Shown piece after piece: positions 1 to 64,000 of a DNA stretch of 64,000 bases; position 1 is the first letter of the stretch, and every line of letters starts with the position of its first letter. The DNA is taken from contig NZ_MVBC01000001.1 of the NCBI RefSeq assembly GCF_002007105.1, positions 558,001-622,000 of the forward strand. Direction: 5' to 3'. The stretch comes from Hymenobacter sp. CRA2. GTDB taxonomy: Bacteria; Bacteroidota; Bacteroidia; Cytophagales; Hymenobacteraceae. The translations under genes were made by a program, and so were the position numbers. The notes beneath the pieces are model-generated. The model saw only the letters and a program-made list of their open reading frames with translations, was not told the origin of the DNA and searched no databases.

Positions 1-23
1 CCGCAGCTCCCTCCTCGCCTACC

Positions 24-935
24 GTGGCCGGCCCGCCCCCGCACCAGCCCACGCCGCTTTCGGCCTGGGTACTGCTCATCGTGCTGGCCTCCATCTGGGG
101 CACGTCGTTTATCCTGATGAAGAAGGGTTTGGTGGTGTTTTCGGCGCTGGAGCTAGGCGCTACTCGCGTCACGGTGGCCTCGCTGCTGCTGCTGCCCTTT
201 GCGCTGCGCCATGTGCGCCGGGTGGAGCGCAGCCGCTTCAAGTGGCTGCTGCTGAGCGGTGTGGTGGGCACGCTGATTCCGGCTTTCCTCTTCGCCTACG
301 CCGAAACCAAACTGGCCTCGGGCCTGGCCGGCGTGCTCAACGCGCTGACGGTGGTGTTCACGCTGCTGGTGGGTGCGATGTTTTTTGGGCAGCGCATCAC
401 CTGGCTGCGGGCCCTGGGCATTGGCGCCGGCCTGCTGGGCACCATTGTCCTGATGGGCCTGGGCGGCAGCGGCGGCGAGGCTACCCCCTCCGGTGAAGGC
501 AACGCTTGGTACGGGCTCTACATCGTGCTGGCCACGCTGGGCTACGGCCTGAGCGTCAACATCATTAAGCATCACTTCCACGGCATTCCGTCGGTGGCCG
601 TGACGGGGCTGCTGCTCATGCTCATCGGCGGGCCGGCTGCGGCCTACCTGCTGCTCGGCACCGATTTTATCTACAAGCTGCAGCACGTGCCCGGTGCTTG
701 GACGGCCTTCGGCTACATTGCCCTGCTGGCCACCATGAGCACGGCAGTGGCTATGGTCTTGTTCAACAAGCTCATCCAGCAGTCGACGGCGCTGTTTGCC
801 GCTTCCAATACCTACCTGGTGCCCATTATGGCGTTGGCCTGGGGCCTGCTCGATGGCGAAATAATCAACGCGTGGCACCTGCTGGGCATGAGCATCATCC
901 TGCTGAGCGTGTTCATCATCAACCGGGCTAAATAA
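24..935 (+). CDS. DMT/EamA family transporter (start uncertain)
   Basis: Ten-helix inner-membrane permease of the drug/metabolite transporter superfamily. Two EamA repeats are visible, roughly residues 15-145 and 160-300, with helix-start signatures such as ASIWGTSFILMKKG near the N-terminus and ASNTYLVPIMALAWG in the second half, where family members carry a conserved pattern of the same kind. The substrate cannot be told from sequence; relatives export amino acids, metabolites or drugs. The GTG at 24 gives a normal length of 303 residues, but the frame stays open to the left edge of the window, so the true start could lie further upstream. No operon partner follows; the next 190 bases hold repeats. 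Confidence 0.85.
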   Translation: MAGPPPHQPTPLSAWVLLIVLASIWGTSFILMKKGLVVFSALELGATRVTVASLLLLPFALRHVRRVERSRFKWLLLSGVVGTLIPAFLFAYAETKLASGLAGVLNALTVVFTLLVGAMFFGQRITWLRALGIGAGLLGTIVLMGLGGSGGEATPSGEGNAWYGLYIVLATLGYGLSVNIIKHHFHGIPSVAVTGLLLMLIGGPAAAYLLLGTDFIYKLQHVPGAWTAFGYIALLATMSTAVAMVLFNKLIQQSTALFAASNTYLVPIMALAWGLLDGEIINAWHLLGMSIILLSVFIINRAK

Positions 936-937
936 AT

Positions 938-976
938 CACGGATTTAGACGGATTTTTCGGATTCCACGGATTTTA
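938..976. repeat. Short degenerate GGATTT tandem repeat
   Basis: Four copies of GGATT(T) separated by 3 to 4 bases (acGGATTT, acGGATTT, tcGGATT, acGGATTT) follow the transporter stop directly. I remember similar degenerate repeats in intergenic DNA of other bacteria; no function is visible. Confidence 0.6.
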
Positions 977-1061
977 GCTTCGCTGACCTTCGGTTGTGGA
1001 CGATTAAGCCACTGGCGTGCGGCGCCGGCCAGGCAAACTACTTGACCCAAAAGCTATTCGG

Positions 1062-1098
1062 CTCCCCCTCTCCCCGGAGAGGGGGCCGGGGGGTGAGG
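1062..1098. repeat. Palindromic CCCCTCTCC/GGAGAGGGG element
   Basis: A strong palindrome with CCCCTCTCC and GGAGAGGGG arms meeting at the centre, followed by a G-rich tail ending in GGGGTGAGG. It lies 32 bases beyond the 3' end of the transposase-like gene at 1130-1729. Repeats of this look are common intergenic elements in several phyla (from memory). The position beside a RAYT-like gene suggests a REP-type element. Confidence 0.55.
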
Positions 1099-1129
1099 CG
1101 CCGACGTCAGCGTGGCCCTGCCTGTGTGG

Positions 1130-1729
1130 CTAGCGCATCGAGGCGCTGTGCTGGTAGGGCCATTCGTGGTAGCGCTGAGGCAGGCGTAGGCGGGCGGCGT
1201 GGCCGAGCAGGTAGGCTTGCACGCGGGTTAGCTCTTCGGCGTCGAGAATAGGTAGCTCGTGGGGGCTGGAGTGCCAGAAGTCAGCCTCGCGGGGCAGTTG
1301 GCCGCGCAAGATGCGGCGGGCCTGCTGGGCGGTGCGCTGGTGCAGCAGCTCCAGGGCTTTGTAGAGCGACAGGGCATGGCCGGCGGGCTGGTGCAGCACG
1401 GCATGCACGTGATTGAAGGTCAGCACGAAGCAGGGCACGTGTAGACCCTGTTCCTCCAGCATCAGCAGCTCGCCGGCCACGGCTTCGGCTATTTTCTCCT
1501 TTTCCAGGTAGGCACCGCCCACTTTGGCCGTGTCGAGCAAGGCATCGAACTCGGCGAAGAAGCGTTTGTCGGCGCGGCGGTGAGCGGCTTGGGCTTCTTC
1601 GGCGGTGGCAGCCGTGCGGGCGGCTTCCTGGGCGGCTACGCGCTGCTGTTGCAGCTCACGGCCGGCCCGGGCGGGGATGGAGCCGGCCAGCCGCAGGGTG
1701 AGCAAGATGGTTTCGCCGGGTGGGAGCAT
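1130..1729 (-). CDS. RAYT / Y1-transposase (IS200-like) family protein
   Basis: Related to REP-associated tyrosine transposases (COG1943, Y1_Tnp fold), which act on palindromic single-stranded DNA. Seen in the 199-residue protein: an early TLRLAGSIPAR block, the metal-binding HVH at residues 107-109 inside FNHVHAVLH, and the C-terminal pattern DFWHSS...ELPILDAEELTRVQAYL ending in EWPYQHS, which matches the family's fW...D..iRd.eel..i..YI and pWSS blocks. The helix that carries the nucleophilic tyrosine in classical members reads LLHQRTAQQARR, with Thr at that place, so the chemistry may be altered or lost. It sits 54 bases downstream of the large helicase gene on the same strand. The ATG at 1729 is a choice; the frame is open a little further upstream. 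Confidence 0.7.
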   Translation of the reverse strand: MLPPGETILLTLRLAGSIPARAGRELQQQRVAAQEAARTAATAEEAQAAHRRADKRFFAEFDALLDTAKVGGAYLEKEKIAEAVAGELLMLEEQGLHVPCFVLTFNHVHAVLHQPAGHALSLYKALELLHQRTAQQARRILRGQLPREADFWHSSPHELPILDAEELTRVQAYLLGHAARLRLPQRYHEWPYQHSASMR

Positions 1730-1783
1730 CGTTTTGGTGAGGGTTCCCGCAGAGGTTCGCCGAGGGCTCGGAGCTGTTCTGAA

Positions 1784-4700
1784 TTAGCTCGGCTTGAGTA
1801 TTCCGTTCAGCTCTACCAGCTCGCCCCGCGCTAACAATCCGGCCAGCACGGGCTCCAGGTGCTGGCGCATGTCGTCGCTGAGGCGGGCAAAGCCCAGCAG
1901 GCGTACGGCGGGCAGAAACACGGCCTCCCGCGGCAGCGCGAAGCTCTGTTCGACCACGGTGCGCAGGGCCAGGGCCAGCTCCTCGGGCGCTACGAAGGGC
2001 AGCTTGCGGGAAATGGCGGGCAGCTGGCTTCGGTCGCGCAACGAGGGCTGCTGCATGGCCGGCGCCCACAGAAAGTCGCCCTGCTGGCGCAGGTAATGCA
2101 GGTTCTGGGCTAGCAGGGCCGCATCCCGGCCCACCTTTCGAATCCGGACGCCCACCTGCGTGGCCCCACTGGCGTGGGCCAACCGCCGGGTAGCCTCCTC
2201 GATGTGCACTGGGCTTTCCACGCCCACCACCACGCTCAGCCACTTCGCCAATTGGCCCAGGCCGTACTGGTGCAGCTCCTGCTGCCGGATGGCATTGGGC
2301 AACAGGGCCACCTGATAGGCCTCCACGGCGGGGTTGGCAGTGGGCGCGGCCGGCTCCTCGCGCTCCAACGTGGCGGGTTCGGTCAGCAGCTCTTCTTCCT
2401 GCTGATCGGGTTCATCCAGTGCGGCCAGGCGGCGGGCTTCCTCGATGGCCTGCACGGCCCGCTCGGTTTCGCGCGCCGGGTCGCGGAACCAGTCGGTGCT
2501 CCAGATGCGGTGCAGGCGCCAGCCCACGGCCTCCAGCACCTGCTGGCGCAGCCGGTCCCGGTCGCGGGCCGAGCGGGCCGAGTGATACATGGCCCCGTCG
2601 CACTCGATGCCGAGCACGTAACGGCCCGGCTGGTCGGGGTCGACCACGGCCAGATCAATGTAGAAGCCCTGGCTGCCAATCTGCGGGCGCAACTGGTAGC
2701 CGCGAGCGGCAAGGGCGCGGTACACCGCTTCCTCGAAGGGCGACTCCATCTCGCGGCCGGTTTCCTCGTTCTGGTTCAGGCGGCCGTGCTGGGCGAAGTT
2801 CAGGAAGGTCTTGAGCGCGGCCACGCCCCGGGCGCGGGTGCGGTTCAGGTCCAGGTCGTCGGCTGTGAGGTTGGTAAAGACCTCGCAGCGCTGCTTGGCG
2901 CGGGTGATGAGCACGTTCAGGCGCCGCTCGCCGCCCTCCCCGTTCAGCGGCCCGAAGCTCATCGAGAGGTAGCCGTCCTTGGTGCGCCCGTAACCGATGC
3001 TGATCAGCATCACGTCGCGCTCATCGCCCTGCACATTTTCCAGGTTCTTGATGAAGAACGGCTCGTGGCGGTGCGCGGCGAAGAAAGCTTCGGTTTCCGG
3101 GTGCTGGCGGCGCAGCACTTCCAGCGCATCCTGAATGGCCTGGCGCTGCACGGTGCTGAAGGCCACCACGCCCAGCGTGAGCCGGGGCGTGGTGCGGGCG
3201 TGGTGCAGCACGGCTTCGGCCACGGCCTGGGCCTCCCGTGGGTTGGTGCGCGTGGTGCCCCGCTCGTAGTAGGTTTCGGGCAGGTGGTGGTACACTAGGC
3301 CCAGCTGCCCCTGGCCGCCGGGGCTGGGGAAAATCACCAACTTGTCGTCGTAGAACAGGTGGTTGGAGGCGGCAATCAGCGACTGGTGCAGGGAGCGGTA
3401 GTGCCAGCGCAGCATGCGCTCGGGCATCTGCCGGGCCTTGCACAGCTCCAGGATGCTCTGGATGTCGGCCGTCACGTTTTCCTCGTCGGCGGCCTCACCG
3501 GTGCCCGTCAGCGAATCGAAGAAGGAGGTGGGCGGCAGCTGCTTGGAGTCACCGACTACTACCAGCTTCTTGCCCCGGGCCACGGCACCGAGCGCGTCCA
3601 CGGGCTTCACCTGCGAGGCTTCGTCGAACACCACCAGGTCGAACTCCACCGCGCCGGGCGGCAGGAAGCTGGCCACCGACAGCGGCGACATCATGAACAC
3701 CGGCTTGATGGCCTGCACCACCCGCCCGGCCTTCTGCATCAGCTGGCGGATGGGCAGGTGGCGGGTTTTCTTGGCAAACTCGTTTTTGAGGATGCCCATC
3801 TGCCCGCCGGCCGTGGGCAGCTGCGGGTTGGGCAGGCCGTCGTGGTGCCGCGTCATGGCGCGGGCGCGGTTGTGCAGCAGGCTGGCCCGGTCGGCTTGGC
3901 GGAAGCGGGCGGCGGTTTCCTCGTGGCTGGCCCGCTCGAACTGCCGCAGGGCCGGGTGCTGCTCGTAGGCCTGTTTCTGCAGGAACTCCAGCCAGGTCTG
4001 GCGCACGGCGGCCCGCAGGTGCTGCGCCGCTTCGGGCCAGGCTTCGGCCAGCACCAGCAGCTCGGGCCGGTGCTCGGCCTGGGCCGCGGCGGCTACGTTG
4101 TTCCATTCCGTGGCCAGGTGCAGCTCGGGCAGGTGGGTTTGCCAGGCGGCCAGCACGGCGCTCTGCTCTGCGAAGGGCTGAAACTGCAGCCGCCCGTCGG
4201 GGCCGAAGCGGCGCGCCTCGTTCAGGCGCAGCGCCTCCACCACCGCCTGCACGGCCGCGCGGTGCTGCGCCAGGGCCGCTTCCAGGCCCGCCAGCAACTG
4301 GTTCAGCTCGTCGGGCGTTGTGGTAGTACTGGGCTGTTCGGCCGTAGCGCCATTATGGCCTTGGGTGCCGCTCTGGCTTTCCAGGTAGCCGAGCAGGGCG
4401 GCGGGCAGTTCGCCCCGCTGAATGCGCTGGTGGGTCAGCGCGAGGTAGTCGGCGGTGCGGCGCAGGGCGGGCCAGTCGGAGCGCAGGTCCTGCCAGCCGG
4501 GGCCGAATAACCGCTGGCCGAGGCTGCGGGCGTCGGCCACGGTCTGGGCGTGGCGGCCGGCGTCGTGTACCGCGTCGATGGCGGCGACCAGGGCGGCGGA
4601 CTCGGCGGGCATGGCCGTGCGCCACAGGCTTTGCAGGCGTTTGCGCGCCCGGCGGAAGTCGCCGCTCAGGAATTTCCACCATTTGTCGCCGTACGCCAGC

Positions 4701-6703
4701 ACGGCCGCGCGCTCCGTCAGCAACTGCTGTTGCCAGGCTTCGGGTAGCAGCAGGGCGTCGTATTGCTGATGCAGAGCGTTGTGCGCGGCCCCGGCCTCCA
4801 TGATTTCGTGCAACGCGCTGGCCTGCTGCGCCCAGGCAGCATCGGCTACGGCCACGCCGGCCAGAGCCGGGGCCAGCTGCGCGTGCCGGGCGGCTGGTAG
4901 CAGGGCCTCGGCGGCGGCGCGGGTGGTGGGCACGGGCAGCTGTAGCCGCCGGGCCAGGGCTTCGGCCTGCTGCTGCAGCCCGGTTACGGCCGCGGCGGCC
5001 TGCTGCAGGTGCCGGGTCAGCTGGTCCTGGTCGGCGGGCAGCAGCACGATCAGCTCACTACCCCAAAAGCGCAGCTGTCGGGGCACGCCGGTTTTGAGCA
5101 GCGTGGCCTGCAGGCGGGCCGCCAGGTCTTCGGCGTGGGCGGCATCGGCATCGGTCCACTCCGGCAGTCCGCCGAACGGAATGCGCGGCAGCTCGGCGGC
5201 GCCCTGCTCGGCGCGCAGGCGCAACAGCTCGCCCGCTACCTGCTGGGCGGTGCGGCGGCTGCGGCCGATGGGCGCATTCACGGCCAGGGCATAGTCGTTG
5301 AGGGCGAGGCGGTAGCGCGGCAGCTGGGCGGCCTGGTCCTGCGCGGCCGTGGTGGCCGCGGGTCGGCCCAGCGCCAGCGTCGCCTTCAGCTCGTCGTGCA
5401 GGCTTTTCTTATTGGCTTTGTGGCTGTGCAGCTCCAGGCAGGCCGCGCCCAGGTCCAGCGCGTCGAGGCGGCGCTTGACTACTTCCAGCGCGGCCATTTT
5501 CTCGGCCACGAACAGCACTTTCTTGCCCGCCCCGATGGCCTCGGCCAGCAGGTTAGCAATGGTCTGCGACTTGCCGGTGCCGGGCGGCCCCTGAATGACG
5601 AGGTTGCGGCCTTCCTGCACGGCCAGCAAAGCCAGCAGCTGCGAGGAGTCGGCGTCGAGCACCTGGTGCAGCTCGTGAGCCGGGCTTTCGGTATCCAGAA
5701 ACGCCTGCTCGCCCACGCTCAGCGCGGCATCGTCGAAGCCGGTTTCGTGGTCGAGCAGGGCCCGGATGGCCGGGTGCTCCAGCAGCGCCGAAGTGCCCTC
5801 GGCCGTGGCAGGCCAGGTGGCCGGGTCCAGGTCACGGTACAGCATCAGCTTGCTGAAGGAGAAGAAGCCCAGCGCAATGGCATCGGCCTCCACGCCCCAG
5901 CGGCTGTGCCCGCCCAGCGCCTCGCGCACGGCGGCAAAGTATTCGGGCAGCGGCTGGTTGTCGAGGTCGGGTAGCGGCAGCTGGATGCCGAAGTCGGCTT
6001 TCAGGCGGGCCTGGAGCGAGAGGTTGCCCTCCACCTCGGCGCCGGAGTAGGTGAGCTTGAACCGCTCGGCCACGGTGCCGCGCTCCAGCACCACCGGCAC
6101 CAGCACCAGCGGGGCCAGTCGCGGCTCGGAGCTGCTTTCGGCTTCGTACCAGCTGAGCTGGCCCAGGGCGAGGTACAGGATGTTGACGCCGGTTTCTTCC
6201 AGGCTGGTGCGGGCCGTGTAATAGGTGTTAAGCAGCCGGGTTTCGAGCCGGGCCAGCGGCTCGGCCGTTTGCAGGCGGTTGTCGGTGAGCAGGGCCTGCT
6301 GCGCGGCCCCAGAAAGCTCCGCGGGCGGGTGCTCTTCCAGGTAGTGCTCCAGCGTTGGCACTTCGACCTCGGCCGATTCGGCAGCTGACGCAGTCAGCTC
6401 TTGCTCAGCTACCTCCCCTTCCGCAGCCGCCTCACTGGCTTCCGCGCGGGCCTGCACCGGCTTTTGCCGCACGGGCTCCGGGGCGGCGGAAAAATACATG
6501 GTTTTGCCCTGACGCACCAGGATGTCGAGTACCTGCGCCGATTCTTCCTGCACCACCGTTACGCCCTGCGCTTTTGACGGCCGGAGGTTGAGCAGCGGGT
6601 TGCGCAAACCCAGGTCGAGCAGCTCCTGGCGGGAGGCGTCGAGGCGGGCCGTAAGGGACACGGGGGTTACGAGCGAATCGGTAGCGGATTCCATAAGAGG
6701 CAC
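1784..6703 (-). CDS. DUF4011 / SF1 helicase / Vsr-like nuclease / DUF3320 protein
   Basis: Very large (1639 residues) nucleic-acid enzyme. Order seen: N-terminal DUF4011-like region (about 15-350, starting with ARLDASRQELLDLGLRNPLL), superfamily-1 helicase with Walker A GPPGTGKSQT at 372-381, a long inserted alpha-rich region, Walker B VVFDEASQ with D1027, motif III VVGDSKQLPPTSFF, ENVQGDERDVML and motif VI RRLNVLITRAKQR near 1260. After that comes a restriction-endonuclease-fold domain (about 1315-1410; SPFEEAVYRAL, YIDLAVVD, GIECDGAMYH, IWSTDWF), similar to Vsr/MTES_1575 nucleases, and a DUF3320-like tail. Proteins with this architecture are suspected of acting in DNA processing or phage defence; that role is inference here. 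Motifs look intact. No methylase or other defence partner is visible; the downstream neighbour is RAYT-like. Confidence 0.85.
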   Translation of the reverse strand: MPLMESATDSLVTPVSLTARLDASRQELLDLGLRNPLLNLRPSKAQGVTVVQEESAQVLDILVRQGKTMYFSAAPEPVRQKPVQARAEASEAAAEGEVAEQELTASAAESAEVEVPTLEHYLEEHPPAELSGAAQQALLTDNRLQTAEPLARLETRLLNTYYTARTSLEETGVNILYLALGQLSWYEAESSSEPRLAPLVLVPVVLERGTVAERFKLTYSGAEVEGNLSLQARLKADFGIQLPLPDLDNQPLPEYFAAVREALGGHSRWGVEADAIALGFFSFSKLMLYRDLDPATWPATAEGTSALLEHPAIRALLDHETGFDDAALSVGEQAFLDTESPAHELHQVLDADSSQLLALLAVQEGRNLVIQGPPGTGKSQTIANLLAEAIGAGKKVLFVAEKMAALEVVKRRLDALDLGAACLELHSHKANKKSLHDELKATLALGRPAATTAAQDQAAQLPRYRLALNDYALAVNAPIGRSRRTAQQVAGELLRLRAEQGAAELPRIPFGGLPEWTDADAAHAEDLAARLQATLLKTGVPRQLRFWGSELIVLLPADQDQLTRHLQQAAAAVTGLQQQAEALARRLQLPVPTTRAAAEALLPAARHAQLAPALAGVAVADAAWAQQASALHEIMEAGAAHNALHQQYDALLLPEAWQQQLLTERAAVLAYGDKWWKFLSGDFRRARKRLQSLWRTAMPAESAALVAAIDAVHDAGRHAQTVADARSLGQRLFGPGWQDLRSDWPALRRTADYLALTHQRIQRGELPAALLGYLESQSGTQGHNGATAEQPSTTTTPDELNQLLAGLEAALAQHRAAVQAVVEALRLNEARRFGPDGRLQFQPFAEQSAVLAAWQTHLPELHLATEWNNVAAAAQAEHRPELLVLAEAWPEAAQHLRAAVRQTWLEFLQKQAYEQHPALRQFERASHEETAARFRQADRASLLHNRARAMTRHHDGLPNPQLPTAGGQMGILKNEFAKKTRHLPIRQLMQKAGRVVQAIKPVFMMSPLSVASFLPPGAVEFDLVVFDEASQVKPVDALGAVARGKKLVVVGDSKQLPPTSFFDSLTGTGEAADEENVTADIQSILELCKARQMPERMLRWHYRSLHQSLIAASNHLFYDDKLVIFPSPGGQGQLGLVYHHLPETYYERGTTRTNPREAQAVAEAVLHHARTTPRLTLGVVAFSTVQRQAIQDALEVLRRQHPETEAFFAAHRHEPFFIKNLENVQGDERDVMLISIGYGRTKDGYLSMSFGPLNGEGGERRLNVLITRAKQRCEVFTNLTADDLDLNRTRARGVAALKTFLNFAQHGRLNQNEETGREMESPFEEAVYRALAARGYQLRPQIGSQGFYIDLAVVDPDQPGRYVLGIECDGAMYHSARSARDRDRLRQQVLEAVGWRLHRIWSTDWFRDPARETERAVQAIEEARRLAALDEPDQQEEELLTEPATLEREEPAAPTANPAVEAYQVALLPNAIRQQELHQYGLGQLAKWLSVVVGVESPVHIEEATRRLAHASGATQVGVRIRKVGRDAALLAQNLHYLRQQGDFLWAPAMQQPSLRDRSQLPAISRKLPFVAPEELALALRTVVEQSFALPREAVFLPAVRLLGFARLSDDMRQHLEPVLAGLLARGELVELNGILKPS

Positions 6704-6761
6704 AAATAACTAGGCATGGCACGAACCATCGTCAAGTATAGCAGTCGGTAACCGGGCGTGC

Positions 6762-6806
6762 AAAAAAAGCCCGGCCCCAACGGCTGATTTGCCGTTGGGG
6801 CCGGGC
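6762..6806 (-). terminator. Rho-independent terminator of the amino-acid permease gene
   Basis: A 16-base perfect stem (6769-6784 with 6791-6806, loop of 6) that on the minus strand is followed by seven Ts. It lies 22 bases after the permease stop and separates that gene from the helicase gene. Confidence 0.9.
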
Positions 6807-6827
6807 CGGCTGAAGCGGCACTGCGGC

Positions 6828-8600
6828 CTACCGCGCCGTGGCCACCTTGTTCAGCTTCGAGTGCTTGAAGCCGTAGTTGAAGTAGATGGCCAGACCGATA
6901 ATCAGCCAGGCGCCGAACAGCAGCCAGTTGCTGATGCCCAGCTGCGTCATCAGGTAGAGATTGGTGAGCAGGCCAAGCACTGGCAGCAGCGAGAGGTTTT
7001 TGGTGAACGACACGGCCGCCACCCACACGCAGGCAATCAGGAACACGAGCATGGGAATCTGGTGGCGGAAGCCTTCGTAGCCTTCCGAGAAGCTCACCAG
7101 CCGGAAGAACTCGTTGACATTCTCGCGGTTGTAGACGAATACCAGCCCGGCGCCGATGAGCAGCAGCACGGGTACCAGCAGGCGGCCGTTGAGGTAAGGC
7201 ACCTTGAAGCGGGCTTCACTTTTGCCGTGCGGGTCGATGACGAGGATGCCGCCGCACACCAGCGCAAAGGCGAACAAGGTGCCGATGCTGGTCAGGTCGA
7301 TAACCAGGTCCATGTTCAGCAGCATGGCCGGCACGCCCACGAAGAAGCCCGTAACGATGGTCGAAAATGAGGGGGTGTGGTGCTTGGGGTGTACTTTGGC
7401 AAACACCTTGGGCAGCAGGCCATCGCGCGACATGGTCATCCAGATGCGGGGCTGGCCGATCTGGAACACCAGCAGCACCGAGGCCATGGCCAGCACCGCC
7501 GACACGGCCACGATTTTGCCCAGCCACGTTACGCCGACTTTGTTGAACACGTAGGCCAGCGGGTCGCCCACGGCCAGCTCCTTGTAGCTCACCATACCGG
7601 TGAGTACCAGCGTGATAATCACGTAGAGCACCGTGCAGATAATCAGCGCATAAATCATGGAGCGCGGCAAATCACGCTGCGGGTTCTTGCACTCCTCGGC
7701 CGTGGTGCTGATGGCGTCGAAGCCGATGTAGGCGAAGAACACGGCCGACACGCCCTTGAGCACGCCGCCGATGCCGTTCGGGGCGAAGGGGCTCCAGTTG
7801 TCGGGCTGCACGTAGAAGGCGCCCACCAGGATGACCACCGCTACCACGACCAGCTTCAGCACCACCAGCAGGTTGGAGGCGTTTTTCGACTCCTTGATGC
7901 CCACGTACACCAACGCGGTAATAGCCAGCGTGATAAGGCCAGCCGGCAGATCCAGCACCAGGCGCAGGCCGCCGGGCAGCTCGGGCGCGGCGGCCCAAGC
8001 CTTGTAGCCTTCCAGCTGCGCGGCCGAAGCCTCGGCCAGTGGTTTGCCGGCCTGCATCAGCGCCAGCACTTCGTTGTAGTGCTTGTGGGCGCTTTGCATG
8101 CCCATGGTTAGCCAGATGGGCAGATGCACCCCGACGCCGTCAAGCAAACCAGTGAAGTAATCCGACCAGCTGATGGCCACCACAATGTTGCCCACGGCGT
8201 ACTCCATGATGAGCGCCCAGCCGATAATCCAGGCGGCCAGCTCGCCGAAGGAGGCGTAGGCATACGTATAGGCCGAGCCCGATACGGGGATGGTGGCCGC
8301 AAACTGCGCGTAGCACAGGGCCGAGAAGGCGCAGGCAATAGCGGTGAAGACGAAGAGCAGCGACACGGCCGGCCCGCCGTCGTGCGAGGCGTTGCCGATG
8401 GTGCTGAAGATGCCGGCGCCGATAACGGCGGCAATGCCCAGCGCCGTCAGGTCGCGCACGGTCAGGTGGCGGGCCAGGCCGCCCTCGCCCGGGTGCGAGC
8501 CGTGCAGGTCTTCGTCGGCTGGCGGATTGGCCAGCAGGTCGGAAAGCTGTTTGCGCCGGAACAAGCCGGCTGTGCGCGTGGGAGGAAGCGGGGAGGACAA
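6828..8600 (-). CDS. APC-superfamily amino acid permease (CAT-type)
   Basis: Inner-membrane amino acid/polyamine transporter of the APC superfamily, most like the cationic amino acid transporter group. Seen: the first-helix signature LGIAAVIGAGIFSTIG near residue 55, the block FFAYIGFDAISTTAEECKNPQRDLPRSM typical of CAT proteins (given here as its hallmark FDAISTTAEE), and about 12 to 14 hydrophobic segments in 590 residues. A soluble loop of about 45 residues sits between helices near position 170. A TATCTTTTG sequence 26 to 34 bases upstream on the minus strand resembles a Bacteroidota -7 box with one extra base. It is monocistronic, ending in a strong terminator. Substrate specificity is not decidable. 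Confidence 0.9.
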   Translation of the reverse strand: MSSPLPPTRTAGLFRRKQLSDLLANPPADEDLHGSHPGEGGLARHLTVRDLTALGIAAVIGAGIFSTIGNASHDGGPAVSLLFVFTAIACAFSALCYAQFAATIPVSGSAYTYAYASFGELAAWIIGWALIMEYAVGNIVVAISWSDYFTGLLDGVGVHLPIWLTMGMQSAHKHYNEVLALMQAGKPLAEASAAQLEGYKAWAAAPELPGGLRLVLDLPAGLITLAITALVYVGIKESKNASNLLVVLKLVVVAVVILVGAFYVQPDNWSPFAPNGIGGVLKGVSAVFFAYIGFDAISTTAEECKNPQRDLPRSMIYALIICTVLYVIITLVLTGMVSYKELAVGDPLAYVFNKVGVTWLGKIVAVSAVLAMASVLLVFQIGQPRIWMTMSRDGLLPKVFAKVHPKHHTPSFSTIVTGFFVGVPAMLLNMDLVIDLTSIGTLFAFALVCGGILVIDPHGKSEARFKVPYLNGRLLVPVLLLIGAGLVFVYNRENVNEFFRLVSFSEGYEGFRHQIPMLVFLIACVWVAAVSFTKNLSLLPVLGLLTNLYLMTQLGISNWLLFGAWLIIGLAIYFNYGFKHSKLNKVATAR

Positions 8601-8729
8601 AACGGGGGAGAATAAATTGAAGGGCCAAAAGATAGAAAATAATGCGGCGGCGTTGCGCGTTGGCCGGTGCGCCAGCAGCCTTGCGCGGCGCTTATGCTGC
8701 TTATTGCATACTCGTTAGCCGTTTGTCCT

Positions 8730-9446
8730 ATGCCCCCTCGCCTCAGCGTTCCTGCCCCCTGCTCCGCTGCCTGGGAGCAGATGACGCCCGTCGTCGTCGG
8801 CCGCTACTGCAGCAGCTGCGAAAAAGTGGTGGTCGACTTCACCCGCATGAGCAAGGCGGAAGTGGTAGCCTGGCTGGGACGCAATGGTCGCAGCTGCGGC
8901 CGGTTCCGTCCGGCTCAGTTGGCCGAGCACCCAACCCCGCGCAGCTGGGCGACCTGGCTGGCCGCTGCAGCCGTAGCCCTGAGCAGCTGCGAATCGGCGC
9001 CGCGGCCTGCGAAAGTCCGGCTCCGGCCAGCTCCAGCTATTACCGCAGCCAATTTGGTAGTGCGTGGCCAAGTCATAGACCAACGCACCAAGAAGCCCGT
9101 ACAGGGAGCTTATATCACCAGTTTAGCCAACGATACATTACAGGCCCGCACCGACAACGCCGGTCGGTTCGAGCTGCGCTTACCGCCTCGGTTGCGCGAC
9201 TCCATGCTTTACGTCGTAGCCGCCGACGATGAGTCCTTCACGTATTATATCAGTCGCCGAGTAGCGTTGGCGCCGCAGCTAACTATTGCTCTGCGCGCCA
9301 TACCAATGGTTACTGGTACTCCTAAGATTGAGTTCGAGCCCGGTGAAACACTGTCATCACACTGTCCGGCTAAGATGCCGCCAACACCCCGAGTTTATCC
9401 TATTCCTTTTGACCCCACCACCGTTTATCCGGCTGACATAAACTGA
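8730..9446 (+). CDS. Four-Cys module plus CarboxypepD_reg-like protein (first of tandem set)
   Basis: From the ATG at 8730 the protein has 238 residues; an upstream ATG at 8667 is in frame. The N-terminus carries a Cys module: PC11SAAWEQMTP, then GRYC27SSC30EKVVVDF, then C56GRFR, spacing C-x15-C-x2-C-x25-C, suggestive of a metal site. A hydrophobic stretch (about 71-86, ending in LSSC like a lipobox) follows, then a carboxypeptidase-regulatory-like beta-sandwich starting VRGQVIDQRTKKPVQGAYI with the usual TDNAGRFELRLP strand. I recall this Cys module in many Bacteroidota hypothetical proteins; no function is established that I know of. The next gene has the same layout. It could be a membrane-anchored protein with an internal Cys domain; this is inference. 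Confidence 0.75.
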   Translation: MPPRLSVPAPCSAAWEQMTPVVVGRYCSSCEKVVVDFTRMSKAEVVAWLGRNGRSCGRFRPAQLAEHPTPRSWATWLAAAAVALSSCESAPRPAKVRLRPAPAITAANLVVRGQVIDQRTKKPVQGAYITSLANDTLQARTDNAGRFELRLPPRLRDSMLYVVAADDESFTYYISRRVALAPQLTIALRAIPMVTGTPKIEFEPGETLSSHCPAKMPPTPRVYPIPFDPTTVYPADIN

Positions 9447-9628
9447 GCAGAGTAGCAAGGCAGCGGTGCATAGACTTACTGGTAGCACCTTTCTATTGAT
9501 GCTATGCCTTCTCATGTCGCAACCCTACCACGAAAGCTGGCAATTCACGCCGAATGAGTCGCCGGCCCGGGCCCGGCAGTAGCGGCCGTGTGGAATCGGG
9601 CGGGGCGATGCATCTAGTCAGAGTGCTT

Positions 9629-10399
9629 ATGCCCTGCCCCATGCCCAGTTCCAGCTTCACCGTTACTGTTTCGCAACCCTGTCAGGAAGACTGGAGCCAG
9701 ATGACACCCACCGAACAGGGTCGTCACTGCGCCGTCTGCTCGAAAGTAGTAGTCGACTTCAGCCAGAAAACCGATGCCGAGTTGCTGCTCTGGCTCAGCC
9801 ATTCGGGCCGGGAAGGCACGTGCGGCAGGTTTCGCGCCGACCAGCTCGCTCGACCCCTGCAAGCCTCTAATAATCAAGCAGTGGCCAGCTGGCGCCGCTG
9901 GTTCGCGGCGGCCGCCGCGCTCTGGGTCTGGCGCGTCGCTGCACCGGCGCTTGGCCAGGCGAAGTCGCTTTTGCCTCGGCAGGCGGCGGCCCGGCTCACG
10001 CCCCGAATGCCCGCGCTGCTTCACCCCGATGGCCTTGCGTCCGTAGCAGGCGAGGTTTGTTCGGCCAGCACCGGCCAGCCGCTGACCCACGCGACGGTGT
10101 GGTTATCGGGCACTGCCATTCGCACCACTACCGATGCCCACGGTCGTTTTCAACTGGCCTTGCCCGCGTCCCGTCCAGCCGATGAAGCGGCGTGGCAGGT
10201 TAGGGTTAGTCTGCCGGGCTACGTCACCGAACAAATGCCCGCTGCGCTGGTTAGCTACCACCCTATTCTGCTGGCTCACCCCACTGCCGATAGCAGCCTG
10301 CCCGGCATCTTAGGCGGGGCAGTACTCAGCGGCGTGCCGATAAGGAACGCAGAAGCACCTCATCCACCTCGCTTGCAGCTGGAAGACTGGTTGCGGTAG
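9629..10399 (+). CDS. Four-Cys module plus CarboxypepD_reg-like protein (second of tandem set)
   Basis: Paralog of the gene just upstream. Starts at ATG 9629 or 9641 both give a sensible N-terminus; earlier in-frame starts at 9554 and 9608 add an unlikely Gly/Arg-rich leader. The Cys module repeats with the same order: PCQEDWSQMTP, GRHCAVCSKVVVDF, TCGRFRADQL (C-x15-C-x2-C-x27-C). A Trp/Ala-rich hydrophobic segment (WRRWFAAAAALWVW) follows, then a CarboxypepD_reg-like domain with VAGEVCSASTGQPLTHATVW and TTTDAHGRFQLALP. The 182-base gap to the previous gene leaves room for a separate promoter. Function unknown. Confidence 0.75.
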   Translation: MPCPMPSSSFTVTVSQPCQEDWSQMTPTEQGRHCAVCSKVVVDFSQKTDAELLLWLSHSGREGTCGRFRADQLARPLQASNNQAVASWRRWFAAAAALWVWRVAAPALGQAKSLLPRQAAARLTPRMPALLHPDGLASVAGEVCSASTGQPLTHATVWLSGTAIRTTTDAHGRFQLALPASRPADEAAWQVRVSLPGYVTEQMPAALVSYHPILLAHPTADSSLPGILGGAVLSGVPIRNAEAPHPPRLQLEDWLR

Positions 10400-10525
10400 C
10401 CTCGTGGGCGCGGGCGGCGCATCCCAGCGCAGGAGTTTACGTACTCTGCTCGGTCGTGCGCCCGCGTGGGTGCTGATGCTTTTCTCTGGTTTACTGCCTC
10501 TGCTTTGACACTAATTGCTACTCAC

Positions 10526-11050
10526 ATGTTCACTTGGAGCTTGGCATCGGTGCTGCTCATGGGCGCTGCTTCCGCCTATGCTCCTGCCCAGGCGACATTC
10601 CCGGCCCTCGTTTCGCCTGCTGCGGAAGTGGCTGGTCCCTCCCAGAAGCTTACCGCCTGTACTCTGCCCGACACAACTGCCTGGAAGCTGCAAGGCCGGA
10701 TTCTGGACGCTTACACCCAGCAGCCCTACCCCGCCGCTTCCGTGTGGCTCAAGCACCTGGCCATTGGCGCGGTGAGCGACGAGCAAGGCTACTTTGTACT
10801 GGAGCTGACGGCGGATCAACTGGCCGAGCATTCCAGTGATTCGCTGCTGGTGCAGGCCGCCGCGTTTCGGCCACATGCGCAGCCGCTCACCTTCCTCGCG
10901 CTTCACCCCGACTCCGTGTTCAGCGTGGCGCTGGAGCGCGACCCAGCCATAAACGCCACCGCCCCGCTGCCTTACAAGCACATCCGGCGCCACGAAGCCC
11001 GCACCGGCCAGCCGAGCACCGTGCGGCGTGTGCTCGGCGACAAACGGTAG
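10526..11050 (+). CDS. Secreted CarboxypepD_reg-like protein without Cys module
   Basis: From ATG 10526 the protein has 174 residues and begins with a plausible signal peptide (MFTWSLASVLLMGAASAYA). The mature part holds one carboxypeptidase-regulatory-like beta-sandwich: LQGRILDAYTQQPYPAASVW and AVSDEQGYFVLELT match the two flanking genes' domains. The N-terminal Cys module of the two preceding genes is missing, so this is a reduced paralog exported in the normal way. An in-frame upstream ATG at 10466 would bury the signal peptide and is less likely. Role unknown; such domains often sit on outer-membrane or periplasmic proteins of Bacteroidota. Confidence 0.7.
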   Translation: MFTWSLASVLLMGAASAYAPAQATFPALVSPAAEVAGPSQKLTACTLPDTTAWKLQGRILDAYTQQPYPAASVWLKHLAIGAVSDEQGYFVLELTADQLAEHSSDSLLVQAAAFRPHAQPLTFLALHPDSVFSVALERDPAINATAPLPYKHIRRHEARTGQPSTVRRVLGDKR

Positions 11051-11095
11051 CCCGGCGGCTGAAACCTTTCCCTACCGTCGGGGCTTATGCTGCCG

Positions 11096-12163
11096 ATGAA
11101 CAAGCTGCTTTCGGCCGCCACCGGCCTGCTCCTGCTCACCAGCCTGCCGGGCTGTTTGCTTAAGCCCACCACCAAATACGACAAGTTTGAGGAACGCGCT
11201 CAGCTGCCGCGCGAAGAGTCCGTGCACCCGCGCAACTCGGTGGAATGGTGGTACTTCACCGGCCACCTGCGCGACCAGCAATCCGGTGCACAGTACGGCA
11301 TCGAGTACGTGTTCTTCCACTTCAACCCTTCTGGCAAGCGCGACTACCTGATGGTGAACGTGGCCGTGACGGACCCACAGCGCCAGCAGTTTCACTACGA
11401 CTACGCCCTGCAAGCCCAAGCGCGCATCCTGCCCGATTCGCTGCCCATCCGCCTGCGCTTGCCCAAGCAAAACCAACTCTGGACGCTCGGCGGGCAGGAA
11501 GGCCGCTACCAGCTGCAGGCCACCATGGTCACGCATCCCGGCACCGGCTTTGCCCTGACAACCAGGCCCACCAAACCGGTGCTACTGCACGGCGGCACCG
11601 GCTACGAGCAGTACGGCCCCGTAGCCAAAGCCGGCTACTACAGCTACCCGCGCCTGGCCACCACCGGCACGCTCACGCTCGACGGCCAGCCGCGCCCCGT
11701 GGCGGGCGAGCTGTGGTACGACCGGCAGTGGAACTGCGGCAACGTCAACAAGCGCCACATTGCCTGGGACTGGCTCAGCATTCAGCTCGACGAAACCCGC
11801 GAGGATCTGATGCTCTACACCGTGCACAACAAGAAAACCCAGGAGCACATCGGCGGCGGTTCCTTGTTCGGTCCGCAGGGCGAAAACCTGCACCTGGCCG
11901 AGCAGGACTTCCGGCTGGAGCCCTTGGACTCCTGGCGCAGCCCTAGCACTGGCCGGCAGTACCCGGCCCGCTGGCGCGTGCAAGTGCCTAGCAAGGGCTA
12001 CGACCTCACCGTGGAGCCTTTGGTACCGAATCAGGAGCTGAGCCTGAAGCTGTTCAAGGGCCTGCCGGCGCTGAACTACTGGGAAGGTATGTGCCGCGTA
12101 ACGGGCACCCACCACGGCCAGCCGGTGAAAGGCAACGCCTACGTGGAAATAACTAATAGATAA
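11096..12163 (+). CDS. CrtC/AttH-like lipocalin lipoprotein (COG5621 predicted secreted hydrolase)
   Basis: Predicted lipoprotein: from ATG 11096 the start is MNKLLSAATGLLLL followed by lipobox LPGC. The mature 335 or so residues carry the two-lobed lipocalin fold of carotenoid 1,2-hydratase (CrtC) and AttH-like proteins: HPRNSVEWWYFTGHL near residue 45, YGIEYVFFHF, and DRQWNCGN followed by WDWLSIQL in the middle. CrtC hydrates carotenoids, but this COG5621 branch is uncharacterised, so a lipid or pigment substrate is only a guess. The in-frame ATG at 11087 would add three residues. The gene follows the CarboxypepD gene by 45 bases and may be co-transcribed. Confidence 0.8.
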   Translation: MNKLLSAATGLLLLTSLPGCLLKPTTKYDKFEERAQLPREESVHPRNSVEWWYFTGHLRDQQSGAQYGIEYVFFHFNPSGKRDYLMVNVAVTDPQRQQFHYDYALQAQARILPDSLPIRLRLPKQNQLWTLGGQEGRYQLQATMVTHPGTGFALTTRPTKPVLLHGGTGYEQYGPVAKAGYYSYPRLATTGTLTLDGQPRPVAGELWYDRQWNCGNVNKRHIAWDWLSIQLDETREDLMLYTVHNKKTQEHIGGGSLFGPQGENLHLAEQDFRLEPLDSWRSPSTGRQYPARWRVQVPSKGYDLTVEPLVPNQELSLKLFKGLPALNYWEGMCRVTGTHHGQPVKGNAYVEITNR

Positions 12164-12170
12164 GAGTAGA

Positions 12171-12237
12171 CCTGGGTATGGAGACGTGAGACCATGCTCT
12201 GCATGTCAGAACGTATTCTCGTCTCTCCATACTCAGG
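12171..12237. repeat. Intergenic inverted repeat with G/A-rich arm
   Basis: Arms 12171-12186 and 12220-12237 pair almost fully (GGTATGGAGACG against CGTCTCTCCATACTC, one two-base bulge), spacer 33 bases. It lies between two convergent genes and could end transcription in both directions, but no T-run follows. Its arm composition resembles other inverted repeats in this window. Confidence 0.65.
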
Positions 12238-12244
12238 CCTCAAC

Positions 12245-13450
12245 TTACCCGTTCAGCAGCACCCGGAACGTGGTGCCCTTGCCCACTTCCGACCAGCGCA
12301 CATACAGCCGGCCCTTGTGGTAGTTCTCGATAATGCGCTTGGCCAGGGCTAGCCCGAGGCCCCAACCGCGCTTTTTGGTGGTATAGCCCGGCTGAAACAC
12401 CGTTTCGAACTTGCTCTTGGGAATGCCCTTGCCGGTATCGGTGATGTCGAGGGCAACCTGCCGGTTGTTGCGGCCGCCGTGGCGGATGACCATCGTGATG
12501 GAGCCGCGGCCGTCCATAGCGTCCACCGCGTTCTTGCAGACGTTTTCGATAACCCACTCCAGCAGCGGAATGTTGACCTTGGCCGTGGCGCCGGGCTCCA
12601 GCAGGCTCTCCACCTTAAACACCACCTTGCGCGAGACGCGCACCTTCAGGTAGTCCACCGCCCGCTCGGCCACTTCCCGGATGTCTTCGTCCTTGAGCAC
12701 CGGCACCGAGCCAATGTTGCTGAAACGTTCCGTGATGATTTGCAGGCGCTTGACGTCCTTGGCCAGCTCTTCCACCACCGGCTCGCCCTGAAAGCGCTCC
12801 GAGTCCTGCATGTAGCTCTGCCAGGCCATCAGGCTGCTCAGGGGCGTGCCCAGCTGGTGTGCCGTTTCCTTGGCCAGGCCCACCCACACGCGGTTTTGCT
12901 CGGCCCGCCGCGAGGTGCTGAATACCAGGTAAGCAATGGCGGCCAGGGAGGCAATAATAGCCAGCTGCACCAGCGGGTACGTGCGCAGTTGAGTCAGAAT
13001 CAGCGAGTCTTTGTAGTAGATGATCTGCTTCACACCCAGCCCAAGGTCCACCACAATGGGTGGGTGCTGCCCCTTCATGTCGTTCAGCTCGTTGCGCAGA
13101 AAAGCCTCCCGCCGTGTTTCCGACAGGCCGGGCGGCAAGGTCAGGTTGCGGTAGTCAATGATGTTGCCCTCACCGTCGGCCAGGATTACCGGAATCGTGG
13201 TGTTGGCGTCGATGATTTCCGTTTTGAGGAAGGCCGTGTTTACGTCTTCCACCTCCGTGCTGATCAAAAAGCGCAAGGTGCGGGCGTACAGATTCACTTG
13301 CTGCTGCTCCCGTTCGCGCAGGCGGCGCACCAGCAGGTTGGTATAAATCACCGTGACGGCGCCGATAACCAGCGACAAGACCACGATAACGAGCTTAATC
13401 CGGGATTTTTGGTCGTAAATGGGGAGCACAGACAAAGGAAAATGCCGCAA
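12245..13450 (-). CDS. Membrane sensor histidine kinase
   Basis: Two-component sensor kinase of 401 residues. Seen: a first transmembrane helix at about 18-38, a periplasmic region of about 120 residues, a second helix near 163-182, then the H-box AKETAHQLGTPLSSL with phospho-acceptor H198, an N-box NVCKNAVDAMDG near 305, and G-boxes DTGKGIPKSKFE and GWGLGLALAKRIIENYH. All catalytic motifs are intact. It has no HAMP domain by eye. No response regulator gene lies nearby, so it is an orphan in this window. On the minus strand, TACTTTCG at 13502-13495 is a near match to the -7 box and would put the start site about 40 bases before the ATG. Confidence 0.9.
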   Translation of the reverse strand: MRHFPLSVLPIYDQKSRIKLVIVVLSLVIGAVTVIYTNLLVRRLREREQQQVNLYARTLRFLISTEVEDVNTAFLKTEIIDANTTIPVILADGEGNIIDYRNLTLPPGLSETRREAFLRNELNDMKGQHPPIVVDLGLGVKQIIYYKDSLILTQLRTYPLVQLAIIASLAAIAYLVFSTSRRAEQNRVWVGLAKETAHQLGTPLSSLMAWQSYMQDSERFQGEPVVEELAKDVKRLQIITERFSNIGSVPVLKDEDIREVAERAVDYLKVRVSRKVVFKVESLLEPGATAKVNIPLLEWVIENVCKNAVDAMDGRGSITMVIRHGGRNNRQVALDITDTGKGIPKSKFETVFQPGYTTKKRGWGLGLALAKRIIENYHKGRLYVRWSEVGKGTTFRVLLNG

Positions 13451-13790
13451 CAGGCAACCAATCAGCCGCTCTGAACGCGTGCTAAGACTGCGAAAGTACG
13501 TAGCCCCGCCCGCTACCGATGCCTTTTGCCCGGGCCGGGCTTACGCGGCTCCTCATTATTTAAATATCCCTTGCTCCGCCATGCCTCACATCATTAGGCG
13601 ATTGACGCCCCCGGCCGCCCTATATACCTTTAACCTGTTGTTGCTGAAAGCCGTTAGTGCGGGTCGGAGTCGAATGATTTTCGTCAGTTCCCCGAGCCGT
13701 TAACCCGTTTTAACCCGCCAAAAACGCACTTCGCCCGGGTACCGAACCTCCCGACACGTTTTCGGGTTTTTACCCTAGCAAAATGCGCTG

Positions 13791-13798
13791 TAATTTTG
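13791..13798 (+). promoter_or_regulatory. Bacteroidota -7 box for hemA (TAATTTTG)
   Basis: TAATTTTG matches TAnnTTTG. It implies transcription from about 13805, which excludes a TTG start at 13796 and supports the ATG at 13832 for hemA. No clear TTG -33 box is at the right distance. The rest of the 13451-13831 gap holds no gene that I can see. Confidence 0.55.
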
Positions 13799-13831
13799 CA
13801 TTCCACTTCTACGTCGCCCGTAGCTTCCGCT

Positions 13832-15106
13832 ATGACCCACCCGTTTAAGGCCGTAGGGCTATCCTATAAAACCGCACCCCTCGCGATTCGCGAGCTGATT
13901 GCGTTGGATGAACCGGCCTGCCGTCGCTTTCTCGACACGCTGCACCAGGAGCTAGGCCTTTCGGACCTGCTGGTGCTCAGCACCTGCAACCGGACCGAAA
14001 TCTACTACGCCGCCGAGCGCGACCAGAGCCCCGCCATCATCGAGGCCCTCGGCCAGCTCAAGGGCGTGGCGGACATTGCCAACTACTACGAGTACTTCAC
14101 CGTCCGCAACACCTGCGACGAAGCCGCCCGCCACCTCTTCGAGGTAGCCATGGGCCTCGACGCTCAAGTGGTGGGCGACCTGCAGATCAGCAACCAGGTG
14201 AAGCAGGCCTACCAGTGGTCGGCCGATGCCGACGCCGCCGGGCCTTTCCTGCACCGCCTGCTGCACTCGGTGTTCTTCACCAACAAGCGCGTACAGCAGG
14301 AAACCAACTTCCGCGACGGCGCCGCCTCTACCTCGTACGCCACCATGGAGCTGGTGGAAGAGCTGACCGCCGACGTGGCCAACCCGCGCGTGCTGGTGGT
14401 GGGCCTGGGCGAAATCGGCGCCGACGTGTGCCGCCACCTCGCCGGCAACAAGGACTTCCCCGACGTGACCATCTGCAACCGTACCCGCGCCAAGGCCGAG
14501 CTGCTGGCTGCCGAGTGCGAAGGCGTGAAGGTCATCGACTTCGAGAACCTGGCCGACGCTCTGCAGGAAGCCGATGTGGTCATTTCCTCCATCGCCCGCG
14601 ACACGCCGTACTTCACCGTCGACATGGTGGAGCGCCTGCAGGTGCTGAGCTACAAATTCTTCATCGACCTGTCGGTGCCGCGCAGCATCGAGCCGGAAGT
14701 AGAGGAAGTACCCGGCGTGCTGCTCTACAACATCGACGCCATCCAAAGCCGCGCCACTGCCGCCGTAGAACGCCGCCTGGCCTCCGTGCCGCAGGTGCGG
14801 GCCATCATCACCGAAAGCCTCGCCGGCCTCGACGAGTGGAGCCGCGAGATGATGGTGTCGCCGGTAATTCAGAAAATCAAAGGTGCCCTGGAGCACCTGC
14901 GCCAGGAAGAGCTGGACCGCTACCAGAAGAAAGTGTCGGCGGAGGAAGCCAAGCGCCTCGACGACATCACCAAGAGCCTGATGCAGAAGGTACTGAAGCA
15001 GCACGTGCTGCAGCTCAAAGCTGCCTGCAAGCGCGACGAAGCCGACCAGCTCATCGACGTGCTCAACGACCTGTTCGACCTGGAGCGCCAGCAGGCCACG
15101 GCCTAA
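13832..15106 (+). CDS. hemA: Glutamyl-tRNA reductase
   Basis: Reduces glutamyl-tRNA(Glu) with NADPH to glutamate-1-semialdehyde, the first step of C5-pathway tetrapyrrole (haem) synthesis in the cytoplasm. Seen over 424 residues: GLSYKTAPLAIRE at the N-terminus, the catalytic-cysteine motif LSTCNRTEIYY (C52), GLDAQVVGDLQI, the NADPH Rossmann motif VLVVGLGEIGADV near 190, and the C-terminal dimerisation helices. The ATG at 13832 is chosen because a promoter box overlaps the only alternative upstream start. No other hem gene follows; the gene ends in a hairpin and a palindromic repeat. Confidence 0.95.
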   Translation: MTHPFKAVGLSYKTAPLAIRELIALDEPACRRFLDTLHQELGLSDLLVLSTCNRTEIYYAAERDQSPAIIEALGQLKGVADIANYYEYFTVRNTCDEAARHLFEVAMGLDAQVVGDLQISNQVKQAYQWSADADAAGPFLHRLLHSVFFTNKRVQQETNFRDGAASTSYATMELVEELTADVANPRVLVVGLGEIGADVCRHLAGNKDFPDVTICNRTRAKAELLAAECEGVKVIDFENLADALQEADVVISSIARDTPYFTVDMVERLQVLSYKFFIDLSVPRSIEPEVEEVPGVLLYNIDAIQSRATAAVERRLASVPQVRAIITESLAGLDEWSREMMVSPVIQKIKGALEHLRQEELDRYQKKVSAEEAKRLDDITKSLMQKVLKQHVLQLKAACKRDEADQLIDVLNDLFDLERQQATA

Positions 15107-15132
15107 GCGCCCGGTCTCCTCAGCAACGATGT

Positions 15133-15160
15133 AGCGCCACCGCCCACCAGCGGTGGCGCT
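15133..15160 (+). terminator. Probable hemA terminator hairpin
   Basis: Perfect 11-base stem AGCGCCACCGC/GCGGTGGCGCT with a 6-base loop, 26 bases after the hemA stop. The following tract is only weakly T-rich (GTCGTTTC). Confidence 0.6.
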
Positions 15161-15182
15161 GTCGTTTCATAGATTCAGACAT

Positions 15183-15297
15183 TCATGCCGAGCGCGGCCA
15201 AGGCATCTCGCGGGCTGACGTTCGATAGTAATTTCTCTATTAGGCTGATTACTCCCTGGCCAAACCACGCGAGATGTCTCGGCCGCGCTCGGCATGA
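15183..15297. repeat. Nested palindromic intergenic repeat, copy 1
   Basis: Outer arms of 17 bases pair perfectly (15183-15199 with 15281-15297, TCATGCCGAGCGCGGCC). An inner pair CATCTCGCG/CGCGAGATG lies at 15204-15212 and 15268-15276, and an AGTAAT/ATTACT pair flanks the centre. The same layout recurs at 17214-17338 and 33128-33249. It follows the 3' end of hemA. Confidence 0.85.
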
Positions 15298-15324
15298 CGG
15301 TCTTTAAGTATCCGCCCAAACGCG

Positions 15325-15360
15325 CGAAGGCCCTGCTCCTTGAGGGAAGCAGGGCCTTCG
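15325..15360 (-). terminator. Hairpin after the ArsR gene
   Basis: Perfect 13-base stem CGAAGGCCCTGCT/AGCAGGGCCTTCG (15325-15337 with 15348-15360), 34 bases beyond the arsR-type gene's stop on the minus strand. No good T-run, so it may also serve the plus strand or only stabilise RNA. Confidence 0.5.
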
Positions 15361-15394
15361 TGACTTGGTGGAGGCTAGGTTTGGATAGCGTCCC

Positions 15395-15703
15395 TTACAT
15401 CGTATCGCAACACCCTTCGAGCGTGTCAATCACGTCGAGCAGTTTGGGAATGGAGAGGGAGTAGTAGATTTTGGTACCGACCTTGAACGACGAAAGGATG
15501 CCGCGGTCTTTCAGGGTGATAAGGTGCTGAGAAGCTATGGCTTGGGGCAAACCGAGCGTGCGGTAAATTTCCGTCACGGTCATTTTATCTTCTTTACCAA
15601 GCAAATCAACGATGGCCAGGCGCTTGGGGTGAGCCAGCACTTTCAGCATCGCGGCAGCCTTATCCACTTTCTTCGATTCTACGCGCGAAAGCAGAGGTTT
15701 CAT
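15395..15703 (-). CDS. ArsR-family winged-helix transcriptional regulator
   Basis: A 102-residue DNA-binding repressor of the ArsR/SmtB type. Seen: KVLAHPKRLAIVDLLGKEDK, then the recognition helix region TVTEIYRTLGLPQAIASQHL, then the wing DRGILSSFKVGTKIYYSL. It ends in a CC-containing tail (EGCCDTM), but the usual ELCVCDL metal-binding motif in helix 3 is absent, so metal sensing is doubtful. It is transcribed away from the dehydrogenase gene at 15964 with a 260-base shared intergenic region and could regulate it or itself; this is inference. Confidence 0.85.
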   Translation of the reverse strand: MKPLLSRVESKKVDKAAAMLKVLAHPKRLAIVDLLGKEDKMTVTEIYRTLGLPQAIASQHLITLKDRGILSSFKVGTKIYYSLSIPKLLDVIDTLEGCCDTM

Positions 15704-15873
15704 GGAGACGACAAAGGTGGAAGTAGGATTTCCGTCGGATGACGGTACGCGTAATACGTGCTACCTATAGTGTAAAGTTCCTATACAATGGCCCTTTTTG
15801 TCTCTTTCCGGGATTACACGCTTTCCGCCAAGCAGGTAGCATTTGTTCGTTCCGGGCTTTAGTCGGGCTGCAG

Positions 15874-15881
15874 TACCTTTG
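15874..15881 (+). promoter_or_regulatory. Bacteroidota -7 box for the dehydrogenase gene (TACCTTTG)
   Basis: Exact TAnnTTTG match. It implies a start site near 15888 and a leader of about 75 bases to the ATG at 15964, and argues against the in-frame ATG at 15889 as the translation start. Confidence 0.5.
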
Positions 15882-15963
15882 AGCCCCGATGCCGACGCTG
15901 CCCAGGTGGCCGTCCGGGGTCGTTGGTTTTCTTTTCCTCCCTTCCCACCTTTTCCTGCCGAGT

Positions 15964-17190
15964 ATGCGCGACCTGCTGGCCACCTTCGAAAACAAGCGTC
16001 CTGAAATCGTCTTTGAGTGGAAAGACTCCGAAACCGAGGCCGAGGGCTGGGTGGTCATTAATTCCCTGCGCGGCGGCGCGGCCGGCGGCGGCACGCGCAT
16101 GCGCAAAGGGCTGGACAAGCGCGAGGTAGAAAGCCTGGCCAAGACCATGGAGGTGAAGTTTACCGTGTCGGGGCCGGCCATCGGCGGCGCCAAGTCGGGC
16201 ATCAACTTCGACCCGCAGGACCCGCGCAAGCGCGGCGTGCTGGAGCGCTGGTACCGCGCCGTGATTCCGCTGCTGAAGAACTACTACGGCACCGGCGGCG
16301 ACCTGAACGTGGACGAAATCCATGAGGTAATTCCCATCACGGAGGACTACGGCCTGTGGCACCCGCAGGAAGGCATCGTAACGGGGCACTACCGCGCCAG
16401 CGAGCCGCAGAAGATTCAAAAAGTGGGCCAGCTGCGCCAGGGTGTGATTAAGGTGGTCGAGGACGAGCAGTACACGCCCGACCGTGCCCGCCGCTACACC
16501 GTGGCCGACCTCATCACGGGCTACGGCGTGGCCGAGGCCGTGCGCCACTACTACCAGCTCTGGCCCGGCCAGGATGTGCGCGGCAAGCGCGCCATCATCC
16601 AGGGGTGGGGCAATGTAGGCGCCGCCGCGGCTTATTACCTGGCCCAGCAAGGTGCGTTTATCACCGGCATCATCGACCGGGCCGGCGGGCTGCTGAAGCC
16701 GGAAGGCTTCTCGTTCGAGGAAATCAAGAACCTGCTGCTCAGCCGCCAGGGCAACGCCCTGACCGGCGACAACCTACTCTCCTTCGCCGAAGTGAACGAG
16801 CAGATCTGGTCCTCGGGCGCCGAAATCTTCGTGCCGGCAGCGGCTTCGCGCCTTGTCACGCGCCGGCAGGTGGAGCAACTGCTGGCCGGTGGGCTGGAAG
16901 TCATCAGCTGCGGGGCCAACGTGCCCTTCGCCGATCCGGAAATCTTCTTCGGCCCTACCGGCGAGTTTGCCGACGCTCATACGGCAGTCATCCCGGACTT
17001 CATTGCCAACTGTGGCATGGCGCGCGTGTTTGCCTACCTGATGGAAACCAACGCGGAAATCACCGACCAGGCCATCTTCGGCGACATTTCGCGCACCATC
17101 CTACGGGCCCTGGAGCGCAGCCATGCCCAGGGCCGCGAGCTGCATCTGGCCCGCACGTCCTTCGAGCTGGCACTGCGCCAGCTGGTGTAA
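15964..17190 (+). CDS. Glu/Leu/Phe/Val dehydrogenase
   Basis: NAD(P)-dependent amino acid dehydrogenase of 408 residues that interconverts an amino acid and its 2-oxo acid plus ammonia in the cytoplasm. Seen: the substrate/dimerisation domain with NSLRGGAAGGGTRMRKGL and GPAIGGAKSGINFDP (catalytic lysine region), and the nucleotide-binding domain with IIQGWGNVGAAAAYYL. The C-terminal VISCGANVPF resembles NGANGP-type loops of glutamate dehydrogenase. It is distinct from the leucine dehydrogenase at 36567. Substrate is probably glutamate but this is not provable here. ATG 15964 is preferred from the promoter box; it is followed by a palindromic repeat. Confidence 0.88.
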   Translation: MRDLLATFENKRPEIVFEWKDSETEAEGWVVINSLRGGAAGGGTRMRKGLDKREVESLAKTMEVKFTVSGPAIGGAKSGINFDPQDPRKRGVLERWYRAVIPLLKNYYGTGGDLNVDEIHEVIPITEDYGLWHPQEGIVTGHYRASEPQKIQKVGQLRQGVIKVVEDEQYTPDRARRYTVADLITGYGVAEAVRHYYQLWPGQDVRGKRAIIQGWGNVGAAAAYYLAQQGAFITGIIDRAGGLLKPEGFSFEEIKNLLLSRQGNALTGDNLLSFAEVNEQIWSSGAEIFVPAAASRLVTRRQVEQLLAGGLEVISCGANVPFADPEIFFGPTGEFADAHTAVIPDFIANCGMARVFAYLMETNAEITDQAIFGDISRTILRALERSHAQGRELHLARTSFELALRQLV

Positions 17191-17213
17191 GCTGCTCCGA
17201 TAGTCAGAATTAG

Positions 17214-17338
17214 TAGAACGTCATGTCGAGCGAAGCCGAGACATCTCGCGTGCTGATGCCGGGTAGTAACCTCATCGTAGAAATTACTATCGGACCAACC
17301 ACGCGAGGCGTCTCGGCTTCGCTCGACATGACGTTCTA
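17214..17338. repeat. Nested palindromic intergenic repeat, copy 2
   Basis: The clearest copy: outer arms of 29 bases pair perfectly (17214-17242 with 17310-17338). Inner pairs CTCGCG(TG)/CACGCGAG and AGTAA/TTACT also follow the copy-1 plan. It starts 23 bases after the dehydrogenase stop. Confidence 0.9.
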
Positions 17339-17362
17339 ATATTATCCCCTACTCAAGCTTAG

Positions 17363-18520
17363 ATGAATACCAAGGAGCTTCTGAACCTGCACTTCTTCGG
17401 TAACACCGTTGGGCAGTACCTGGTGTGCGGCATCATTTTGCTGCTGGGCTTCGGGCTGCGGCGGCTGATGTCGCGCATCGTCTCCAAGGTGTTTTACCGC
17501 GTTATCAAGCGCTACACCGCCGGCGTTACAGAGCAGGAACTCAACGACTTGCTCATTCAGCCGCTGTCGGTGGTGCTGTTCCTGTTCACGCTGTTTCTGG
17601 CCTTCAACGTGCTCGACTACCCCGCCGACGTCACGCACGATTTGGCCCGCAACGAGCCCTGGCCCAAGAAGGTAGCTTTCGCCGGGTACCAGATCGGCGT
17701 CATTTCGGCCCTGGCCTGGGTGGTGCTGCGCCTCATCGACTTTGCTGAGCTGGTGTACCGCCGCCGGGCCGAGCTGCTGACTTCCACCAACACCCGCCTC
17801 GACGCGCAGTTTATTCCCTTCGCCAAGGACTTCACCAAGGTCATCATCCTGATTTTCGCCTTCCTGGTGATGCTCGGGCAGGTGTTCGGCGTCAACGTGA
17901 CAGCGCTGATCGGCGGCTTGGGCATCGGCGGTCTGGCCGTGGCCTTTGCGGCCAAGGAAAGCCTGGAAAACCTCATTGCCTCGTTCACCATCTTCCTCGA
18001 CCGGCCCTTTCAGGTGGGCGACCTGGTGACGGTGGGCGGCATCACGGGCACGGTGGAGAAAGTAGGCTTCCGCAGCACGCGCCTGCGCACAGCTGAGAAA
18101 AGCTACGTGACGGTGCCCAACAAGTCCATGATTGACAAGCCCTTGGACAACTTGTCGTTGCGCACGGCCCGGCGCGTGGGCTTCACCCTGAACTTCAGCC
18201 ACGACACCACTCGCGAGCAGCTGCTGGCCATTGCTACCGAGCTGCGTGACTTTCTGCGCCGGCACGAGCGAGTCATTCCGGAGGAGGTGCAAACCAAGCT
18301 CTCGGCCCTCACCCAAACCGGCCGCGACCTGACGGTACAGTACTTCGTGCAGGTGGCTACCTACGACGAGTACCTCGATATCAAAGAAGAAGTCAACTAC
18401 CGCATTCTTGAAATCGTGGAGGCGCACGGCGGCTCCTTTGCCACCAATACTACCGTGGTGCGCATGCTGGCCGACCCGGGCATCAACTCCGGGCAGTCCA
18501 GCAGCAGCTCGGTACTGTAG
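17363..18520 (+). CDS. MscS-family mechanosensitive ion channel
   Basis: Inner-membrane channel that releases solutes on hypo-osmotic shock. Seen in 385 residues: four hydrophobic segments (about 15-35, 70-90, 110-135, 155-180), then the pore-lining helix and beta domain signature ALIGGLGIGGLAVAFAAKES, followed by LDRPFQVGDLV and VEKVGFRSTRLRT, and a soluble C-terminal domain with EVNYRILEIVEAHG. The pore helix is Gly/Ala-rich as in MscS. Compared with E. coli MscS (286 residues) it has an extra N-terminal helix. A short Ser-rich tail ends the protein. Confidence 0.92.
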   Translation: MNTKELLNLHFFGNTVGQYLVCGIILLLGFGLRRLMSRIVSKVFYRVIKRYTAGVTEQELNDLLIQPLSVVLFLFTLFLAFNVLDYPADVTHDLARNEPWPKKVAFAGYQIGVISALAWVVLRLIDFAELVYRRRAELLTSTNTRLDAQFIPFAKDFTKVIILIFAFLVMLGQVFGVNVTALIGGLGIGGLAVAFAAKESLENLIASFTIFLDRPFQVGDLVTVGGITGTVEKVGFRSTRLRTAEKSYVTVPNKSMIDKPLDNLSLRTARRVGFTLNFSHDTTREQLLAIATELRDFLRRHERVIPEEVQTKLSALTQTGRDLTVQYFVQVATYDEYLDIKEEVNYRILEIVEAHGGSFATNTTVVRMLADPGINSGQSSSSSVL

Positions 18521-18529
18521 CCCAACGAA

Positions 18530-20110
18530 TTAGCGAAACTTGGGCGAGCGGATACGGATGTCGTGCTTGATGATATTGACTTCCTTGTCCTTCGGAAACT
18601 CCACTTCGAAGCTGAACCGCAGGCGCTGACTGGCGTTGGGTGCCAGATTCAGATACCAGGTTAGGCGGCCGATCCGCTCCTCTACCTGCGCCCCGGTAGT
18701 TTCCAGCACCTTCACCTGAATTTCCTTCTCGCTGGACACCGGCACCTGATCCTGGATTTTGATGCGTACCGGCTCCGCGTGCAGGTTGCGCACGTTCAGC
18801 TCGTAGGTCAGGCGCACGCGGCGCTTCTGGTTACCCGCGTTGCGGCTGAAGTCTTCTAGTTTGGTGCGGCCCACGACGATGCGGTCATCGAAGCCCAAGG
18901 ACAGTTCCAGCGAATCGTTGTAGGCCTGGCCTTGCAGCTCGGTGTCGCCCACGTAGGCGCCGCGGTAATACACTTCGGCTTCCTCGGGTAAGTGCAGACC
19001 TTCCCAGCCGCTTACCTTGGTCTGCAGGAATACCTTGTCGGATAATTTGGGCAGGGCCAGGTACTCGGTGCGCGAAGGCAGCGTGAGGGCCGGCAGGCTG
19101 ATGCGCTGAACGTCGCCCGCCGCCATCGTAATAAGCTCGGGCACTTCATAACGCGTGCCCTGCGAGGCCTCGACCGGACGCCCGGCGGCGGTGCCTTTAA
19201 CGACGAAGGCATCCACCCGTCCCTCGCCGATATGGTCGTTCTCACCGTCGGAATCGAGCGTCCACGGCTCCATAGCCGGTTTGCTGACATCGACCGTGCG
19301 GACCTCGTTGACGAGTACCACGCGCACTTTGTCCCAGTCGAGGCCGCTTCGGTTGAACACCTGCCCGCTGGAGATGAACTGCACCGTCTTGCCGGCTTCA
19401 TCAGCCCGTATTTCCAGCCGGGGGCGCCAGGTCATGCGGCGGTTGACGCCGTAGCGCAGCAGCAGCGGAAAGGTGCCGGCCCGAGCGGCCCGCACGGTGA
19501 TGTAGTACGGTTTTACCTGCTCGTCGGGCTTGCTGCGCGCCTCCAACCGGCGCGCCAGGTTTTTCTGCGTTTCCTGCTGCCGGGTAAGCTGGCGCGTGGC
19601 CAGTTGAATAGCCACCAGCCGGGTGCGCAGCAGGGTGGCGCCTTTTTGCAGCTCAGCGCTCCAGCCAGCCTGCGTGCCGCTGGGCATCAACCGGTTGGCC
19701 AGCAGCATGGCTTTTTCCTCCTCCAAGGCTTTCAGCTCCGCCTCCAGGCGCGCCAGCTCGTCGTTGGCACGCGTCAGGCTATCGGCGGCGGCGCGGTTAG
19801 CCGCGGTCAGGGCGAGGGGTACCGTAGGTTCTTCTTCGTCCTCGTTGTCGTTGCCGATGGAAAGCACTTCCACTCCGTCGCCCAACCGTACCTCCACCTC
19901 GCTGGCGGTGTTCAAGTACTTCGAGGCATTCTGAATCAGCACTTGGCTGGTTCCGGCGGGCAAAGCCAGGCTGGCCTGGTGCTCCATTTCCATGCTGCTC
20001 AGGTACAGGGTCACGGCTTTCAAGGGCGGACGCACCTCAATTACCCGCCTCGTTTGCGCCTGCGCAGCCGCCGCAAATAACAGCAGACTCAATAGTACAC
20101 GTAGCTTCAT
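18530..20110 (-). CDS. DUF4139 domain-containing exported protein (MuiA-like)
   Basis: From ATG 20110 the 526-residue protein starts with a clean signal peptide (MKLRVLLSLLLFAAAAQAQ), so upstream in-frame starts are rejected. The N-terminal part matches the DUF4140-like domain (VTLYLSSMEMEHQASLALPAG), then a coiled coil at about 115-190, then the DUF4139 region with YYITVRAARAGTFPLLLRYG and a C-terminal beta-rich tail (LTYELNVRNLHAEPV). The family includes mucoidy inhibitor A; molecular function is unknown. It converges with the MscS gene, whose stop is only 10 bases away. No promoter stands out. Confidence 0.85.
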   Translation of the reverse strand: MKLRVLLSLLLFAAAAQAQTRRVIEVRPPLKAVTLYLSSMEMEHQASLALPAGTSQVLIQNASKYLNTASEVEVRLGDGVEVLSIGNDNEDEEEPTVPLALTAANRAAADSLTRANDELARLEAELKALEEEKAMLLANRLMPSGTQAGWSAELQKGATLLRTRLVAIQLATRQLTRQQETQKNLARRLEARSKPDEQVKPYYITVRAARAGTFPLLLRYGVNRRMTWRPRLEIRADEAGKTVQFISSGQVFNRSGLDWDKVRVVLVNEVRTVDVSKPAMEPWTLDSDGENDHIGEGRVDAFVVKGTAAGRPVEASQGTRYEVPELITMAAGDVQRISLPALTLPSRTEYLALPKLSDKVFLQTKVSGWEGLHLPEEAEVYYRGAYVGDTELQGQAYNDSLELSLGFDDRIVVGRTKLEDFSRNAGNQKRRVRLTYELNVRNLHAEPVRIKIQDQVPVSSEKEIQVKVLETTGAQVEERIGRLTWYLNLAPNASQRLRFSFEVEFPKDKEVNIIKHDIRIRSPKFR

Positions 20111-20232
20111 GCAAATGCCGATTAAGTTAACGCGGCAAGATGCACAACTCGGTAGTAACAAGAAACCGGCTGACGCACAGGCGCCAGCCGGTTTCCGGTA
20201 ATTCACTTCGCTTTGGTTAGAGCTATGGCTGC

Positions 20233-21129
20233 TTAGCGGCCGCCCAGCAGCCCACCGAGCATGCCGCCCAAGCCCCCGCTCATCAGGCCGCCGAGGCCAC
20301 CGCCACCGGTGTTGCGCGGGCCCATCTGCGAGTTGCCGCCGAGGCCGCCGAGCACGTTCATCAGGCCGCCGAGGCCGCCACCGGGCACGCCGTAGCCGGC
20401 CGGGCTGGCTCCGTAGCCGCCTCCGCCGCCCATCATGCTGCCCAGTACGCCGCTGCCGAGCACGCCGCCCAGCAGCCCGCCCAGGCCACCTCCCATCGAC
20501 GAGCCGCCGCCCAGCACGCTGCCCAGACCGCCGCCGAGGCCACCACCGCCCATCATGCTGCCTAAGCCGCCGCCCCGGTTGCCGCCCATCACGCGCGACA
20601 GCACCATGGGCGCCGCTACGGCCAGCAGGCCACCCAACGCGGCCTGCGGCGGTATGCCCACCGAGCGGAGCTTATCGCCGAGCGAGTCCATCAGGCCCTG
20701 CGGGGCCTGCTCCGGCTGCTGAGCCTGGGCCTGCTGCGTCTGGTGCACCACGTTCTCAATGGTTTGCACCTGCTGCTGGTTCACGCCGAGGTAGGCCGAA
20801 ATTTTGTTGACCATGGCCTCCTCGTCGTTGGAGTACGAGCCATCGGCGCGAGCAAAGCTGACGAGGTCCGTCACCAGCGAGTAGCGCAGGTTGCTGTTGC
20901 GCAGCTGGTCGAGGTTGGCTTTGATGCTTTCGTTGGAGGAATCCTGTGCCGCTTGCACCACCTGCTGGGTGCTTTGGGGCGACAGGCCCATCACCTGGGC
21001 CATTTGCTCCAGAAACTGGCCTTCTTCCTGCGAGGCTTGGCGGTCGGCGGTGGCCAGGCTGGCCACTACGCTCAGGTAAGCGGTTTTTTCCGGTTCGGAA
21101 TACTGATTGAAGACTTCTTCGGGTTGCAT
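20233..21129 (-). CDS. TerB-like protein with glycine/methionine-rich tail
   Basis: The ATG at 21129 gives 298 residues; longer in-frame starts run into the neighbouring gene and encode Arg/Pro-rich shadow sequence. Residues 1-135 form an all-helical TerB-like domain (ASLATADRQASQEEGQFLEQ and VSFARADGSYSNDEEAMVNK are the two acidic repeats typical of TerB). A Gln-rich linker follows, then a segment reminiscent of DUF937 proteins (LGGLLAVAAPMVLSRVMGG) and about 130 residues made almost only of Gly, Leu, Met and Ser. TerB domains bind metal and occur in stress and defence contexts; here the role is unknown. Confidence 0.8.
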   Translation of the reverse strand: MQPEEVFNQYSEPEKTAYLSVVASLATADRQASQEEGQFLEQMAQVMGLSPQSTQQVVQAAQDSSNESIKANLDQLRNSNLRYSLVTDLVSFARADGSYSNDEEAMVNKISAYLGVNQQQVQTIENVVHQTQQAQAQQPEQAPQGLMDSLGDKLRSVGIPPQAALGGLLAVAAPMVLSRVMGGNRGGGLGSMMGGGGLGGGLGSVLGGGSSMGGGLGGLLGGVLGSGVLGSMMGGGGGYGASPAGYGVPGGGLGGLMNVLGGLGGNSQMGPRNTGGGGLGGLMSGGLGGMLGGLLGGR

Positions 21130-21226
21130 AACGCGAGGTGTTTGGGAGGTGGGAAAAGATGCAGCAACAAATAAGACAGATGACCTTAACGCAGCTCTTC
21201 CCGCAATTGTTGACGCCCCTCGCGCC

Positions 21227-23770
21227 TTAAAACTCGAAGTACTCCCCTGGCTGCGGCTGCGCCGGCTTTTTCGGTTTTGGTGCCGGTGCCTGCCAGGACC
21301 GCGGGCGAGCGGGCACTGGCGCGGGCGCAGTCGTTGGGCTCGGCGCGGCCGTGGTAGCGGCCGCCGTGGTGGCGGCAGTAGCCGTTCGTCCCTGTGAGGC
21401 ATCCGGGCGGGCGCGCTCAGGCCCTACGCGAAAATTATCCTCGCTGCCCCACACGCGCAGTCGCACTTCGGGCCCGCTACGCGTGACCACGCCCCCGGCC
21501 GCCACATCGAAGGCCGGGCGGCGCAGGCCCGGCAGCAGCGGGATGGTCAGGTGGTAATCCATTTGCTGATCGAAGGTATGCGTGCCGGTCAGGCGAATGA
21601 CCGCAGCCCGGCGCACGTTGGAGCGGATTTCCATTTCCGGGATGTACACCGTACGGCTCTGCACGTACAGCGTATTCGTCAGCTCGTCGAAGCGCAGGTG
21701 CCGCAGCTGTTCCCGGCTGGCGAGCATGCTCAGCCGCTGGGCCGGGGCAAAATCCAGCAGCTCGCCGTGGCGGATGCTGCCGCGCACTTCGGCTTCCAGC
21801 CGGTCGGGCAGCGGCTCCAGCTGCGCGTTCAGGTACACATCGGCCTCGGCCGTGCCCGTCAGCTGGCCGCGCAGCTGCCGGTAACGGATGAAGTCCTGCC
21901 CGAAGTCCTCGAATACGTAGAATAGACTGTCGAGGCGCAGCTGCCGGCAGCTGGTTACCGCGCTGACTTTCAGCAGCTCGGGGCGCCGCGCATCCACCGT
22001 GCCGCGCAAGGTTGCCTCGCCGCCGGCGGCGCGCACCGTCAGCTGGGGGCAGGTCAGCAGTTGGTTGCGCAGATTCACCGTGCCGCGAATGGCACGGGCC
22101 CGCAGCCGACGGAAGCGCAGCCGCTCGATGTGCGCATTCACCGCCAGGTCAACGCCAGCGGGCAGTGGCAGGCCGCCAGCCCTGGTCACTGCGCCGGCCT
22201 TGCCGGCAGGTGCTTTCATGGCCCGCAGCAGTTCGTCGGCATCCACGTAGCGGGCCGTGGCATCGGCTTCCACGTGCAGGGGCTGCCGTGGCAACAAGGC
22301 CCAGGCCAAGGCGTTGTGAAACAGCCCGTTCAGCTGAAAGTCAGACCGGCCCAGGCGGCCGCTTAGGTTGGTTACGGCCACGTCGTTGCGCCGCAGCAGC
22401 AGCTCACCGCTGAGGCGGGTGAGCGGCACGGCCAGGTAACGCCGCAGGCGCAGGCTCACGCCGCGCAGCTGCATGTCGCCGGTGGCGCTGAGAGCTGCCC
22501 GCGCCGGGTTTTGGCGAAACGCCCGCAGCTTGCCTTTTAGCTCGCCTTTCAGGCGTACGCTGCCACCTGCGGCCTGCACGGCCGCCACCGGGTGAAAACG
22601 CAGCACATCGGCCACGTTCAGCTCGGCCGCCACGCGCAGCGCTATATCCGGGTCGCGCAGGTTGGTGTAGCGCAACGAGCCGCTGAAGGGCCGGTTGCCG
22701 AGGCGGCCCCGCACGTCCTGCAGGCGCAACTCGGCGGTACGGGCTGTGGCCAGCCGGCCGTTGTGAAAACTGCCCGTCAGGAACACGTGCTCAATGCGTT
22801 GCTCGGTATCCGGGTGGTAAAACGACGCGTCGCGGCAGCCAAACTGCACATCCACCCGCGGGTTGTGCCGGGCCGACAATTCGCCTTTCACAGCACTGCG
22901 AAAATACACCTGCCCGCCGCTGCGGTACGCGGCCAGCGGGCGTTGGAGCCGTCGGGGCAGCAGCGCCAGTAACCCCGGCAAATCGGTGTTCTGTCCCTCG
23001 GCGCGCACATCCAACTGTAATGGGCCGGCCCAGCCTACGGTGCCCTGCACGGCATAAGTGGCTTCCCCAATCCGTAAGGACGACGGCTCAATGGTCAGCA
23101 TCTGCCGCGCCCGATCAACGCGTAAGACCGTACTTAGCAATAAGTCTTGATTACGAAAATAGGTATCCGGCCCCAGGCGCAGGCCCGCAACCTGCATCGG
23201 CCCGGCGGCGCGAAGCTGTAGCTGCTGGTCGTTGCCTTCCACAGACGCCTTTACGTCGTAAGCCTGCACGGTATAAGCCTGCCGCAGGGTAGAATCGGCG
23301 TAGCGCAGCGTCACGTCCTGCAAACGCATCTGCTCCACGGCAAACCGCATAGGCTCGGTGCTGGCCGAGTCCGGCCGCAGAATCAAGTAGTTGAACTCCC
23401 CGGCTTGGTTGCGCCGAATATTCACGGCCCCGCGCTGCAGCGTGACTGTGCGGATGCTGTAGCGGCCGCCGAGTACGTCCCAGGCATTGAAGGCGCAGTG
23501 TATGGCCTGCAAGCGGGCCAGGGCCGTGGTGTCTTGCGGCAACGAGCCCTGCAGCCGCACCGCGTAGAGCGACACGCTGACGCGCGGAAACTCCTGCCAC
23601 CACGACAAATCGAAGTGCCCAACCCGCACGGTAGTGCGCAGCTGCCGATTGATGGCCGCCACGAACAAACCGATGATACGCTCCTGCCCCAGCCACAGCC
23701 CCACACCGAGTCCGCCGAGTAGCAGCACGACCGTTAGCAAGCCGTAAGCCAAGAATTTTATCGCCCGCAC
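21227..23770 (-). CDS. AsmA-like outer-membrane biogenesis protein
   Basis: Large periplasm-facing protein anchored by one N-terminal helix (IKFLAYGLLTVVLLLGGLGV). The rest is beta-rich, with the AsmA features FDLSWWQEFPRVSVSLYAV near the N-terminus and an AsmA-like C-terminal domain (FDELTNTLYVQSRTVYIPEM, NVRRAAVIRLTGTHTFDQQM). AsmA-family proteins are thought to bridge membranes and carry lipid. The tail is Ala/Thr/Pro-rich and probably disordered. The start is uncertain: the frame is open to an ATG at 23896, but the GTG at 23770 begins just before the membrane helix and is preferred. Confidence 0.8.
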   Translation of the reverse strand: MRAIKFLAYGLLTVVLLLGGLGVGLWLGQERIIGLFVAAINRQLRTTVRVGHFDLSWWQEFPRVSVSLYAVRLQGSLPQDTTALARLQAIHCAFNAWDVLGGRYSIRTVTLQRGAVNIRRNQAGEFNYLILRPDSASTEPMRFAVEQMRLQDVTLRYADSTLRQAYTVQAYDVKASVEGNDQQLQLRAAGPMQVAGLRLGPDTYFRNQDLLLSTVLRVDRARQMLTIEPSSLRIGEATYAVQGTVGWAGPLQLDVRAEGQNTDLPGLLALLPRRLQRPLAAYRSGGQVYFRSAVKGELSARHNPRVDVQFGCRDASFYHPDTEQRIEHVFLTGSFHNGRLATARTAELRLQDVRGRLGNRPFSGSLRYTNLRDPDIALRVAAELNVADVLRFHPVAAVQAAGGSVRLKGELKGKLRAFRQNPARAALSATGDMQLRGVSLRLRRYLAVPLTRLSGELLLRRNDVAVTNLSGRLGRSDFQLNGLFHNALAWALLPRQPLHVEADATARYVDADELLRAMKAPAGKAGAVTRAGGLPLPAGVDLAVNAHIERLRFRRLRARAIRGTVNLRNQLLTCPQLTVRAAGGEATLRGTVDARRPELLKVSAVTSCRQLRLDSLFYVFEDFGQDFIRYRQLRGQLTGTAEADVYLNAQLEPLPDRLEAEVRGSIRHGELLDFAPAQRLSMLASREQLRHLRFDELTNTLYVQSRTVYIPEMEIRSNVRRAAVIRLTGTHTFDQQMDYHLTIPLLPGLRRPAFDVAAGGVVTRSGPEVRLRVWGSEDNFRVGPERARPDASQGRTATAATTAAATTAAPSPTTAPAPVPARPRSWQAPAPKPKKPAQPQPGEYFEF

Positions 23771-23858
23771 CGCAAAGTTTTTTTTCCTGATCCTGAAACC
23801 ATTGCGGCAAACCCCTCTTGTTTTTGGGAAAAATAACGCGCCGAATGTCGGCAAAGTG

Positions 23859-23889
23859 TTGCGCTTTCCGAAAACACCCACCATATTTG
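23859..23889 (+). promoter_or_regulatory. Promoter of the tRNA-Val pair
   Basis: TTG at 23859-23861, a 20-base gap, then CATATTTG at 23882-23889, one mismatch from TAnnTTTG. It lies about 35 bases before the first tRNA. Confidence 0.55.
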
Positions 23890-23924
23890 CATCCACAAAC
23901 GGGGTAGCAACTCCGAATTGACAA

Positions 23925-23999
23925 GGGGGATTAGCTCAGCTGGTTCAGAGCATCTGCCTTACAAGCAGAGGGTCGGCGGTTCGAACCCGTCATCCCCCA
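23925..23999 (+). tRNA. tRNA-Val (anticodon TAC)
   Basis: 75 nt cloverleaf: acceptor GGGGGAT pairs with ATCCCCC, D-arm AGCTCAGCTGGTT..., anticodon loop CTTACAA in a TCTGC/GCAGA stem, T-arm with GTTCGAAC. The 3' CCA is not encoded. Confidence 0.97.
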
Positions 24000-24009
24000 C
24001 ACCAATAGA

Positions 24010-24042
24010 AGCCACTTAGCGGCATCAGCTAGGTGGCTTTTC
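24010..24042 (+). terminator. Terminator-like hairpin after the first tRNA-Val
   Basis: Stem 24010-24020 with 24028-24038 (one G-T pair), followed by TTTTCT. It lies between the two tRNA genes, so it may only partly end transcription or serve in processing. Confidence 0.6.
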
Positions 24043-24085
24043 TATTCCTGATTCGCATAAAGCCGCTTAGTGGCTCGTGCTTCTT

Positions 24086-24160
24086 GGGAGGTTAGCTCAG
24101 TTGGTTTAGAGCGCTTGCTTCACACGCAAGAGGTCGAAGGTTCGAATCCTTTACTTCCCA
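24086..24160 (+). tRNA. tRNA-Val (anticodon CAC)
   Basis: 75 nt cloverleaf: acceptor GGGAGGT pairs with ACTTCCC (one G-T), anticodon loop TTCACAC in a CTTGC/GCAAG stem, T-loop GTTCGAAT. CCA is not encoded. Confidence 0.96.
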
Positions 24161-24162
24161 CA

Positions 24163-24202
24163 ACAAAGCCCGTTTCCGCACCGGAAACGGGCTTTGTTTT
24201 TT
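24163..24202 (+). terminator. Strong rho-independent terminator of the tRNA-Val operon
   Basis: Perfect 16-base stem (24163-24178 with 24182-24197), 3-base loop, then six Ts. Confidence 0.95.
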
Positions 24203-24243
24203 CCCTGGGGTTGGGTCAAGGGCACTCTGCTTTGTCTGCTTGA

Positions 24244-24711
24244 CTAGCGGAAGATGCTTACACGTCCGACGGTGATATCAGGCGCATTGGGCAGCGGCCG
24301 TTCGGGCACGATGCTAACGCCTATTTTCTTACTCTGCAGCAACTGAGGGCCTTGCAGCTCGCCTAGTTTGGGCGTGATATCGAATACCAACGTGAGACCG
24401 GCGCGGTTGCTTCCTTGCAGGTTGCTGGCCCGGCGCAAGCCGTACAGCGCCTCGCCCCCCACCAACAGTTGGCGAGGAGCACCAGTCCCGCCTTCATCGG
24501 GCAGGAGCAGGTACACGTTCAGGATGGTGGCGTCGCGGGTGCCGCGCACGTTCTCCAAGGCCAGGTACACAGGACCTGACGGCGCTTCTCTGGCGCCGAG
24601 GTGGTACTGGCCGGCGGGGGTGAGCACCACGCTGGTGCGCACACCCGTTCCGGTCACCGGGAGATGCTCAGCACTAGCACCCAACAATTCAGCATTCTGA
24701 GGTAAATCCAT
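24244..24711 (-). CDS. Free-standing tyrosinase C-terminal-like domain protein
   Basis: From ATG 24711 the protein has 155 residues; longer starts overlap the DUF2182 gene. It is clearly homologous to the last 115 or so residues of the tyrosinase two genes upstream: LALENVRGTRDATILNVY against LKLENVRGTFDATVLRVF, ALYGLRRAS against ALFGLRRAS, and VSIVPERPLPNAPDITVGRV against VSIVPNRPLPAGADVEVGRV. In plant polyphenol oxidases a comparable C-terminal sandwich shields the copper site, so it might act in trans as a shield or assembly factor. That is inference. No signal peptide. It is last in a three-gene operon, starting 11 bases after the DUF2182 stop. Confidence 0.8.
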   Translation of the reverse strand: MDLPQNAELLGASAEHLPVTGTGVRTSVVLTPAGQYHLGAREAPSGPVYLALENVRGTRDATILNVYLLLPDEGGTGAPRQLLVGGEALYGLRRASNLQGSNRAGLTLVFDITPKLGELQGPQLLQSKKIGVSIVPERPLPNAPDITVGRVSIFR

Positions 24712-24722
24712 TGCACGACTGA

Positions 24723-25550
24723 TCAGACCCGCGCCGCCAGCGTGGCGGGCAACGCGCTGGGTTGGGGACCACGCAACCGCAAGCGAGCATAACGAAAGGC
24801 CGTGCCGAAACCCCGCAACTGCCAGGCGGGCGTGCGGGGTGGGTCGAGCCGTTCGCACACCATCAGCATGCTCACCCCCATCATAGCCACTACGTGGCCG
24901 TGCGGCAGCAACATAGGCAGCAGCATCGCGGCCCAGCAGGAACCGATGCACCAGCGGCTGTGCTCCAGCCCCATCAGCAACGCGTCCCGATCAGCAGCGG
25001 CCCCAAATGCGGCCAAGGCGCGGTGGCGGTGGCAGCGGTTCAGGTAGCGCTGCTTGGCCGGCGAGGCCTGCCAGACGAGAGCCACCAGCCCCACGAGTGC
25101 GGCCGGCAGGTAGGATTGGGCATCCCACACGCTTACCAGCAACTCCAGCGCAAGTAAGCCGACGCCGGCAACCATCCACCCCGCGCCGTAACCGGCCACG
25201 AATAGCGCGGTGGCACGCGTGCGTCGCCGGGCAAAGCTGGTGGCGCGTACGTGATAGATGGGTTGAATCAGCAGGGGCGCCATCATCGCCACGAGCATCA
25301 GGGCCCAGCCCCCTAACAGGGACTGGGCCTGAGCCACGGAGAGTGGTGCCAGCCAGGGTGTGGCGGCCGCGCCAGGCACTGACCAAGCCAGCGCACCCGG
25401 GCTGGCCGCGCAGTACGACATGACGCGGGGTGCGGCCGCCCCGTAAGCAAGGGGTGCGAAGGCAGGTTTGAGCAGAATAAGCCAGCCCATAAGGCTAACT
25501 GTTAGCACGGTATTGCGGAGCCGCGCATACTCCCGGGGGGTGTACACCAT
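24723..25550 (-). CDS. DUF2182 predicted metal-binding integral membrane protein
   Basis: 275-residue membrane protein (COG5486). Family hallmarks seen: GGWALMLVAMMAPLL near residue 80, ASPAKQRYLNRCHRHR near 160, and GLEHSRWCIGSCWAAMLLPM near 190, followed by further hydrophobic segments, about six in all. The Met- and Cys-containing motifs suggest metal binding, but the family is uncharacterised. It lies between the tyrosinase and its tail homolog with gaps of 23 and 11 bases, so it is almost surely co-expressed with a copper enzyme. A role in copper delivery is a reasonable guess and no more. Confidence 0.85.
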   Translation of the reverse strand: MVYTPREYARLRNTVLTVSLMGWLILLKPAFAPLAYGAAAPRVMSYCAASPGALAWSVPGAAATPWLAPLSVAQAQSLLGGWALMLVAMMAPLLIQPIYHVRATSFARRRTRATALFVAGYGAGWMVAGVGLLALELLVSVWDAQSYLPAALVGLVALVWQASPAKQRYLNRCHRHRALAAFGAAADRDALLMGLEHSRWCIGSCWAAMLLPMLLPHGHVVAMMGVSMLMVCERLDPPRTPAWQLRGFGTAFRYARLRLRGPQPSALPATLAARV

Positions 25551-25573
25551 ACGCCCGACAGGGAAGGGTAAAC

Positions 25574-27205
25574 TTAGAACGCCTGCCGATACACACTAAC
25601 CCGGCCGACTTCAACGTCAGCGCCAGCGGGCAGCGGGCGGTTGGGCACGATGGAGACTTGCAGCGCGTCGGCTTCCAGGTTGCCGGCCAGGTGCAGCTGG
25701 TCGAGGATGTGGGTCACATCCAGTACCAGGGTTAGCCCCTCTCCGCCATGCTGTCCGTCGGCGGCACTGGCACGGCGCAACCCGAACAGGGCGACTGTGT
25801 CAGCCAGCAAAGCATTGCCGTCGCCAGCGGCAGCGCCGGCCGGTGGCTGCACGAACACGCGCAGCACCGTGGCGTCGAAGGTGCCGCGCACGTTTTCCAG
25901 CTTGAGGAAGGCTTTATCCGGCGGAGCGGCTTGAGCTGCACGGGCCAAGCTAGCCACGGTTTTACTACGCACGCTCGGGTCAATCTTTACCACCGTCTGC
26001 GCCCCGTTTGCCTGGATGCGGAGCGGGCCGTTGTTGGCTCCCAATAGCTCTGGCTGGCGTGGCGCAGCCGCAGCGGCCGGTCCGTTTGATGCTTTTGCAG
26101 CGGCGGCTGGAGCGGGGGCACCTAGCAGCGCCAGCCGCGAGGCCAGCTCAGGCTCGGCTACAGGCGGAGTTACCAGTTCTTCGTAGCCGTAATCCAGAGC
26201 CCCCAGGTTTGTCACTTGCCCCGGCGTGTAGTACCAAGGCTGGCCATTGAGGTCGGGCATGGCAAAACGTTTGGCTGGTCCGTCCAACCAGCTCGGGGCG
26301 GTCGGGTTGGCATTGCCGCTGGCATTCCAGACCGCCCACAGCCGGTCGATATTACAGTGGTGCAGATAGAAAATGGGGTCCAGCGCAGCCGTGCCGGGGT
26401 CTGCCATCAGCCCGTAGAGCGGAGAATTATCACTGGGCGCGCCCCCGACGTATACGTGCACCTTGTTGTGCGGATTGCTTTCGAGGCGGCCAAACTGCCC
26501 GCCGTCGTGCGAGAAGCCCGTATCCGGCCCGCCGAAACCGTACAGCGGGTCGGCTTTGGTGAACTGGGTTTCGCTTAGCGCCGGCTGCTCCGTCACTTCG
26601 TTGGCAGCCGGGGGCAGGTTCGGGTCGTTGGGGTGGGCGGCTTCCCCAGCGGCGGTAGGCACGTAGATATTCGCGTCGCCGTCGGGGCCGTAGCGCATGG
26701 TCAGGTACAGCGGGTTGGCGCTGCCATCGGGCAGTTTCGGCTGCGTGAAGGCGGGTGGCATCTGGAACTGGCTGCCCCCTTCGCCCCCAAAGTAATTCCA
26801 ATAAGGCAGCGCCCACGTATCAGGGCCGCCCTGATGGACGATATCCTGCCGCAGCTGCGTTTCCAGTGCCATCAGGTAACCGCGGTGCCAGGGCAGGAAA
26901 TACCAGCTGCCGTGCTGGCACTGGTTCCAGTACAGCTCCTGCGCGTCCGGCGAGGGCAGCGGCTTGGTGGGTACGCTGGGCGGCGACGTGATGTAACCCC
27001 AAGCTGGGAAGGCTGCCGGATTGGGGTACCACGACGTGTTTGGGTTCACATACTCGCCGTGAATAGCGGCGTAAAACCACCAGCTGGTGGGGTCGTTGAG
27101 CGGGCGGCTCATCATCTGACTGACGCCCTTTGCATACCAGAGCAGATCGGGATTATCGAAAGTACCGCCGTTGTTCCAAGCGTTATTCCGTACGTAGTTA
27201 GGCAT
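25574..27205 (-). CDS. Tyrosinase-family type-3 copper oxidase
   Basis: 543-residue binuclear copper enzyme that would oxidise phenols to quinones. CuA ligands appear as H49 (AAIHGEY), H98 and H107 (QCQHGSWYFLPWHRGY), with C96 two residues before H98, the spacing that gives a Cys-His thioether in fungal tyrosinases. CuB ligands are H246 and H250 (NPHNKVHVYVGG) and H282/H283 (DPIFYLHHCNIDRLW). A linker rich in Ala/Pro (about 355-390) leads to a C-terminal sandwich (about 425-540, FLKLENVRGTFDATVLRVF) of the plant polyphenol-oxidase kind. No signal peptide is seen, so it is probably cytoplasmic or exported folded. First gene of a three-gene operon; GACTTTTG about 30 bases upstream is a near promoter match. 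Confidence 0.93.
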   Translation of the reverse strand: MPNYVRNNAWNNGGTFDNPDLLWYAKGVSQMMSRPLNDPTSWWFYAAIHGEYVNPNTSWYPNPAAFPAWGYITSPPSVPTKPLPSPDAQELYWNQCQHGSWYFLPWHRGYLMALETQLRQDIVHQGGPDTWALPYWNYFGGEGGSQFQMPPAFTQPKLPDGSANPLYLTMRYGPDGDANIYVPTAAGEAAHPNDPNLPPAANEVTEQPALSETQFTKADPLYGFGGPDTGFSHDGGQFGRLESNPHNKVHVYVGGAPSDNSPLYGLMADPGTAALDPIFYLHHCNIDRLWAVWNASGNANPTAPSWLDGPAKRFAMPDLNGQPWYYTPGQVTNLGALDYGYEELVTPPVAEPELASRLALLGAPAPAAAAKASNGPAAAAAPRQPELLGANNGPLRIQANGAQTVVKIDPSVRSKTVASLARAAQAAPPDKAFLKLENVRGTFDATVLRVFVQPPAGAAAGDGNALLADTVALFGLRRASAADGQHGGEGLTLVLDVTHILDQLHLAGNLEADALQVSIVPNRPLPAGADVEVGRVSVYRQAF

Positions 27206-27506
27206 TGTGATTGAGGATAGTGGTGGAAAGCGCCAAAAGTCGACGCGCAGCTCCGCCGGCGAATCAGTACCAGCACTGAATCTGGCCCATCCTCAGATAA
27301 ATAGGTCCGGTACGGGGCTGCCGGGGCATGTTTGAGGCATGATTAGCCAACCAGCACTTATACCTCGCTCTTTCTGAGCGTACTATCCAATAGAGATTAT
27401 ACGCCGCTACCCTCGCAGGTTGGTCTTCACTGCTTAGACCCTTACATATCAAGCTCCACAATGCAGCAGCCCCAACGGCCGTAGCTGCCTTGTTTCTACC
27501 AAGAGC
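27206..27506. other. Intergenic region without recognised features
   Basis: Separates the tyrosinase operon from the next minus-strand gene. Base composition is lower in GC than its neighbours. I see no convincing gene, repeat or hairpin; a possible 65-codon minus-strand frame has no homology I recognise. Confidence 0.5.
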
Positions 27507-28814
27507 CTAGCTGCTAACTGTCCTGCTAGTCGTGGCCAGGCGCAGACGCTGCCAGGTGATGAGCGGGAAGAGCACGAAGGCTGGCTCGGCAAACAGACGC
27601 CAGCGGTACCCCACGAAAAAGACGAGGCTTAGCAGCAGTACAGTCACTGTTGGCAGCAGCAACAGGGTGTCGGCGGGCTGAAAACGCAGGCCGCGCCACC
27701 GCAGCGCTGTCACCACGAGGCTGAGCAGAAAAGTCAGGTGCACGGCCGCTGTGAGCGGGTGGTAGCGGGTGCGGTAATCGTTGGCCACAAAGTTTTCGGG
27801 ACTAAAGAAGGCCCCCAGCTTCCGGCCCAGCAGCCCTACCTCGGCGGCGGGGTGCGTCGTTATCCAAGTGCGGGCCAGGCGGGCGCGGGCCTGGCTTTCC
27901 TGGTATTGGTCCAGGCTGGATAGCTGCGGAATCTGCTGCTGCACCCAGCGGCCAAAGGGCTTGTCGACTTCATCCCAATCGAACATGAAGCGGCCCGTGC
28001 TGACGCTGTTGTGGCCCTGCAGCAACTCGAAGCCGGGCTGCGTACTCAGGATGTACACCCCGAACAACCGGTGATTCTTGAGCAGCACCGGCAGGTGCAG
28101 GGTCAGCGTGAGCAACAGCGTCAGAACGGCCGGGCGCCATACCACGGCGCGGGCCGCCCAACCCTGGCGCCTGCTGCGCCAAAGCAGGTAAGCGAACATC
28201 AGCCCGTAGACGGCCAGCAGGTAGCCCCGCAACAGGCATGACACCACCACCACGGCGGCCAGGGCCCAGGCCTTGGCCGTGGGCATGGGCCGTCCTTCCA
28301 GCAACCGCAGCAATTGGTACGTGCCCCACACCAAGGCGGGCAGGCAGAGGTTTTCGTACCAGAACCACGCCCCGATGTACCAGAGCACCGAGGGGTATAG
28401 CGCCAGCAGCAGCCCACCGGCCCAGGCCGGCCGCTCGGGCACGCGGTACCAGCGCAGGGTCCGTTGGGCATAGAGCCAGGTCACGACGCCGCCAATGGCC
28501 ATCAGGAGGTAGGCCGTGGCGGTGAAATAGTGCCGCGGCAGGCCCAGCCGAAACCAGGCGGCGTATACCCACACCGGAAAAGTAGCGTGGAAGGCATCGG
28601 GGCGGAGCTGCTGGTGTACGGCGTCGTAGCTCACGTAGCCGCGCCCCTGCAGCAGGTTTTCGGCGATGCGACCGTTGCGCACCTCGTCCCAGTTCCATTC
28701 CAGCCCCGGGTTGTTGTGCCAGAGCAGGCCCAAGCGCAGCCCGACAAGCAGCGCAGCCAGCAGCCAGAACCAACGGGGAAGACGACGCAGCATACGGGCG
28801 AAGGTAGTAGCCAA
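27507..28814 (-). CDS. GT39-like membrane glycosyltransferase
   Basis: Polytopic protein of 435 residues with a GT-C-type layout: one N-terminal helix, then an acidic WNWDEVRNG motif at the first periplasmic loop (about residue 42), where related enzymes have the catalytic Asp, and about ten more hydrophobic segments. Family members move sugars from polyprenyl-phosphate donors to lipid or protein acceptors. The acceptor here is unknown. The ATG at 28814 or the one at 28793 could be the start. It is transcribed away from a second protein of the same class at 28864, with only 49 bases between them. Confidence 0.72.
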   Translation of the reverse strand: MATTFARMLRRLPRWFWLLAALLVGLRLGLLWHNNPGLEWNWDEVRNGRIAENLLQGRGYVSYDAVHQQLRPDAFHATFPVWVYAAWFRLGLPRHYFTATAYLLMAIGGVVTWLYAQRTLRWYRVPERPAWAGGLLLALYPSVLWYIGAWFWYENLCLPALVWGTYQLLRLLEGRPMPTAKAWALAAVVVVSCLLRGYLLAVYGLMFAYLLWRSRRQGWAARAVVWRPAVLTLLLTLTLHLPVLLKNHRLFGVYILSTQPGFELLQGHNSVSTGRFMFDWDEVDKPFGRWVQQQIPQLSSLDQYQESQARARLARTWITTHPAAEVGLLGRKLGAFFSPENFVANDYRTRYHPLTAAVHLTFLLSLVVTALRWRGLRFQPADTLLLLPTVTVLLLSLVFFVGYRWRLFAEPAFVLFPLITWQRLRLATTSRTVSS

Positions 28815-28833
28815 CCGGGCAAAAGCCGGCCGC

Positions 28834-28841
28834 TACCTTTG
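28834..28841 (+). promoter_or_regulatory. Bacteroidota -7 box (TACCTTTG) for the gene at 28864
   Basis: Exact TAnnTTTG match 22 bases before the ATG. No TTG is seen at the right distance upstream. Confidence 0.5.
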
Positions 28842-28863
28842 CGCTCCTCTCCCCCACCGCACT

Positions 28864-30477
28864 ATGTTGTTTCGCTCGTTGCTTCCCGCTTCCCGTTTGG
28901 GCCGTCTGCTGGTGCCGGCCTTCTTTCTGGGCTTGCTGCTGCTGGGCCTGGCGCTGCACCGCGACTACGGCGTGTCCTGGGACGAGCCGGTGGACCGGCT
29001 GAACGGCAACGTCAACGCCAAGTACATTGCCGAGCGCATTGCCCCCGAGCTGGCCCGTCGCCAGGAAAACTACCACCTCATTCCCGAGCTGGCTACCTAC
29101 CCCGACCAGGACCACGGTGTTGTATTTGAGCTACCCTCAGCACTGGTTCTGAAGGCGCTAGGTATTCAGGATTCGCAGCAGGCGTACCACGCCCGTCACC
29201 TGATGATTTTCCTGCTCTATTGGTTGGGGCTGCTGGCCTTTTACGGCCTGGCGCAGCTACGCTTCCGCGACTGGCGGCTGGCCTTGTTGGGTACGGCGGT
29301 GCTGCTTTGCACCCCGCGCCTGTTCGCCGATGCTTTCTACAACGCCAAGGACGGGCTGTTTCTGGCCTTTTTCACTACGGCCATGTTCACGCTGGCCTAT
29401 TTGCTGCGCCGGCCGTCGTGGGGCCGTGTAATAGGGCACGGAATAGCCACCGGGGTTACCATTGCCTTGCGCGTCAACGGCGTGCTGCTGGTGCCGCTCA
29501 CGCTGCTGGGCCTGGGACTGGCGCTGTATCGCCGGCGCAACCCGCGCGCAACGGGCAACAGCGCGGTGGCCTGGCTGCTCACAGCCGCAGCCGTGACGAT
29601 GCTGTTCTGGCCGTACTTGTGGGAGCAGCCGGTAACGCATTTTCTGCAGGCTTTCCAGAACTTCAGCCGCTTTCCCCGCGGCGCTACCAGCGTGCTGTAC
29701 GGTGGCGGCTGGGTATCGGCCCTTAATCTGCCGTGGCACTACGTGCCGTGGTGGATGCTCATTACCACACCTTTGGCCTACACAGTGGGCTTCATACTGG
29801 GTGCCGTGTGCTGGCTGGGGCGCTACGCGACGCGCCTGCCGCGGGTGCTAGGCACGTACGCCGGCACACTGGATGTACTGACGGGCGCCTGGCTGCTCGG
29901 TCCGCCCGTGGCCGTCATCGTTTTCAATTCCGTGCTCTACGACGGCTGGCGGCACTTGTATTTCATCTTTCCGGCCTTCGTGCTGGCGGGGCTGCACGGC
30001 GTTCAGGCCCTGCTGCGGTGGCGGCGCCAGTGGCAGCGCCCCGCGTTACGGCGGGTGGCCGCCGGAGTAGCCGCCCTGCTGCTGCTGGGGGCGCTGGAGC
30101 CGCTGTGGCGCCTCGTGCGCGACCATCCGCACCAGCAAGTGTACTTCAGCCTGTTGTCGCCCGCTACCATTGAGCGCGGCTACGAGCGGGACTACTGGGC
30201 CCTGAGCTACCGCGCGGGCCTGGAGTGGGTGCTGCAGCACGATTCGGCCGCTCAGGTTACCGTTGCTTCTTACCGGCCCGAGCCGGTGTACAACAACCTG
30301 CAGATTCTGGCGCCGGCGCAGCGGCAGCGCATCGTGCGCGCCTACGGGCCGGAGGCGAAGTACTTTATCAGCAACTACCGCTGGCACCCCGAAACCTACG
30401 CCGACTCAATGGGCCGCGAGGTGTACGTGCTGCGCGTCAACGGGCTGAAGGTGCTGTCGGTATTTCGGCGGCCATAG
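28864..30477 (+). CDS. GT39-like membrane glycosyltransferase
   Basis: From ATG 28864 the protein has 537 residues, one N-terminal helix and about ten further hydrophobic segments. The catalytic-type motif GVSWDEP (D40, E41) lies just after the first helix, and ADAFYNAKDGLFL near 155 marks the second acidic loop typical of dolichyl-phosphate-mannose-like GT-C enzymes. A soluble C-terminal part of about 100 residues includes YFSLLSPATIERGYERDYW. Upstream in-frame starts are rejected because they precede the promoter box and encode a basic shadow of the opposite gene. Its 3' end overlaps coaE by 41 bases in convergent orientation. Confidence 0.8.
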   Translation: MLFRSLLPASRLGRLLVPAFFLGLLLLGLALHRDYGVSWDEPVDRLNGNVNAKYIAERIAPELARRQENYHLIPELATYPDQDHGVVFELPSALVLKALGIQDSQQAYHARHLMIFLLYWLGLLAFYGLAQLRFRDWRLALLGTAVLLCTPRLFADAFYNAKDGLFLAFFTTAMFTLAYLLRRPSWGRVIGHGIATGVTIALRVNGVLLVPLTLLGLGLALYRRRNPRATGNSAVAWLLTAAAVTMLFWPYLWEQPVTHFLQAFQNFSRFPRGATSVLYGGGWVSALNLPWHYVPWWMLITTPLAYTVGFILGAVCWLGRYATRLPRVLGTYAGTLDVLTGAWLLGPPVAVIVFNSVLYDGWRHLYFIFPAFVLAGLHGVQALLRWRRQWQRPALRRVAAGVAALLLLGALEPLWRLVRDHPHQQVYFSLLSPATIERGYERDYWALSYRAGLEWVLQHDSAAQVTVASYRPEPVYNNLQILAPAQRQRIVRAYGPEAKYFISNYRWHPETYADSMGREVYVLRVNGLKVLSVFRRP

Positions 30478-31072
30478 CGGCCAGCGCCCGTAGCTGCTCG
30501 TGCAGCTGCAGTACCTGCGGCAGCACCAGCTGCTGGTCGTCGTTGCGGATGACGTAGTCGGCCCGGCGCAGCTTTTCCTCTTCGCTCAGCTGCTTGCCGA
30601 TGATGGCCAGGATGTCCTGCGGCGTGCGGTGCGGGTCGCGGTGCAGCACGCGCTGCTGCCGGATGGCCTGCGGGGCATACACCGTGATGATGCGGTCGAG
30701 CTGCTGCCACGAGCCCGACTCGTACAGCAAGGCCGCTTCCTTGAGCACATAGGCATGGCCAGCGTGCTCCTGCGCCTTGGCCCAGGCCGCGAAGTCGTGG
30801 CCTACGCGCGGGTGTACCAGGCCGTTGAGCCGCGCCAGCTGCTCGGGGTTGTTGAACGCCACCTGCGCCAGGTACGTGCGGTTGAGGCCTTCGGGCAGGT
30901 AGGTTTCGGGGCCGAAGGCGGCGGTGAGGCTGGCGTGCAGCACCGGGTCGTGGTTCATGACCCATTTGGCGCGGGTGTCGGCGTCGTACACCGGCACGCC
31001 CAGCAGGGCAAACAGCCGACACACCACCGTCTTGCCTGAGCCGATTCCGCCCGTAATGCCGATTTTCAACAT
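30437..31072 (-). CDS. coaE: Dephospho-CoA kinase
   Basis: Phosphorylates the 3' hydroxyl of dephospho-CoA, the last step of coenzyme A synthesis. 211 residues, a normal length. Seen: P-loop GITGGIGSGKT at residues 5-15, DADTRAKWVM, LNRTYLAQVAFNNPE and HPRVGHDFAAW, all CoaE hallmarks. It is the last gene of the run yajC-ybbR-coaE and starts 3 bases after the YbbR stop, so it is surely co-transcribed. The C-terminal 13 codons overlap the convergent glycosyltransferase gene. Confidence 0.95.
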   Translation of the reverse strand: MLKIGITGGIGSGKTVVCRLFALLGVPVYDADTRAKWVMNHDPVLHASLTAAFGPETYLPEGLNRTYLAQVAFNNPEQLARLNGLVHPRVGHDFAAWAKAQEHAGHAYVLKEAALLYESGSWQQLDRIITVYAPQAIRQQRVLHRDPHRTPQDILAIIGKQLSEEEKLRRADYVIRNDDQQLVLPQVLQLHEQLRALAAMAAEIPTAPSAR

Positions 31073-31075
31073 AGG

Positions 31076-32059
31076 CTACTCTTGTGTTGGGGGCGTAGGA
31101 CTGCGGCGCACGCGCACCACGGGCGTTTGCAGGCGGGCCCCGCGCACCGTATACGGCAGCGGCCGAAACTGCAGCTGCACCGTGGAGTCATCGGGCCGCA
31201 GCTGGCGGTAGTCGGCAAACACCTGCACTTGGCTTACGTCAAGCCGGGCGGAATCTTCGGGGAAATACTGCACCTCTACCGGTACCTGCGCCGGCTGCAA
31301 GTGCAGTTCCGGTGCGCCGGCCGGGTAGTTTTGCAGCGTGGGGGTGAGCAGCACCTTGCGCGTGCGCACTTGCCGGGGCTGCAGCTTCACCTGTACCTGC
31401 TGCACGTCGGTTTCCACCAGGGCCGGGCCACCGATGGGCACGATAATGCTGCCGTCGGAGCTACCGGCGGGGGCCGTGGGCAGGTGTACCTGGTAGTAGC
31501 CGGGCCAGGAGCCTAGCGTAGCGGCCGGCCCCCGGAACGTCACTTCGGCCGGCACGAAGCGGGCCGCAAAGGGCAGCGCCGTGCCGTTGGCGGCCGGGCT
31601 CAGGCGCAGCGGCAGGCGGCGCGTCACCAGCTGATCGAACTCGAAGTACACCGTATCGGTGAGCACCGCGTTCAGTTGCAGGCCTTCCATAGCGCCCACC
31701 AGCCCGGGCCGTAGCGCGGTGCCCGGCACAGCGCCGCTACCGCCGGGGTGGCGCACCATCACCTCGGCCGGCTTGATGTCCAGCCCCAGCGTATTGCGCA
31801 GCAGCTTCCAGCCGCGGCCCGTAGCCTGCACCTCCACGCGCCCGGCCAGGGGCCGCACCGGGATGAAGCGGGCTTCGTCGTAGCGCCACTGCAGCGGGTA
31901 GCTGATGCGCGTAGTATAAGTCTTGTTCAGCGCGTTGAGCAACCACAGCGTGACGGCGGCCAGAAAGCACGTCGTCACCACCCGCCAGAAACTGCGCTCC
32001 GGCTCCGAGAGCGGCCGCACAAACCAGCGGGCCAGGGAACGGGCAGTTTGCAGGGGCAT
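31076..32059 (-). CDS. YbbR-like domain protein
   Basis: From ATG 32059 the protein has 327 residues with one N-terminal transmembrane helix (VVTTCFLAAVTLWLLNAL) and then beta-rich repeats of the YbbR type (RVEVQATGRGWKLLR, VTFRGPAATL, VPVEVQYFP). In Firmicutes YbbR (CdaR) modulates the diadenylate cyclase, but no such cyclase is near and Bacteroidota members are not characterised. It follows yajC by 31 bases and precedes coaE by 3; the order is one I recall as common in this phylum. Confidence 0.85.
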   Translation of the reverse strand: MPLQTARSLARWFVRPLSEPERSFWRVVTTCFLAAVTLWLLNALNKTYTTRISYPLQWRYDEARFIPVRPLAGRVEVQATGRGWKLLRNTLGLDIKPAEVMVRHPGGSGAVPGTALRPGLVGAMEGLQLNAVLTDTVYFEFDQLVTRRLPLRLSPAANGTALPFAARFVPAEVTFRGPAATLGSWPGYYQVHLPTAPAGSSDGSIIVPIGGPALVETDVQQVQVKLQPRQVRTRKVLLTPTLQNYPAGAPELHLQPAQVPVEVQYFPEDSARLDVSQVQVFADYRQLRPDDSTVQLQFRPLPYTVRGARLQTPVVRVRRSPTPPTQE

Positions 32060-32090
32060 GGCGCTTCGGTTAAAAAAGCAATATAGCGCC

Positions 32091-32411
32091 TTAGGCGGCC
32101 GTTTCGCCAGTCGTTTTGGCCGCGTCGAGCTGACGGGCAATGGCCGTGCGGTCGAAGGTCAGGCGCAGGCCCTTGTCCACTTCCAGCACTACTTTGTCCT
32201 CGCTCAGCTCGGCCACGCGGCCGTGCAGCCCACCGATGGTTACTACCCGTGCGCCCTTACTCAGGTTTTCGCGCAGCTTACGCGCATCGGCGCTGCGCTT
32301 TTGCTGCGGCCGGATGAAGAAAAAATAGAAAACCAGCACAAAGCCCAGTAGCATGATGAGCTGCATGGGGTTGTTGGCGGCCGATGCCTGCAGAAACAGA
32401 GAAAGGAACAT
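32091..32411 (-). CDS. yajC: Preprotein translocase accessory subunit YajC
   Basis: 106-residue single-pass inner-membrane protein that associates with SecDF in the Sec translocon. Seen: an N-terminal helix MLLGFVLVFYFFFIRPQQKR, whose YFF-IRPQ motif is diagnostic, then the small beta domain with GARVVTIGGLHGRVAEL. Length is usual. Confidence 0.95.
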   Translation of the reverse strand: MFLSLFLQASAANNPMQLIMLLGFVLVFYFFFIRPQQKRSADARKLRENLSKGARVVTIGGLHGRVAELSEDKVVLEVDKGLRLTFDRTAIARQLDAAKTTGETAA

Positions 32412-32433
32412 GGGGAGGGGTATGCATTTAAAA

Positions 32434-32490
32434 GTTAATGAGTTAAGGAGCAGTCATGAGAATCGCTCATAACCGCCTTAACTCATTAAC
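32434..32490. repeat. 15-base perfect inverted repeat between DUF1573 and yajC genes
   Basis: GTTAATGAGTTAAGG at 32434-32448 pairs perfectly with 32476-32490, spacer 27 bases. The arm is made of short AT-rich words. It could end or attenuate transcription between the two genes, but no T-run follows on the minus strand. Confidence 0.75.
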
Positions 32491-32504
32491 TCACAACTTG
32501 AAGC

Positions 32505-33029
32505 TTACTGCGCCAGAGGCCCCTGCGAGCCGTCGGGCAGGATGTTGCCTTTGATGGTCACCACCGTGGTGCTGGGCTGGGTGTTGGCCATGATGGTCAC
32601 CGTTTTGTTCTGCATGCCCGACTTGCCGTGCGAGTCGAACTGCACCTCGATGTTGCCTTTCTGGCCCGGCGCAATCGGGTCTTTCGGCCATACCGGCACG
32701 GTGCAGCCGCAAGAGGCCTGCGCGTTGTCGATGAGCAGCGGGCTCTTGCCCGTGTTGGTGAAGGCGAAGGTGTGCTTCACCACGTCGCCCGGCTTGATGT
32801 CGCCGAAGTTGTACTCGGCCTCGGCGAAGGTCATCACCGGCGCGTTCGGGTTCGGAGCAGCCGTTTCAGCGGTTACGTTCGGGTTGTCGACGGTGGGGTT
32901 GGCGGCGTCGGCGGCCTGGGTGGCGGCGGCGTTCATGCCCGACTCACCCACTTCGGTTTTCTGCTGGTTGCAGGCGCCCATCGAGAGCAGGCCGGCAGCC
33001 AGCAGGGCGGAGAACAGAGTGCGTTTCAT
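32505..33029 (-). CDS. DUF1573 lipoprotein
   Basis: From ATG 33029 the protein has 174 residues with a lipoprotein signal (MKRTLFSALLAAGLLSMGAC). The DUF1573 domain, an ASPM/SPD-2-like immunoglobulin fold, spans about 70-170: FAEAEYNFGDIKPGDVVKH and NAQASCGCTVPVWPKDPI are diagnostic. Function is unknown; its place between icd and yajC is typical of the nusB-yajC-coaE neighbourhood in this phylum (from memory). Confidence 0.92.
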   Translation of the reverse strand: MKRTLFSALLAAGLLSMGACNQQKTEVGESGMNAAATQAADAANPTVDNPNVTAETAAPNPNAPVMTFAEAEYNFGDIKPGDVVKHTFAFTNTGKSPLLIDNAQASCGCTVPVWPKDPIAPGQKGNIEVQFDSHGKSGMQNKTVTIMANTQPSTTVVTIKGNILPDGSQGPLAQ

Positions 33030-33127
33030 GGAATCTAAAGGAGATGGAAAGGCGCCGCTTGCGTTACCGGCGGCGCACCGGTAGCCCAAAGATAAGGCAA
33101 TGGGCAGTACTTGTTCCCGATGAAAAA

Positions 33128-33249
33128 GAACGTCATCCCGAGCCCAGACAGAGAGTCTTGCGTGTTGATGGCGGGCAGTACGCCCTTGTGAGCAAACTGC
33201 TATCCACCGTCAGCACGCGAGGTTCCTCGACAAGCTCGGAATGACGTTC
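33128..33249. repeat. Nested palindromic intergenic repeat, copy 3
   Basis: Outer arms GAACGTCATCCCGAGC (33128-33143) and 33234-33249 pair with one mismatch. Inner CTTGCGTG / CACGCGAG and a central GCAGTA/TGCTAT region follow copies 1 and 2, in a more degenerate form. It lies between icd and the DUF1573 gene. Confidence 0.75.
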
Positions 33250-33267
33250 CGGGATTATCCGCCCGAA

Positions 33268-34269
33268 TTACTTCAGGTTATTAATCACGTTCTGGGCGAA
33301 CTGCTGGGTGCTGGCCGAACCGCCCAGGTCGCCGGTGCACTGCTCCTTGTTGCGCAGCGTCTCGTTCAGGGCGTTTTCGATGCGGGTAGCCGCTTCCTTT
33401 TCGCCCAAGTGCTCCAGCATCAGCAGGGCCGAGCGCAGCAGGGCCGTGGGGTTGGCAATGCCGCGGCCGGCAATGTCCGGAGCCGAGCCGTGCACGGCTT
33501 CGAAGATGGCCATGTCGTCGCCGATGTTGGCGCCCGACACCACCCCGAGCCCGCCGACGAGGCCGGCGCACAGGTCGGAGAGAATGTCGCCGAACAGGTT
33601 GGTCGTCACAATCACGTCGAACTGCTCGGGCTTGGTCACGAGCTGCATGCACATGTTGTCGATGATCTTGTCCTCGTACTGAATGTGCGGAAACTCGCGG
33701 GCGGCCTCGGCAGCGGCGTCGAGCATGATCTTGCCCGGCACTTTCAGGATGTTGGCCTTGTGAGCCAGCGTCACCTTCTTGCGGCCGTGCTTGGCGGCGT
33801 AAGCGAAAGCCGCGCGGCAGATCTTGCGGGCCCCAGCCACCGACACGCGGGCGATGGAGTCGCCGATGCCGTGGTGCTCATCCCACAGCTCCAGGCCGGC
33901 GTACAGGCCCTCGGTGTTTTCGCGGAACAGCACGATGTCGATGCCCGAGTAGCGCGAGGCGATGCCCTCCGTGGTCTTGGCCGGGCGCAGGTTCTGGTAC
34001 AGGTCGTACTTCTGGCGCAGGCTCACGTTGATGGAGCGGAAGCCCTTACCCACCGGTGTGGTGATGGGGCCTTTCAGCGCTACGCGGTTCTTTTCCAGCG
34101 AGTCGAACAGCGCCTGGGGCAGCAGCTCCCCCGACTGGTCGAAGGTAGTCTGGCCGGCGTTCTGTTCTTCCCACTGAACGGGGACTTGGGCCGCGGCGAA
34201 AATGTCCTGCACGGCGCGGGTGATTTCAGGACCGATGCCGTCGCCGGGGATGAGGGTGATGGTATGCAT
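33268..34269 (-). CDS. Isocitrate/isopropylmalate-type dehydrogenase (probably NAD-dependent IDH)
   Basis: 333-residue beta-decarboxylating dehydrogenase. Seen: [15 protein letters not shown] at the N-terminus, the substrate loop [13 protein letters not shown] (IDH-like, with Ser/Thr-type substrate contacts rather than LeuB's pattern), [13 protein letters not shown], and the catalytic aspartate block [19 protein letters not shown]. The adenine loop [18 protein letters not shown] has the Asp that prefers NAD. Likely converts isocitrate to 2-oxoglutarate in the TCA cycle; isopropylmalate cannot be excluded. ATG 34269 is chosen because it directly precedes the first strand. Confidence 0.87.
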
Positions 34270-34292
34270 GACGAGGAGAATGGGCAAAAAGC

Positions 34293-34376
34293 GAATGTGC
34301 AGAATGTGAGAAATGTGGTCAATGTGCCGTCAGGGGAATGAGCACACCAACCACATTTCTCACATTCTGCACATTC
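34293..34376. repeat. 27-base perfect inverted repeat between icd and the YtxH gene
   Basis: Positions 34293-34319 and 34350-34376 are exact reverse complements, spacer 30 bases. The arm is built of GAATGTG/GAAATGTG words, low in complexity. It fills almost the whole gap between the YtxH stop at 34379 and the icd start at 34269. Confidence 0.9.
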
Positions 34377-34378
34377 AA

Positions 34379-34693
34379 TTACAGCGCCGTCCGGCGCGAG
34401 TTGATCTGGTTGATGAGCTGGTCCACGTCCCCGAGCAGCTGCTCGGCCTTGTCCTTCGCGTCGCGGATGACGCGCTGGCCTTCGGCGCGGGCCGACGAGG
34501 GGCCTTCTTCCGTGCGGCTGGTCACCAGGCTTTCCGTCAGGTCAGCCAGGATTTCGCGGGTACGCTCCAGCTGATAGCTCAGCCAGCTGCGGGTCTCGCG
34601 GCCTTTTTCGGGGGCGAACAGAAGGGCGACGGTGGCTCCGGCGAGGGCGCCGGTCGTGAAGCACAGGATGCCGGTAGTGGTTTTGCTAGCCAT
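34379..34693 (-). CDS. YtxH domain-containing small membrane protein
   Basis: 104 residues: an N-terminal glycine-zipper-like hydrophobic segment (FTTGALAGATVALLFAPEKG) followed by an amphipathic charged helix likely to form a coiled coil. This is the YtxH/DUF883-like layout, often linked to general stress responses. Role unknown. It sits 127 bases downstream of nusB on the same strand. Confidence 0.8.
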   Translation of the reverse strand: MASKTTTGILCFTTGALAGATVALLFAPEKGRETRSWLSYQLERTREILADLTESLVTSRTEEGPSSARAEGQRVIRDAKDKAEQLLGDVDQLINQINSRRTAL

Positions 34694-34819
34694 GGGGCGG
34701 AGCGGAAAAAGGGGATGGAATGCGCGGGCAAGGTACTAAACCTATGCGCTCAACGGTAGCGGCGGGCCGGGGGTTTTCGAATGATTTTGCTTCGTACCTA
34801 CCCGGCGCCACTGCCGGGC

Positions 34820-36025
34820 TTACTGGTTGTCCAGCAGCCCGCGGCCCGACTTGCGGATGGCGCCGCTGGCCATCAGGTCTTGGGCCAGCTTATCGAGGAT
34901 GCCGTTGACGAACTGCTTGCTCTTGGGCGTGCTGTAGAGCTTGCTGATTTCGATGTACTCGTTGATAGTCACCTTCACCGGAATCGAGCGGAACAGGTGC
35001 ATTTCGCACAGGGCCATCTTCAGGATGATCTTGTCGAGCAGGGCCACGCGCTCCACGTCCCAGTTCTGCACGGCGCCGCTGATGAGCTGCTCGTAACGGG
35101 CGTCGTCGGTCAGGGTCTGCTTGTAAAGCGTTTCGGCAAACTCCTTGTCTTCCTTCCAGTTGGCCGACAGCGACAGCAGCTCCATGTTCTCGTCGGTGCT
35201 TTCCTCCAGCATCTTCAAGGTCTTCACCACCAGGTTCTTGACGATGCTGCGGTTTTCCTCCCAGTTCAGGTCCTGCTCCTCCAGCAACGCCGGAATGGCC
35301 TCGCCCTTGAACACGAAGGTCTTATAGATGTACTTGAGGATTTCCTGGTCGGCCGCGTAATCCCGGGTCCCGTCCTCGGCGGAGGCTGCTTCGAGGTAGC
35401 TACGCACTTCGGTATCGTTGCGCATCTCGTTGCGCCACGCCGTGCGCAGGGCCTCCATCTCGTCTTCGCCGGCCCACTGCAGGGTACGGCGGATGGTTTG
35501 CTCCTGCAACTGCTTGTTGTCGGCCAGCTTCTGCAGCACGGGGCTTTGCTCCAGCTTGGTGGTATCGGCCAGGTTCTCCTTGTTGGTGGTGAAGCGACGC
35601 GCTTCGCGCTGGCGCTCCTCTTCCAGCACCAGCCGTAGGGCAGCGGGCAGGTTGAGCAGGTGCAGGTACTGATCGTGGATGCTCTCGGTGGCGTGCAGCA
35701 TCTGGTTCAGATAGAAGGTATTTTCCTTCTGCACCTGCTTTTGGTAGTAGCGGATGGCGTCCTGCACGGCATCGTTTACTTCCTTGTTGTCCAGCTGCTC
35801 CGGCTCCTGGGTACCGCCGGCCTTGTGCCACTCGCGGAAGCCCGCTTCGGCCAGCTTCTGCTGCCCCTGCAGCAAGCGGCGGTCCTGGGGCACCATGGAG
35901 TTCAGGTCGGGCTGAAAAGCTTCGCCGATGCGGTCCAGGCCCAGTAAGAAATCGGAGGACACGGCTTGGTCATAGGCATAAAGAGCCTGCATGACTTTGA
36001 TACGAAGCGTACGGCGGTTAAGCAT
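34820..36025 (-). CDS. nusB: Transcription antitermination factor NusB (long form)
   Basis: Binds boxA RNA together with NusE in rRNA antitermination. At 401 residues it is far longer than E. coli NusB (139) but this is usual in Bacteroidota: MLNRRTLRIKVMQALYAYDQ begins it, a helical middle of about 200 residues follows, and the NusB core lies at about 260-395 (NWEDVERV-like NWDVERVALLDKIILKMALCE and IPVKVTINEYIEISKLYSTP, where the basic and Tyr residues are typical). Heads the housekeeping cluster that ends with coaE. Confidence 0.93.
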   Translation of the reverse strand: MLNRRTLRIKVMQALYAYDQAVSSDFLLGLDRIGEAFQPDLNSMVPQDRRLLQGQQKLAEAGFREWHKAGGTQEPEQLDNKEVNDAVQDAIRYYQKQVQKENTFYLNQMLHATESIHDQYLHLLNLPAALRLVLEEERQREARRFTTNKENLADTTKLEQSPVLQKLADNKQLQEQTIRRTLQWAGEDEMEALRTAWRNEMRNDTEVRSYLEAASAEDGTRDYAADQEILKYIYKTFVFKGEAIPALLEEQDLNWEENRSIVKNLVVKTLKMLEESTDENMELLSLSANWKEDKEFAETLYKQTLTDDARYEQLISGAVQNWDVERVALLDKIILKMALCEMHLFRSIPVKVTINEYIEISKLYSTPKSKQFVNGILDKLAQDLMASGAIRKSGRGLLDNQ

Positions 36026-36029
36026 TTTC

Positions 36030-36066
36030 GAGTATTGAGTACAGAGAAGTGAGAAGTGAGAACCTC
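36030..36066. repeat. G/A-rich repeat arm upstream of nusB
   Basis: Contains AGAGAAGTGAGAAG at 36043-36056, repeated exactly at 36467-36480 on the other side of the four-helix-bundle gene, each preceded by a GAGTAT-like word and followed by GAGA. Together they form direct repeats bracketing that gene. Confidence 0.7.
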
Positions 36067-36089
36067 TTTTTCTCTAAAGAAGTGCGGGA

Positions 36090-36446
36090 CTAGTCGCCCA
36101 AAGATTGATGAAGGCCATAAAGCATCCGTTGCAGCTCGTCGAGGCGCTGGCTCATGGCCTGCGCGCTGTCGGCTGATACGTAGCCAATGGTTTGGGCCAG
36201 CAGAAACTGGGTTTCCAATTCATAGGCCGAGCCGGTGGCTATAGCCAGAAACTGCCGAAACTCCAGTCTGGAATTGCGGCCGGCGCCTTCAGCAATGTTC
36301 GAAGGAATCGAGACGGCAGCGCGGCGCATCTGGGAAGTCAACCCAAACCGCTCGTCGCCTGGAAAGCCGGCGCACTGCTCGTAGGTGAGCTGGGCGGCCT
36401 CCATGGCTTTCTGCCATACTTTCAATTCCTTGAATCGATGCTTCAT
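36090..36446 (-). CDS. Four-helix-bundle protein (S23 / 23S rRNA intervening-sequence type)
   Basis: 118 residues. Diagnostic blocks: FKELKVWQKAMEAAQLTY, then LTSQMRRAAVSIPSNIAEGAGR, then EFRQFLAIATGSAYELETQ. Members form a pentameric four-helix bundle and were first found inside intervening sequences of 23S rRNA genes; many are free-standing, as here. Function unknown. The gene is bracketed by direct repeats (36043-36056 and 36467-36480), which suggests past insertion as a unit. Confidence 0.93.
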   Translation of the reverse strand: MKHRFKELKVWQKAMEAAQLTYEQCAGFPGDERFGLTSQMRRAAVSIPSNIAEGAGRNSRLEFRQFLAIATGSAYELETQFLLAQTIGYVSADSAQAMSQRLDELQRMLYGLHQSLGD

Positions 36447-36460
36447 TTTGGTTTAGAAGT

Positions 36461-36556
36461 GAGTATAGAGAAGTGAGAAGCGAGACGACGTTCAGCTTTT
36501 GAAGAAAGACTCCAGCATCCAGCACATCAAGTCTCCCTTCTCACCTCTCTATACTC
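36461..36556. repeat. Inverted repeat with G/A-rich arms
   Basis: Arms 36461-36486 and 36531-36556 pair at 24 of 26 positions, spacer 44 bases. The left arm is also a direct repeat of 36040-36060. It lies between the leucine dehydrogenase stop and the four-helix-bundle start. Confidence 0.8.
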
Positions 36557-36566
36557 CTGTCTAACG

Positions 36567-37658
36567 CTAGTACGTCGACTTCACCTTACCGATGGCAGCA
36601 ATGCGCTGCTCGGCCTGGCGAATGGCCGCTTGCTGCGGGTGCAAGCCCTCGGCGGCGGCTTTCTCCAGTACCTGGAGGGTGTAGTCGTAAATTTTTTCGG
36701 TCTGGGTGAGGGCGCCCTGGCGGGTGCTGCCCGTCACTTCGGAGTAGACGTTGATCAGGCCGCCAGCATTGATGAGGAAGTCGGGGGCGTACACGATGCC
36801 GCGCTCCACCAGGGCCGGGCCATGCACGTTCTCTTCCTTGAGCTGGTTGTTGGCGCAGCCCGCCACCACGGCGCAGCGCAGGCGGTCGATGGTGTCGTCG
36901 TTGATAGTGGCCCCGAGGGCACACGGCGAGTAGATGTCTACCTCTTGGTCGTAGATGTCGTCGAGGCCTACCACCTGGGCACCGAAGCGGGCACCGGCTT
37001 CCTCGGCGCGCTCCTTGTAGTAATCGGTCAGCACGATCTGGGCGCCTTCCTTGGTGAGGTGCTCCAGCAGGTAAGTACCCACGTGGCCCACGCCCTGCAC
37101 GGCAATGCGCTTGCCCGCGAGGCTATCCGAGCCGAATGCCTTCTTGGCCGCGGCTTTCATGCCCATGTAGGTACCGTAGGCGGTTACCGGCGACGGGTCG
37201 CCCGAGCCGCCCATCGATTCGGGCAGGCCGGCTACGTGCTTGGTTTCCATGCGGATGTACTCCATGTCCTTGGTGGTCATGTTCACGTCCTCGGCCGTGA
37301 TGTACTTGCCGTTGAGGTTCTGTACGAAGCGGCCGAACTTGCGCAGCAGCGCCTCGGTCTTGATGGTTTTGGCGTCGCCGATGATGACGGCCTTGCCGCC
37401 GCCCAGGTTGAGCCCCGAAATGGCCGCCTTGTAAGTCATGCCGCGCGAGAGGCGCAGCACGTCGTTCAGGGCTTCGGCCTCGGTAGCGTAGTGCCACATG
37501 CGCGTGCCGCCGAGCGCGGGTCCGAGCACGGTATTATGAATGCCGATGATGGCGCGCAGACCGGTTTCGTGGTCGTGGCAGAATACCACCTGTTCGTGCT
37601 GATGATCAGCAATCTGGCCGAAAATGCTGGTTTCCGGCAGGGCTTGAATCTCAACCAT
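36567..37658 (-). CDS. Leucine dehydrogenase
   Basis: NAD-dependent oxidative deamination of leucine (also valine, isoleucine) to the branched 2-oxo acid, the entry to branched-chain fatty acid synthesis. From ATG 37658 the length of 363 residues fits the family. Seen: GPALGGTRMW, catalytic lysines K77 (MTYKAAISGLNLGGG) and K89 (GGGKAVIIGD), the Rossmann motif VQGVGHVGTYLLEHL and C-terminal PDFLINAGGLINVYSE. Upstream in-frame sequence lies under the divergent ABC gene and is not coding. Confidence 0.93.
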   Translation of the reverse strand: MVEIQALPETSIFGQIADHQHEQVVFCHDHETGLRAIIGIHNTVLGPALGGTRMWHYATEAEALNDVLRLSRGMTYKAAISGLNLGGGKAVIIGDAKTIKTEALLRKFGRFVQNLNGKYITAEDVNMTTKDMEYIRMETKHVAGLPESMGGSGDPSPVTAYGTYMGMKAAAKKAFGSDSLAGKRIAVQGVGHVGTYLLEHLTKEGAQIVLTDYYKERAEEAGARFGAQVVGLDDIYDQEVDIYSPCALGATINDDTIDRLRCAVVAGCANNQLKEENVHGPALVERGIVYAPDFLINAGGLINVYSEVTGSTRQGALTQTEKIYDYTLQVLEKAAAEGLHPQQAAIRQAEQRIAAIGKVKSTY

Positions 37659-37785
37659 GGGGATTTTTTTTGTGGGAATGGGTTGGGAGAAAAAGGGCGC
37701 GTAGTGGTTATCGAACCAGCCGCCGCTTGTTTGCCGCCCAATGAGTGCCATGGCCGGTTTTCGCGCCGGACTACCCACTACGCAG

Positions 37786-37793
37786 TACCTTTG
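37786..37793 (+). promoter_or_regulatory. Bacteroidota -7 box for the ABC exporter (TACCTTTG)
   Basis: Exact TAnnTTTG match, about 100 bases before the chosen GTG start of the exporter gene. Confidence 0.45.
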
Positions 37794-37895
37794 GCCACTG
37801 CCCCGAAACCGGGCGCAAAGGTAACCCGTTTTTCGGACTACGCCCACCGGCAACGCTCCCAAAACGGCTCCGTTCAGGCCCCTTCTCCCCCGCCC

Positions 37896-39680
37896 GTGAA
37901 AGCCCTCCGCGCTACCGATAAATACCTGATTCGCTACAAATGGCACTTCCTTGGCGGGGTGCTCTTCGTGGCCCTGAGCACGCTGTTGGCCATTTTTCCG
38001 GCCCAGGTGGTGCGCTACGCCTTCGATCTGGTGCAGGAAGGCATCGACCTGTACCACCTCTTCGCCGGCACCAACGCCCAGCAGCAGATTTACGGCTTGT
38101 TCGGGCGCAACATCATTCTGTACGGCTCGCTTATCATCCTGCTGGCTTTGCTGCGCGGCGTGTTCCTGTTCTTCATGCGCCAGACGCTCATTGTGATGAG
38201 CCGCCACATCGAGAACGACCAGAAGAACGAGATTTACCAGCACTACCAGTCCCTGCCGCTGAGCTTCTACCGCCGCCACAGCACCGGCGACCTGATGTCG
38301 CGCATCTCCGAGGACGTGGGCCGGGTACGCATGTATATCGGGCCGGCCATCATGTACTTCCTGCAGCTGGTCATCCTGTTCCTGCTCATCGTGCCCCTGA
38401 TGCTGGTGGTGAACGTGAAGCTGACTCTGCTCACCCTGCTACCGCTGCCCATTCTGAGCGTGAGCATCTTCTACGTCAACGGGCTGATTGAGAAGAAGTC
38501 CGACGAGATTCAGAAGGCCCTGGCCGGCATGACCACCTTCGTGCAGGAAGCCTTTTCAGGTGTGCGGGTGATTAAGTCGTTTGTGCGCGAGGAGGATTCC
38601 CACCGCAACTTCACCGTCGCCTCCGACGAGTACCGCGGCAAGTCATTGAGCCTGAACTTCGTCAACTCGCTGTTCTTCCCACTCATCCTGTTTCTATCGG
38701 GCATCAGCACGGTCGTTACCGTTTGGGTTGGCGGGCAGGAAGTTATCCGCGGCACTATCACCACGGGCACCATTGCCGAATTTCTGATTTACGTGAATCT
38801 GCTCACCTGGCCGGTGACGGCGCTGGGCTGGACGTCGTCTTTGGTGCAGCGCGCAGAGGCCTCGCAGGCCCGCATCAATGAGTTCCTGAACCAGCAGACC
38901 GACATCGTTTCGCGCCAGCACGTGGAACGACCGATTCAGGGTGACATCGTGTTCGAAAGCGTGTCGTTCGTGTACCCCGACACCGGCATTCGGGCCCTGC
39001 AGGACGTGTCGTTCCGCATTCAGCCGGGGCACACGCTGGCCGTCATCGGCAATACCGGCTCGGGCAAAACCACCGTGGCCAACCTGCTCTGCCGCCTCTA
39101 CGACGTGACGGAGGGCCGCATCCTGGTGGATGGCGTGGACGTGCGCGACTACACCCTGACCTCCTTGCGCAGCCAGGTCGGCTACGTGCCCCAAGATGTG
39201 TTCCTCTTCTCCGATACCATCCGGCACAACATCGCCTTCGGCCTCGACCACTTCACGGATGCGCAGATTGAGCAGGCCGCCAAGGACGCCGACGTGTACG
39301 AAAACATCATCCGCTTTCCGGAGGGCTTCGAAACCAAGGTCGGCGAACGGGGCATCACCCTCTCGGGCGGGCAGAAGCAGCGCGTGAGCATCGCGCGGGC
39401 CTTGGTGAAGGAGCCCAGTATCCTCATCCTGGACGACTCGCTGTCGGCTGTCGATACCAAGACGGAAAACGCCATCCTGGCCAGCCTGCAGCGCATCATG
39501 GAGAACCGCACCAGCCTGATCATTTCGCACCGCGTGTCGTCGGTAAAGCTAGCCGACCATATCCTGGTGCTCGACGATGGCCGCATCGTGCAGCACGGCA
39601 CCCACGAGGAACTGATGGCCGAGCCAGAGGGCTTGTATCGGGCGCTTTACGAACGACAGCTGCAAAGCGAAGAGGCTTAA
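37896..39680 (+). CDS. ABC exporter, fused membrane and ATPase domains (MsbA/MDR type)
   Basis: Half-transporter of 594 residues. Six membrane helices lie in residues 1-320, starting VKALRATDKYLIRYKWHFL. The ATPase domain has Walker A GNTGSGKTT near 385, Q-loop VGYVPQDVFLFSD, signature LSGGQKQRVSIARAL, Walker B ILILDDSLSAVD and H-loop IISHRVSS, all intact. Likely a homodimer exporting lipid or drug. The start is GTG 37896: no ATG or other start sits between the promoter box and this codon in frame. Divergent from leucine dehydrogenase. Confidence 0.9.
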   Translation: MKALRATDKYLIRYKWHFLGGVLFVALSTLLAIFPAQVVRYAFDLVQEGIDLYHLFAGTNAQQQIYGLFGRNIILYGSLIILLALLRGVFLFFMRQTLIVMSRHIENDQKNEIYQHYQSLPLSFYRRHSTGDLMSRISEDVGRVRMYIGPAIMYFLQLVILFLLIVPLMLVVNVKLTLLTLLPLPILSVSIFYVNGLIEKKSDEIQKALAGMTTFVQEAFSGVRVIKSFVREEDSHRNFTVASDEYRGKSLSLNFVNSLFFPLILFLSGISTVVTVWVGGQEVIRGTITTGTIAEFLIYVNLLTWPVTALGWTSSLVQRAEASQARINEFLNQQTDIVSRQHVERPIQGDIVFESVSFVYPDTGIRALQDVSFRIQPGHTLAVIGNTGSGKTTVANLLCRLYDVTEGRILVDGVDVRDYTLTSLRSQVGYVPQDVFLFSDTIRHNIAFGLDHFTDAQIEQAAKDADVYENIIRFPEGFETKVGERGITLSGGQKQRVSIARALVKEPSILILDDSLSAVDTKTENAILASLQRIMENRTSLIISHRVSSVKLADHILVLDDGRIVQHGTHEELMAEPEGLYRALYERQLQSEEA

Positions 39681-39701
39681 TACATTAAGCTTAATTAAGC
39701 C

Positions 39702-39755
39702 AAGAGGAAGGATGAGCAGGTGAGTGGCCCGTTCGTCCTTCCTCCTTCTGTTTTT
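39702..39755 (+). terminator. Probable terminator of the ABC exporter gene
   Basis: Arms 39702-39715 (AAGAGGAAGGATGA) and 39733-39747 pair with one bulge, then CTGTTTTTC. Confidence 0.6.
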
Positions 39756-39904
39756 CTGCTGATTCCGCCGTCCATTGTCTGCTGGGCGTAGCGAGGAACT
39801 GCCGCTACAAAGCCTATTAGCTATTTCCTTACCCTCGTCGATGATGCAGAAACGCATCTTCCATGCGCTGGGCAGCTAGCTGACGTCAGAAGCCGGAAGC
39901 ACAA

Positions 39905-39943
39905 CAAAAAAGCCCTTCAGCCCGATGGGGCCGAAAGGCTTTG
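39905..39943 (-). terminator. Rho-independent terminator of the small T9SS-tail gene
   Basis: On the minus strand a stem AAGCCTTTCGGCCC / GGGCTGAAGGGCTT (with G-T pairs) is followed by six Ts, 20 bases after the stop at 39963. Confidence 0.75.
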
Positions 39944-39962
39944 AAGCAAGGACGTAGCGCGG

Positions 39963-40331
39963 CTATTGATTCAGCGTCAGACGGCGCATGAAGGTTTTGT
40001 CGGCCACCACGCAGCGCACCACGTAGCTGCCACCCGGCAGGTTGCCCAGCGGCACCGACATCGCTGCGCCGTTGGCCAGCATGGATTTCGTAAGCACAGC
40101 CCGGCCATCGGAGTCGTTCACCTCCAGCTGCATCGGGCCTTTGGCGTTGGTTCGCACCCGCAGCGTGTGATTTACGGGGTTGGCCTCCACGTTGAAGGTG
40201 ATGCTAGGCCCATCGACTTTGCGCTGCACTGAATCCGAAGTAATCAGTGCGGGCTTGGTCGCAGGGGAGTTTTGGGCCATGCCCACGGTGGGCAGAGCAG
40301 CAAATAAAATTGAGTAAACAAACGCTTTCAT
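39963..40331 (-). CDS. Small secreted protein consisting of a T9SS-type C-terminal domain
   Basis: 122 residues: signal peptide (MKAFVYSILFAALPTVGMAQ), a short linker, and then one beta-sandwich that looks like a type IX secretion sorting domain: NVEANPVNHTLRV, LEVNDSDGRAVLTKSM, VPLGNLPGGSYVVRCV and the basic end KTFMRRLTLNQ. Normally this domain is the tail of a much larger cargo; here there is almost no cargo. It could be a domain remnant, a decoy or a small secreted product in its own right. A promoter box precedes it and a terminator follows, which suggests an expressed unit. Confidence 0.75.
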   Translation of the reverse strand: MKAFVYSILFAALPTVGMAQNSPATKPALITSDSVQRKVDGPSITFNVEANPVNHTLRVRTNAKGPMQLEVNDSDGRAVLTKSMLANGAAMSVPLGNLPGGSYVVRCVVADKTFMRRLTLNQ

Positions 40332-40359
40332 AGGCGGAGAGACGACGGCGTTTCAGCCC

Positions 40360-40367
40360 CAAAGATA
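40360..40367 (-). promoter_or_regulatory. -7 box TATCTTTG of the small T9SS-tail gene
   Basis: Exact TAnnTTTG match on the minus strand, 28 bases before the ATG. Confidence 0.5.
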
Positions 40368-40380
40368 GGGCTTTTTCTGG

Positions 40381-40429
40381 CGTTGACAGGTGGCTATCAG
40401 CTGTCAACGTGTTTAGCCGCTGGCTAAAC
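40381..40429. repeat. Two adjacent small perfect inverted repeats
   Basis: CGTTGACAG (40381-40389) pairs with 40401-40409, and GTTTAGCC (40411-40418) pairs with 40422-40429. They lie just upstream of the promoter box for the T9SS-tail gene and could be operator sites. Confidence 0.6.
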
Positions 40430-40497
40430 ACAACCGTTTCAAATTTCGTGCCCATCATGAAAAAGCCAGAGCGCAGAAAAAAATCCTGCCTTAGGGG

Positions 40498-40529
40498 TTG
40501 CACATGTGTATAGCTAGCATGTACATTTG
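40498..40529 (+). promoter_or_regulatory. Promoter of the tRNA-Pro pair
   Basis: TTG at 40498-40500, a 21-base gap and TACATTTG at 40522-40529: a full match to the Bacteroidota consensus, about 20 bases before the tRNA. Confidence 0.8.
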
Positions 40530-40548
40530 CACCCACATTGTCTGAAAA

Positions 40549-40622
40549 CGGGGTGTAGCGCAGCCCGGTAGCGCGCTACGTTCGGGACGTAGAGGCCGTA
40601 GGTTCGAATCCTGCCACCCCGA
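40549..40622 (+). tRNA. tRNA-Pro (anticodon CGG)
   Basis: 74 nt: acceptor CGGGGTG pairs with CACCCCG, anticodon loop TTCGGGA, T-arm GGTTCGAATCC. CCA is not encoded. Confidence 0.97.
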
Positions 40623-40674
40623 CTACCAAGAAGCAATAGCCAATACCAGGAGGCTGTTGCGAGGACAATGTACC

Positions 40675-40696
40675 GGCGCCTTTCCCGAAAGGCGCC
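40675..40696. other. Perfect hairpin between the tRNA-Pro genes
   Basis: GGCGCCTTT / AAAGGCGCC with a four-base loop, just 5 bases before the second tRNA. No T-run; may mark processing of a joint transcript. Confidence 0.6.
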
Positions 40697-40701
40697 ACGC
40701 T

Positions 40702-40775
40702 CGGGGTGTAGCGTAGCCTGGTATCGCGCCAGCATGGGGTGCTGGAGGTCGCAGGTTCGAATCCTGCCACTCCGA
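40702..40775 (+). tRNA. tRNA-Pro (anticodon GGG)
   Basis: 74 nt: acceptor CGGGGTG pairs with CACTCCG (one G-T), anticodon loop ATGGGGT in a CCAGC/GCTGG stem, T-arm GGTTCGAATCC. CCA is not encoded. Confidence 0.96.
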
Positions 40776-40777
40776 CG

Positions 40778-40812
40778 AAAGCCCGCCGAACAGCAGTTCG
40801 GCGGGCTTTTTT
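40778..40812 (+). terminator. Terminator of the tRNA-Pro operon
   Basis: Perfect 14-base stem (40778-40791 with 40796-40809) followed by a run of Ts, directly after the second tRNA. Confidence 0.92.
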
Positions 40813-40925
40813 CGTTTTACCCATTCATTATCAAATAATTCTACCTACCCGCTAAACACACTCTCGTCGCTGTGTATTAGCCAAAGCCTATTCTGCGTTG
40901 ACTCGCTTTCTATCCTCCATTTCAC

Positions 40926-41609
40926 ATGAAAAAACTACTGTTCTCTTTATTCTTGACTTCCGTCGCCCCGGTGACGACGCAAGCGCAAAGCCTCGCTGGC
41001 AAAACCCTACTTACGGGCAATATCGGCTACAACAGCAACGGCCGCACCGTCCAAACGCCGGGCACGACGCAATCCGAAGCACTTGACAGGCAGTTTCAGT
41101 TTGGCGTTGGGGCGGGCTATTTCGTTGCGGAACACTTGGTGCTGGGCCTGTCAGGGAGCTATCATTTCCTGCGGCAAACCAATGAGCAGCCGGATAGCTT
41201 TGACTCAAGCATTATTCATAGCTGGGAAACCCGCAGCCATAACAGAGCGGTTGGTCCGTTTGCTCGCTACTACTTCATGCTCACCGATAAGATGGGCTTG
41301 TTTGGCCAAGCTACCGTAAGTTATTCCTGGGGTGATGCGTCAGCCGTAACGTCAAGCTCTAATACTTACCACATTACTTCCACGGGCCGCGGCGGCATGG
41401 CCCAGCTCACACCCGGGTTTGTATTTTTTCCCAGCAGCCGGGTAGGAATTGAACTTACCGCAGGCACGTTGGTAACCGGTTTTTCGAACGGCAAATCCTC
41501 ATCGGATTCTCCGGGCTCAATTACTACGAAAACCAAAAGTCAGTTCACCTCAGCCGCTTTTGGCCTTAGCCAATTGCAGCTGGGCGCCTCACTGTACCTT
41601 GGTCACTAA
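40926..41609 (+). CDS. Small outer-membrane beta-barrel protein
   Basis: 227 residues with a signal peptide (MKKLLFSLFLTSVAPVTTQAQ) and alternating aromatic strands typical of an eight-stranded barrel: GVGAGYFVAEHLVLGLSGSY, FARYYFMLTDKMGLFGQATV, LTPGFVFFPSSRVGIEL, and a last strand ending LGASLYLGH. A distant paralog lies at 46859. No specific function can be given. Codon use and base composition are less GC-rich than the neighbours. Confidence 0.82.
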   Translation: MKKLLFSLFLTSVAPVTTQAQSLAGKTLLTGNIGYNSNGRTVQTPGTTQSEALDRQFQFGVGAGYFVAEHLVLGLSGSYHFLRQTNEQPDSFDSSIIHSWETRSHNRAVGPFARYYFMLTDKMGLFGQATVSYSWGDASAVTSSSNTYHITSTGRGGMAQLTPGFVFFPSSRVGIELTAGTLVTGFSNGKSSSDSPGSITTKTKSQFTSAAFGLSQLQLGASLYLGH

Positions 41610-41620
41610 TCCTTGAGGAT

Positions 41621-41651
41621 CGGCCCGGTTTGCTACCAAAGCACCGGGCCG
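41621..41651. terminator. Bidirectional hairpin between the barrel gene and thrC
   Basis: CGGCCCGGT (41621-41629) pairs with 41643-41651; it separates two convergent genes and can serve both strands, though T-runs are weak. Confidence 0.55.
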
Positions 41652-41671
41652 CCTTCTTTGGGCAGAATAGG

Positions 41672-42991
41672 CTATGCGGTGGCACTGACTAGCAGCCAGG
41701 ACTTAAAGCCCGGATAGTCATTTGATAAATCAACCAGGTATTGGTCCCGGTGGCTAAGCATCTGTACTTGCCGTGGTACCTCCACCTGCGCGGCCACACC
41801 GGGCGCCAACACTTCCGGGAACTTGCACGGGTGCGCCGTGGCCAGGAATACGCCCGGGGCTGACTCGTGGGGGTGCGCCTGCCGCCACTGCTGCCAAGCC
41901 CGCCAGGCAATGGCCGTGTGCGGGCACAGCACGTAACCGTGGGCATCGAATGCTGCCTGCATAGCCGCGCGGGTTTCGTCATCGGAGTAGCTATAGCCGG
42001 TGACCAGGGCGCTGAGTCTGGCGGCATCGTCGCGGAACAGGTCGGCAATGCGGGCCCAGTTGCTGGGGTTGCCCACGTCCATGGCGTTGGCAATGGTGGC
42101 TACGGACGGCCTGGGCTGGTACTGGCCGGTGCGCAAAAAGGTGGGCACGGTGTCGTTGGCGTTGGTAGCGGCCAGAAACTGGCACACCGGCAGGCCCATC
42201 TTCCAGGCCAGCAAGCCCGCGCTCAGGTTGCCGAAGTTGCCGCTGGGCACGGAAAAAACTACTTCCCTGTGGCCCAGGCGTTGCAGCTGGGCGTAGGCCC
42301 CCACGTAGTAAAACGCCTGCGGAATCAGCCGGGCAATGTTGATGGAATTGGCCGAGGTCAGCCGGAAACGCTGGTTCAGCTCCTCGTCGGCAAAGGCCTG
42401 CTTTACCAGGGCCTGGCAGTCGTCGAAGGTCCCGTCGATTTCGAGGGCGCGAATGTTCTGGCCGTTGGTAGTCAGCTGCTGCTGCTGGATGGGGCTGACC
42501 TTGCCTTTAGGGTACAGGATGGTCACGCGCACGTTCGGCACGCCCAGAAAGCCTAAGGCTACGGCGCCGCCGGTGTCGCCGGAAGTAGCCACCAGCACGT
42601 CGAGCGGACGGCCGCCTTCCTGCGCGAGGTAGTAACCCATCAGCCGGCTCATAAACCGGGCGCCGAAGTCCTTGAACGCCAGGGAGGGGCCGTGAAACAG
42701 CTCCAGCACGTAGGTATTGGTGCTGAGCGGGACTACGGGCGCCGGGAAGCTTACGGCATCGTCGACGATGCGCCGGAGCTGCTCGGCGGGTAGCGCATCC
42801 TGCAGCAGCGCGTGGGCTACTTCGAAGGCAATCTGCGGTAAGGTTAAAGTGGGCAGCCGGGCCCAGAACTCAGCCGGCAAGCGTGGAACATCGACGGGCA
42901 TGTACAGGCCCTGGTCGGCGGGCAGGCTCTGAAACAAGGCCTTCCGGAACGGCACGCGCAGCGCCCGGTTGTTGGTGCTATACAAGTTCAT
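41672..42991 (-). CDS. thrC: Threonine synthase
   Basis: PLP enzyme turning O-phosphohomoserine into threonine. From ATG 42991 the protein has 439 residues, normal for the long class. Seen: PLP-lysine motif LELFHGPSLAFKDFGARFM, the phosphate-binding loop VLVATSGDTGGAVALGF, and VPSGNFGNLSAGLLAWKMG. Last gene of the thr operon; its start lies inside the end of thrB (14-base overlap), implying translational coupling. Confidence 0.96.
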   Translation of the reverse strand: MNLYSTNNRALRVPFRKALFQSLPADQGLYMPVDVPRLPAEFWARLPTLTLPQIAFEVAHALLQDALPAEQLRRIVDDAVSFPAPVVPLSTNTYVLELFHGPSLAFKDFGARFMSRLMGYYLAQEGGRPLDVLVATSGDTGGAVALGFLGVPNVRVTILYPKGKVSPIQQQQLTTNGQNIRALEIDGTFDDCQALVKQAFADEELNQRFRLTSANSINIARLIPQAFYYVGAYAQLQRLGHREVVFSVPSGNFGNLSAGLLAWKMGLPVCQFLAATNANDTVPTFLRTGQYQPRPSVATIANAMDVGNPSNWARIADLFRDDAARLSALVTGYSYSDDETRAAMQAAFDAHGYVLCPHTAIAWRAWQQWRQAHPHESAPGVFLATAHPCKFPEVLAPGVAAQVEVPRQVQMLSHRDQYLVDLSNDYPGFKSWLLVSATA

Positions 42992-43925
42992 GGCGGAGCA
43001 CTTTGGGCCCTTGGGCGTTGATAGGCGACACGTAGGCCTGGCTGCCGACCTGCAAGGAGGTGAGGTGCTGCTGCAGCCGCTCGGTAATGGCATGGGCAGT
43101 GGCGGCATCGTGGGCGAAGGCGAAAACCGACGGCCCCGACCCCGAAATGCCGAAGCCAATAGCCCCGGCAGCCATGGCCAGCTCGCGTAGGCGGTAGAAA
43201 TCCGGAATCAGAATGGCGCGGGCGGGCTCCACCAGCACGTCCTGCATGCTGCGGCCGATCAGGGCGGTATCGTTCAGGAACAGGCCGCTGACCAAACCCG
43301 CCACGTTGCCCCACTGCGTCACGGCGTCTTTCAGCAGCACGGTGCGGCGAATCAGCTGGCGGGCGTCGCGGGTAGGCACTTCCACATCGGGAAAGACGAT
43401 GGCGCAGTACAGCTCCGGCGGAAACGGGAGCCGCACCACGTCGAGCGGCTCGTAGCTGCGGATGAGCACGAAGCCGCCCAGCAGCGCCGGCGCTACGTTG
43501 TCGGCATGGCCGGTGCCGCAGGCCAACTCCTCCCCCAGCATGGCGAAGGGCAGCAGCTGCAGCGGCGTGAGCGGCTGGCCGAGCAGCGCATTGGCTGCCA
43601 CGAGGCCCGCTACGGTGCTGGCCGCGCTGGAGCCCAGCCCGCTGCCAATGGGCATCTGCTTGTGCAATTCGATGTCAAGACCAACGTCTTCGCGGCCGAG
43701 GTGCCGCAGGAGCTGTTGCACGCTGGCACTGACGGTGTTGTGGGCCGCGTCGAGGGGCAGGCGGCCGTTGTCGCCGGTGATGCGGCGGATGCGTACACCC
43801 GGCGTATCGGTGCGGGTCATCAGCACTTCGTCGCCGGGGGCATCGACGGCAAAACCCAGGATATCGAAGCCGCAGACCACGTTGGCGACGGTAGCGGGGG
43901 CAAATACGCGGATGGAATCGAACAT
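42978..43925 (-). CDS. thrB: Homoserine kinase
   Basis: GHMP-family kinase that phosphorylates homoserine. 315 residues. Seen: VFAPATVANVVCGFDILGFA at the N-terminus, the ATP-binding GHMP motif KQMPIGSGLGSSAASTVAG, and IGFGISGSGPSVFAFA near the C-terminus. Middle gene of the thr operon, 93 bases after thrA. Confidence 0.96.
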   Translation of the reverse strand: MFDSIRVFAPATVANVVCGFDILGFAVDAPGDEVLMTRTDTPGVRIRRITGDNGRLPLDAAHNTVSASVQQLLRHLGREDVGLDIELHKQMPIGSGLGSSAASTVAGLVAANALLGQPLTPLQLLPFAMLGEELACGTGHADNVAPALLGGFVLIRSYEPLDVVRLPFPPELYCAIVFPDVEVPTRDARQLIRRTVLLKDAVTQWGNVAGLVSGLFLNDTALIGRSMQDVLVEPARAILIPDFYRLRELAMAAGAIGFGISGSGPSVFAFAHDAATAHAITERLQQHLTSLQVGSQAYVSPINAQGPKVLRHELV

Positions 43926-44018
43926 AAATACGGTGAATTCAGCTGGGAATGCGGCTATGAGGTGGGGGATACGGCTAAGGTTCCTACGTCTTTACATCGT
44001 TGAGCCACGCGGGCTAGG

Positions 44019-46472
44019 CTAGCGGGTACCAACGTTGATCAGGTCGGCAAAGACGCCGGCGGCCGTGACTTCGGCGCCGGCGCCGGGGCCTTTCACCACC
44101 AGGGGGCGCTCCTTGTAGCGTTCGGTGGTGAAGGAAATGATGTTGTCGGCGCCGGAAAGTTGGTAGAACGGGTGGCTGGCATCGACCATGTCCAGCCCGA
44201 TCCGCACCTGCCCGTCTTTGAGCCGGCCGATGTAGCGCAGCACTTTGCCGGCTTGCTCGGCCTGTGCTTTCAGGCGGTTAAAGTAGTCGGCCTGGGCTTC
44301 TAGCGCCTGGTAGAACGCCTCCACCGTAGGCGCGGATAGGCAGCTGGCTGGCAGCATGGGCTCGATGATAACGTCGTCGGGCTCCAGGGCGTGGCCGGCG
44401 TCGCGGGCCAGAATGAGCATCTTGCGCATGAAGTCCCGCCCGTTCAGGTCGTCGCGCGGGTCGGGCTCGGTGTACCCCTTTTGCTGGGCTTCGCGCACGA
44501 TATCGTGGAAGGCCGCCGCACCGCGAAAGTGATTGAAGATAAACGAAATCGTGCCGGACAGGATGGCTTCAATCCGCTCGACCCGGTCGCCCGAGGTGCG
44601 CAGGTCCTTGAGCGTGCGGATGATGGGCAGGCCGGCGCCCACGTTGGTTTCGTAGTAGAAATCCACGCCGTGCTGCCGGGCCGCGTCGTGCAGGTCACGG
44701 TACTGCGCGTAGGAGGCGGAGTTGGCTATTTTATTGCACGTCACCACCGAGATGCTGGCCGCCAGCGCCTCGGCGTAGAACTCGGCCGGCTCGGGACTAG
44801 CGGTATTGTCCACCAGCACGCAGTTGGGCAGGTTCAAGGCCTTCATGCGCCCGATGAAGCCGGCCAGGTCGGCGGGCTCCGACGCGCCGTTCTGCAAGGC
44901 ATGCTCCCACGCGTCGAGGCCGATGCCGCTCGGGTCGATGAGCATGCGGCGGCGGTTACTGATGCCCACCACATTGATCTGCACGCCGTTCTGCTCACGC
45001 AGAAACTCGCGGTGCGCGTGCAGCTGCCGCAACAGCGTGCTACCGATGTTGCCGGTGCCGAGGCAGAATACGTGCAGCGTCTTGGTCAGCTCCACGAAGA
45101 AGGCGTCGTGCACCGCGTTCAGCGCTTTGGCCAGGTCGGCCTGCCCGATGATGACGGAAATATTGTACTCCGAGGAGCCCTGCGCAATGGCCCGCACGTT
45201 CACGCCGTTGCGCCCCAGCGCCTGAAATAACTTGCCGGCAATACCCGGCGTCTGCTTCATATTTTCGCCCACGATGGCCAGCACCGCCAACCCGGGCTCG
45301 ATGCGTGGCAACTCCAGCTTGCGCGCCTGCAGTTCCAGCTCAAACTCCTGCCCGATCAGCTCCTGCGCCCGCCGGGCATCGTGTGGGGCCACGGCAAAGG
45401 TGATGCTGTGCTCCGACGAAGCCTGCGTGATGAGGATAACGTTGATTTGCTCCCGGGCCAACAGCGAAAACAGCCGGCCGCTGAAGCCTGCTTTGCCCAC
45501 CATGCCGGAGCCTTCCACGTTGATGACGCTGATATCGTTGATGGAGGATATGCCCTTGATGGCCAGCGGCGAAGCCTGGCAGTCGTGGCGGATGGTGGTA
45601 CCGGCAAAGCTGCGGTCAAAGGTGTTCAGGATAACGATAGGAATGCGCTTGAGAAACGCCGGAATCATGGTCGGCGGGTAAATCACCTTGGCCCCGAAGT
45701 AGGACAGCTCCATGGCCTCGGTGTAGCTCAGCTCGGGCAACGAAAACGCCTTGCTGACCATACGCGGATCGGCCGTCATCATGCCGTTGACGTCGGTCCA
45801 GATCTGAATTTCGGTGGCATTCAGCGCGGCCCCGAAGATGGCGGCCGTGTAATCGGAGCCGCCGCGGCCCAGGGTGGTCACGCGGCCCTGCTCGTTGCGG
45901 GCGATGAAGCCGGTGACGAACAGCAGGCGGTCCGGGTGCTCCTGGCAGAAGCCGCGGATGAGCTGCTCGGTCAGCGGCGTTTCCACCCGCGCCTGCCCGA
46001 AGTGCGCGTCGGTGCGAATCAGCTCCGAGGCATCCACAAAACAGGCCTGCGGAAAGCGCGAGGCGGCAATGCTGCTGACCATGAAGGTGGAGCACCGCTC
46101 GCCGTAGCTCAGCACCAGGTCCAGCGTCTGGGCCGTCAGCTCGCGCAGGCTGCGGATGCCATGCAGCAGGTCCTCCAGCTCGTTGAAAAACAGCTTCAAC
46201 CGGGTGAGGACCGGGTTTTGGCGCGGCACTTCCAGCAGAGCTTTCACCACCTCGAAGTGACGTACTTCCAGCTCGGCGAGGTGCCGGTCGTTGGGCTGGC
46301 CCTGCGCGGCGGCCTGAGCCGCGGCCAGCAGCAGGTTGGTCACGCCGCTCATGGCCGAGAGAACCGTCACGGGCCGCTCGCCGCGGGCTAGTTCGTCGGC
46401 CACGATATCCAGCAGGGTACGGATACTCGCCGCGGAGCCGACGGAGGTGCCGCCGAATTTGAGGACTTTCAT
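44019..46472 (-). CDS. thrA: Bifunctional aspartate kinase / homoserine dehydrogenase
   Basis: Catalyses the first and third steps from aspartate to homoserine. From ATG 46472 the length is 817 residues, as for E. coli ThrA (820). The kinase domain starts MKVLKFGGTSVGSA and has FIARNEQGRVTTLGRGGSDYT; paired ACT domains at about 310-455 (INVEGSGMVGKAGFS, ENMKQTPGIAGKLFQALG) suit feedback control by threonine; the dehydrogenase starts VFCLGTGNIGSTLLRQL and contains NVGAGLPIIRTLKDL. An attenuator and threonine-rich leader peptide lie immediately upstream. Confidence 0.96.
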   Translation of the reverse strand: MKVLKFGGTSVGSAASIRTLLDIVADELARGERPVTVLSAMSGVTNLLLAAAQAAAQGQPNDRHLAELEVRHFEVVKALLEVPRQNPVLTRLKLFFNELEDLLHGIRSLRELTAQTLDLVLSYGERCSTFMVSSIAASRFPQACFVDASELIRTDAHFGQARVETPLTEQLIRGFCQEHPDRLLFVTGFIARNEQGRVTTLGRGGSDYTAAIFGAALNATEIQIWTDVNGMMTADPRMVSKAFSLPELSYTEAMELSYFGAKVIYPPTMIPAFLKRIPIVILNTFDRSFAGTTIRHDCQASPLAIKGISSINDISVINVEGSGMVGKAGFSGRLFSLLAREQINVILITQASSEHSITFAVAPHDARRAQELIGQEFELELQARKLELPRIEPGLAVLAIVGENMKQTPGIAGKLFQALGRNGVNVRAIAQGSSEYNISVIIGQADLAKALNAVHDAFFVELTKTLHVFCLGTGNIGSTLLRQLHAHREFLREQNGVQINVVGISNRRRMLIDPSGIGLDAWEHALQNGASEPADLAGFIGRMKALNLPNCVLVDNTASPEPAEFYAEALAASISVVTCNKIANSASYAQYRDLHDAARQHGVDFYYETNVGAGLPIIRTLKDLRTSGDRVERIEAILSGTISFIFNHFRGAAAFHDIVREAQQKGYTEPDPRDDLNGRDFMRKMLILARDAGHALEPDDVIIEPMLPASCLSAPTVEAFYQALEAQADYFNRLKAQAEQAGKVLRYIGRLKDGQVRIGLDMVDASHPFYQLSGADNIISFTTERYKERPLVVKGPGAGAEVTAAGVFADLINVGTR

Positions 46473-46479
46473 AGGGCTC

Positions 46480-46516
46480 GAAAACAAAAACGCCTTCCCG
46501 GGCTGGGGAAGGCGTT
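46480..46516 (-). promoter_or_regulatory. Attenuator terminator of the thr operon
   Basis: On the minus strand, an 11-base perfect stem (46516-46506 with 46499-46489, AACGCCTTCCC/GGGAAGGCGTT), 6-base loop, then TTTTTGTTTT. It ends 8 bases before the thrA ATG. The leader segment 46570-46562 (GGGACGGCG) can pair at 8 of 9 positions with 46514-46506 (CGCCTTCCC), the first terminator arm, and so could act as antiterminator. The hairpin is seen directly; the switch is inferred from the leader peptide. Confidence 0.85.
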
Positions 46517-46541
46517 GGCTGAAAGATGCAAGGCAAGGTTG

Positions 46542-46625
46542 TCAGACCTCCGTGCGCGCGCCGCCGTCCCACCCGTTGCGGGTAGTCGTTGTAGTTGTGG
46601 CGGTTGTGGTGGCGAACAGGCGCAT
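46542..46625 (-). CDS. thrL: thr operon leader peptide
   Basis: 27-codon frame, ATG at 46625-46623 and TGA at 46544-46542. It starts MRLFATTTATTTTTTR: nine threonine codons in ten consecutive positions (6-15), spelled with ACC, ACA, ACT and ACG, so the run is not a simple DNA repeat. The stop lies 25 bases before the terminator arm. This is the same logic as enterobacterial ThrL (Thr/Ile-rich), though here isoleucine codons are absent. When charged tRNA-Thr is scarce the ribosome should stall in the run and free the antiterminator segment; when plentiful it reaches the stop, masks that segment and lets the terminator form. The mechanism is inference from layout; too short for ordinary gene calling. 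Confidence 0.85.
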   Translation of the reverse strand: MRLFATTTATTTTTTRNGWDGGARTEV

Positions 46626-46812
46626 AGCGGGAACTGCCAGGGGGCAGCGGGCTAAAGAAAGGCAGCAAAGAATTGATACGCAACTTTTTCCGACTTGGCA
46701 GCGCGCTTCTCCTCTATGATGGTCAGCTGGTTACCGGGCGGCATCCTTTGCCATCCGGCACTAAAAAGCGCCTTGGGCAAGCTGGTGCTAGGTCCTTAGG
46801 GCCGGACTGCTG

Positions 46813-46820
46813 TAAGTTTG
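46813..46820 (+). promoter_or_regulatory. Bacteroidota -7 box TAAGTTTG for the gene at 46859
   Basis: Exact TAnnTTTG match 38 bases before the ATG; supports the signal-peptide start over the in-frame ATG at 46673. Confidence 0.5.
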
Positions 46821-46858
46821 ACCGTCTTTATCCTCTTCCAAATCATCCGAGCGTATTT

Positions 46859-47566
46859 ATGAAACACGTTCTTCTTTCGGCGGCCCTGCTTGGGGCGGCT
46901 ACGGCAGCCCAGGCACAGGTTGGGGCGGGTACTTGGCTGCTCAGCGGGCAAGCCAGCTATTCCCAGACCAAGCAGGAAAGCACCATCGTGCCGGGCAACA
47001 GCCAGCAGGCGGAAGTCAACAAGGTCAGCCAGGCAGTGATTATGCCCCTGGCCGGTTATTTCGTGACCGACAACCTGCTCATCGGGGTGCGCGGCGGCTA
47101 CGAAGGCCAGCGTCAGACGTCGCCGCAATACGCCGTTTCTGTTATTAACGGCAACTACACGTACCGCAAAGTCGGCGAGGCCGTGAGCAAGATCAACGCC
47201 TTGACCATTGGGCCAGCGGCGCGATACTATTATTTCCTGGGCACACAGGCCGCCTTTTACGGCGAGCTAAGCGCCGGCTACGCGAAGCGCAGCAGCGAAG
47301 ACCCCATCAGCAACCCTTATCCTCCCGGTCCGTCGGACCCTATTCGCACCGAAGCCAATGGCATGTATGGTTACCTGGCGCCGGGCTTCACCTTCTTTCC
47401 GGTCCCGAGCCTGGGCCTGGAGCTGAGCCTGCAGGGCCTGAACTACCAGCACCTCAAAATTGAGGCTAAGGACACGCCGTACAAAAGCACCCTCAGCTCG
47501 TTCGAGGCCGGCGTGAAGCTGCAGGATTTGCGTCTGGGCCTGTCGTGGTACGTCGGCCGTAAGTAA
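46859..47566 (+). CDS. Small outer-membrane beta-barrel protein
   Basis: 235 residues, signal peptide MKHVLLSAALLGAATAAQAQ. Barrel-like strands: AVIMPLAGYFVTDNLLIGVRGGY, IGPAARYYYFLGTQAAFYGEL, GYLAPGFTFFPVPSLGLELSL and the end LRLGLSWYVGRK (each cited in part). It shares layout with the protein at 40926 (YFV-preceded strand, ARYYYF, LAPGF-FFP), so the two are paralogs. Function unknown. It is divergent from the thr leader. Confidence 0.82.
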   Translation: MKHVLLSAALLGAATAAQAQVGAGTWLLSGQASYSQTKQESTIVPGNSQQAEVNKVSQAVIMPLAGYFVTDNLLIGVRGGYEGQRQTSPQYAVSVINGNYTYRKVGEAVSKINALTIGPAARYYYFLGTQAAFYGELSAGYAKRSSEDPISNPYPPGPSDPIRTEANGMYGYLAPGFTFFPVPSLGLELSLQGLNYQHLKIEAKDTPYKSTLSSFEAGVKLQDLRLGLSWYVGRK

Positions 47567-47576
47567 GGCACATTGC

Positions 47577-47625
47577 CTAACGCAAGAGCGCCGCCCCCTG
47601 ACCGGGGGCGGCGCTCTTGCGTTAG
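47577..47625. terminator. Bidirectional terminator, 22-base perfect stem
   Basis: 47577-47598 pairs perfectly with 47604-47625, loop of 5, very GC-rich. It serves two convergent genes; the right arm touches the stop of the minus-strand gene at 47622. Confidence 0.85.
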
Positions 47626-48146
47626 GGGGCTACGGTGACGAGCATTTCGGCCGGGGCGTCTTCCGGAAACTGCTCCACGAATACGTTGCGCAGCTTCAGT
47701 TTGCGGGCCTCGGCTTCCTTTTTCAGGGCCGGGTGCAGCAGGCCCGGAGCCAGCATGAAGTTGGCCTTCACGCGGGCCCGCAGCACGCGCTGCCCGGCGG
47801 CAAAGGCGCGGTAGCGGTAGCCGATTGGCAGCTGCTGGCGCGTGGTATCGGGCACCACCACGCCGATAAAGGCCTCAATTTCTTCGCCTTCCGTGTCAGC
47901 GTCGTTGTAGTAGATGTTGCCGAGCACGCCCTTGATGGTGCCCTTGCGGTACAGCTCGTTGGCTTCGGCAAACAGCTTACCGAACTCCTTGTCGGGGATA
48001 CCCTTGTAGTAGCGGCCCGCGACGAAAATGGGTTGCTGGGTGGTAACCAGCTCAAGTTGCGGCGTGCGGAAGCCGCCCATCCAGGCGTACGCCCCCGCGA
48101 AAATCAGCAGCAAGGTGCCGCCAATGGTTAAGAACCAACGAGACAT
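47622..48146 (-). CDS. Membrane-anchored GyrI-like domain protein (tentative)
   Basis: 174 residues with one N-terminal helix (WFLTIGGTLLLIFAGAYAWM) and a soluble domain outside. The blocks FVAGRYYKGIPDKEFGKLF, IYYNDADTEGEEIEAFIGV and GQRVLRARVKANFMLAP recall the GyrI-like/SOUL small-molecule-binding fold of TEX264-type proteins, but the match is from memory and weak. Ends in Val-Thr-Val-Ala-Pro. It precedes the ABC gene's 3' end by 62 bases on the same strand but is downstream of it in transcription, so may be co-transcribed with the exporter. Confidence 0.6.
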   Translation of the reverse strand: MSRWFLTIGGTLLLIFAGAYAWMGGFRTPQLELVTTQQPIFVAGRYYKGIPDKEFGKLFAEANELYRKGTIKGVLGNIYYNDADTEGEEIEAFIGVVVPDTTRQQLPIGYRYRAFAAGQRVLRARVKANFMLAPGLLHPALKKEAEARKLKLRNVFVEQFPEDAPAEMLVTVAP

Positions 48147-48208
48147 TCTGAGTTTGAGAGTGGTGAGGGAATGAGGTTGAGGGTGAGCCGGCTGCGAGGC
48201 GCCGCTGC

Positions 48209-49981
48209 TTATTCCGTCACGTATTGCATTTGGTACAATTGGGCGTAGTAGCCGCCGAGGCGCAGCAGCTCCTCGTGCTGGCCGCTTTCCTTGATTTCGC
48301 CGCGGTCGAGCACGATGATGCGGTCGGCTTTCTGGATGGTGCTCAAGCGGTGGGCAATGACGAGCGAGGTGCGCCCCTGCATGAGCTTCTCGATGGCCTG
48401 CTGAATCATTTCCTCGGTTTCGGAATCCACCGACGAGGTAGCTTCGTCCAGAATGATGATGCGCGGATCGTAGACGAGGGCGCGCACGAAGCTGATGAGC
48501 TGGCGCTGCCCCACCGACAGCGTGGACCCGCGTTCCATCACCTTGTACTGCAGCCCGCCGGGTAGCCGCTCAATGAACTTATCGGCTCCCACGAGCTGCG
48601 CCGCGTGCCAGATCTGGGCTTCGGTGATGTCCGTGTTGCCCAGGGTGATGTTGTCCTGGATGGTGCCGTTGAAGAGGAACACGTCCTGCAGCACCACGCC
48701 GATGTGGCGGCGCAACGCCTTCAGGTCGTACTCGCGCAGGTTGTGCCCGTCGACGCAGATTTCGCCCTGCTGAATGTCGTAGAAGCGGCTCAGCAGGTTG
48801 ATGATGCTCGTTTTGCCCGCGCCGGTAGCCCCCACGAAAGCCACCGTCTGGCCCGGCTTCACTTCGAAGTTGATGTCCTTGAGCACCCACTCCGGCTCAT
48901 TGTAAGCAAACCACACGTGGCGGAAATCTACCGCGCCGCGCAGCGTGGTCGGCTGCCGGGTGCCCTCGTCGGGGATAAAGTCCTTGCTGTCGAGCAGCTT
49001 GAGCAGGCGCTCGGTGCTCACCAGGCCCAGCTGCAGGGTGTTGAAGCGGTCCGCAATCTGCCGGATGGGCCGGAAGAACAGCGAGTTGTACATGATAAAG
49101 GCGATGAGCGCGCCCTTGGAAATCGTGCCTTCGATCTGCCCGTGCGAGGCGTACCACACCAACAGGCCCACGCCCACGGCGCCCAGTACCTCGGCTACCG
49201 GGAAGTAGATGCTGTAGTAGAGCACCGAGCGGATGTTGGCGCGGGTGTGCTCCTGGTTGAGCTTCTCAAACTTGCGAAACTCCCGCTGCTCGTTGTTGAA
49301 GATCTGCACGATGCCCATGCCCGTCAGGTGTTCCTGCACGAAGGCGTTGAGGTTGGCCACGGCCGTGCGCACTTCCTGAAACGACTTCTTGACCTTCTCC
49401 TTGAACACGTAGGTGCTGAAGAGCAGCGGCGGAATCACCGAGAGGCTCACCAGCGTCAGCCGCCAGTCGATGTAGAACATGAAGGCCATGATGAACACCA
49501 GCTGCAGAATGTCGCCAATCATGGCCGCCAGCCCTTCGCTGAACACGTCCGAGAGGGTTTCCACGTCGGAGATGTTGCGCGTCACCAGCACCCCGATGGG
49601 CGTGCGGTCGAAGAACTGCAGCCGCAGGTTCAGGATGTGGCGGTAGAGGTCCACGCGGATGTCGCGCACAATGTACTGGCCCAGCCAGCCGCCGTAGTAC
49701 GTCTGCAGATAGCTCACGCCGGTGTGGGCCACCAGCAGGCCCAGCAGCAGGGCAAACATGCGGTTCAGCCCCGGCCAGTCGCCGTTGGTGATTTGCACGT
49801 CCACCATCTGCTGAATCAGGAAGGGGCGCACCGTGCCGAGGGCAGCCGTAGCCACCGTCAGCACGATAAGCAGCGCAAACACGCCACGGTAAGGGTTGAT
49901 GTAAACCATCAGGCGCCGTAGCACCTGCCAGTCGAAAATATTGCCAGCTTTGGCGGATGTAGCAGTAGCAGCGGGCTCCAC
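48209..49981 (-). CDS. ABC exporter, fused membrane and ATPase domains
   Basis: 590-residue half-transporter of the MsbA/BmrA class. Six membrane helices lie before residue 330. ATPase motifs: Walker A GATGAGKTS, Q-loop IGVVLQDVFLFNG, signature LSVGQRQLISFVRAL (Val for the usual Gly in LSGGQ, common in this subgroup), Walker B IIILDEATSSVD, and H-loop VIAHRLST. All present. Probably works as a dimer; the signature variant hints at a heterodimer-like or LmrA-distant subgroup. Substrate unknown. Confidence 0.9.
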   Translation of the reverse strand: MEPAATATSAKAGNIFDWQVLRRLMVYINPYRGVFALLIVLTVATAALGTVRPFLIQQMVDVQITNGDWPGLNRMFALLLGLLVAHTGVSYLQTYYGGWLGQYIVRDIRVDLYRHILNLRLQFFDRTPIGVLVTRNISDVETLSDVFSEGLAAMIGDILQLVFIMAFMFYIDWRLTLVSLSVIPPLLFSTYVFKEKVKKSFQEVRTAVANLNAFVQEHLTGMGIVQIFNNEQREFRKFEKLNQEHTRANIRSVLYYSIYFPVAEVLGAVGVGLLVWYASHGQIEGTISKGALIAFIMYNSLFFRPIRQIADRFNTLQLGLVSTERLLKLLDSKDFIPDEGTRQPTTLRGAVDFRHVWFAYNEPEWVLKDINFEVKPGQTVAFVGATGAGKTSIINLLSRFYDIQQGEICVDGHNLREYDLKALRRHIGVVLQDVFLFNGTIQDNITLGNTDITEAQIWHAAQLVGADKFIERLPGGLQYKVMERGSTLSVGQRQLISFVRALVYDPRIIILDEATSSVDSETEEMIQQAIEKLMQGRTSLVIAHRLSTIQKADRIIVLDRGEIKESGQHEELLRLGGYYAQLYQMQYVTE

Positions 49982-50086
49982 GGGCAGCGGATTAGGTCAG
50001 TGAGGAATGCGTATGGGCTTAACCGACCAAACGGCGCGCAAGTTACGGCGGGGCAAGAATCCGCGGCGCGCAAAGGACTGGCTACT

Positions 50087-50094
50087 TAACTTTG
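50087..50094 (+). promoter_or_regulatory. Bacteroidota -7 box TAACTTTG
   Basis: Exact TAnnTTTG match 31 bases before the ATG of the hypothetical gene at 50126. Confidence 0.5.
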
Positions 50095-50125
50095 TTGTTC
50101 TACTCGCTCATGCCTCCCTTATATC

Positions 50126-50653
50126 ATGGAGTTCGATATTCTATTGCGCAGACTGAAGATTGTGCAGGATACGACCTTGCACCTGCCAATTGAAAAAGAG
50201 CTATTCGTTGCTCGGCTGGCAGCAGTTACAGAGCAAGGCTACTCCAGTCCATTATTCTCAGCGGTGCATGCCCTTCGGTCCTCTGGTAAAGAATTTACCG
50301 GCGACGTTGGCCCAGATTATTTCACCATCCGTCGCAAAGCCAGCTTTTCCAATCCCGGCTTGAGCGCAGTAACTATCAGAGGTACACTACTGCCAGCCGA
50401 TACAGGCTGCGCGGTCGAACTTGAGCTGGACGGATTCCACCTCCTGTACCGCATGGCCTATAGTCTGCTCGCTCTCCTCTACCTGTTCATGCTCATCTAC
50501 GCCGTTACCTCGCAACCCATGCTGCTGGCGGCTTTACTGCTACACATTGCCATCATCGGTGTTATGCCTTACATCTCGATGCGCAGAAGCGTATCAAAAA
50601 TGAAGCACAATATTGAGCGGGAGTTATTCTTTCTCACCAAGACTACAGCTTGA
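50126..50653 (+). CDS. Hypothetical membrane protein
   Basis: 175 residues that I do not recognise. Residues 1-105 are soluble and mixed alpha/beta; two hydrophobic helices follow (MAYSLLALLYLFMLIYAV and MLLAALLLHIAIIGVMPYIS), then a short basic tail. Its lower GC content, AT-rich codons and lone setting between two minus-strand genes suggest recent acquisition or weak selection. A good promoter box precedes it, which supports real expression. Confidence 0.6.
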   Translation: MEFDILLRRLKIVQDTTLHLPIEKELFVARLAAVTEQGYSSPLFSAVHALRSSGKEFTGDVGPDYFTIRRKASFSNPGLSAVTIRGTLLPADTGCAVELELDGFHLLYRMAYSLLALLYLFMLIYAVTSQPMLLAALLLHIAIIGVMPYISMRRSVSKMKHNIERELFFLTKTTA

Positions 50654-50676
50654 AGTATCGTTGATCAGCAACGAAC

Positions 50677-51498
50677 TCACTGCTTCCAGTAGAACGGCTG
50701 CAGTTCGGCATCCGTCACGAAAAACGGCTTCTCTACCGGCTCGTGGCCCGGCAGCAAGGTTTCTGGCGGATACTCCACCCGACTCAGAAACAGCCCGTGC
50801 GCCGCCGCCGCGCCGCTGGCCGCAATGCGCTGCTGGCGGTGCAGCACTTCGGCAAACTGCGCGGGCGTGAGGCGGCCGCGGCCCACATCGAGCAGGGTGC
50901 CCACGATGAGGCGCACCATGCCGCGCACGAATCGGTTGGCCCGGATGCGGAACATCAGCCCGTGCGGCGTGGGGTGCCAGCCGGCTTCGTGCACCCAGCA
51001 CACGTAGTGCGTCTCGGCCCCTTTCACCTTGGAAAAGCTGGTAAAGTCGCGCTGTCCCACGAGGTACTGCGCGGCTTCGTTCATGGCGGCTACATCCGGA
51101 GCCTTATCGAGCCACAGGGCCTGGTCGCGGCGAAACGGGTCGCGGCGCAGCGTCACGTGGTACTCATAGCTGCGCGCTACGGCCCCAAAGCGGGCGTGGG
51201 CGTCGGGCTGCACCGGCGTAAGGGCATAGGCGCCGATATCGGCGGGTAGGGCGCGGTTCAGGCGGTACAGCAGCTGCGTGGTATCGAGCCCGGCGGGCAG
51301 CTCGGCATCGAAATGCGCTACCTGGTGGCTGGCGTGCACGCCCGAATCGGTGCGGCCGCTGCCGAGCACGTACACCGGCTGCCGCAGAATCTGCGTGAGG
51401 CGGCGGTCCAGCTCCTGCTGCACGGTTGGCATGTTGGGCTGAATCTGCCAGCCCCGGTAAGCGGTGCCGTCGTAGGCGAGTTCGAGGAAATAACGCAA
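50677..51498 (-). CDS. truA: tRNA pseudouridine(38-40) synthase TruA
   Basis: Makes pseudouridine at positions 38-40 of the tRNA anticodon arm. 273 residues. Seen: LAYDGTAYRGWQIQPN at the start, the catalytic aspartate D51 in LGSGRTDSGVHASHQ, and RANRFVRGMVRLIVGTLLDV near the C-terminus. Its 3' end converges with the hypothetical gene at 50126, 23 bases away. Confidence 0.96.
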   Translation of the reverse strand: MRYFLELAYDGTAYRGWQIQPNMPTVQQELDRRLTQILRQPVYVLGSGRTDSGVHASHQVAHFDAELPAGLDTTQLLYRLNRALPADIGAYALTPVQPDAHARFGAVARSYEYHVTLRRDPFRRDQALWLDKAPDVAAMNEAAQYLVGQRDFTSFSKVKGAETHYVCWVHEAGWHPTPHGLMFRIRANRFVRGMVRLIVGTLLDVGRGRLTPAQFAEVLHRQQRIAASGAAAAHGLFLSRVEYPPETLLPGHEPVEKPFFVTDAELQPFYWKQ

Positions 51499-51511
51499 CG
51501 CTCTGCTTAGG

Positions 51512-51613
51512 GAAGAATGATAAAGGAAGAAGGAAAGAAGCTGAATTTAAGGCAGGCATATTTTCGGCCTTTGCGGGGCAACGTTAAGCAGCCCTTCCTT
51601 ACACTCATTCTTC
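51512..51613. repeat. Inverted repeat with G/A-rich arms
   Basis: GAAGAATGATAAAGGAAG (51512-51529) pairs with 51594-51613 apart from a two-base bulge, spacer 64 bases. It fills the gap between the GNAT stop and truA start and belongs to the same composition class as 36461-36556 and 34293-34376. Confidence 0.65.
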
Positions 51614-51614
51614 T

Positions 51615-52172
51615 TCACTCTGCTACCAACGCGTACAGCAGCCCATCCACGGTTTGCCCGTCCTTGGTGATGCTCTTGCGCAAGCGCCCTTCCAGCGCGT
51701 AGCCAGCCTTTTCCAGCACCCGCGCCGAAGTCGGGTTGTACTCGAACACCGAGGCGTAGAGCCGGCATACGTCAAAGTGCGCCAGGGCGTAGGCTGATAG
51801 CGCCTGCACCGCCGCCGAGACGATGCCGCGGCCCCAGTAGGCGCGGCCCAGCCAGTAGCCGATTTCGGCTTCGCGGCGGCTGATATCGTCCTTGAACAGC
51901 ACGCTGATGCTGCCGACTGCCTCGCCGTCGACTTCGATGCACAGATGCAGGTCGGCGGCGCCTTCCGCGTGCACGAAACCCACGTACCACTCGGCGTCGG
52001 CCAGGGTATAGGGGTGCGGAAACCGGTCGCGCAGGTTCCGCCAGATGTCCCGGTCGTCGGCGGGCCGCGCCAGGGCCGGCGCATCGGTCGGCTGAAAAGG
52101 GCGCAGGCGGGCGCCGGCCACCGGAAGCGGCAGCGTGGGCCGCCGCGGGTCGGAGGTCGGCGCCGCGGCCAT
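51615..52172 (-). CDS. GNAT N-acetyltransferase (RimJ/RimL-like)
   Basis: 185 residues. Acetyl-CoA-dependent N-acetyltransferase fold: RLRPFQPTDAPALARPADD at the N-terminus, then IGYWLGRAYWGRGIVSAAV as motif A for acetyl-CoA, and NPTSARVLEKAGYALEGRLR in motif B. The RimJ/RimL subgroup often acetylates ribosomal proteins or amino acids; the substrate is unknown here. The ATG at 52172 overlaps the thiolase stop (TAATG), which points to translational coupling. Confidence 0.88.
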   Translation of the reverse strand: MAAAPTSDPRRPTLPLPVAGARLRPFQPTDAPALARPADDRDIWRNLRDRFPHPYTLADAEWYVGFVHAEGAADLHLCIEVDGEAVGSISVLFKDDISRREAEIGYWLGRAYWGRGIVSAAVQALSAYALAHFDVCRLYASVFEYNPTSARVLEKAGYALEGRLRKSITKDGQTVDGLLYALVAE

Positions 52173-53371
52173 TACAGCTTCTCGAAGATGACCGCAGCCC
52201 CCTGCCCTACCCCGACGCACATCGTGGCCAGGCCGTAGCGCACGCCCTCGCGGCGCTGCATCTCGTGCAGCAGCGTGGCCGTGATGCGCGCCCCGGAAGC
52301 CCCCAGCGGGTGACCGATGGCAATGGAGCCACCGTTGACGTTGATTTTGCTCGGGTCGAGGTCCAGGTCGCGGCAGCAGGCAATGACCTGCGCAGCAAAG
52401 GCTTCGTTCAGCTCAATCAGGTCGATGTCGTTCAGAGTCAGGCCTGCACGCTGCAGCGCCTTGTGGGTAGCCGGCACCGGACCGATGCCCATCAGGGCCG
52501 GGTCGACACCCGCCACGGCCGACGACACGACGCGGGCCAGCGGCTTCAGGTTCAGGCGCTTCACCATGTCTTCGCTCACCACGATGGTAGCGGCAGCCCC
52601 GTCGTTGATGCCCGCCGAGTTACCGGCCGTCACGCTCCCATTCGGGATGAAAGCCGGCTTCAGCGTCCCGAGCTTTTCCAAGCTGGTGGCGCGCGGGTGC
52701 TCGTCGGTGTCGAACATCACGGCCTCGGTCTTGGGCTGGGCCACGAACACCGGCACGATTTCGCGGCGGAAGCGGCCCCGCTCGAAGGCGCGCTGGTACT
52801 TGCGCTGCGAGTCGAAGGCCCATTGGTCCTGCTCTTCGCGGGTGATGCCGTACTTCTTGGCTATGTTCTCCGCCGTTTCGCCCATGCTGTACGGGTGGTG
52901 CAGCTTGCTCAACTTGGGGTTGACGAAGCGCCAGCCCAGCGTGGTGTCGTGGGCCGTGAAGTCGCGCCCGAAGGCCGTATCCGACTTGGCCATGACGAAC
53001 GGGGCGCGGGTCATGCTCTCGGCGCCGCCGGCCAGGTACACGTCGCCCTCCCCGGCGCGCACGGCGCGGGTGGCATCCACGATGCTCTGCAGCCCGGAGG
53101 CGCAGAGGCGGTTCACCGTCACGCCCGCCACCGTGGTGGGCAGGCCCGCGAGCAGGGCGGCCATGCGGGCCACGTTGCGGTTGTCTTCGCCGGCCTGGTT
53201 GGCGGCCCCGATGATGACGTCTTCTACGGTTTTAGGGTCGATGCCGGAGTTGCGGCGGAGCAATTCGCGCAGCACGACGGCCGTCAGGTCGTCGGGGCGC
53301 ACGGCGCTGAGGGCGCCGCCAAATTTGCCGACGGGTGTACGCACCGCGTCGACGATGTATGCTTCAGGCAT
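52172..53371 (-). CDS. Acetyl-CoA C-acyltransferase (thiolase)
   Basis: 399 residues. Thiolytic cleavage of 3-ketoacyl-CoA in beta-oxidation or related aromatic/dicarboxylate routes. Catalytic Cys in NRLCASGLQSI near 90, the GHPLGASGARI block near 355 and the second cysteine in MCVGVGQGAAVIF, all standard. The FadA/PcaF-type sequence EAYIVDAVRTPVGKFGG starts it. First gene of a two-gene unit with the GNAT gene. Confidence 0.95.
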   Translation of the reverse strand: MPEAYIVDAVRTPVGKFGGALSAVRPDDLTAVVLRELLRRNSGIDPKTVEDVIIGAANQAGEDNRNVARMAALLAGLPTTVAGVTVNRLCASGLQSIVDATRAVRAGEGDVYLAGGAESMTRAPFVMAKSDTAFGRDFTAHDTTLGWRFVNPKLSKLHHPYSMGETAENIAKKYGITREEQDQWAFDSQRKYQRAFERGRFRREIVPVFVAQPKTEAVMFDTDEHPRATSLEKLGTLKPAFIPNGSVTAGNSAGINDGAAATIVVSEDMVKRLNLKPLARVVSSAVAGVDPALMGIGPVPATHKALQRAGLTLNDIDLIELNEAFAAQVIACCRDLDLDPSKINVNGGSIAIGHPLGASGARITATLLHEMQRREGVRYGLATMCVGVGQGAAVIFEKL

Positions 53372-53403
53372 TGGATAAATGCGGGTTAGCGGAGTCTTTT
53401 GGC

Positions 53404-53411
53404 TACTTTTG
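53404..53411 (+). promoter_or_regulatory. Bacteroidota -7 box TACTTTTG for the DUF4293 gene
   Basis: Exact TAnnTTTG match 39 bases before the chosen ATG; rules out the in-frame ATG at 53379. Confidence 0.5.
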
Positions 53412-53450
53412 CCAGCCCCACGGGCTGGTCATTCGCTCACAACAACAAAG

Positions 53451-53918
53451 ATGATACAAAGAATTCAAAGCGTTTTTCTCCTGTTGCTGGCCATTTGCAT
53501 GGTTTGCGTGCTGTTTCTGCCGATTTGGACGAAAACCGACCCGCAGTCAAACCAAACCCTGACGCTGACGGCCACGCAGCTGACTTCCTCGGCTCCCGGT
53601 CAGGCGCCCATCGGCACCTACGCCATTGCCGCGCTGGCCGCCATTGCGGCCCTGGTAGCCCTGGCCGAAATCTTCCAGTACCGTAAGCGCATGACGCAAC
53701 TCATGCTCGGCTCGCTGAACCTGCTGCTCATCTCGGCCACCATCGGCGCGTGCTTCTACTACTCCTCGCAGGGCGAGCAGATGCTCAACGTGAAGATGCC
53801 CGGCAACTTTGAAGCGGGGTTCTACCTGCCCACGCTGGCGCTGCTGCTGAACCTGCTGGCCAACCGCTTCATCCGCCGCGACGAGAAGCTGGTGCGCTCC
53901 ATGGACCGCCTGCGCTAG
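53451..53918 (+). CDS. DUF4293 integral membrane protein
   Basis: 155 residues with four membrane helices: MIQRIQSVFLLLLAICMVC at the start, IGTYAIAALAAIAALVALAE, LMLGSLNLLLISATIGACFY and FYLPTLALLLNLLANRFI. The opening MIQRIQS(V/I) and the closing DEKLVRSMDRLR are diagnostic of this Bacteroidota-specific family. Function unknown. Confidence 0.93.
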   Translation: MIQRIQSVFLLLLAICMVCVLFLPIWTKTDPQSNQTLTLTATQLTSSAPGQAPIGTYAIAALAAIAALVALAEIFQYRKRMTQLMLGSLNLLLISATIGACFYYSSQGEQMLNVKMPGNFEAGFYLPTLALLLNLLANRFIRRDEKLVRSMDRLR

Positions 53919-53939
53919 GCTACTCCGCTCCCCACAAGC

Positions 53940-53977
53940 AAAAGCCCCGACGTAAGCTGCGTCGGGGCTTTTGTTTT
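53940..53977 (+). terminator. Rho-independent terminator of the DUF4293 gene
   Basis: Perfect 13-base stem AAAAGCCCCGACG / CGTCGGGGCTTTT, loop of 7, then TTTTGTTTTT-type tract. Confidence 0.92.
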
Positions 53978-53998
53978 TCCGGTTGGGTCTCTTGCGCG

Positions 53999-54274
53999 CT
54001 AGGCGCCGCGGTTCTGCTCGATGTATTGCTGCATTTCCCGCACGCTCGCATCAAACGTGAACACGTCGTAGACGCGGTAGAAGTTGTGGCGGTCGGCAAC
54101 GTGGGCGTACGCAAACTTGGCCAACTCCAAGCGTCCCCGGTCGAAGTCAATGCCGCTGAGCAGCCGCCGCAGGTCCTCGCTGTTGATGTCCGTTTCGGCC
54201 AGGGCCTGCTTAGCCAGCACCACCTTCTGATCGTCGAAGGAGCGGGCGCGCACAGCCTGGATCAGCTGGTCGGT
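53999..54274 (-). pseudogene. DUF4476 domain cut off by an in-frame stop
   Basis: In the same frame as, and directly after, the TAA at 54277-54275 that ends the preceding piece. It holds an intact DUF4476 domain: ARSFDDQKVVLAKQALAET, SGIDFDRGRLELAKFAYAHV and FYRVYDVFTFDASVREMQQY. Family members carry this domain at the C-terminus of a secreted protein, so the TAA probably replaces a CAA or GAA codon. A GTG at 54253 could in principle restart translation, but without a signal peptide. Confidence 0.8.
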
Positions 54275-54928
54275 TTACTGGGGCGTCATCAGGTGGCGGT
54301 AGTTGTTGCCGTAGCTACCCGCATTTGGGTAATTGCCGTTGGGGTAGCCGCCGTTGGTAGCGGGGCCGTTGCCATAGCCGCCATTCGATGCAGGTGCAGG
54401 TTGACTGTACTGACCGGGCGCATTGCCGGGCGTCTGGGTGTAGTCATCGTCGCCGCGGCCGTACCAGTCGTCGCGGGCGCCGGGCGCGGGCCAGGTGCTG
54501 GCCCCGCCAAACGGCGTCGGCTGGTGCTGATAGCCATAGTCATCGGCTCGGCCGGGGCCGCGCCAGCCGCCGGGGCCAGCGGCCCAGCCCGGCAGCGGTA
54601 CTTCGTCTATGCGCTGCAGCACCGGCGGAAAGCCGCGGCGCGTCACCAGTACAAAGCGGCTTTCGCGGCCTTCCAGCAGCTGCACGCGGGTGCGGTAGTT
54701 GAGCATGCCCCCATTGGCCGGCACCTGAAACTCGGCCCAGTGCTGGCCGGGCGCCAGCCGCTGAAAGCGCACCTGCGTCATACCCATGCGCCCACCGATG
54801 CGGTACCCATCGAGCCGGAGGCGGAAGGGCAGGCCGCGCTCCGAGCGTACGGCCATGCCCGCAGGAATGGCCCAGGCTACCTGCGCCAGCAGCAGCAGGC
54901 TCAGCCCCAGGAGTAGTAGTTTGTTCAT
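54275..54928 (-). CDS. N-terminal part of a split DUF4476 protein
   Basis: 217 residues from ATG 54928: signal peptide (MNKLLLLGLSLLLLAQVAWA), a beta-rich domain (FRLRLDGYRIGGRMGMTQVR, QLLEGRESRFVLVTRRGFPP), and a Gly/Asn/Tyr/Pro-rich low-complexity linker. It ends at an in-frame TAA in the linker just before the DUF4476 domain (next entry to the left). The piece alone would be a secreted protein lacking its C-terminal domain. Confidence 0.8.
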   Translation of the reverse strand: MNKLLLLGLSLLLLAQVAWAIPAGMAVRSERGLPFRLRLDGYRIGGRMGMTQVRFQRLAPGQHWAEFQVPANGGMLNYRTRVQLLEGRESRFVLVTRRGFPPVLQRIDEVPLPGWAAGPGGWRGPGRADDYGYQHQPTPFGGASTWPAPGARDDWYGRGDDDYTQTPGNAPGQYSQPAPASNGGYGNGPATNGGYPNGNYPNAGSYGNNYRHLMTPQ

Positions 54929-55028
54929 GGCGGTTAAGAGCAATGCGCCGCGGCCCAATGCCCGCAGCTCAAGCCGCAAAGCCAACTTTTGTGCCAAAGC
55001 TGCGGGTAGCCACTGAGCCTGGACACGC

Positions 55029-55063
55029 AAAAAGCCCCCGCATCATTACGATGCAGGGGCTTT
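55029..55063 (-). terminator. Terminator of the OmpA-family gene
   Basis: Stem 55031-55044 with 55050-55063 (one G-T), followed on the minus strand by a T-run; 23 bases after the stop. Confidence 0.85.
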
Positions 55064-55085
55064 CGGCTTGAAGCCAGTATGTCGC

Positions 55086-57122
55086 TTACTGGCCGGCGTT
55101 GATTTTAGTCACTTTGAACTCCGTGCGACGGTTGCGCTGGTGTTCTTCTTCGGTCTTCGCACTCTTGATTACCGGGGCGGTTTCACCGTAGCCTTTAGCC
55201 GTGATACGCGCCTTCGGAATGCCCTTCGAAATGATGTAGTCTACGGCCGACTGCGCACGCTTCTGCGAGAGGGTCTGGTTGAAGGCATCCTTACCGCGCG
55301 AGTCGGTGTGCGAGCTAAGCTCGATGCTGATGTCCGGGTTGTCGACCAGCGTCTGCACCAGCTTATCCAACTCGGTAGCTGCGTCCGGGCGAATGTCCCA
55401 CTTGTTGTAATCGTAGAAGATGTTTTCCACCACGATGGCCTTGTTCTTCACAATCTTGTCGAGAGTCAGTGTCACCGGCACGGTGATGTCGTTCATCTCG
55501 TTGGCCAGCTGATCCTGCGCCGGCACCTTACCTACGGTGCTCACGTTCTGGCGTGCCGTGAAGTAGCCGCCGCGGTCCGCCACGAAGGAGTAGGTAGCAG
55601 CGGTATCCAGCTTCACTTTGAACGAGCCATCGGCGCCGGTTTGCACGTCCTGCTTCTGCCCGTTGGCGCTGGTGATGGTTACCGTCTCGTTAGCCAGCGG
55701 CTCAGTGGTGCCCGTCTTGGCATCCTTGCCCAGCACCTTGCCTTCGGCGTAGAAGGTCACGAGCTTAAGCGGCTTCTTGCGGAACATGTACAGGTCGTCC
55801 GAACCTTTGCCACCGGCGCGGTTCGAGGAGAACACGCCCACGTCCTTGCCCGTCAGGTACGGGGCAAAGTCGTCGCCGGTGCTGTTGATCGGCGCGCCGA
55901 GGTTGGCCACTTTGCCGGTCTTCTCCACGCGAAACAGGTCCAGCTTACCAAAGCCCGGGTGCCCGTCCGACGAGAAGTACAGCGTGCCATCCGGCGCTAC
56001 GGCCGGGAAGTTTTCGTTGCCGGGGGTGTTAATCTGGTCGCCCAGGTTTTCCGGCGTCGAGAAGCGGTTGTTAGCGCCCAGCGTCGACTTGTACAGGTCG
56101 TTGCCGCCCTGTCCGCCGGGGCGCGACGAGGCGAAGTACAGCGTCTGGCCGTCGGGCGAGAGTACCGGCGAAAAGTCGTCGGCTTTGCTGTTGTTGATGC
56201 CGCGGATGAGCTCAGGCTCGGTCCAGGTGCCGCCCCGGAAGTACGACACGAACAGGTCCACACTCAGGTAGCCTTTCTTCGAACCATCGTTCGACTGGGC
56301 AAATACCATCATTTTGCCGTCGGGCGAGAACGTCGCCGAGGCTTGGTGCATGTTCGGCTTGCTGAACAGCGGCTTGCCCGAGTCCTTGGCCGGAGCCGCA
56401 GCAGGGGCCGGTGCAGCCGTGCCCGTGGCGCCGGCAGCCGGTGCCGCGGCGGCAGCACCGCTCATGGCTACCGTTTCGTACGGCATTACGGTACCGCCCA
56501 CCATCTTATCCGCGTCATCGAACTTGATGGCGTAGAGGTGGTTGAAGCCTTCCCCGTTGCCCGGGTATTTCTTCCCGTCACGGCCCGAAGCGAAGATGAG
56601 CTCCTTGGTGTCGGGCTTGATGGTGGCGCCAAAGTCAGACGAAGCCGTGTTGATCTGGTCCAGTGGGGTTACCTCGTTGTTGGCTTGCATGGCAAGCAGG
56701 CCGGGTACCGCCTTCGCGTTCTGGGCCTCACGCTCGGCGCGGGCTACCAGGGCGCGGTTGGTGCCGCTCTGGGCGTACTGCTCCAGTTGGGTCGCTGCCT
56801 CGTCGTACTTCCCGTTGGCCTTCAAGGCCAGGCCATAGTAGAAAGGCGCATCCGTGTTCTTCACCCCGCCGTCCAGTGCCGCTTTGTAGTACGACTCCGC
56901 CTGCTCCAGGCGGTTCGTCACGCGGTAGGCCTCCGCAATCTTGTAGTTGGACATGGCAATGTTCTTGCCTTTTGCCACGTCGGCCTTGTAGAGTTCAATG
57001 GCGGATTCGTACTCGCCACGCTGGAAGCGCTTGTCTGCCTTGGTCAGGCCGCCCGAGGCGGCACAACCGCTAAGCACGGCCACCGAGCCAGCCGCTGCGC
57101 AAGCAACGATGAGGTTCTTCAT
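55086..57122 (-). CDS. PorE-like OmpA-family lipoprotein (TPR, PD40 propeller, CarboxypepD, OmpA)
   Basis: 678-residue outer-membrane-linked lipoprotein: lipobox LSGC at the N-terminus, TPR-like helices (about 28-135, FQRGEYESAIELY), a PD40/WD40-type beta-propeller (about 150-470, SPDGKMMVFAQSNDG, SPDGQTLYFASSRPGG, DLFRVEKTGKVANLG), a CarboxypepD_reg-like domain (about 478-555), and a C-terminal OmpA peptidoglycan-binding domain (about 575-672, IELSSHTDSRGKDAFNQTLS). This domain order is that of PorE of the type IX secretion system. An Ala/Pro-rich insert at about 215-250 interrupts the propeller. The TCAATTTG on the minus strand at 57195-57188 is a one-mismatch promoter box. Confidence 0.9.
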   Translation of the reverse strand: MKNLIVACAAAGSVAVLSGCAASGGLTKADKRFQRGEYESAIELYKADVAKGKNIAMSNYKIAEAYRVTNRLEQAESYYKAALDGGVKNTDAPFYYGLALKANGKYDEAATQLEQYAQSGTNRALVARAEREAQNAKAVPGLLAMQANNEVTPLDQINTASSDFGATIKPDTKELIFASGRDGKKYPGNGEGFNHLYAIKFDDADKMVGGTVMPYETVAMSGAAAAAPAAGATGTAAPAPAAAPAKDSGKPLFSKPNMHQASATFSPDGKMMVFAQSNDGSKKGYLSVDLFVSYFRGGTWTEPELIRGINNSKADDFSPVLSPDGQTLYFASSRPGGQGGNDLYKSTLGANNRFSTPENLGDQINTPGNENFPAVAPDGTLYFSSDGHPGFGKLDLFRVEKTGKVANLGAPINSTGDDFAPYLTGKDVGVFSSNRAGGKGSDDLYMFRKKPLKLVTFYAEGKVLGKDAKTGTTEPLANETVTITSANGQKQDVQTGADGSFKVKLDTAATYSFVADRGGYFTARQNVSTVGKVPAQDQLANEMNDITVPVTLTLDKIVKNKAIVVENIFYDYNKWDIRPDAATELDKLVQTLVDNPDISIELSSHTDSRGKDAFNQTLSQKRAQSAVDYIISKGIPKARITAKGYGETAPVIKSAKTEEEHQRNRRTEFKVTKINAGQ

Positions 57123-57205
57123 AAGGTGGTAGAAAGAGAGAAGGTGGGGTGGTGGGGGTGGAGGTGCCCAAACGGTCCTGTAGGGGCCAAATTGAGGCTA
57201 GCAAT

Positions 57206-57227
57206 AATACTAAGTTTACATAGTATT
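57206..57227. promoter_or_regulatory. Small inverted repeat upstream of the PorE-like gene
   Basis: AATACTA (57206-57212) and TAGTATT (57221-57227) are exact reverse complements with an 8-base spacer, just upstream of the candidate promoter box. Possible operator. Confidence 0.4.
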
Positions 57228-57250
57228 CCGCTGATACCCCCGATTTTTTC

Positions 57251-57745
57251 CTAGCTGCCGGTAAAATAACGCGCCAGCCACGTCGTTGCAGCCGGCGCCG
57301 GCCAGCCGGCCTCCAGTAACCCGCGCTGAGCCACTGTGTTATCGAAATAGGGCGAATCGGGACGTAATTGGCCAGTGGCCACGGCCTGCTTCAAGGCACG
57401 CCGCGGCAGCAATTGTACCTGCCCATCGGCGTCGAGAAATGCCAGCTGCTCCTTGGCCAGAAGTTCAATTCCGAGGGCGGCCTCCAGCTCGCGCACGAAG
57501 CGCACGGAAGCGTCGATGGAGCAGCCGCTTGCGTCGGCCACAGCCTCGTCGAGCCCGATAATGAGAAACTGCCGGTAGCGGAATTCGGCCGAGGCGCGCA
57601 GGGTGCGGCCATGGCTGGTCCAGGCTTCGCTGAACTGCTGCAGAGCGGGCTGCACGGCAATCAGCTCGGCGTCGGTGAGGGGGCGGCTGGCCTGGTAAAT
57701 CCAGACCCGGGCGGTAGTGGGGAGTTCGTGAAAAGCGACGAACAT
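57251..57745 (-). CDS. Conserved Bacteroidota protein, often mislabelled ABC transporter ATPase
   Basis: 164 residues. I recognise the family from the pattern FxxLPxxxRVWIYQxxRxLTDxE at the start and DASGCSIDASVRFVRELE in the middle, with an ending like the one here (LARYFTG). Databases sometimes call it an ABC transporter ATPase, but no Walker or signature motif is present. Function unknown. In other Bacteroidota it is, from memory, a frequent neighbour of the iron-sulfur gene pair found upstream here. Confidence 0.75.
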   Translation of the reverse strand: MFVAFHELPTTARVWIYQASRPLTDAELIAVQPALQQFSEAWTSHGRTLRASAEFRYRQFLIIGLDEAVADASGCSIDASVRFVRELEAALGIELLAKEQLAFLDADGQVQLLPRRALKQAVATGQLRPDSPYFDNTVAQRGLLEAGWPAPAATTWLARYFTGS

Positions 57746-57817
57746 GGTAATAACGGAAAAGGCGGCCGCAGCAGCGCCGATATGCCTCGGTAAGCTCGGC
57801 CGCGTCCTACAATGAGA

Positions 57818-57857
57818 AGGCCCGCGCCCCGGACAAAAGTTCCGGTGGCGCGGGCCT
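57818..57857. terminator. GC-rich hairpin after the iron-sulfur gene pair
   Basis: A 16-base-pair stem with one bulged T (57818-57833 with 57841-57857), between the iron-sulfur protein stop and the conserved gene at 57745. No T-run on the minus strand, so read-through is possible. Confidence 0.5.
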
Positions 57858-57888
57858 CAAGTTAAGCAGCCTGAGCTTGGCGAAATAG

Positions 57889-58788
57889 CTAGGCGTTGAT
57901 GCCCTCAGCGGAGGCAATCAGCTCGGCCAGGTCGAACACCTGCACGCTGCTTTCGCGCTCCTTGTTTTTCACCCCGTCGCTCATCATGGTCATGCAGAAC
58001 GGGCAGCCCACGGCGATAATGCCGTTGGCGTTGTTCTTGGGCGAAGGGGTGGCACCGGCGTTGCCGCTTTCCACACCCAGCATGCCTTCCATGGCCGCTG
58101 CGTTGCCGTCGAGCGTAGCTAGGGCTTCCTCGGTGCGCTCGATGTTGACGTCCTTCTTGCCCGGCTCGGGCTCCTTCCACATCTGCGCGCCGCCGGCGCC
58201 GCAGCACAGCCCGTTGGCTTTGCTGCGCTTCATTTCCACCAGATCGGCGTCGAGGGCAGCCAGCACCTCGCGCGGGGCCTCGTAGATGTTGTTGGCCCGG
58301 CCCAGGTAGCAGGAGTCGTGGAAGGTGATGCGGCGGCCCTTGAACGACTCGCCGCCCTGCACCTTCACGCGGCCCTCGTTGATGAGCTGCTGCAGGAAGG
58401 TGCTGTGGTGAATCACCTCGTAGTTGCCGCCCAGCGCGGGGTACTCGTTCTTGATGGTGTTGAAGCAGTGCGGGCAGGCCGTCACGATCTTCTTGATGCC
58501 GTAGCCGTCGAAGGTGGTGATGTTCTGCATGGCCTGCATCTGAAACAGGAACTCGTTGCCGGCGCGCTTGGCCGGGTCGCCGGTACAGGTTTCTTCCATG
58601 CCCAGCACGGCGTACTTCACGCCCACGTGCTCCAGGATGCGCACGAAGGCGCGGGTCACGCGCTTGTACCGGTCGTCGAAGGCGCCGGCGCAGCCGACCC
58701 AGAACAGCACCTCGGGCGTTTCCCCGCGGGCCGCGAAATCGGCCATCAGCGGGACGTTAACTTGGCGTTTGGCTACTTGCTCAGCCAT
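57889..58788 (-). CDS. CCG-domain iron-sulfur protein (HdrB-like)
   Basis: 299 residues with the cysteine-rich CCG repeats of heterodisulfide-reductase-subunit-B-like proteins. Cys-rich blocks: WVGCAGAFDD, ETCTGDPAKRAG, VTACPHCFNTIKNEYP, FHDSCYLGRANNIYE, NGLCCGAGGAQMW and VGCPFCMTMMSDG. In relatives these bind unusual [4Fe-4S] clusters and pass electrons to or from membrane partners. Downstream of the membrane Fe-S gene at 58895 by about 100 bases, same strand. The true electron donor and acceptor are unknown. Confidence 0.87.
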   Translation of the reverse strand: MAEQVAKRQVNVPLMADFAARGETPEVLFWVGCAGAFDDRYKRVTRAFVRILEHVGVKYAVLGMEETCTGDPAKRAGNEFLFQMQAMQNITTFDGYGIKKIVTACPHCFNTIKNEYPALGGNYEVIHHSTFLQQLINEGRVKVQGGESFKGRRITFHDSCYLGRANNIYEAPREVLAALDADLVEMKRSKANGLCCGAGGAQMWKEPEPGKKDVNIERTEEALATLDGNAAAMEGMLGVESGNAGATPSPKNNANGIIAVGCPFCMTMMSDGVKNKERESSVQVFDLAELIASAEGINA

Positions 58789-58795
58789 ATGATTA

Positions 58796-58898
58796 GTAGG
58801 GAGTAGTCAGTATTGAGTATTGAGACTAGGGCGAGAAGGAGAACGAGCCTGGCAGCAGAACAAATTCTAACTACTCAATACTCGTGTCTCTATACTAC
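58796..58898. repeat. Partial inverted repeat with GTATTGAG words
   Basis: GAGTATTGAG at 58815-58824 can pair with CTCAATACTC at 58874-58883. Both flanks carry further TAGTAT/AGAGACA-type words in mirrored order. It spans the gap between the two iron-sulfur genes. Confidence 0.55.
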
Positions 58899-60283
58899 TT
58901 CTCAGCCACGTACAGCTCGTCGGCCCAGTTGAAGCGGTCGGAGGGCGAGAAGGCCCAGGGGGCGCCGTTGTTTTCGATGTTGCTGAACATCACGTTCAGC
59001 GAGTTCGGCGCGGCCGACTCTTCCAGCACCAGGAACCGGCGCATCTCGATGATGCTGTCCAGCGGGTTAATATTGACCGGGCAGGCTTCCACGCAGGCGT
59101 TGCAAGTGGTGCAGGCCCACAGCTCTTCGGGCGTCACCTTGCCGCGCACCAGCGTGCCTTCTTCGTCCACCTTCACGCGCTCGGTTTCAGGGTCGTACTT
59201 GTTGGGCTGGAAAATCAGCGGCGACTCGTACTTCTCCTCGATCCGGTCCCGCGTGTCCATGATGATTTTGCGCGGCGACAGGAGCTTGCCGGTGATGTTG
59301 GCCGGGCACACCGACGTGCAGCGGCCGCACTCGGTGCAGGAATAGGCGTTGAGCAGGTTCAGCCACGAGAGGTCGTCGGCGTCCTTGGCGCCAAAGCGCT
59401 GCACCACCGGGTTGCCCTCGGCGTCCACGGGCGGGGCGGGCACCTGGTAGCTCGGGTCCATCATCGCCTTCACCTCGTGGGTAATGCTGTCGACGTTGGA
59501 AAACTGGCCTTGGGGGACCAAACGCGAGTAGTACACGTTCGGGAAGGCCATGATGATGTGGAAGTGCTTCGACGAAGGCAAGTAGTTCAGGAAGGCCAGA
59601 ATGCCCAGGATGTGCAGCCACCAGCCCACGCGCTCCAGCACGTGCAGGGTCGCGGGGTTGTCGGGGAAGATACCGGTGAGCAGTGAACTGATGGGGAAAG
59701 CGCCGGGCAGCTCAGCGCCGTGCAGCTTGAGGTCGGCGGTGTTCATGGTGAACAGCGCGGCCATCAGGATCAGCTCGACGTAGAGGATGGTGTTGGCGTC
59801 CATGAGCGGCCAGGCGCGCATTTCCACCCCCGTGAAGCGACGCACCTTCTTCACGTTGCGGCGCCACCACAGGGCAATGACGGCCAGCACCACCAAGGCC
59901 CCGAGTACTTCGTTGGTGCCCGTCAGGGCGCTGTAGAGCGGCCCGAGGAAGCTCAGTACCCGGTGCGTGCCGAAGATGCCGTCAATCATGATTTCGAGCA
60001 CCTCGATGTTGATAACGATAAAGCCTACGTACACCACGAGGTGCAGCAAGGCCGGCGTGATGCGCTTGAACATCTTCTGCTGGCCGAAGGCGACGAGCAG
60101 CGTCTTGTTGATTCGCTCACTGATGGGGCCGCCCATTTCGCGGTCCTTGCCCCGAAGAATGTTGGCGCGAATTTTCCGCACCTGCCACACGAAGAGTCCT
60201 ATGCCCAGGACTGCGACGAGCAGAAAGAGAATTTGTTGTACCACGGTCGGAGGGGAATGGTGGGACGGCAAGATAGTAGGCAT
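58895..60283 (-). CDS. Membrane iron-sulfur oxidoreductase (NarI-like helices plus two [4Fe-4S])
   Basis: From ATG 60283 the 462-residue protein has membrane helices starting ILFLLVAVLGIGLFVWQVRKI, and further helices at about 70-100, 120-145, 165-185 and 225-245 reminiscent of NarI-type subunits, then a cytoplasmic domain with two ferredoxin-like motifs: CTECGRCTSVCP and CTTCNACVEACP. It likely hands electrons between a quinone pool and the CCG-domain protein encoded downstream. The palindromic promoter region favours ATG 60283 over the longer start at 60331. Confidence 0.87.
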   Translation of the reverse strand: MPTILPSHHSPPTVVQQILFLLVAVLGIGLFVWQVRKIRANILRGKDREMGGPISERINKTLLVAFGQQKMFKRITPALLHLVVYVGFIVINIEVLEIMIDGIFGTHRVLSFLGPLYSALTGTNEVLGALVVLAVIALWWRRNVKKVRRFTGVEMRAWPLMDANTILYVELILMAALFTMNTADLKLHGAELPGAFPISSLLTGIFPDNPATLHVLERVGWWLHILGILAFLNYLPSSKHFHIIMAFPNVYYSRLVPQGQFSNVDSITHEVKAMMDPSYQVPAPPVDAEGNPVVQRFGAKDADDLSWLNLLNAYSCTECGRCTSVCPANITGKLLSPRKIIMDTRDRIEEKYESPLIFQPNKYDPETERVKVDEEGTLVRGKVTPEELWACTTCNACVEACPVNINPLDSIIEMRRFLVLEESAAPNSLNVMFSNIENNGAPWAFSPSDRFNWADELYVAEK

Positions 60284-60287
60284 GCCG

Positions 60288-60316
60288 AATACTTTTGCTA
60301 CGCACACAAAAGTATT
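60288..60316. promoter_or_regulatory. Palindromic promoter region with TACTTTTG on both strands
   Basis: AATACTTTTG (60288-60297) and CAAAAGTATT (60307-60316) are exact reverse complements. The minus-strand box at 60314-60307 fits a start about 19 bases before the ATG at 60283. Confidence 0.55.
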
Positions 60317-60351
60317 GCGTTTTCGCAGCAAGATTTTTTTTGTTCAAACTC

Positions 60352-60381
60352 TTGCATTATGAATTCCGCTTACTAGTTTTG
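60352..60381 (+). promoter_or_regulatory. Promoter of tRNA-Phe
   Basis: TTG at 60352-60354, 19-base gap, TAGTTTTG at 60374-60381: a full match to the Bacteroidota consensus, 26 bases before the tRNA. Confidence 0.8.
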
Positions 60382-60407
60382 CGCTCCATTCAGCCACCAA
60401 GGCAACT

Positions 60408-60480
60408 GGTGATGTAGCTCAGCTGGTAGAGCAAAGGACTGAAAATCCTTGTGTCGGCGGTTCGATTCCGTCCATCACCA
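60408..60480 (+). tRNA. tRNA-Phe (anticodon GAA)
   Basis: 73 nt: acceptor GGTGATG pairs with CATCACC, anticodon loop CTGAAAA in an AAGGA/TCCTT stem, T-loop GTTCGATTC. CCA is not encoded as part of the acceptor end. Confidence 0.97.
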
Positions 60481-60483
60481 CAG

Positions 60484-60520
60484 AAAACCCACTCTGTATT
60501 GCACAGAGTGGGTTTTTGCT
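60484..60520 (+). terminator. Terminator of tRNA-Phe
   Basis: Perfect 14-base stem (60484-60497 with 60503-60516) followed by Ts. Confidence 0.92.
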
Positions 60521-60661
60521 TTTTGCTCGGCGCTTTCTGAAACAAACGCAGTTTTGATGACTGCTCAAGAGCTTCTCGGGAAAGTTGCACAGGCTGAAAC
60601 AGGCGGTCATGACGGCCTGCACTTGTCGGATAGGTTCTAAGCAGGGCAACTAGTCACCATA

Positions 60662-63124
60662 TTATTGCCCAGCTCGGCGTTTTTCGTCGGCGGCACCATC
60701 CGTGCGGCGGCGCGCCGGGGCTACTTGCTCGTTGCCGAAGCGGTAAGCAAACGACAGAGTGGCTGCCCGCGAATCAGAACGCTCCCGAAACCGCTCCTGG
60801 TAATTGGCATACGTGGACCGGCCGCGCGTTACGTCGGTGAACAGCACGTCGGAGACGCTTATCTTCAGGGTGCCCTTGCCAGCCCACACGCTTTTCTGGG
60901 CGCCCAAGCTGAGCTGGCCGTAGGCCCAGTGGTCGATGAACCCCAACTGCTCGCGGGAATTGTAGCTGGCGTTGGCCTCCAGCAGCCAGTCCTTGGGCAG
61001 GGCCACGGTGCCCTCAGTGCTCAGGCTGAACGCGGGCCGCCCTTGGTGGAGCGTCGTGCCGGCCAGCTCGCCCACGTAGCGGCTGTAGTAGGCCACCAGG
61101 GTGTTGTAGAGGTTACAGCCCTTACGCGGCTCCCAGGGCGCCGTCAGGGTAAGGGCGTAGTACTGCTGGGTGGTCAGGTTCACCGGGCGCTGCACGATCA
61201 GGCGGCTGGTGGCCGACTCCGGCTGCACCGCATCGACGAGGGGGTGGCGGGTAGTGCTGTAGCTCAGGCTGGTGCTGAATTGCTGCTGGAAGGTGTGGGT
61301 GAGTTCCAGATTGTAGCTAGTCTGAGGCCGCAGGTCGGGGTTGCCGGCGCTGTAAGTGGTGGCGTCGACGTAGACGCGGAAGGGATTGAGCGCGCCGTAG
61401 CCGGGCCGGTCGATGCGCCGGCTTAGGGCCACGGCCAGCTCGTGCTTATCGGACAGCGTGCGGGTGAGGCTGCCGCTGGGAAACAGCTGGAAGTAACGGC
61501 GATCGAAGCCCTCGTGGCCCACGTCCTGGCGGCCGCTGGCCCAGGTTTGCTCGCCGCGCAGGCCAACTTGCAGTTTGGTTTTGGGCCAGGTCTGCGCCAC
61601 GCTGGCGTAGGCCGCACCAATGGTTTCGTCGTAGAGGAACCGGTTGGTCAAGGTGGGGTCCACGGCGGTCTGGCCGCCCGCCGTGCGGGTGAACACGGCG
61701 TCGTTGTCGGCGCGCACCGCGCTGGCTTTGACGCCCAGCTCCAACTGCCGCCCGTGCGCCAGCGGCTGGCGGTAGTCTACTTGGGCAGACTGGATGATGA
61801 GCCGGCCAGTTTGATGACCGAGTAACGTGCTGGGGGCCGGCGCCGTGCCCTCCGGTACGGTGGTAAGGCCCTGGTGGCGGGTGGTGCGGTAATCGGCGTA
61901 GCTTACGTCGCCCGATACCTCGCCGCTGGCGCTGGAATTGGCCAGCACGTGCCGCAGGTTGAGGTTGGCAGCCGCGTTGGGCGTGGTCACGTCGCGGAAC
62001 GACTGAACCCGGGTTACGCCCGTCAGCCCCCCATCCGGCCCGTAGAAGCGGGTGTCGTTGGCCCCCGCGTTGTGGGCCTCGCGCGCCAGGCCGCTCGCCG
62101 TAACTCCTATCACCGTGCGCTTGGAGAGCGTGTAGTCCAACCCGGCCCGCCAGGTATGCGCCTGGGCCCGCAGTCGGTTGTGGCTGTCTAGGTCGCTGGT
62201 GCCGAGGGGCTGCCCCCCTTGGGCAAAGTCACGGTGCGCGGTCAGGGGCAGCTGCCGGGTGCGGTCGGAATAGGCGTAGCTGCCGAAGAGGTTGACCTTG
62301 TTGCGCTGGTAATTCACCGACAGGCCGGTGGTGAAGCGCCCGTGGTAACCGCGCCCGTAGGCCACGTTGGCCGAGCCGTTGGTGCCCTGGCGCTGGTCTT
62401 TTTTGAGGTTGATGGCGATGATGCCGGCGCCGCCTTGGGCGTCGTAGCTGGCGGGTGGATTAGTGATAAGCTCGATGCTGCGCACCTGCTCGGCCGGCAG
62501 CGCCCGCAGGTAGTCGGCCAGCTCCGCCCCGGTTAGGGGCTGGCGTTTGCCGTCGATGATGACTAGTAGCCCTTGCTTGCCGCGCAGGGCTAGATTGTCG
62601 CCCGCCACCGTGACGCCCGGGGCGCGGCTGAGCACGTCGAGCGTGGTGTTGCCGGCGGCCAGCGGCGAACCGTCAACGTTCACCACCGTGCGGTCGGCCA
62701 GGCGCTCAAACTGCGGCTTCCGGCCCACTACCCGCACCTCTTGCAGGGACGTGGCGGCGCTGGGGCGCAACGCAATCGGCGGCAGTTCGAGCCCATCAGC
62801 CGGCAAGGCAACCGGAGCCGACCAGTAACGCTCGTAACCCACTTGCGCCGCCGACACCAGGTAGCGCCCCGCGGCCCCGACCTCAAAGCGGAAAGCGCCT
62901 TGCGCGTCGCTGAACTCGCTTTTCACCACCGTTGAATCCACTGCCCGGTGCAGTGTTAGGGTAGCAAACTCTACCGGCGCGCCGGTCGGGCTTTGCACGC
63001 GGCCGGTGAGGGCAATGGCCTGCTGCGCCTGGGCAGCCAGTGGGGTACCGCCCGCTACCAGCAGGAACATAACGGCAAGGGTCGGCCAAGGGTGCCTGCT
63101 GAGCAGGCCCGATACTGGGTTCAT
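60662..63124 (-). CDS. TonB-receptor-like outer-membrane beta-barrel family protein
   Basis: 820 residues from ATG 63124 with a signal peptide ending in AQAQ. Order: a CarboxypepD_reg-like domain (ALTGRVQSPTGAPVEFATLT, SEFSDAQGAFRFEVG), a plug domain (EVRVVGRKPQFERLADRT, DVLSRAPGVTVAGDNLALRG, IELITNPPASYDAQGGAGI), and a beta-barrel of the OMP_b-brl_3 type that ends in a tail rich in Arg/Gly (ATLSFAYRFGNEQ before it). No TonB box is obvious at the N-terminus. Ligand unknown. It is convergent with tRNA-Phe and upstream of the M56 gene's end. Confidence 0.88.
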   Translation of the reverse strand: MNPVSGLLSRHPWPTLAVMFLLVAGGTPLAAQAQQAIALTGRVQSPTGAPVEFATLTLHRAVDSTVVKSEFSDAQGAFRFEVGAAGRYLVSAAQVGYERYWSAPVALPADGLELPPIALRPSAATSLQEVRVVGRKPQFERLADRTVVNVDGSPLAAGNTTLDVLSRAPGVTVAGDNLALRGKQGLLVIIDGKRQPLTGAELADYLRALPAEQVRSIELITNPPASYDAQGGAGIIAINLKKDQRQGTNGSANVAYGRGYHGRFTTGLSVNYQRNKVNLFGSYAYSDRTRQLPLTAHRDFAQGGQPLGTSDLDSHNRLRAQAHTWRAGLDYTLSKRTVIGVTASGLAREAHNAGANDTRFYGPDGGLTGVTRVQSFRDVTTPNAAANLNLRHVLANSSASGEVSGDVSYADYRTTRHQGLTTVPEGTAPAPSTLLGHQTGRLIIQSAQVDYRQPLAHGRQLELGVKASAVRADNDAVFTRTAGGQTAVDPTLTNRFLYDETIGAAYASVAQTWPKTKLQVGLRGEQTWASGRQDVGHEGFDRRYFQLFPSGSLTRTLSDKHELAVALSRRIDRPGYGALNPFRVYVDATTYSAGNPDLRPQTSYNLELTHTFQQQFSTSLSYSTTRHPLVDAVQPESATSRLIVQRPVNLTTQQYYALTLTAPWEPRKGCNLYNTLVAYYSRYVGELAGTTLHQGRPAFSLSTEGTVALPKDWLLEANASYNSREQLGFIDHWAYGQLSLGAQKSVWAGKGTLKISVSDVLFTDVTRGRSTYANYQERFRERSDSRAATLSFAYRFGNEQVAPARRRTDGAADEKRRAGQ

Positions 63125-63407
63125 CAGAGAAGGGATTAAGAAGGTGTTGAGAGGTATTCGTCGGTTGCCATTGGGCACAGGGCACACATAACCCAGCTTT
63201 TCCCCAGCCAGGGGCTGGGAAGCAGGCCTGCCTGGCGGCGGTAGCTCAAGCAGAGGGGTGGCCTACCAGGCGGGACGTCGCGGAGCAACTGGCCTGCGAC
63301 AGGGCGTCGCGCAGGGCACGAGCCAGCCGTCCTGCCTCAGAGGAGACAGGCCAAATTGGTTATTGATAGTTGAGGTAGCCGGGCTAGGGGGTAGCTGCCG
63401 CACGCGG

Positions 63408-64000
63408 TTACGGAACCATAACGCTAGCCGGGCGGGTGGCCGGCGCTTCATCGTCGTGGACGTGGCGGTACAGCGACGACACTACGGGCCACATCGTTTC
63501 GCCCGATACGGCTTCGTACAGCTGGCGGTAGTGGGCGGCCACGGCGGCGGGCTGTGCTTGGCCGTTCACCACCAAGCTATTCGCCCGCAGGGTGTATTCG
63601 TAGTTCCGGGGGTTGGGTAGCAAGCCGCCCCGCTTCATGGCGTCCTCGAGCAGATCGACTGGCTTGGTGTGCCGGGCCTCTTGGTTCATAGGAGTTGGGG
63701 GTGAGGCGTGCGCCGATGCATCCAGCGCTGTTAGCGTGCAGCACGCCAGCAGCGCCGCACTGAGCAGCACCACAGCGGCTGCCCAGCAGCTTTCCCAAAA
63801 GGTAGGGGCCGCGGTCGGGCGCGTCACGAGGCGCCGCACGCGGCTCAGCAGTTCACTTTCGCCCGCGGGGCCGGTGGCAGCCAGCACCAGACGTGGGGAG
63901 CGGGCCTCGGCGTAGGCTAGTTCGGCGAGCGAGGACAGGGCCTGCGCGAGCGTGCGGGCGTCACCGCAGAGGCGGGCGGCCACGTCGTCGCAGCAATGTT
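63408..64000 (-). CDS. BlaR1-like M56 family metallopeptidase, C-terminal part (runs off window)
   Basis: Partial at the right edge: the frame is open through position 64000 (HCCDDVAARLCGDARTLAQAL, cited in short as CCDDVAARLCGD) and the catalytic HExxH lies beyond the window. The CCDD-A-LCGD block with LSSLAELAYAEA is the part that follows the active site in M56/BlaR1 antirepressors. A membrane helix (WAAAVVLLSAALLACCTLTAL) and a tail of about 100 residues follow. Family members are membrane metalloproteases that cleave a BlaI-type repressor; the partner gene would lie outside the window, presumably upstream. A GTG at 63983 is not the true start. Confidence 0.8.
   Translation of the reverse strand, partial: HCCDDVAARLCGDARTLAQALSSLAELAYAEARSPRLVLAATGPAGESELLSRVRRLVTRPTAAPTFWESCWAAAVVLLSAALLACCTLTALDASAHASPPTPMNQEARHTKPVDLLEDAMKRGGLLPNPRNYEYTLRANSLVVNGQAQPAAVAAHYRQLYEAVSGETMWPVVSSLYRHVHDDEAPATRPASVMVP

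Follow-up and report, generated by a model that had tools for sequence, protein, structure and literature searches.

The thrABC operon of Hymenobacter sp. CRA2 is preceded by a short open reading frame rich in threonine codons, which raises the question of whether this frame serves as the leader of a transcription attenuator and why it, in contrast to the E. coli type of threonine leader, contains no isoleucine codons. The window analysed here is the whole 64,000-nucleotide stretch of contig NZ_MVBC01000001.1 that carries the operon. With a probability of roughly 0.9 the thrABC leader is a ribosome-mediated transcription attenuator sensing threonine alone; its translation, the stalling of the ribosome and the control by threonine are what we infer from the sequence and its relatives. 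The genes, in the order thrA-thrB-thrC, and the putative regulatory elements are the following:

44019..46472, minus strand: thrA, fused aspartate kinase / homoserine dehydrogenase (PF00696, ACT domains, PF03447, PF00742)
42978..43925, minus strand: thrB, homoserine kinase of the GHMP family (PF00288, PF08544)
41672..42991, minus strand: thrC, threonine synthase, start inferred (PF14821, PF00291; stretch searched 41672-43003)
46542..46625, minus strand: putative thr leader ORF, MRLFATTTATTTTTTRNGWDGGARTEV, 27 codons with ATG start (frame reading and related leaders)
46581..46610, minus strand: presumed regulatory codons, nine Thr in ten and no Ile (frame reading and chance test)
46562..46570, minus strand: predicted antiterminator segment GGGACGGCG inside the leader frame (pairs with 46514-46506)
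46489..46516, minus strand: predicted intrinsic terminator hairpin of 11 bp with the loop CAGCCC (hairpin scan, folding, covariation)
46481..46488, minus strand: U-tract TTTGTTTT (sequence reading, hairpin scan)
46652..46683, minus strand: candidate promoter block, TTG at 46683-46681, 20 bases, TTTCTTTAG at 46660-46652 (partial conservation in six aligned loci)

On either side of the operon, on the opposite (plus) strand, lies a gene for an outer-membrane beta-barrel protein (PF13505), at 46673-47566 and at 40926-41609. The candidate promoter block may be likened to Bacteroidota promoters.

The leader ORF starts at the ATG at 46625, 153 bases upstream of the start of thrA, and its stop codon ends at 46542. 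Codons 6 to 15 comprise nine Thr codons and one Ala codon, the Thr codons being spelled ACC (three), ACA (three), ACT (two) and ACG (one). A scan of all six frames detected a single 10-codon stretch with nine Thr codons in the whole window, and when the 64 kb were resampled 100 times with a first-order Markov model, the maximum was seven Thr per 10 codons (0/100 reached eight); the Thr run thus exceeds chance expectation. The arms of the terminator (5' arm 46516-46506, loop 46505-46500, 3' arm 46499-46489) form 11 perfect pairs with a predicted energy of -19.4 kcal/mol, and eight bases separate the end of the U-tract from the thrA start codon at 46472. Competing with this hairpin, GGGACGGCG (46570-46562) can form eight of nine pairs with CGCCTTCCC (46514-46506), the duplex with its flanks reaching -15.3. 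The first-pass annotation had described the 27-codon frame with nine Thr in ten positions in four spellings, the 11-base stem with a U-tract ending eight bases before thrA, and the alternative pairing; the frame matches base for base, the stem is borne out by both sequence and folding, and the pairing is present. A role as terminator of an upstream gene was ruled out, because the upstream beta-barrel gene reads the opposite way, and the terminator would therefore be able to act only on transcripts that start in the region between this gene and thrA.

This arrangement resembles that of E. coli and other enterobacteria, where thrL combines a short ORF rich in Thr codons with an intrinsic terminator and a competing pairing upstream of thrABC. 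The element does not belong to the corresponding Rfam family, Thr_leader (RF00506), which scored 14.4 bits (E 5) compared to a gathering cut-off of 55. By analogy the leader would be translated on the nascent RNA. With ample Thr-tRNA the ribosome would reach the stop codon and leave the 5' arm of the terminator free, so that RNA polymerase would halt before thrA. If Thr-tRNA is scarce, the ribosome would stall within 46610-46581 and leave 46570-46562 free; this segment would then capture the 5' arm of the terminator, and thrABC would be transcribed.

The conservation of these elements was analysed in related genomes. A first search provided 80 loci with a related thrA, and further searches covered 204 genomes of the family (134 matching at E 1e-120 or better) and 396 genomes of the class (117 matching). 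Among the 239 upstream stretches compared, 230 of them distinct, 115 passed the hairpin script, and 107 of these, including the window, have an ATG leader upstream of the hairpin with at least six Thr/Ile per 10 codons. The window and its 106 relatives thus share a strong hairpin with a U-tract between leader and thrA. The remaining eight loci (L155, L157, L160, L174, L184, L197, L200, L237) contain different hairpins that are not preceded by such a leader; in L197 and L200 a Thr leader is located elsewhere. Most Mucilaginibacter leaders end in Gly-Gly-Arg, and since the underlying RNA GGAGGAAG complements CTTCCTCC of the terminator 5' arm, this protein pattern is explained by RNA pairing.

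In an alignment of 31 hand-picked representatives the predicted terminator clearly covaries, with two-sided changes in eight of 12 pairs and in 40 cells compared to 11.0 +/- 2.5 in shuffles; the percentage of paired positions is partly given by construction, because the loci had been selected on the presence of a hairpin, which applies less to the two-sided changes. For the antiterminator in one fixed register, 73.2% of the cells were paired compared to 69.8% after shuffling, and two-sided changes occurred in 5 pairs compared to 4.1, a weak test because the register differs between lineages (in alignment A1 that of the window and that of Mucilaginibacter, L007, lie three columns apart). A register-free test of 22 hand-picked representatives resulted in a tail fit of 19.1 with the own arm compared to 16.9 with the arms of other lineages (permutation p 0.0004), and all 107 loci in 21.5 compared to 19.3 +/- 0.24. 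Where lineages differ in their arms, the tails differ to match, as with TGGGGG and CCCCCA (L152) and with CGGGGC and GTCCCG (L146), and taken together the comparisons suggest a moderate covariation of the antiterminator. The two comparisons proposed in the first-pass annotation both had a positive outcome: the Thr codons are conserved in relatives (present at all 80 loci of the first search, each of which falls within the 107), and the pairing of the terminator is conserved with compensatory changes in the 31 representatives. Its reading of the locus as a thr attenuator gains support from both, and weaker support from the antiterminator.

Folding of the 107 loci, in which the 5' arm was counted as captured if at least five of its bases were paired upstream, predicted capture in 105 loci for a ribosome placed at the fifth codon of the run and in two for one placed at the stop codon. 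With dinucleotide-shuffled tails the arm was still paired upstream in 70-85 of the 107 loci, since the GC-rich arm frequently finds partners in shuffled sequence as well, so that part of the folding result reflects base composition. The models therefore argue with moderate strength only that the antiterminator would exclude the terminator and would be freed by stalling.

Thr codons by themselves do not prove that the peptide is made. In E. coli trp a protector (1:2) hairpin masks the antiterminator and makes untranslated leaders terminate; folding without a ribosome left the arm paired upstream in 91 of the 107 loci, which weighs against the attenuator reading. The terminator could also be a constitutive or condition-independent premature one, in which case the run, rich in A and C and unstructured, would sense nothing; the 91 loci speak for this alternative. 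A constitutive terminator is nevertheless improbable, taking into account that all 107 leaders lie in frame behind an ATG and that Thr and Ile codons replace each other between relatives, the Ile codons furthermore tracking the IlvA domain in 37 genomes, as detailed below. The variation within the run of the window and the Hymenobacter loci L001-L004 also argues against it, affecting mostly third codon positions (six of nine sites, in addition to two first and one second positions), although these five sequences are a small sample from which L005 was excluded because it gave no gap-free alignment.

Slightly less probable still is that the leader acts on thrA by translational coupling or translational attenuation instead of transcription termination. 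Thr-rich leaders for which our scan found no comparable terminator before thrA occur in other families of the class (L186, L196, L205, L228), and part of the phylum may therefore work otherwise, but the strong hairpin and U-tract are shared by the window and its 106 relatives and covary in the 31 representatives. A T-box or riboswitch sensing threonine or another metabolite directly would likewise present itself as a structured 5' region ahead of an amino-acid operon; it appears by far the least probable of the alternatives, given that neither the stretch 46400-46900 (searched up to E 10) nor the whole window (at gathering score) contained a match. Transcription attenuation by a translating ribosome thus remains the preferred reading.

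The leader ORF of the window contains no Ile codons, as the first-pass annotation had stated, and this absence has a counterpart in the gene content. The E. coli thrL contains both Thr and Ile codons because Ile is made from Thr. In the genome of the window (99.97% complete) no ilvD, ilvC or IlvA regulatory domain was found, nor was any of them found in the eight genomes of its genus that were analysed (G000-G007), which are therefore probably auxotrophic for branched-chain amino acids. Fused thrA was detected in five of these eight genomes.

We consider it likely that Ile codons are kept only where a regulated IlvA turns Thr into Ile and that they were repeatedly lost together with IlvA, even where ilvC and ilvD remain. 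A leader was counted as Ile-less if the mean Ile count of its Thr-richest 14-codon windows was below 0.5. Among the 85 of the 107 leaders with known ilvC status, five of seven without ilvC were Ile-less compared to four of 78 with ilvC (Fisher 7e-5), and in genus g4 of the same family six of seven compared to four of 36 (Fisher 2e-4), both tests being uncorrected for kinship. Each of the 40 genomes tested had the same status for ilvD as for ilvC. A two-trait model on the ThrA tree favoured linkage of Ile and ilvC over their independence (106 tips, those of g4 chosen to include all seven without ilvC; likelihood ratio 19.8, 4 df, p 5e-4). Of the independent pairs, an average of 4.7 agreed with the link, 0.0 contradicted it (at most one in single pairings) and 2.2 showed no difference, with a median p of 0.06 (range 0.03-0.6), or 0.125 if any Ile in the ORF is counted. 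The idea that Ile codons track the whole Ile synthesis (ilvC) was rejected, since these pairs are not clear and since the C-terminal domain of IlvA (PF00585) is missing in six of the seven exceptions tested.

These exceptions belong to eight ilvC-positive genomes with Ile-less leaders, of which L120 was left out of the domain search. The six without PF00585 are L012, L020, L033, G087, G099 and G053; G054 contains the domain, and among the tied windows of its leader some include an Ile codon and others do not. Ile-less leaders were found in 17 of 20 genomes without PF00585 compared to one of 17 with it (p 1.3e-6); these 37 are the leader-bearing ones of 40 genomes chosen with knowledge of ilvC status and leaders and before the IlvA result, the other three lacking a fused ThrA. 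Parsimony requires at least eight changes of PF00585 on the tree (35 genomes); of the independent pairs an average of 5.7 agreed with the rule, 0.0 contradicted it and 1.3 showed no difference (median p 0.03). With the codon windows set to 10 or 18, or with any Ile in the ORF counted, the Fisher p values were 9e-8 to 1e-5 and the median pair p values 0.03-0.06. The IlvA rule is not followed by L005, where a single Ile immediately precedes the run, by L052, which was assembled from a metagenome, and by G127; the closest neighbour of the latter on the tree (G047) contains PF00585 and has Ile codons at the same places. PF00585 was detected in five of 14 control genomes, and since short forms of IlvA without this domain exist, a missing domain is not proof of a missing reaction.

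Outside the two clades to which these genomes belong, the rule has so far gained no support: 37 of 77 class loci (L164-L240) have a leader by a simple rule and 40 have none by that rule; no link between Ile codons and ilvC was found among these leaders (Fisher 1.0), of which 36 belong to genomes with ilvC (nine Ile-less) and one, retaining Ile, to a genome without it (G413, 95% complete). GC content as the cause of the Ile loss is countered by the overlapping values of the thrA regions in 20 g4 genomes (0.61-0.67 without ilvC, 0.59-0.68 with ilvC) and by L128, which at 0.47 is not richer in GC than its sisters (0.48-0.57); in the window's own clade (0.59-0.68) it may have contributed. Many relatives carry Ile codons in their leaders, presumably because Ile can be made from Thr. 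The window, whose lineage has neither the IlvA domain nor ilvC or ilvD and whose leader would sense Thr only, fits as one case in which Ile codons are absent probably because Ile is no longer made from Thr.

Genus g4 appears to employ a second arrangement. Most leaders found there end in Thr-Thr-Arg-stop, and the last Thr and Arg codons can form a hairpin with the stop codon in its loop (ACCCGCTAGACGGG); downstream of this hairpin the predicted antiterminator and a long terminator overlap in one common segment. Such competing segments were detected in 34 of 43 leaders compared to 0/43 in each of 20 mononucleotide shuffles, the sample (among L265-L337, L129 and L247-L263) comprising 92 of the 102 genomes with a ThrA match; 49 of the 92 gave no recognisable Thr leader. 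Several g4 leaders also carry Thr-Gly repeats. Thr-rich leaders with a similar stop-codon hairpin were found in other families of the class (L186, L194, L196, L205, L228), where the scan accepted no terminator between leader and gene. The leaders of L186, L194, L196, L205, L224, L226 and L228 end in forms such as TTR, TTP, MTPRG and MTPWG, mostly with a stop-codon hairpin and without a terminator by scan, and some of them contain Met codons beside Thr.

On the ThrA tree the proteins of the window's genus group among Mucilaginibacter and kin. A horizontal transfer of the thr operon into this genus looks possible on the tree, but it was not adopted, since the alternative grouping of the genus with g4 is not rejected (p-AU 0.11); the test does reject a tree constrained to unite g1, g4 and g5/g6 (p 0.0003).

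Two further candidate leaders were detected in the genome of the window. A trpE leader ORF (MTLASTSQLLWWWPSRFTGRD, L358 1248-1313, C14) contains three consecutive Trp codons and is followed by a GC-rich inverted repeat (AGCCCGGC...GCCGGGCT), and a hisG leader ORF (MTLVASLRFLSLPAAPHWAAAAGHAGHHHHHSSPGEE, L264 1080-1193, C2) contains five consecutive His codons. An Rfam search of both loci revealed no match up to E 1, including the Bacteroid-trp motif, which we take to be a leader-type trp element. The presence of Trp and His leaders in the same genome makes a general use of such control likelier.

The comparative prediction of attenuators of amino-acid operons by Vitreschak et al. in 2004 (FEMS Microbiol Lett) reportedly mentions Bacteroidetes/Chlorobi in its abstract, which would make thr attenuation in this phylum partly known. 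The text on Flavobacterium psychrophilum (PMC9723704) presents strong clues that amino-acid operons there are preceded by attenuators of the leader-peptide type, and these attenuators resemble that of the window in belonging to Bacteroidota, in being of the leader-peptide type and in preceding amino-acid operons; the structured 5' elements named there are those of pheA and hisG, the main text making no mention of thrA or threonine. The same text states that flavobacteria are without Shine-Dalgarno sequences. In Bacteroides thetaiotaomicron, the available text of PMC7366714 describes sORFs in long 5' UTRs as reminiscent of leader peptides. Furthermore, Bacteroid-trp RNA (RF01692) is tabulated as a Bacteroidetes motif in the part of Weinberg 2010 (PMC2864571) used here, the main text of PMC2965389 contains no words starting with bacteroid, cytophag or flavobacter, and PMC1262725, as far as its available text goes, deals with Actinobacteria. 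As leader-peptide attenuation was reported earlier in Bacteroidota, the kind of control is known. Our literature search, which had most subscription journals outside its scope, found neither a thr leader in Bacteroidota nor a link between leader codons and IlvA; a thr attenuator at this place was apparently not described before, and the new aspect seems to be the missing Ile that matches the missing route from Thr to Ile in the genome.

Thr, Trp and His leader ORFs in one genome suggest that ribosomes closely trail RNA polymerase at these leaders in a member of the Bacteroidota, a phylum described as lacking Shine-Dalgarno sequences, and the coupling of transcription and translation in the phylum would thus be testable directly via the natural reporter that such leaders offer. 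That Ile codons are linked to IlvA provides evolutionary evidence for the codons acting as sensors, and a comparable test could be applied to leader peptides in general. If the link holds true, leader peptides could reveal which end products are still fed by a branch of a pathway.
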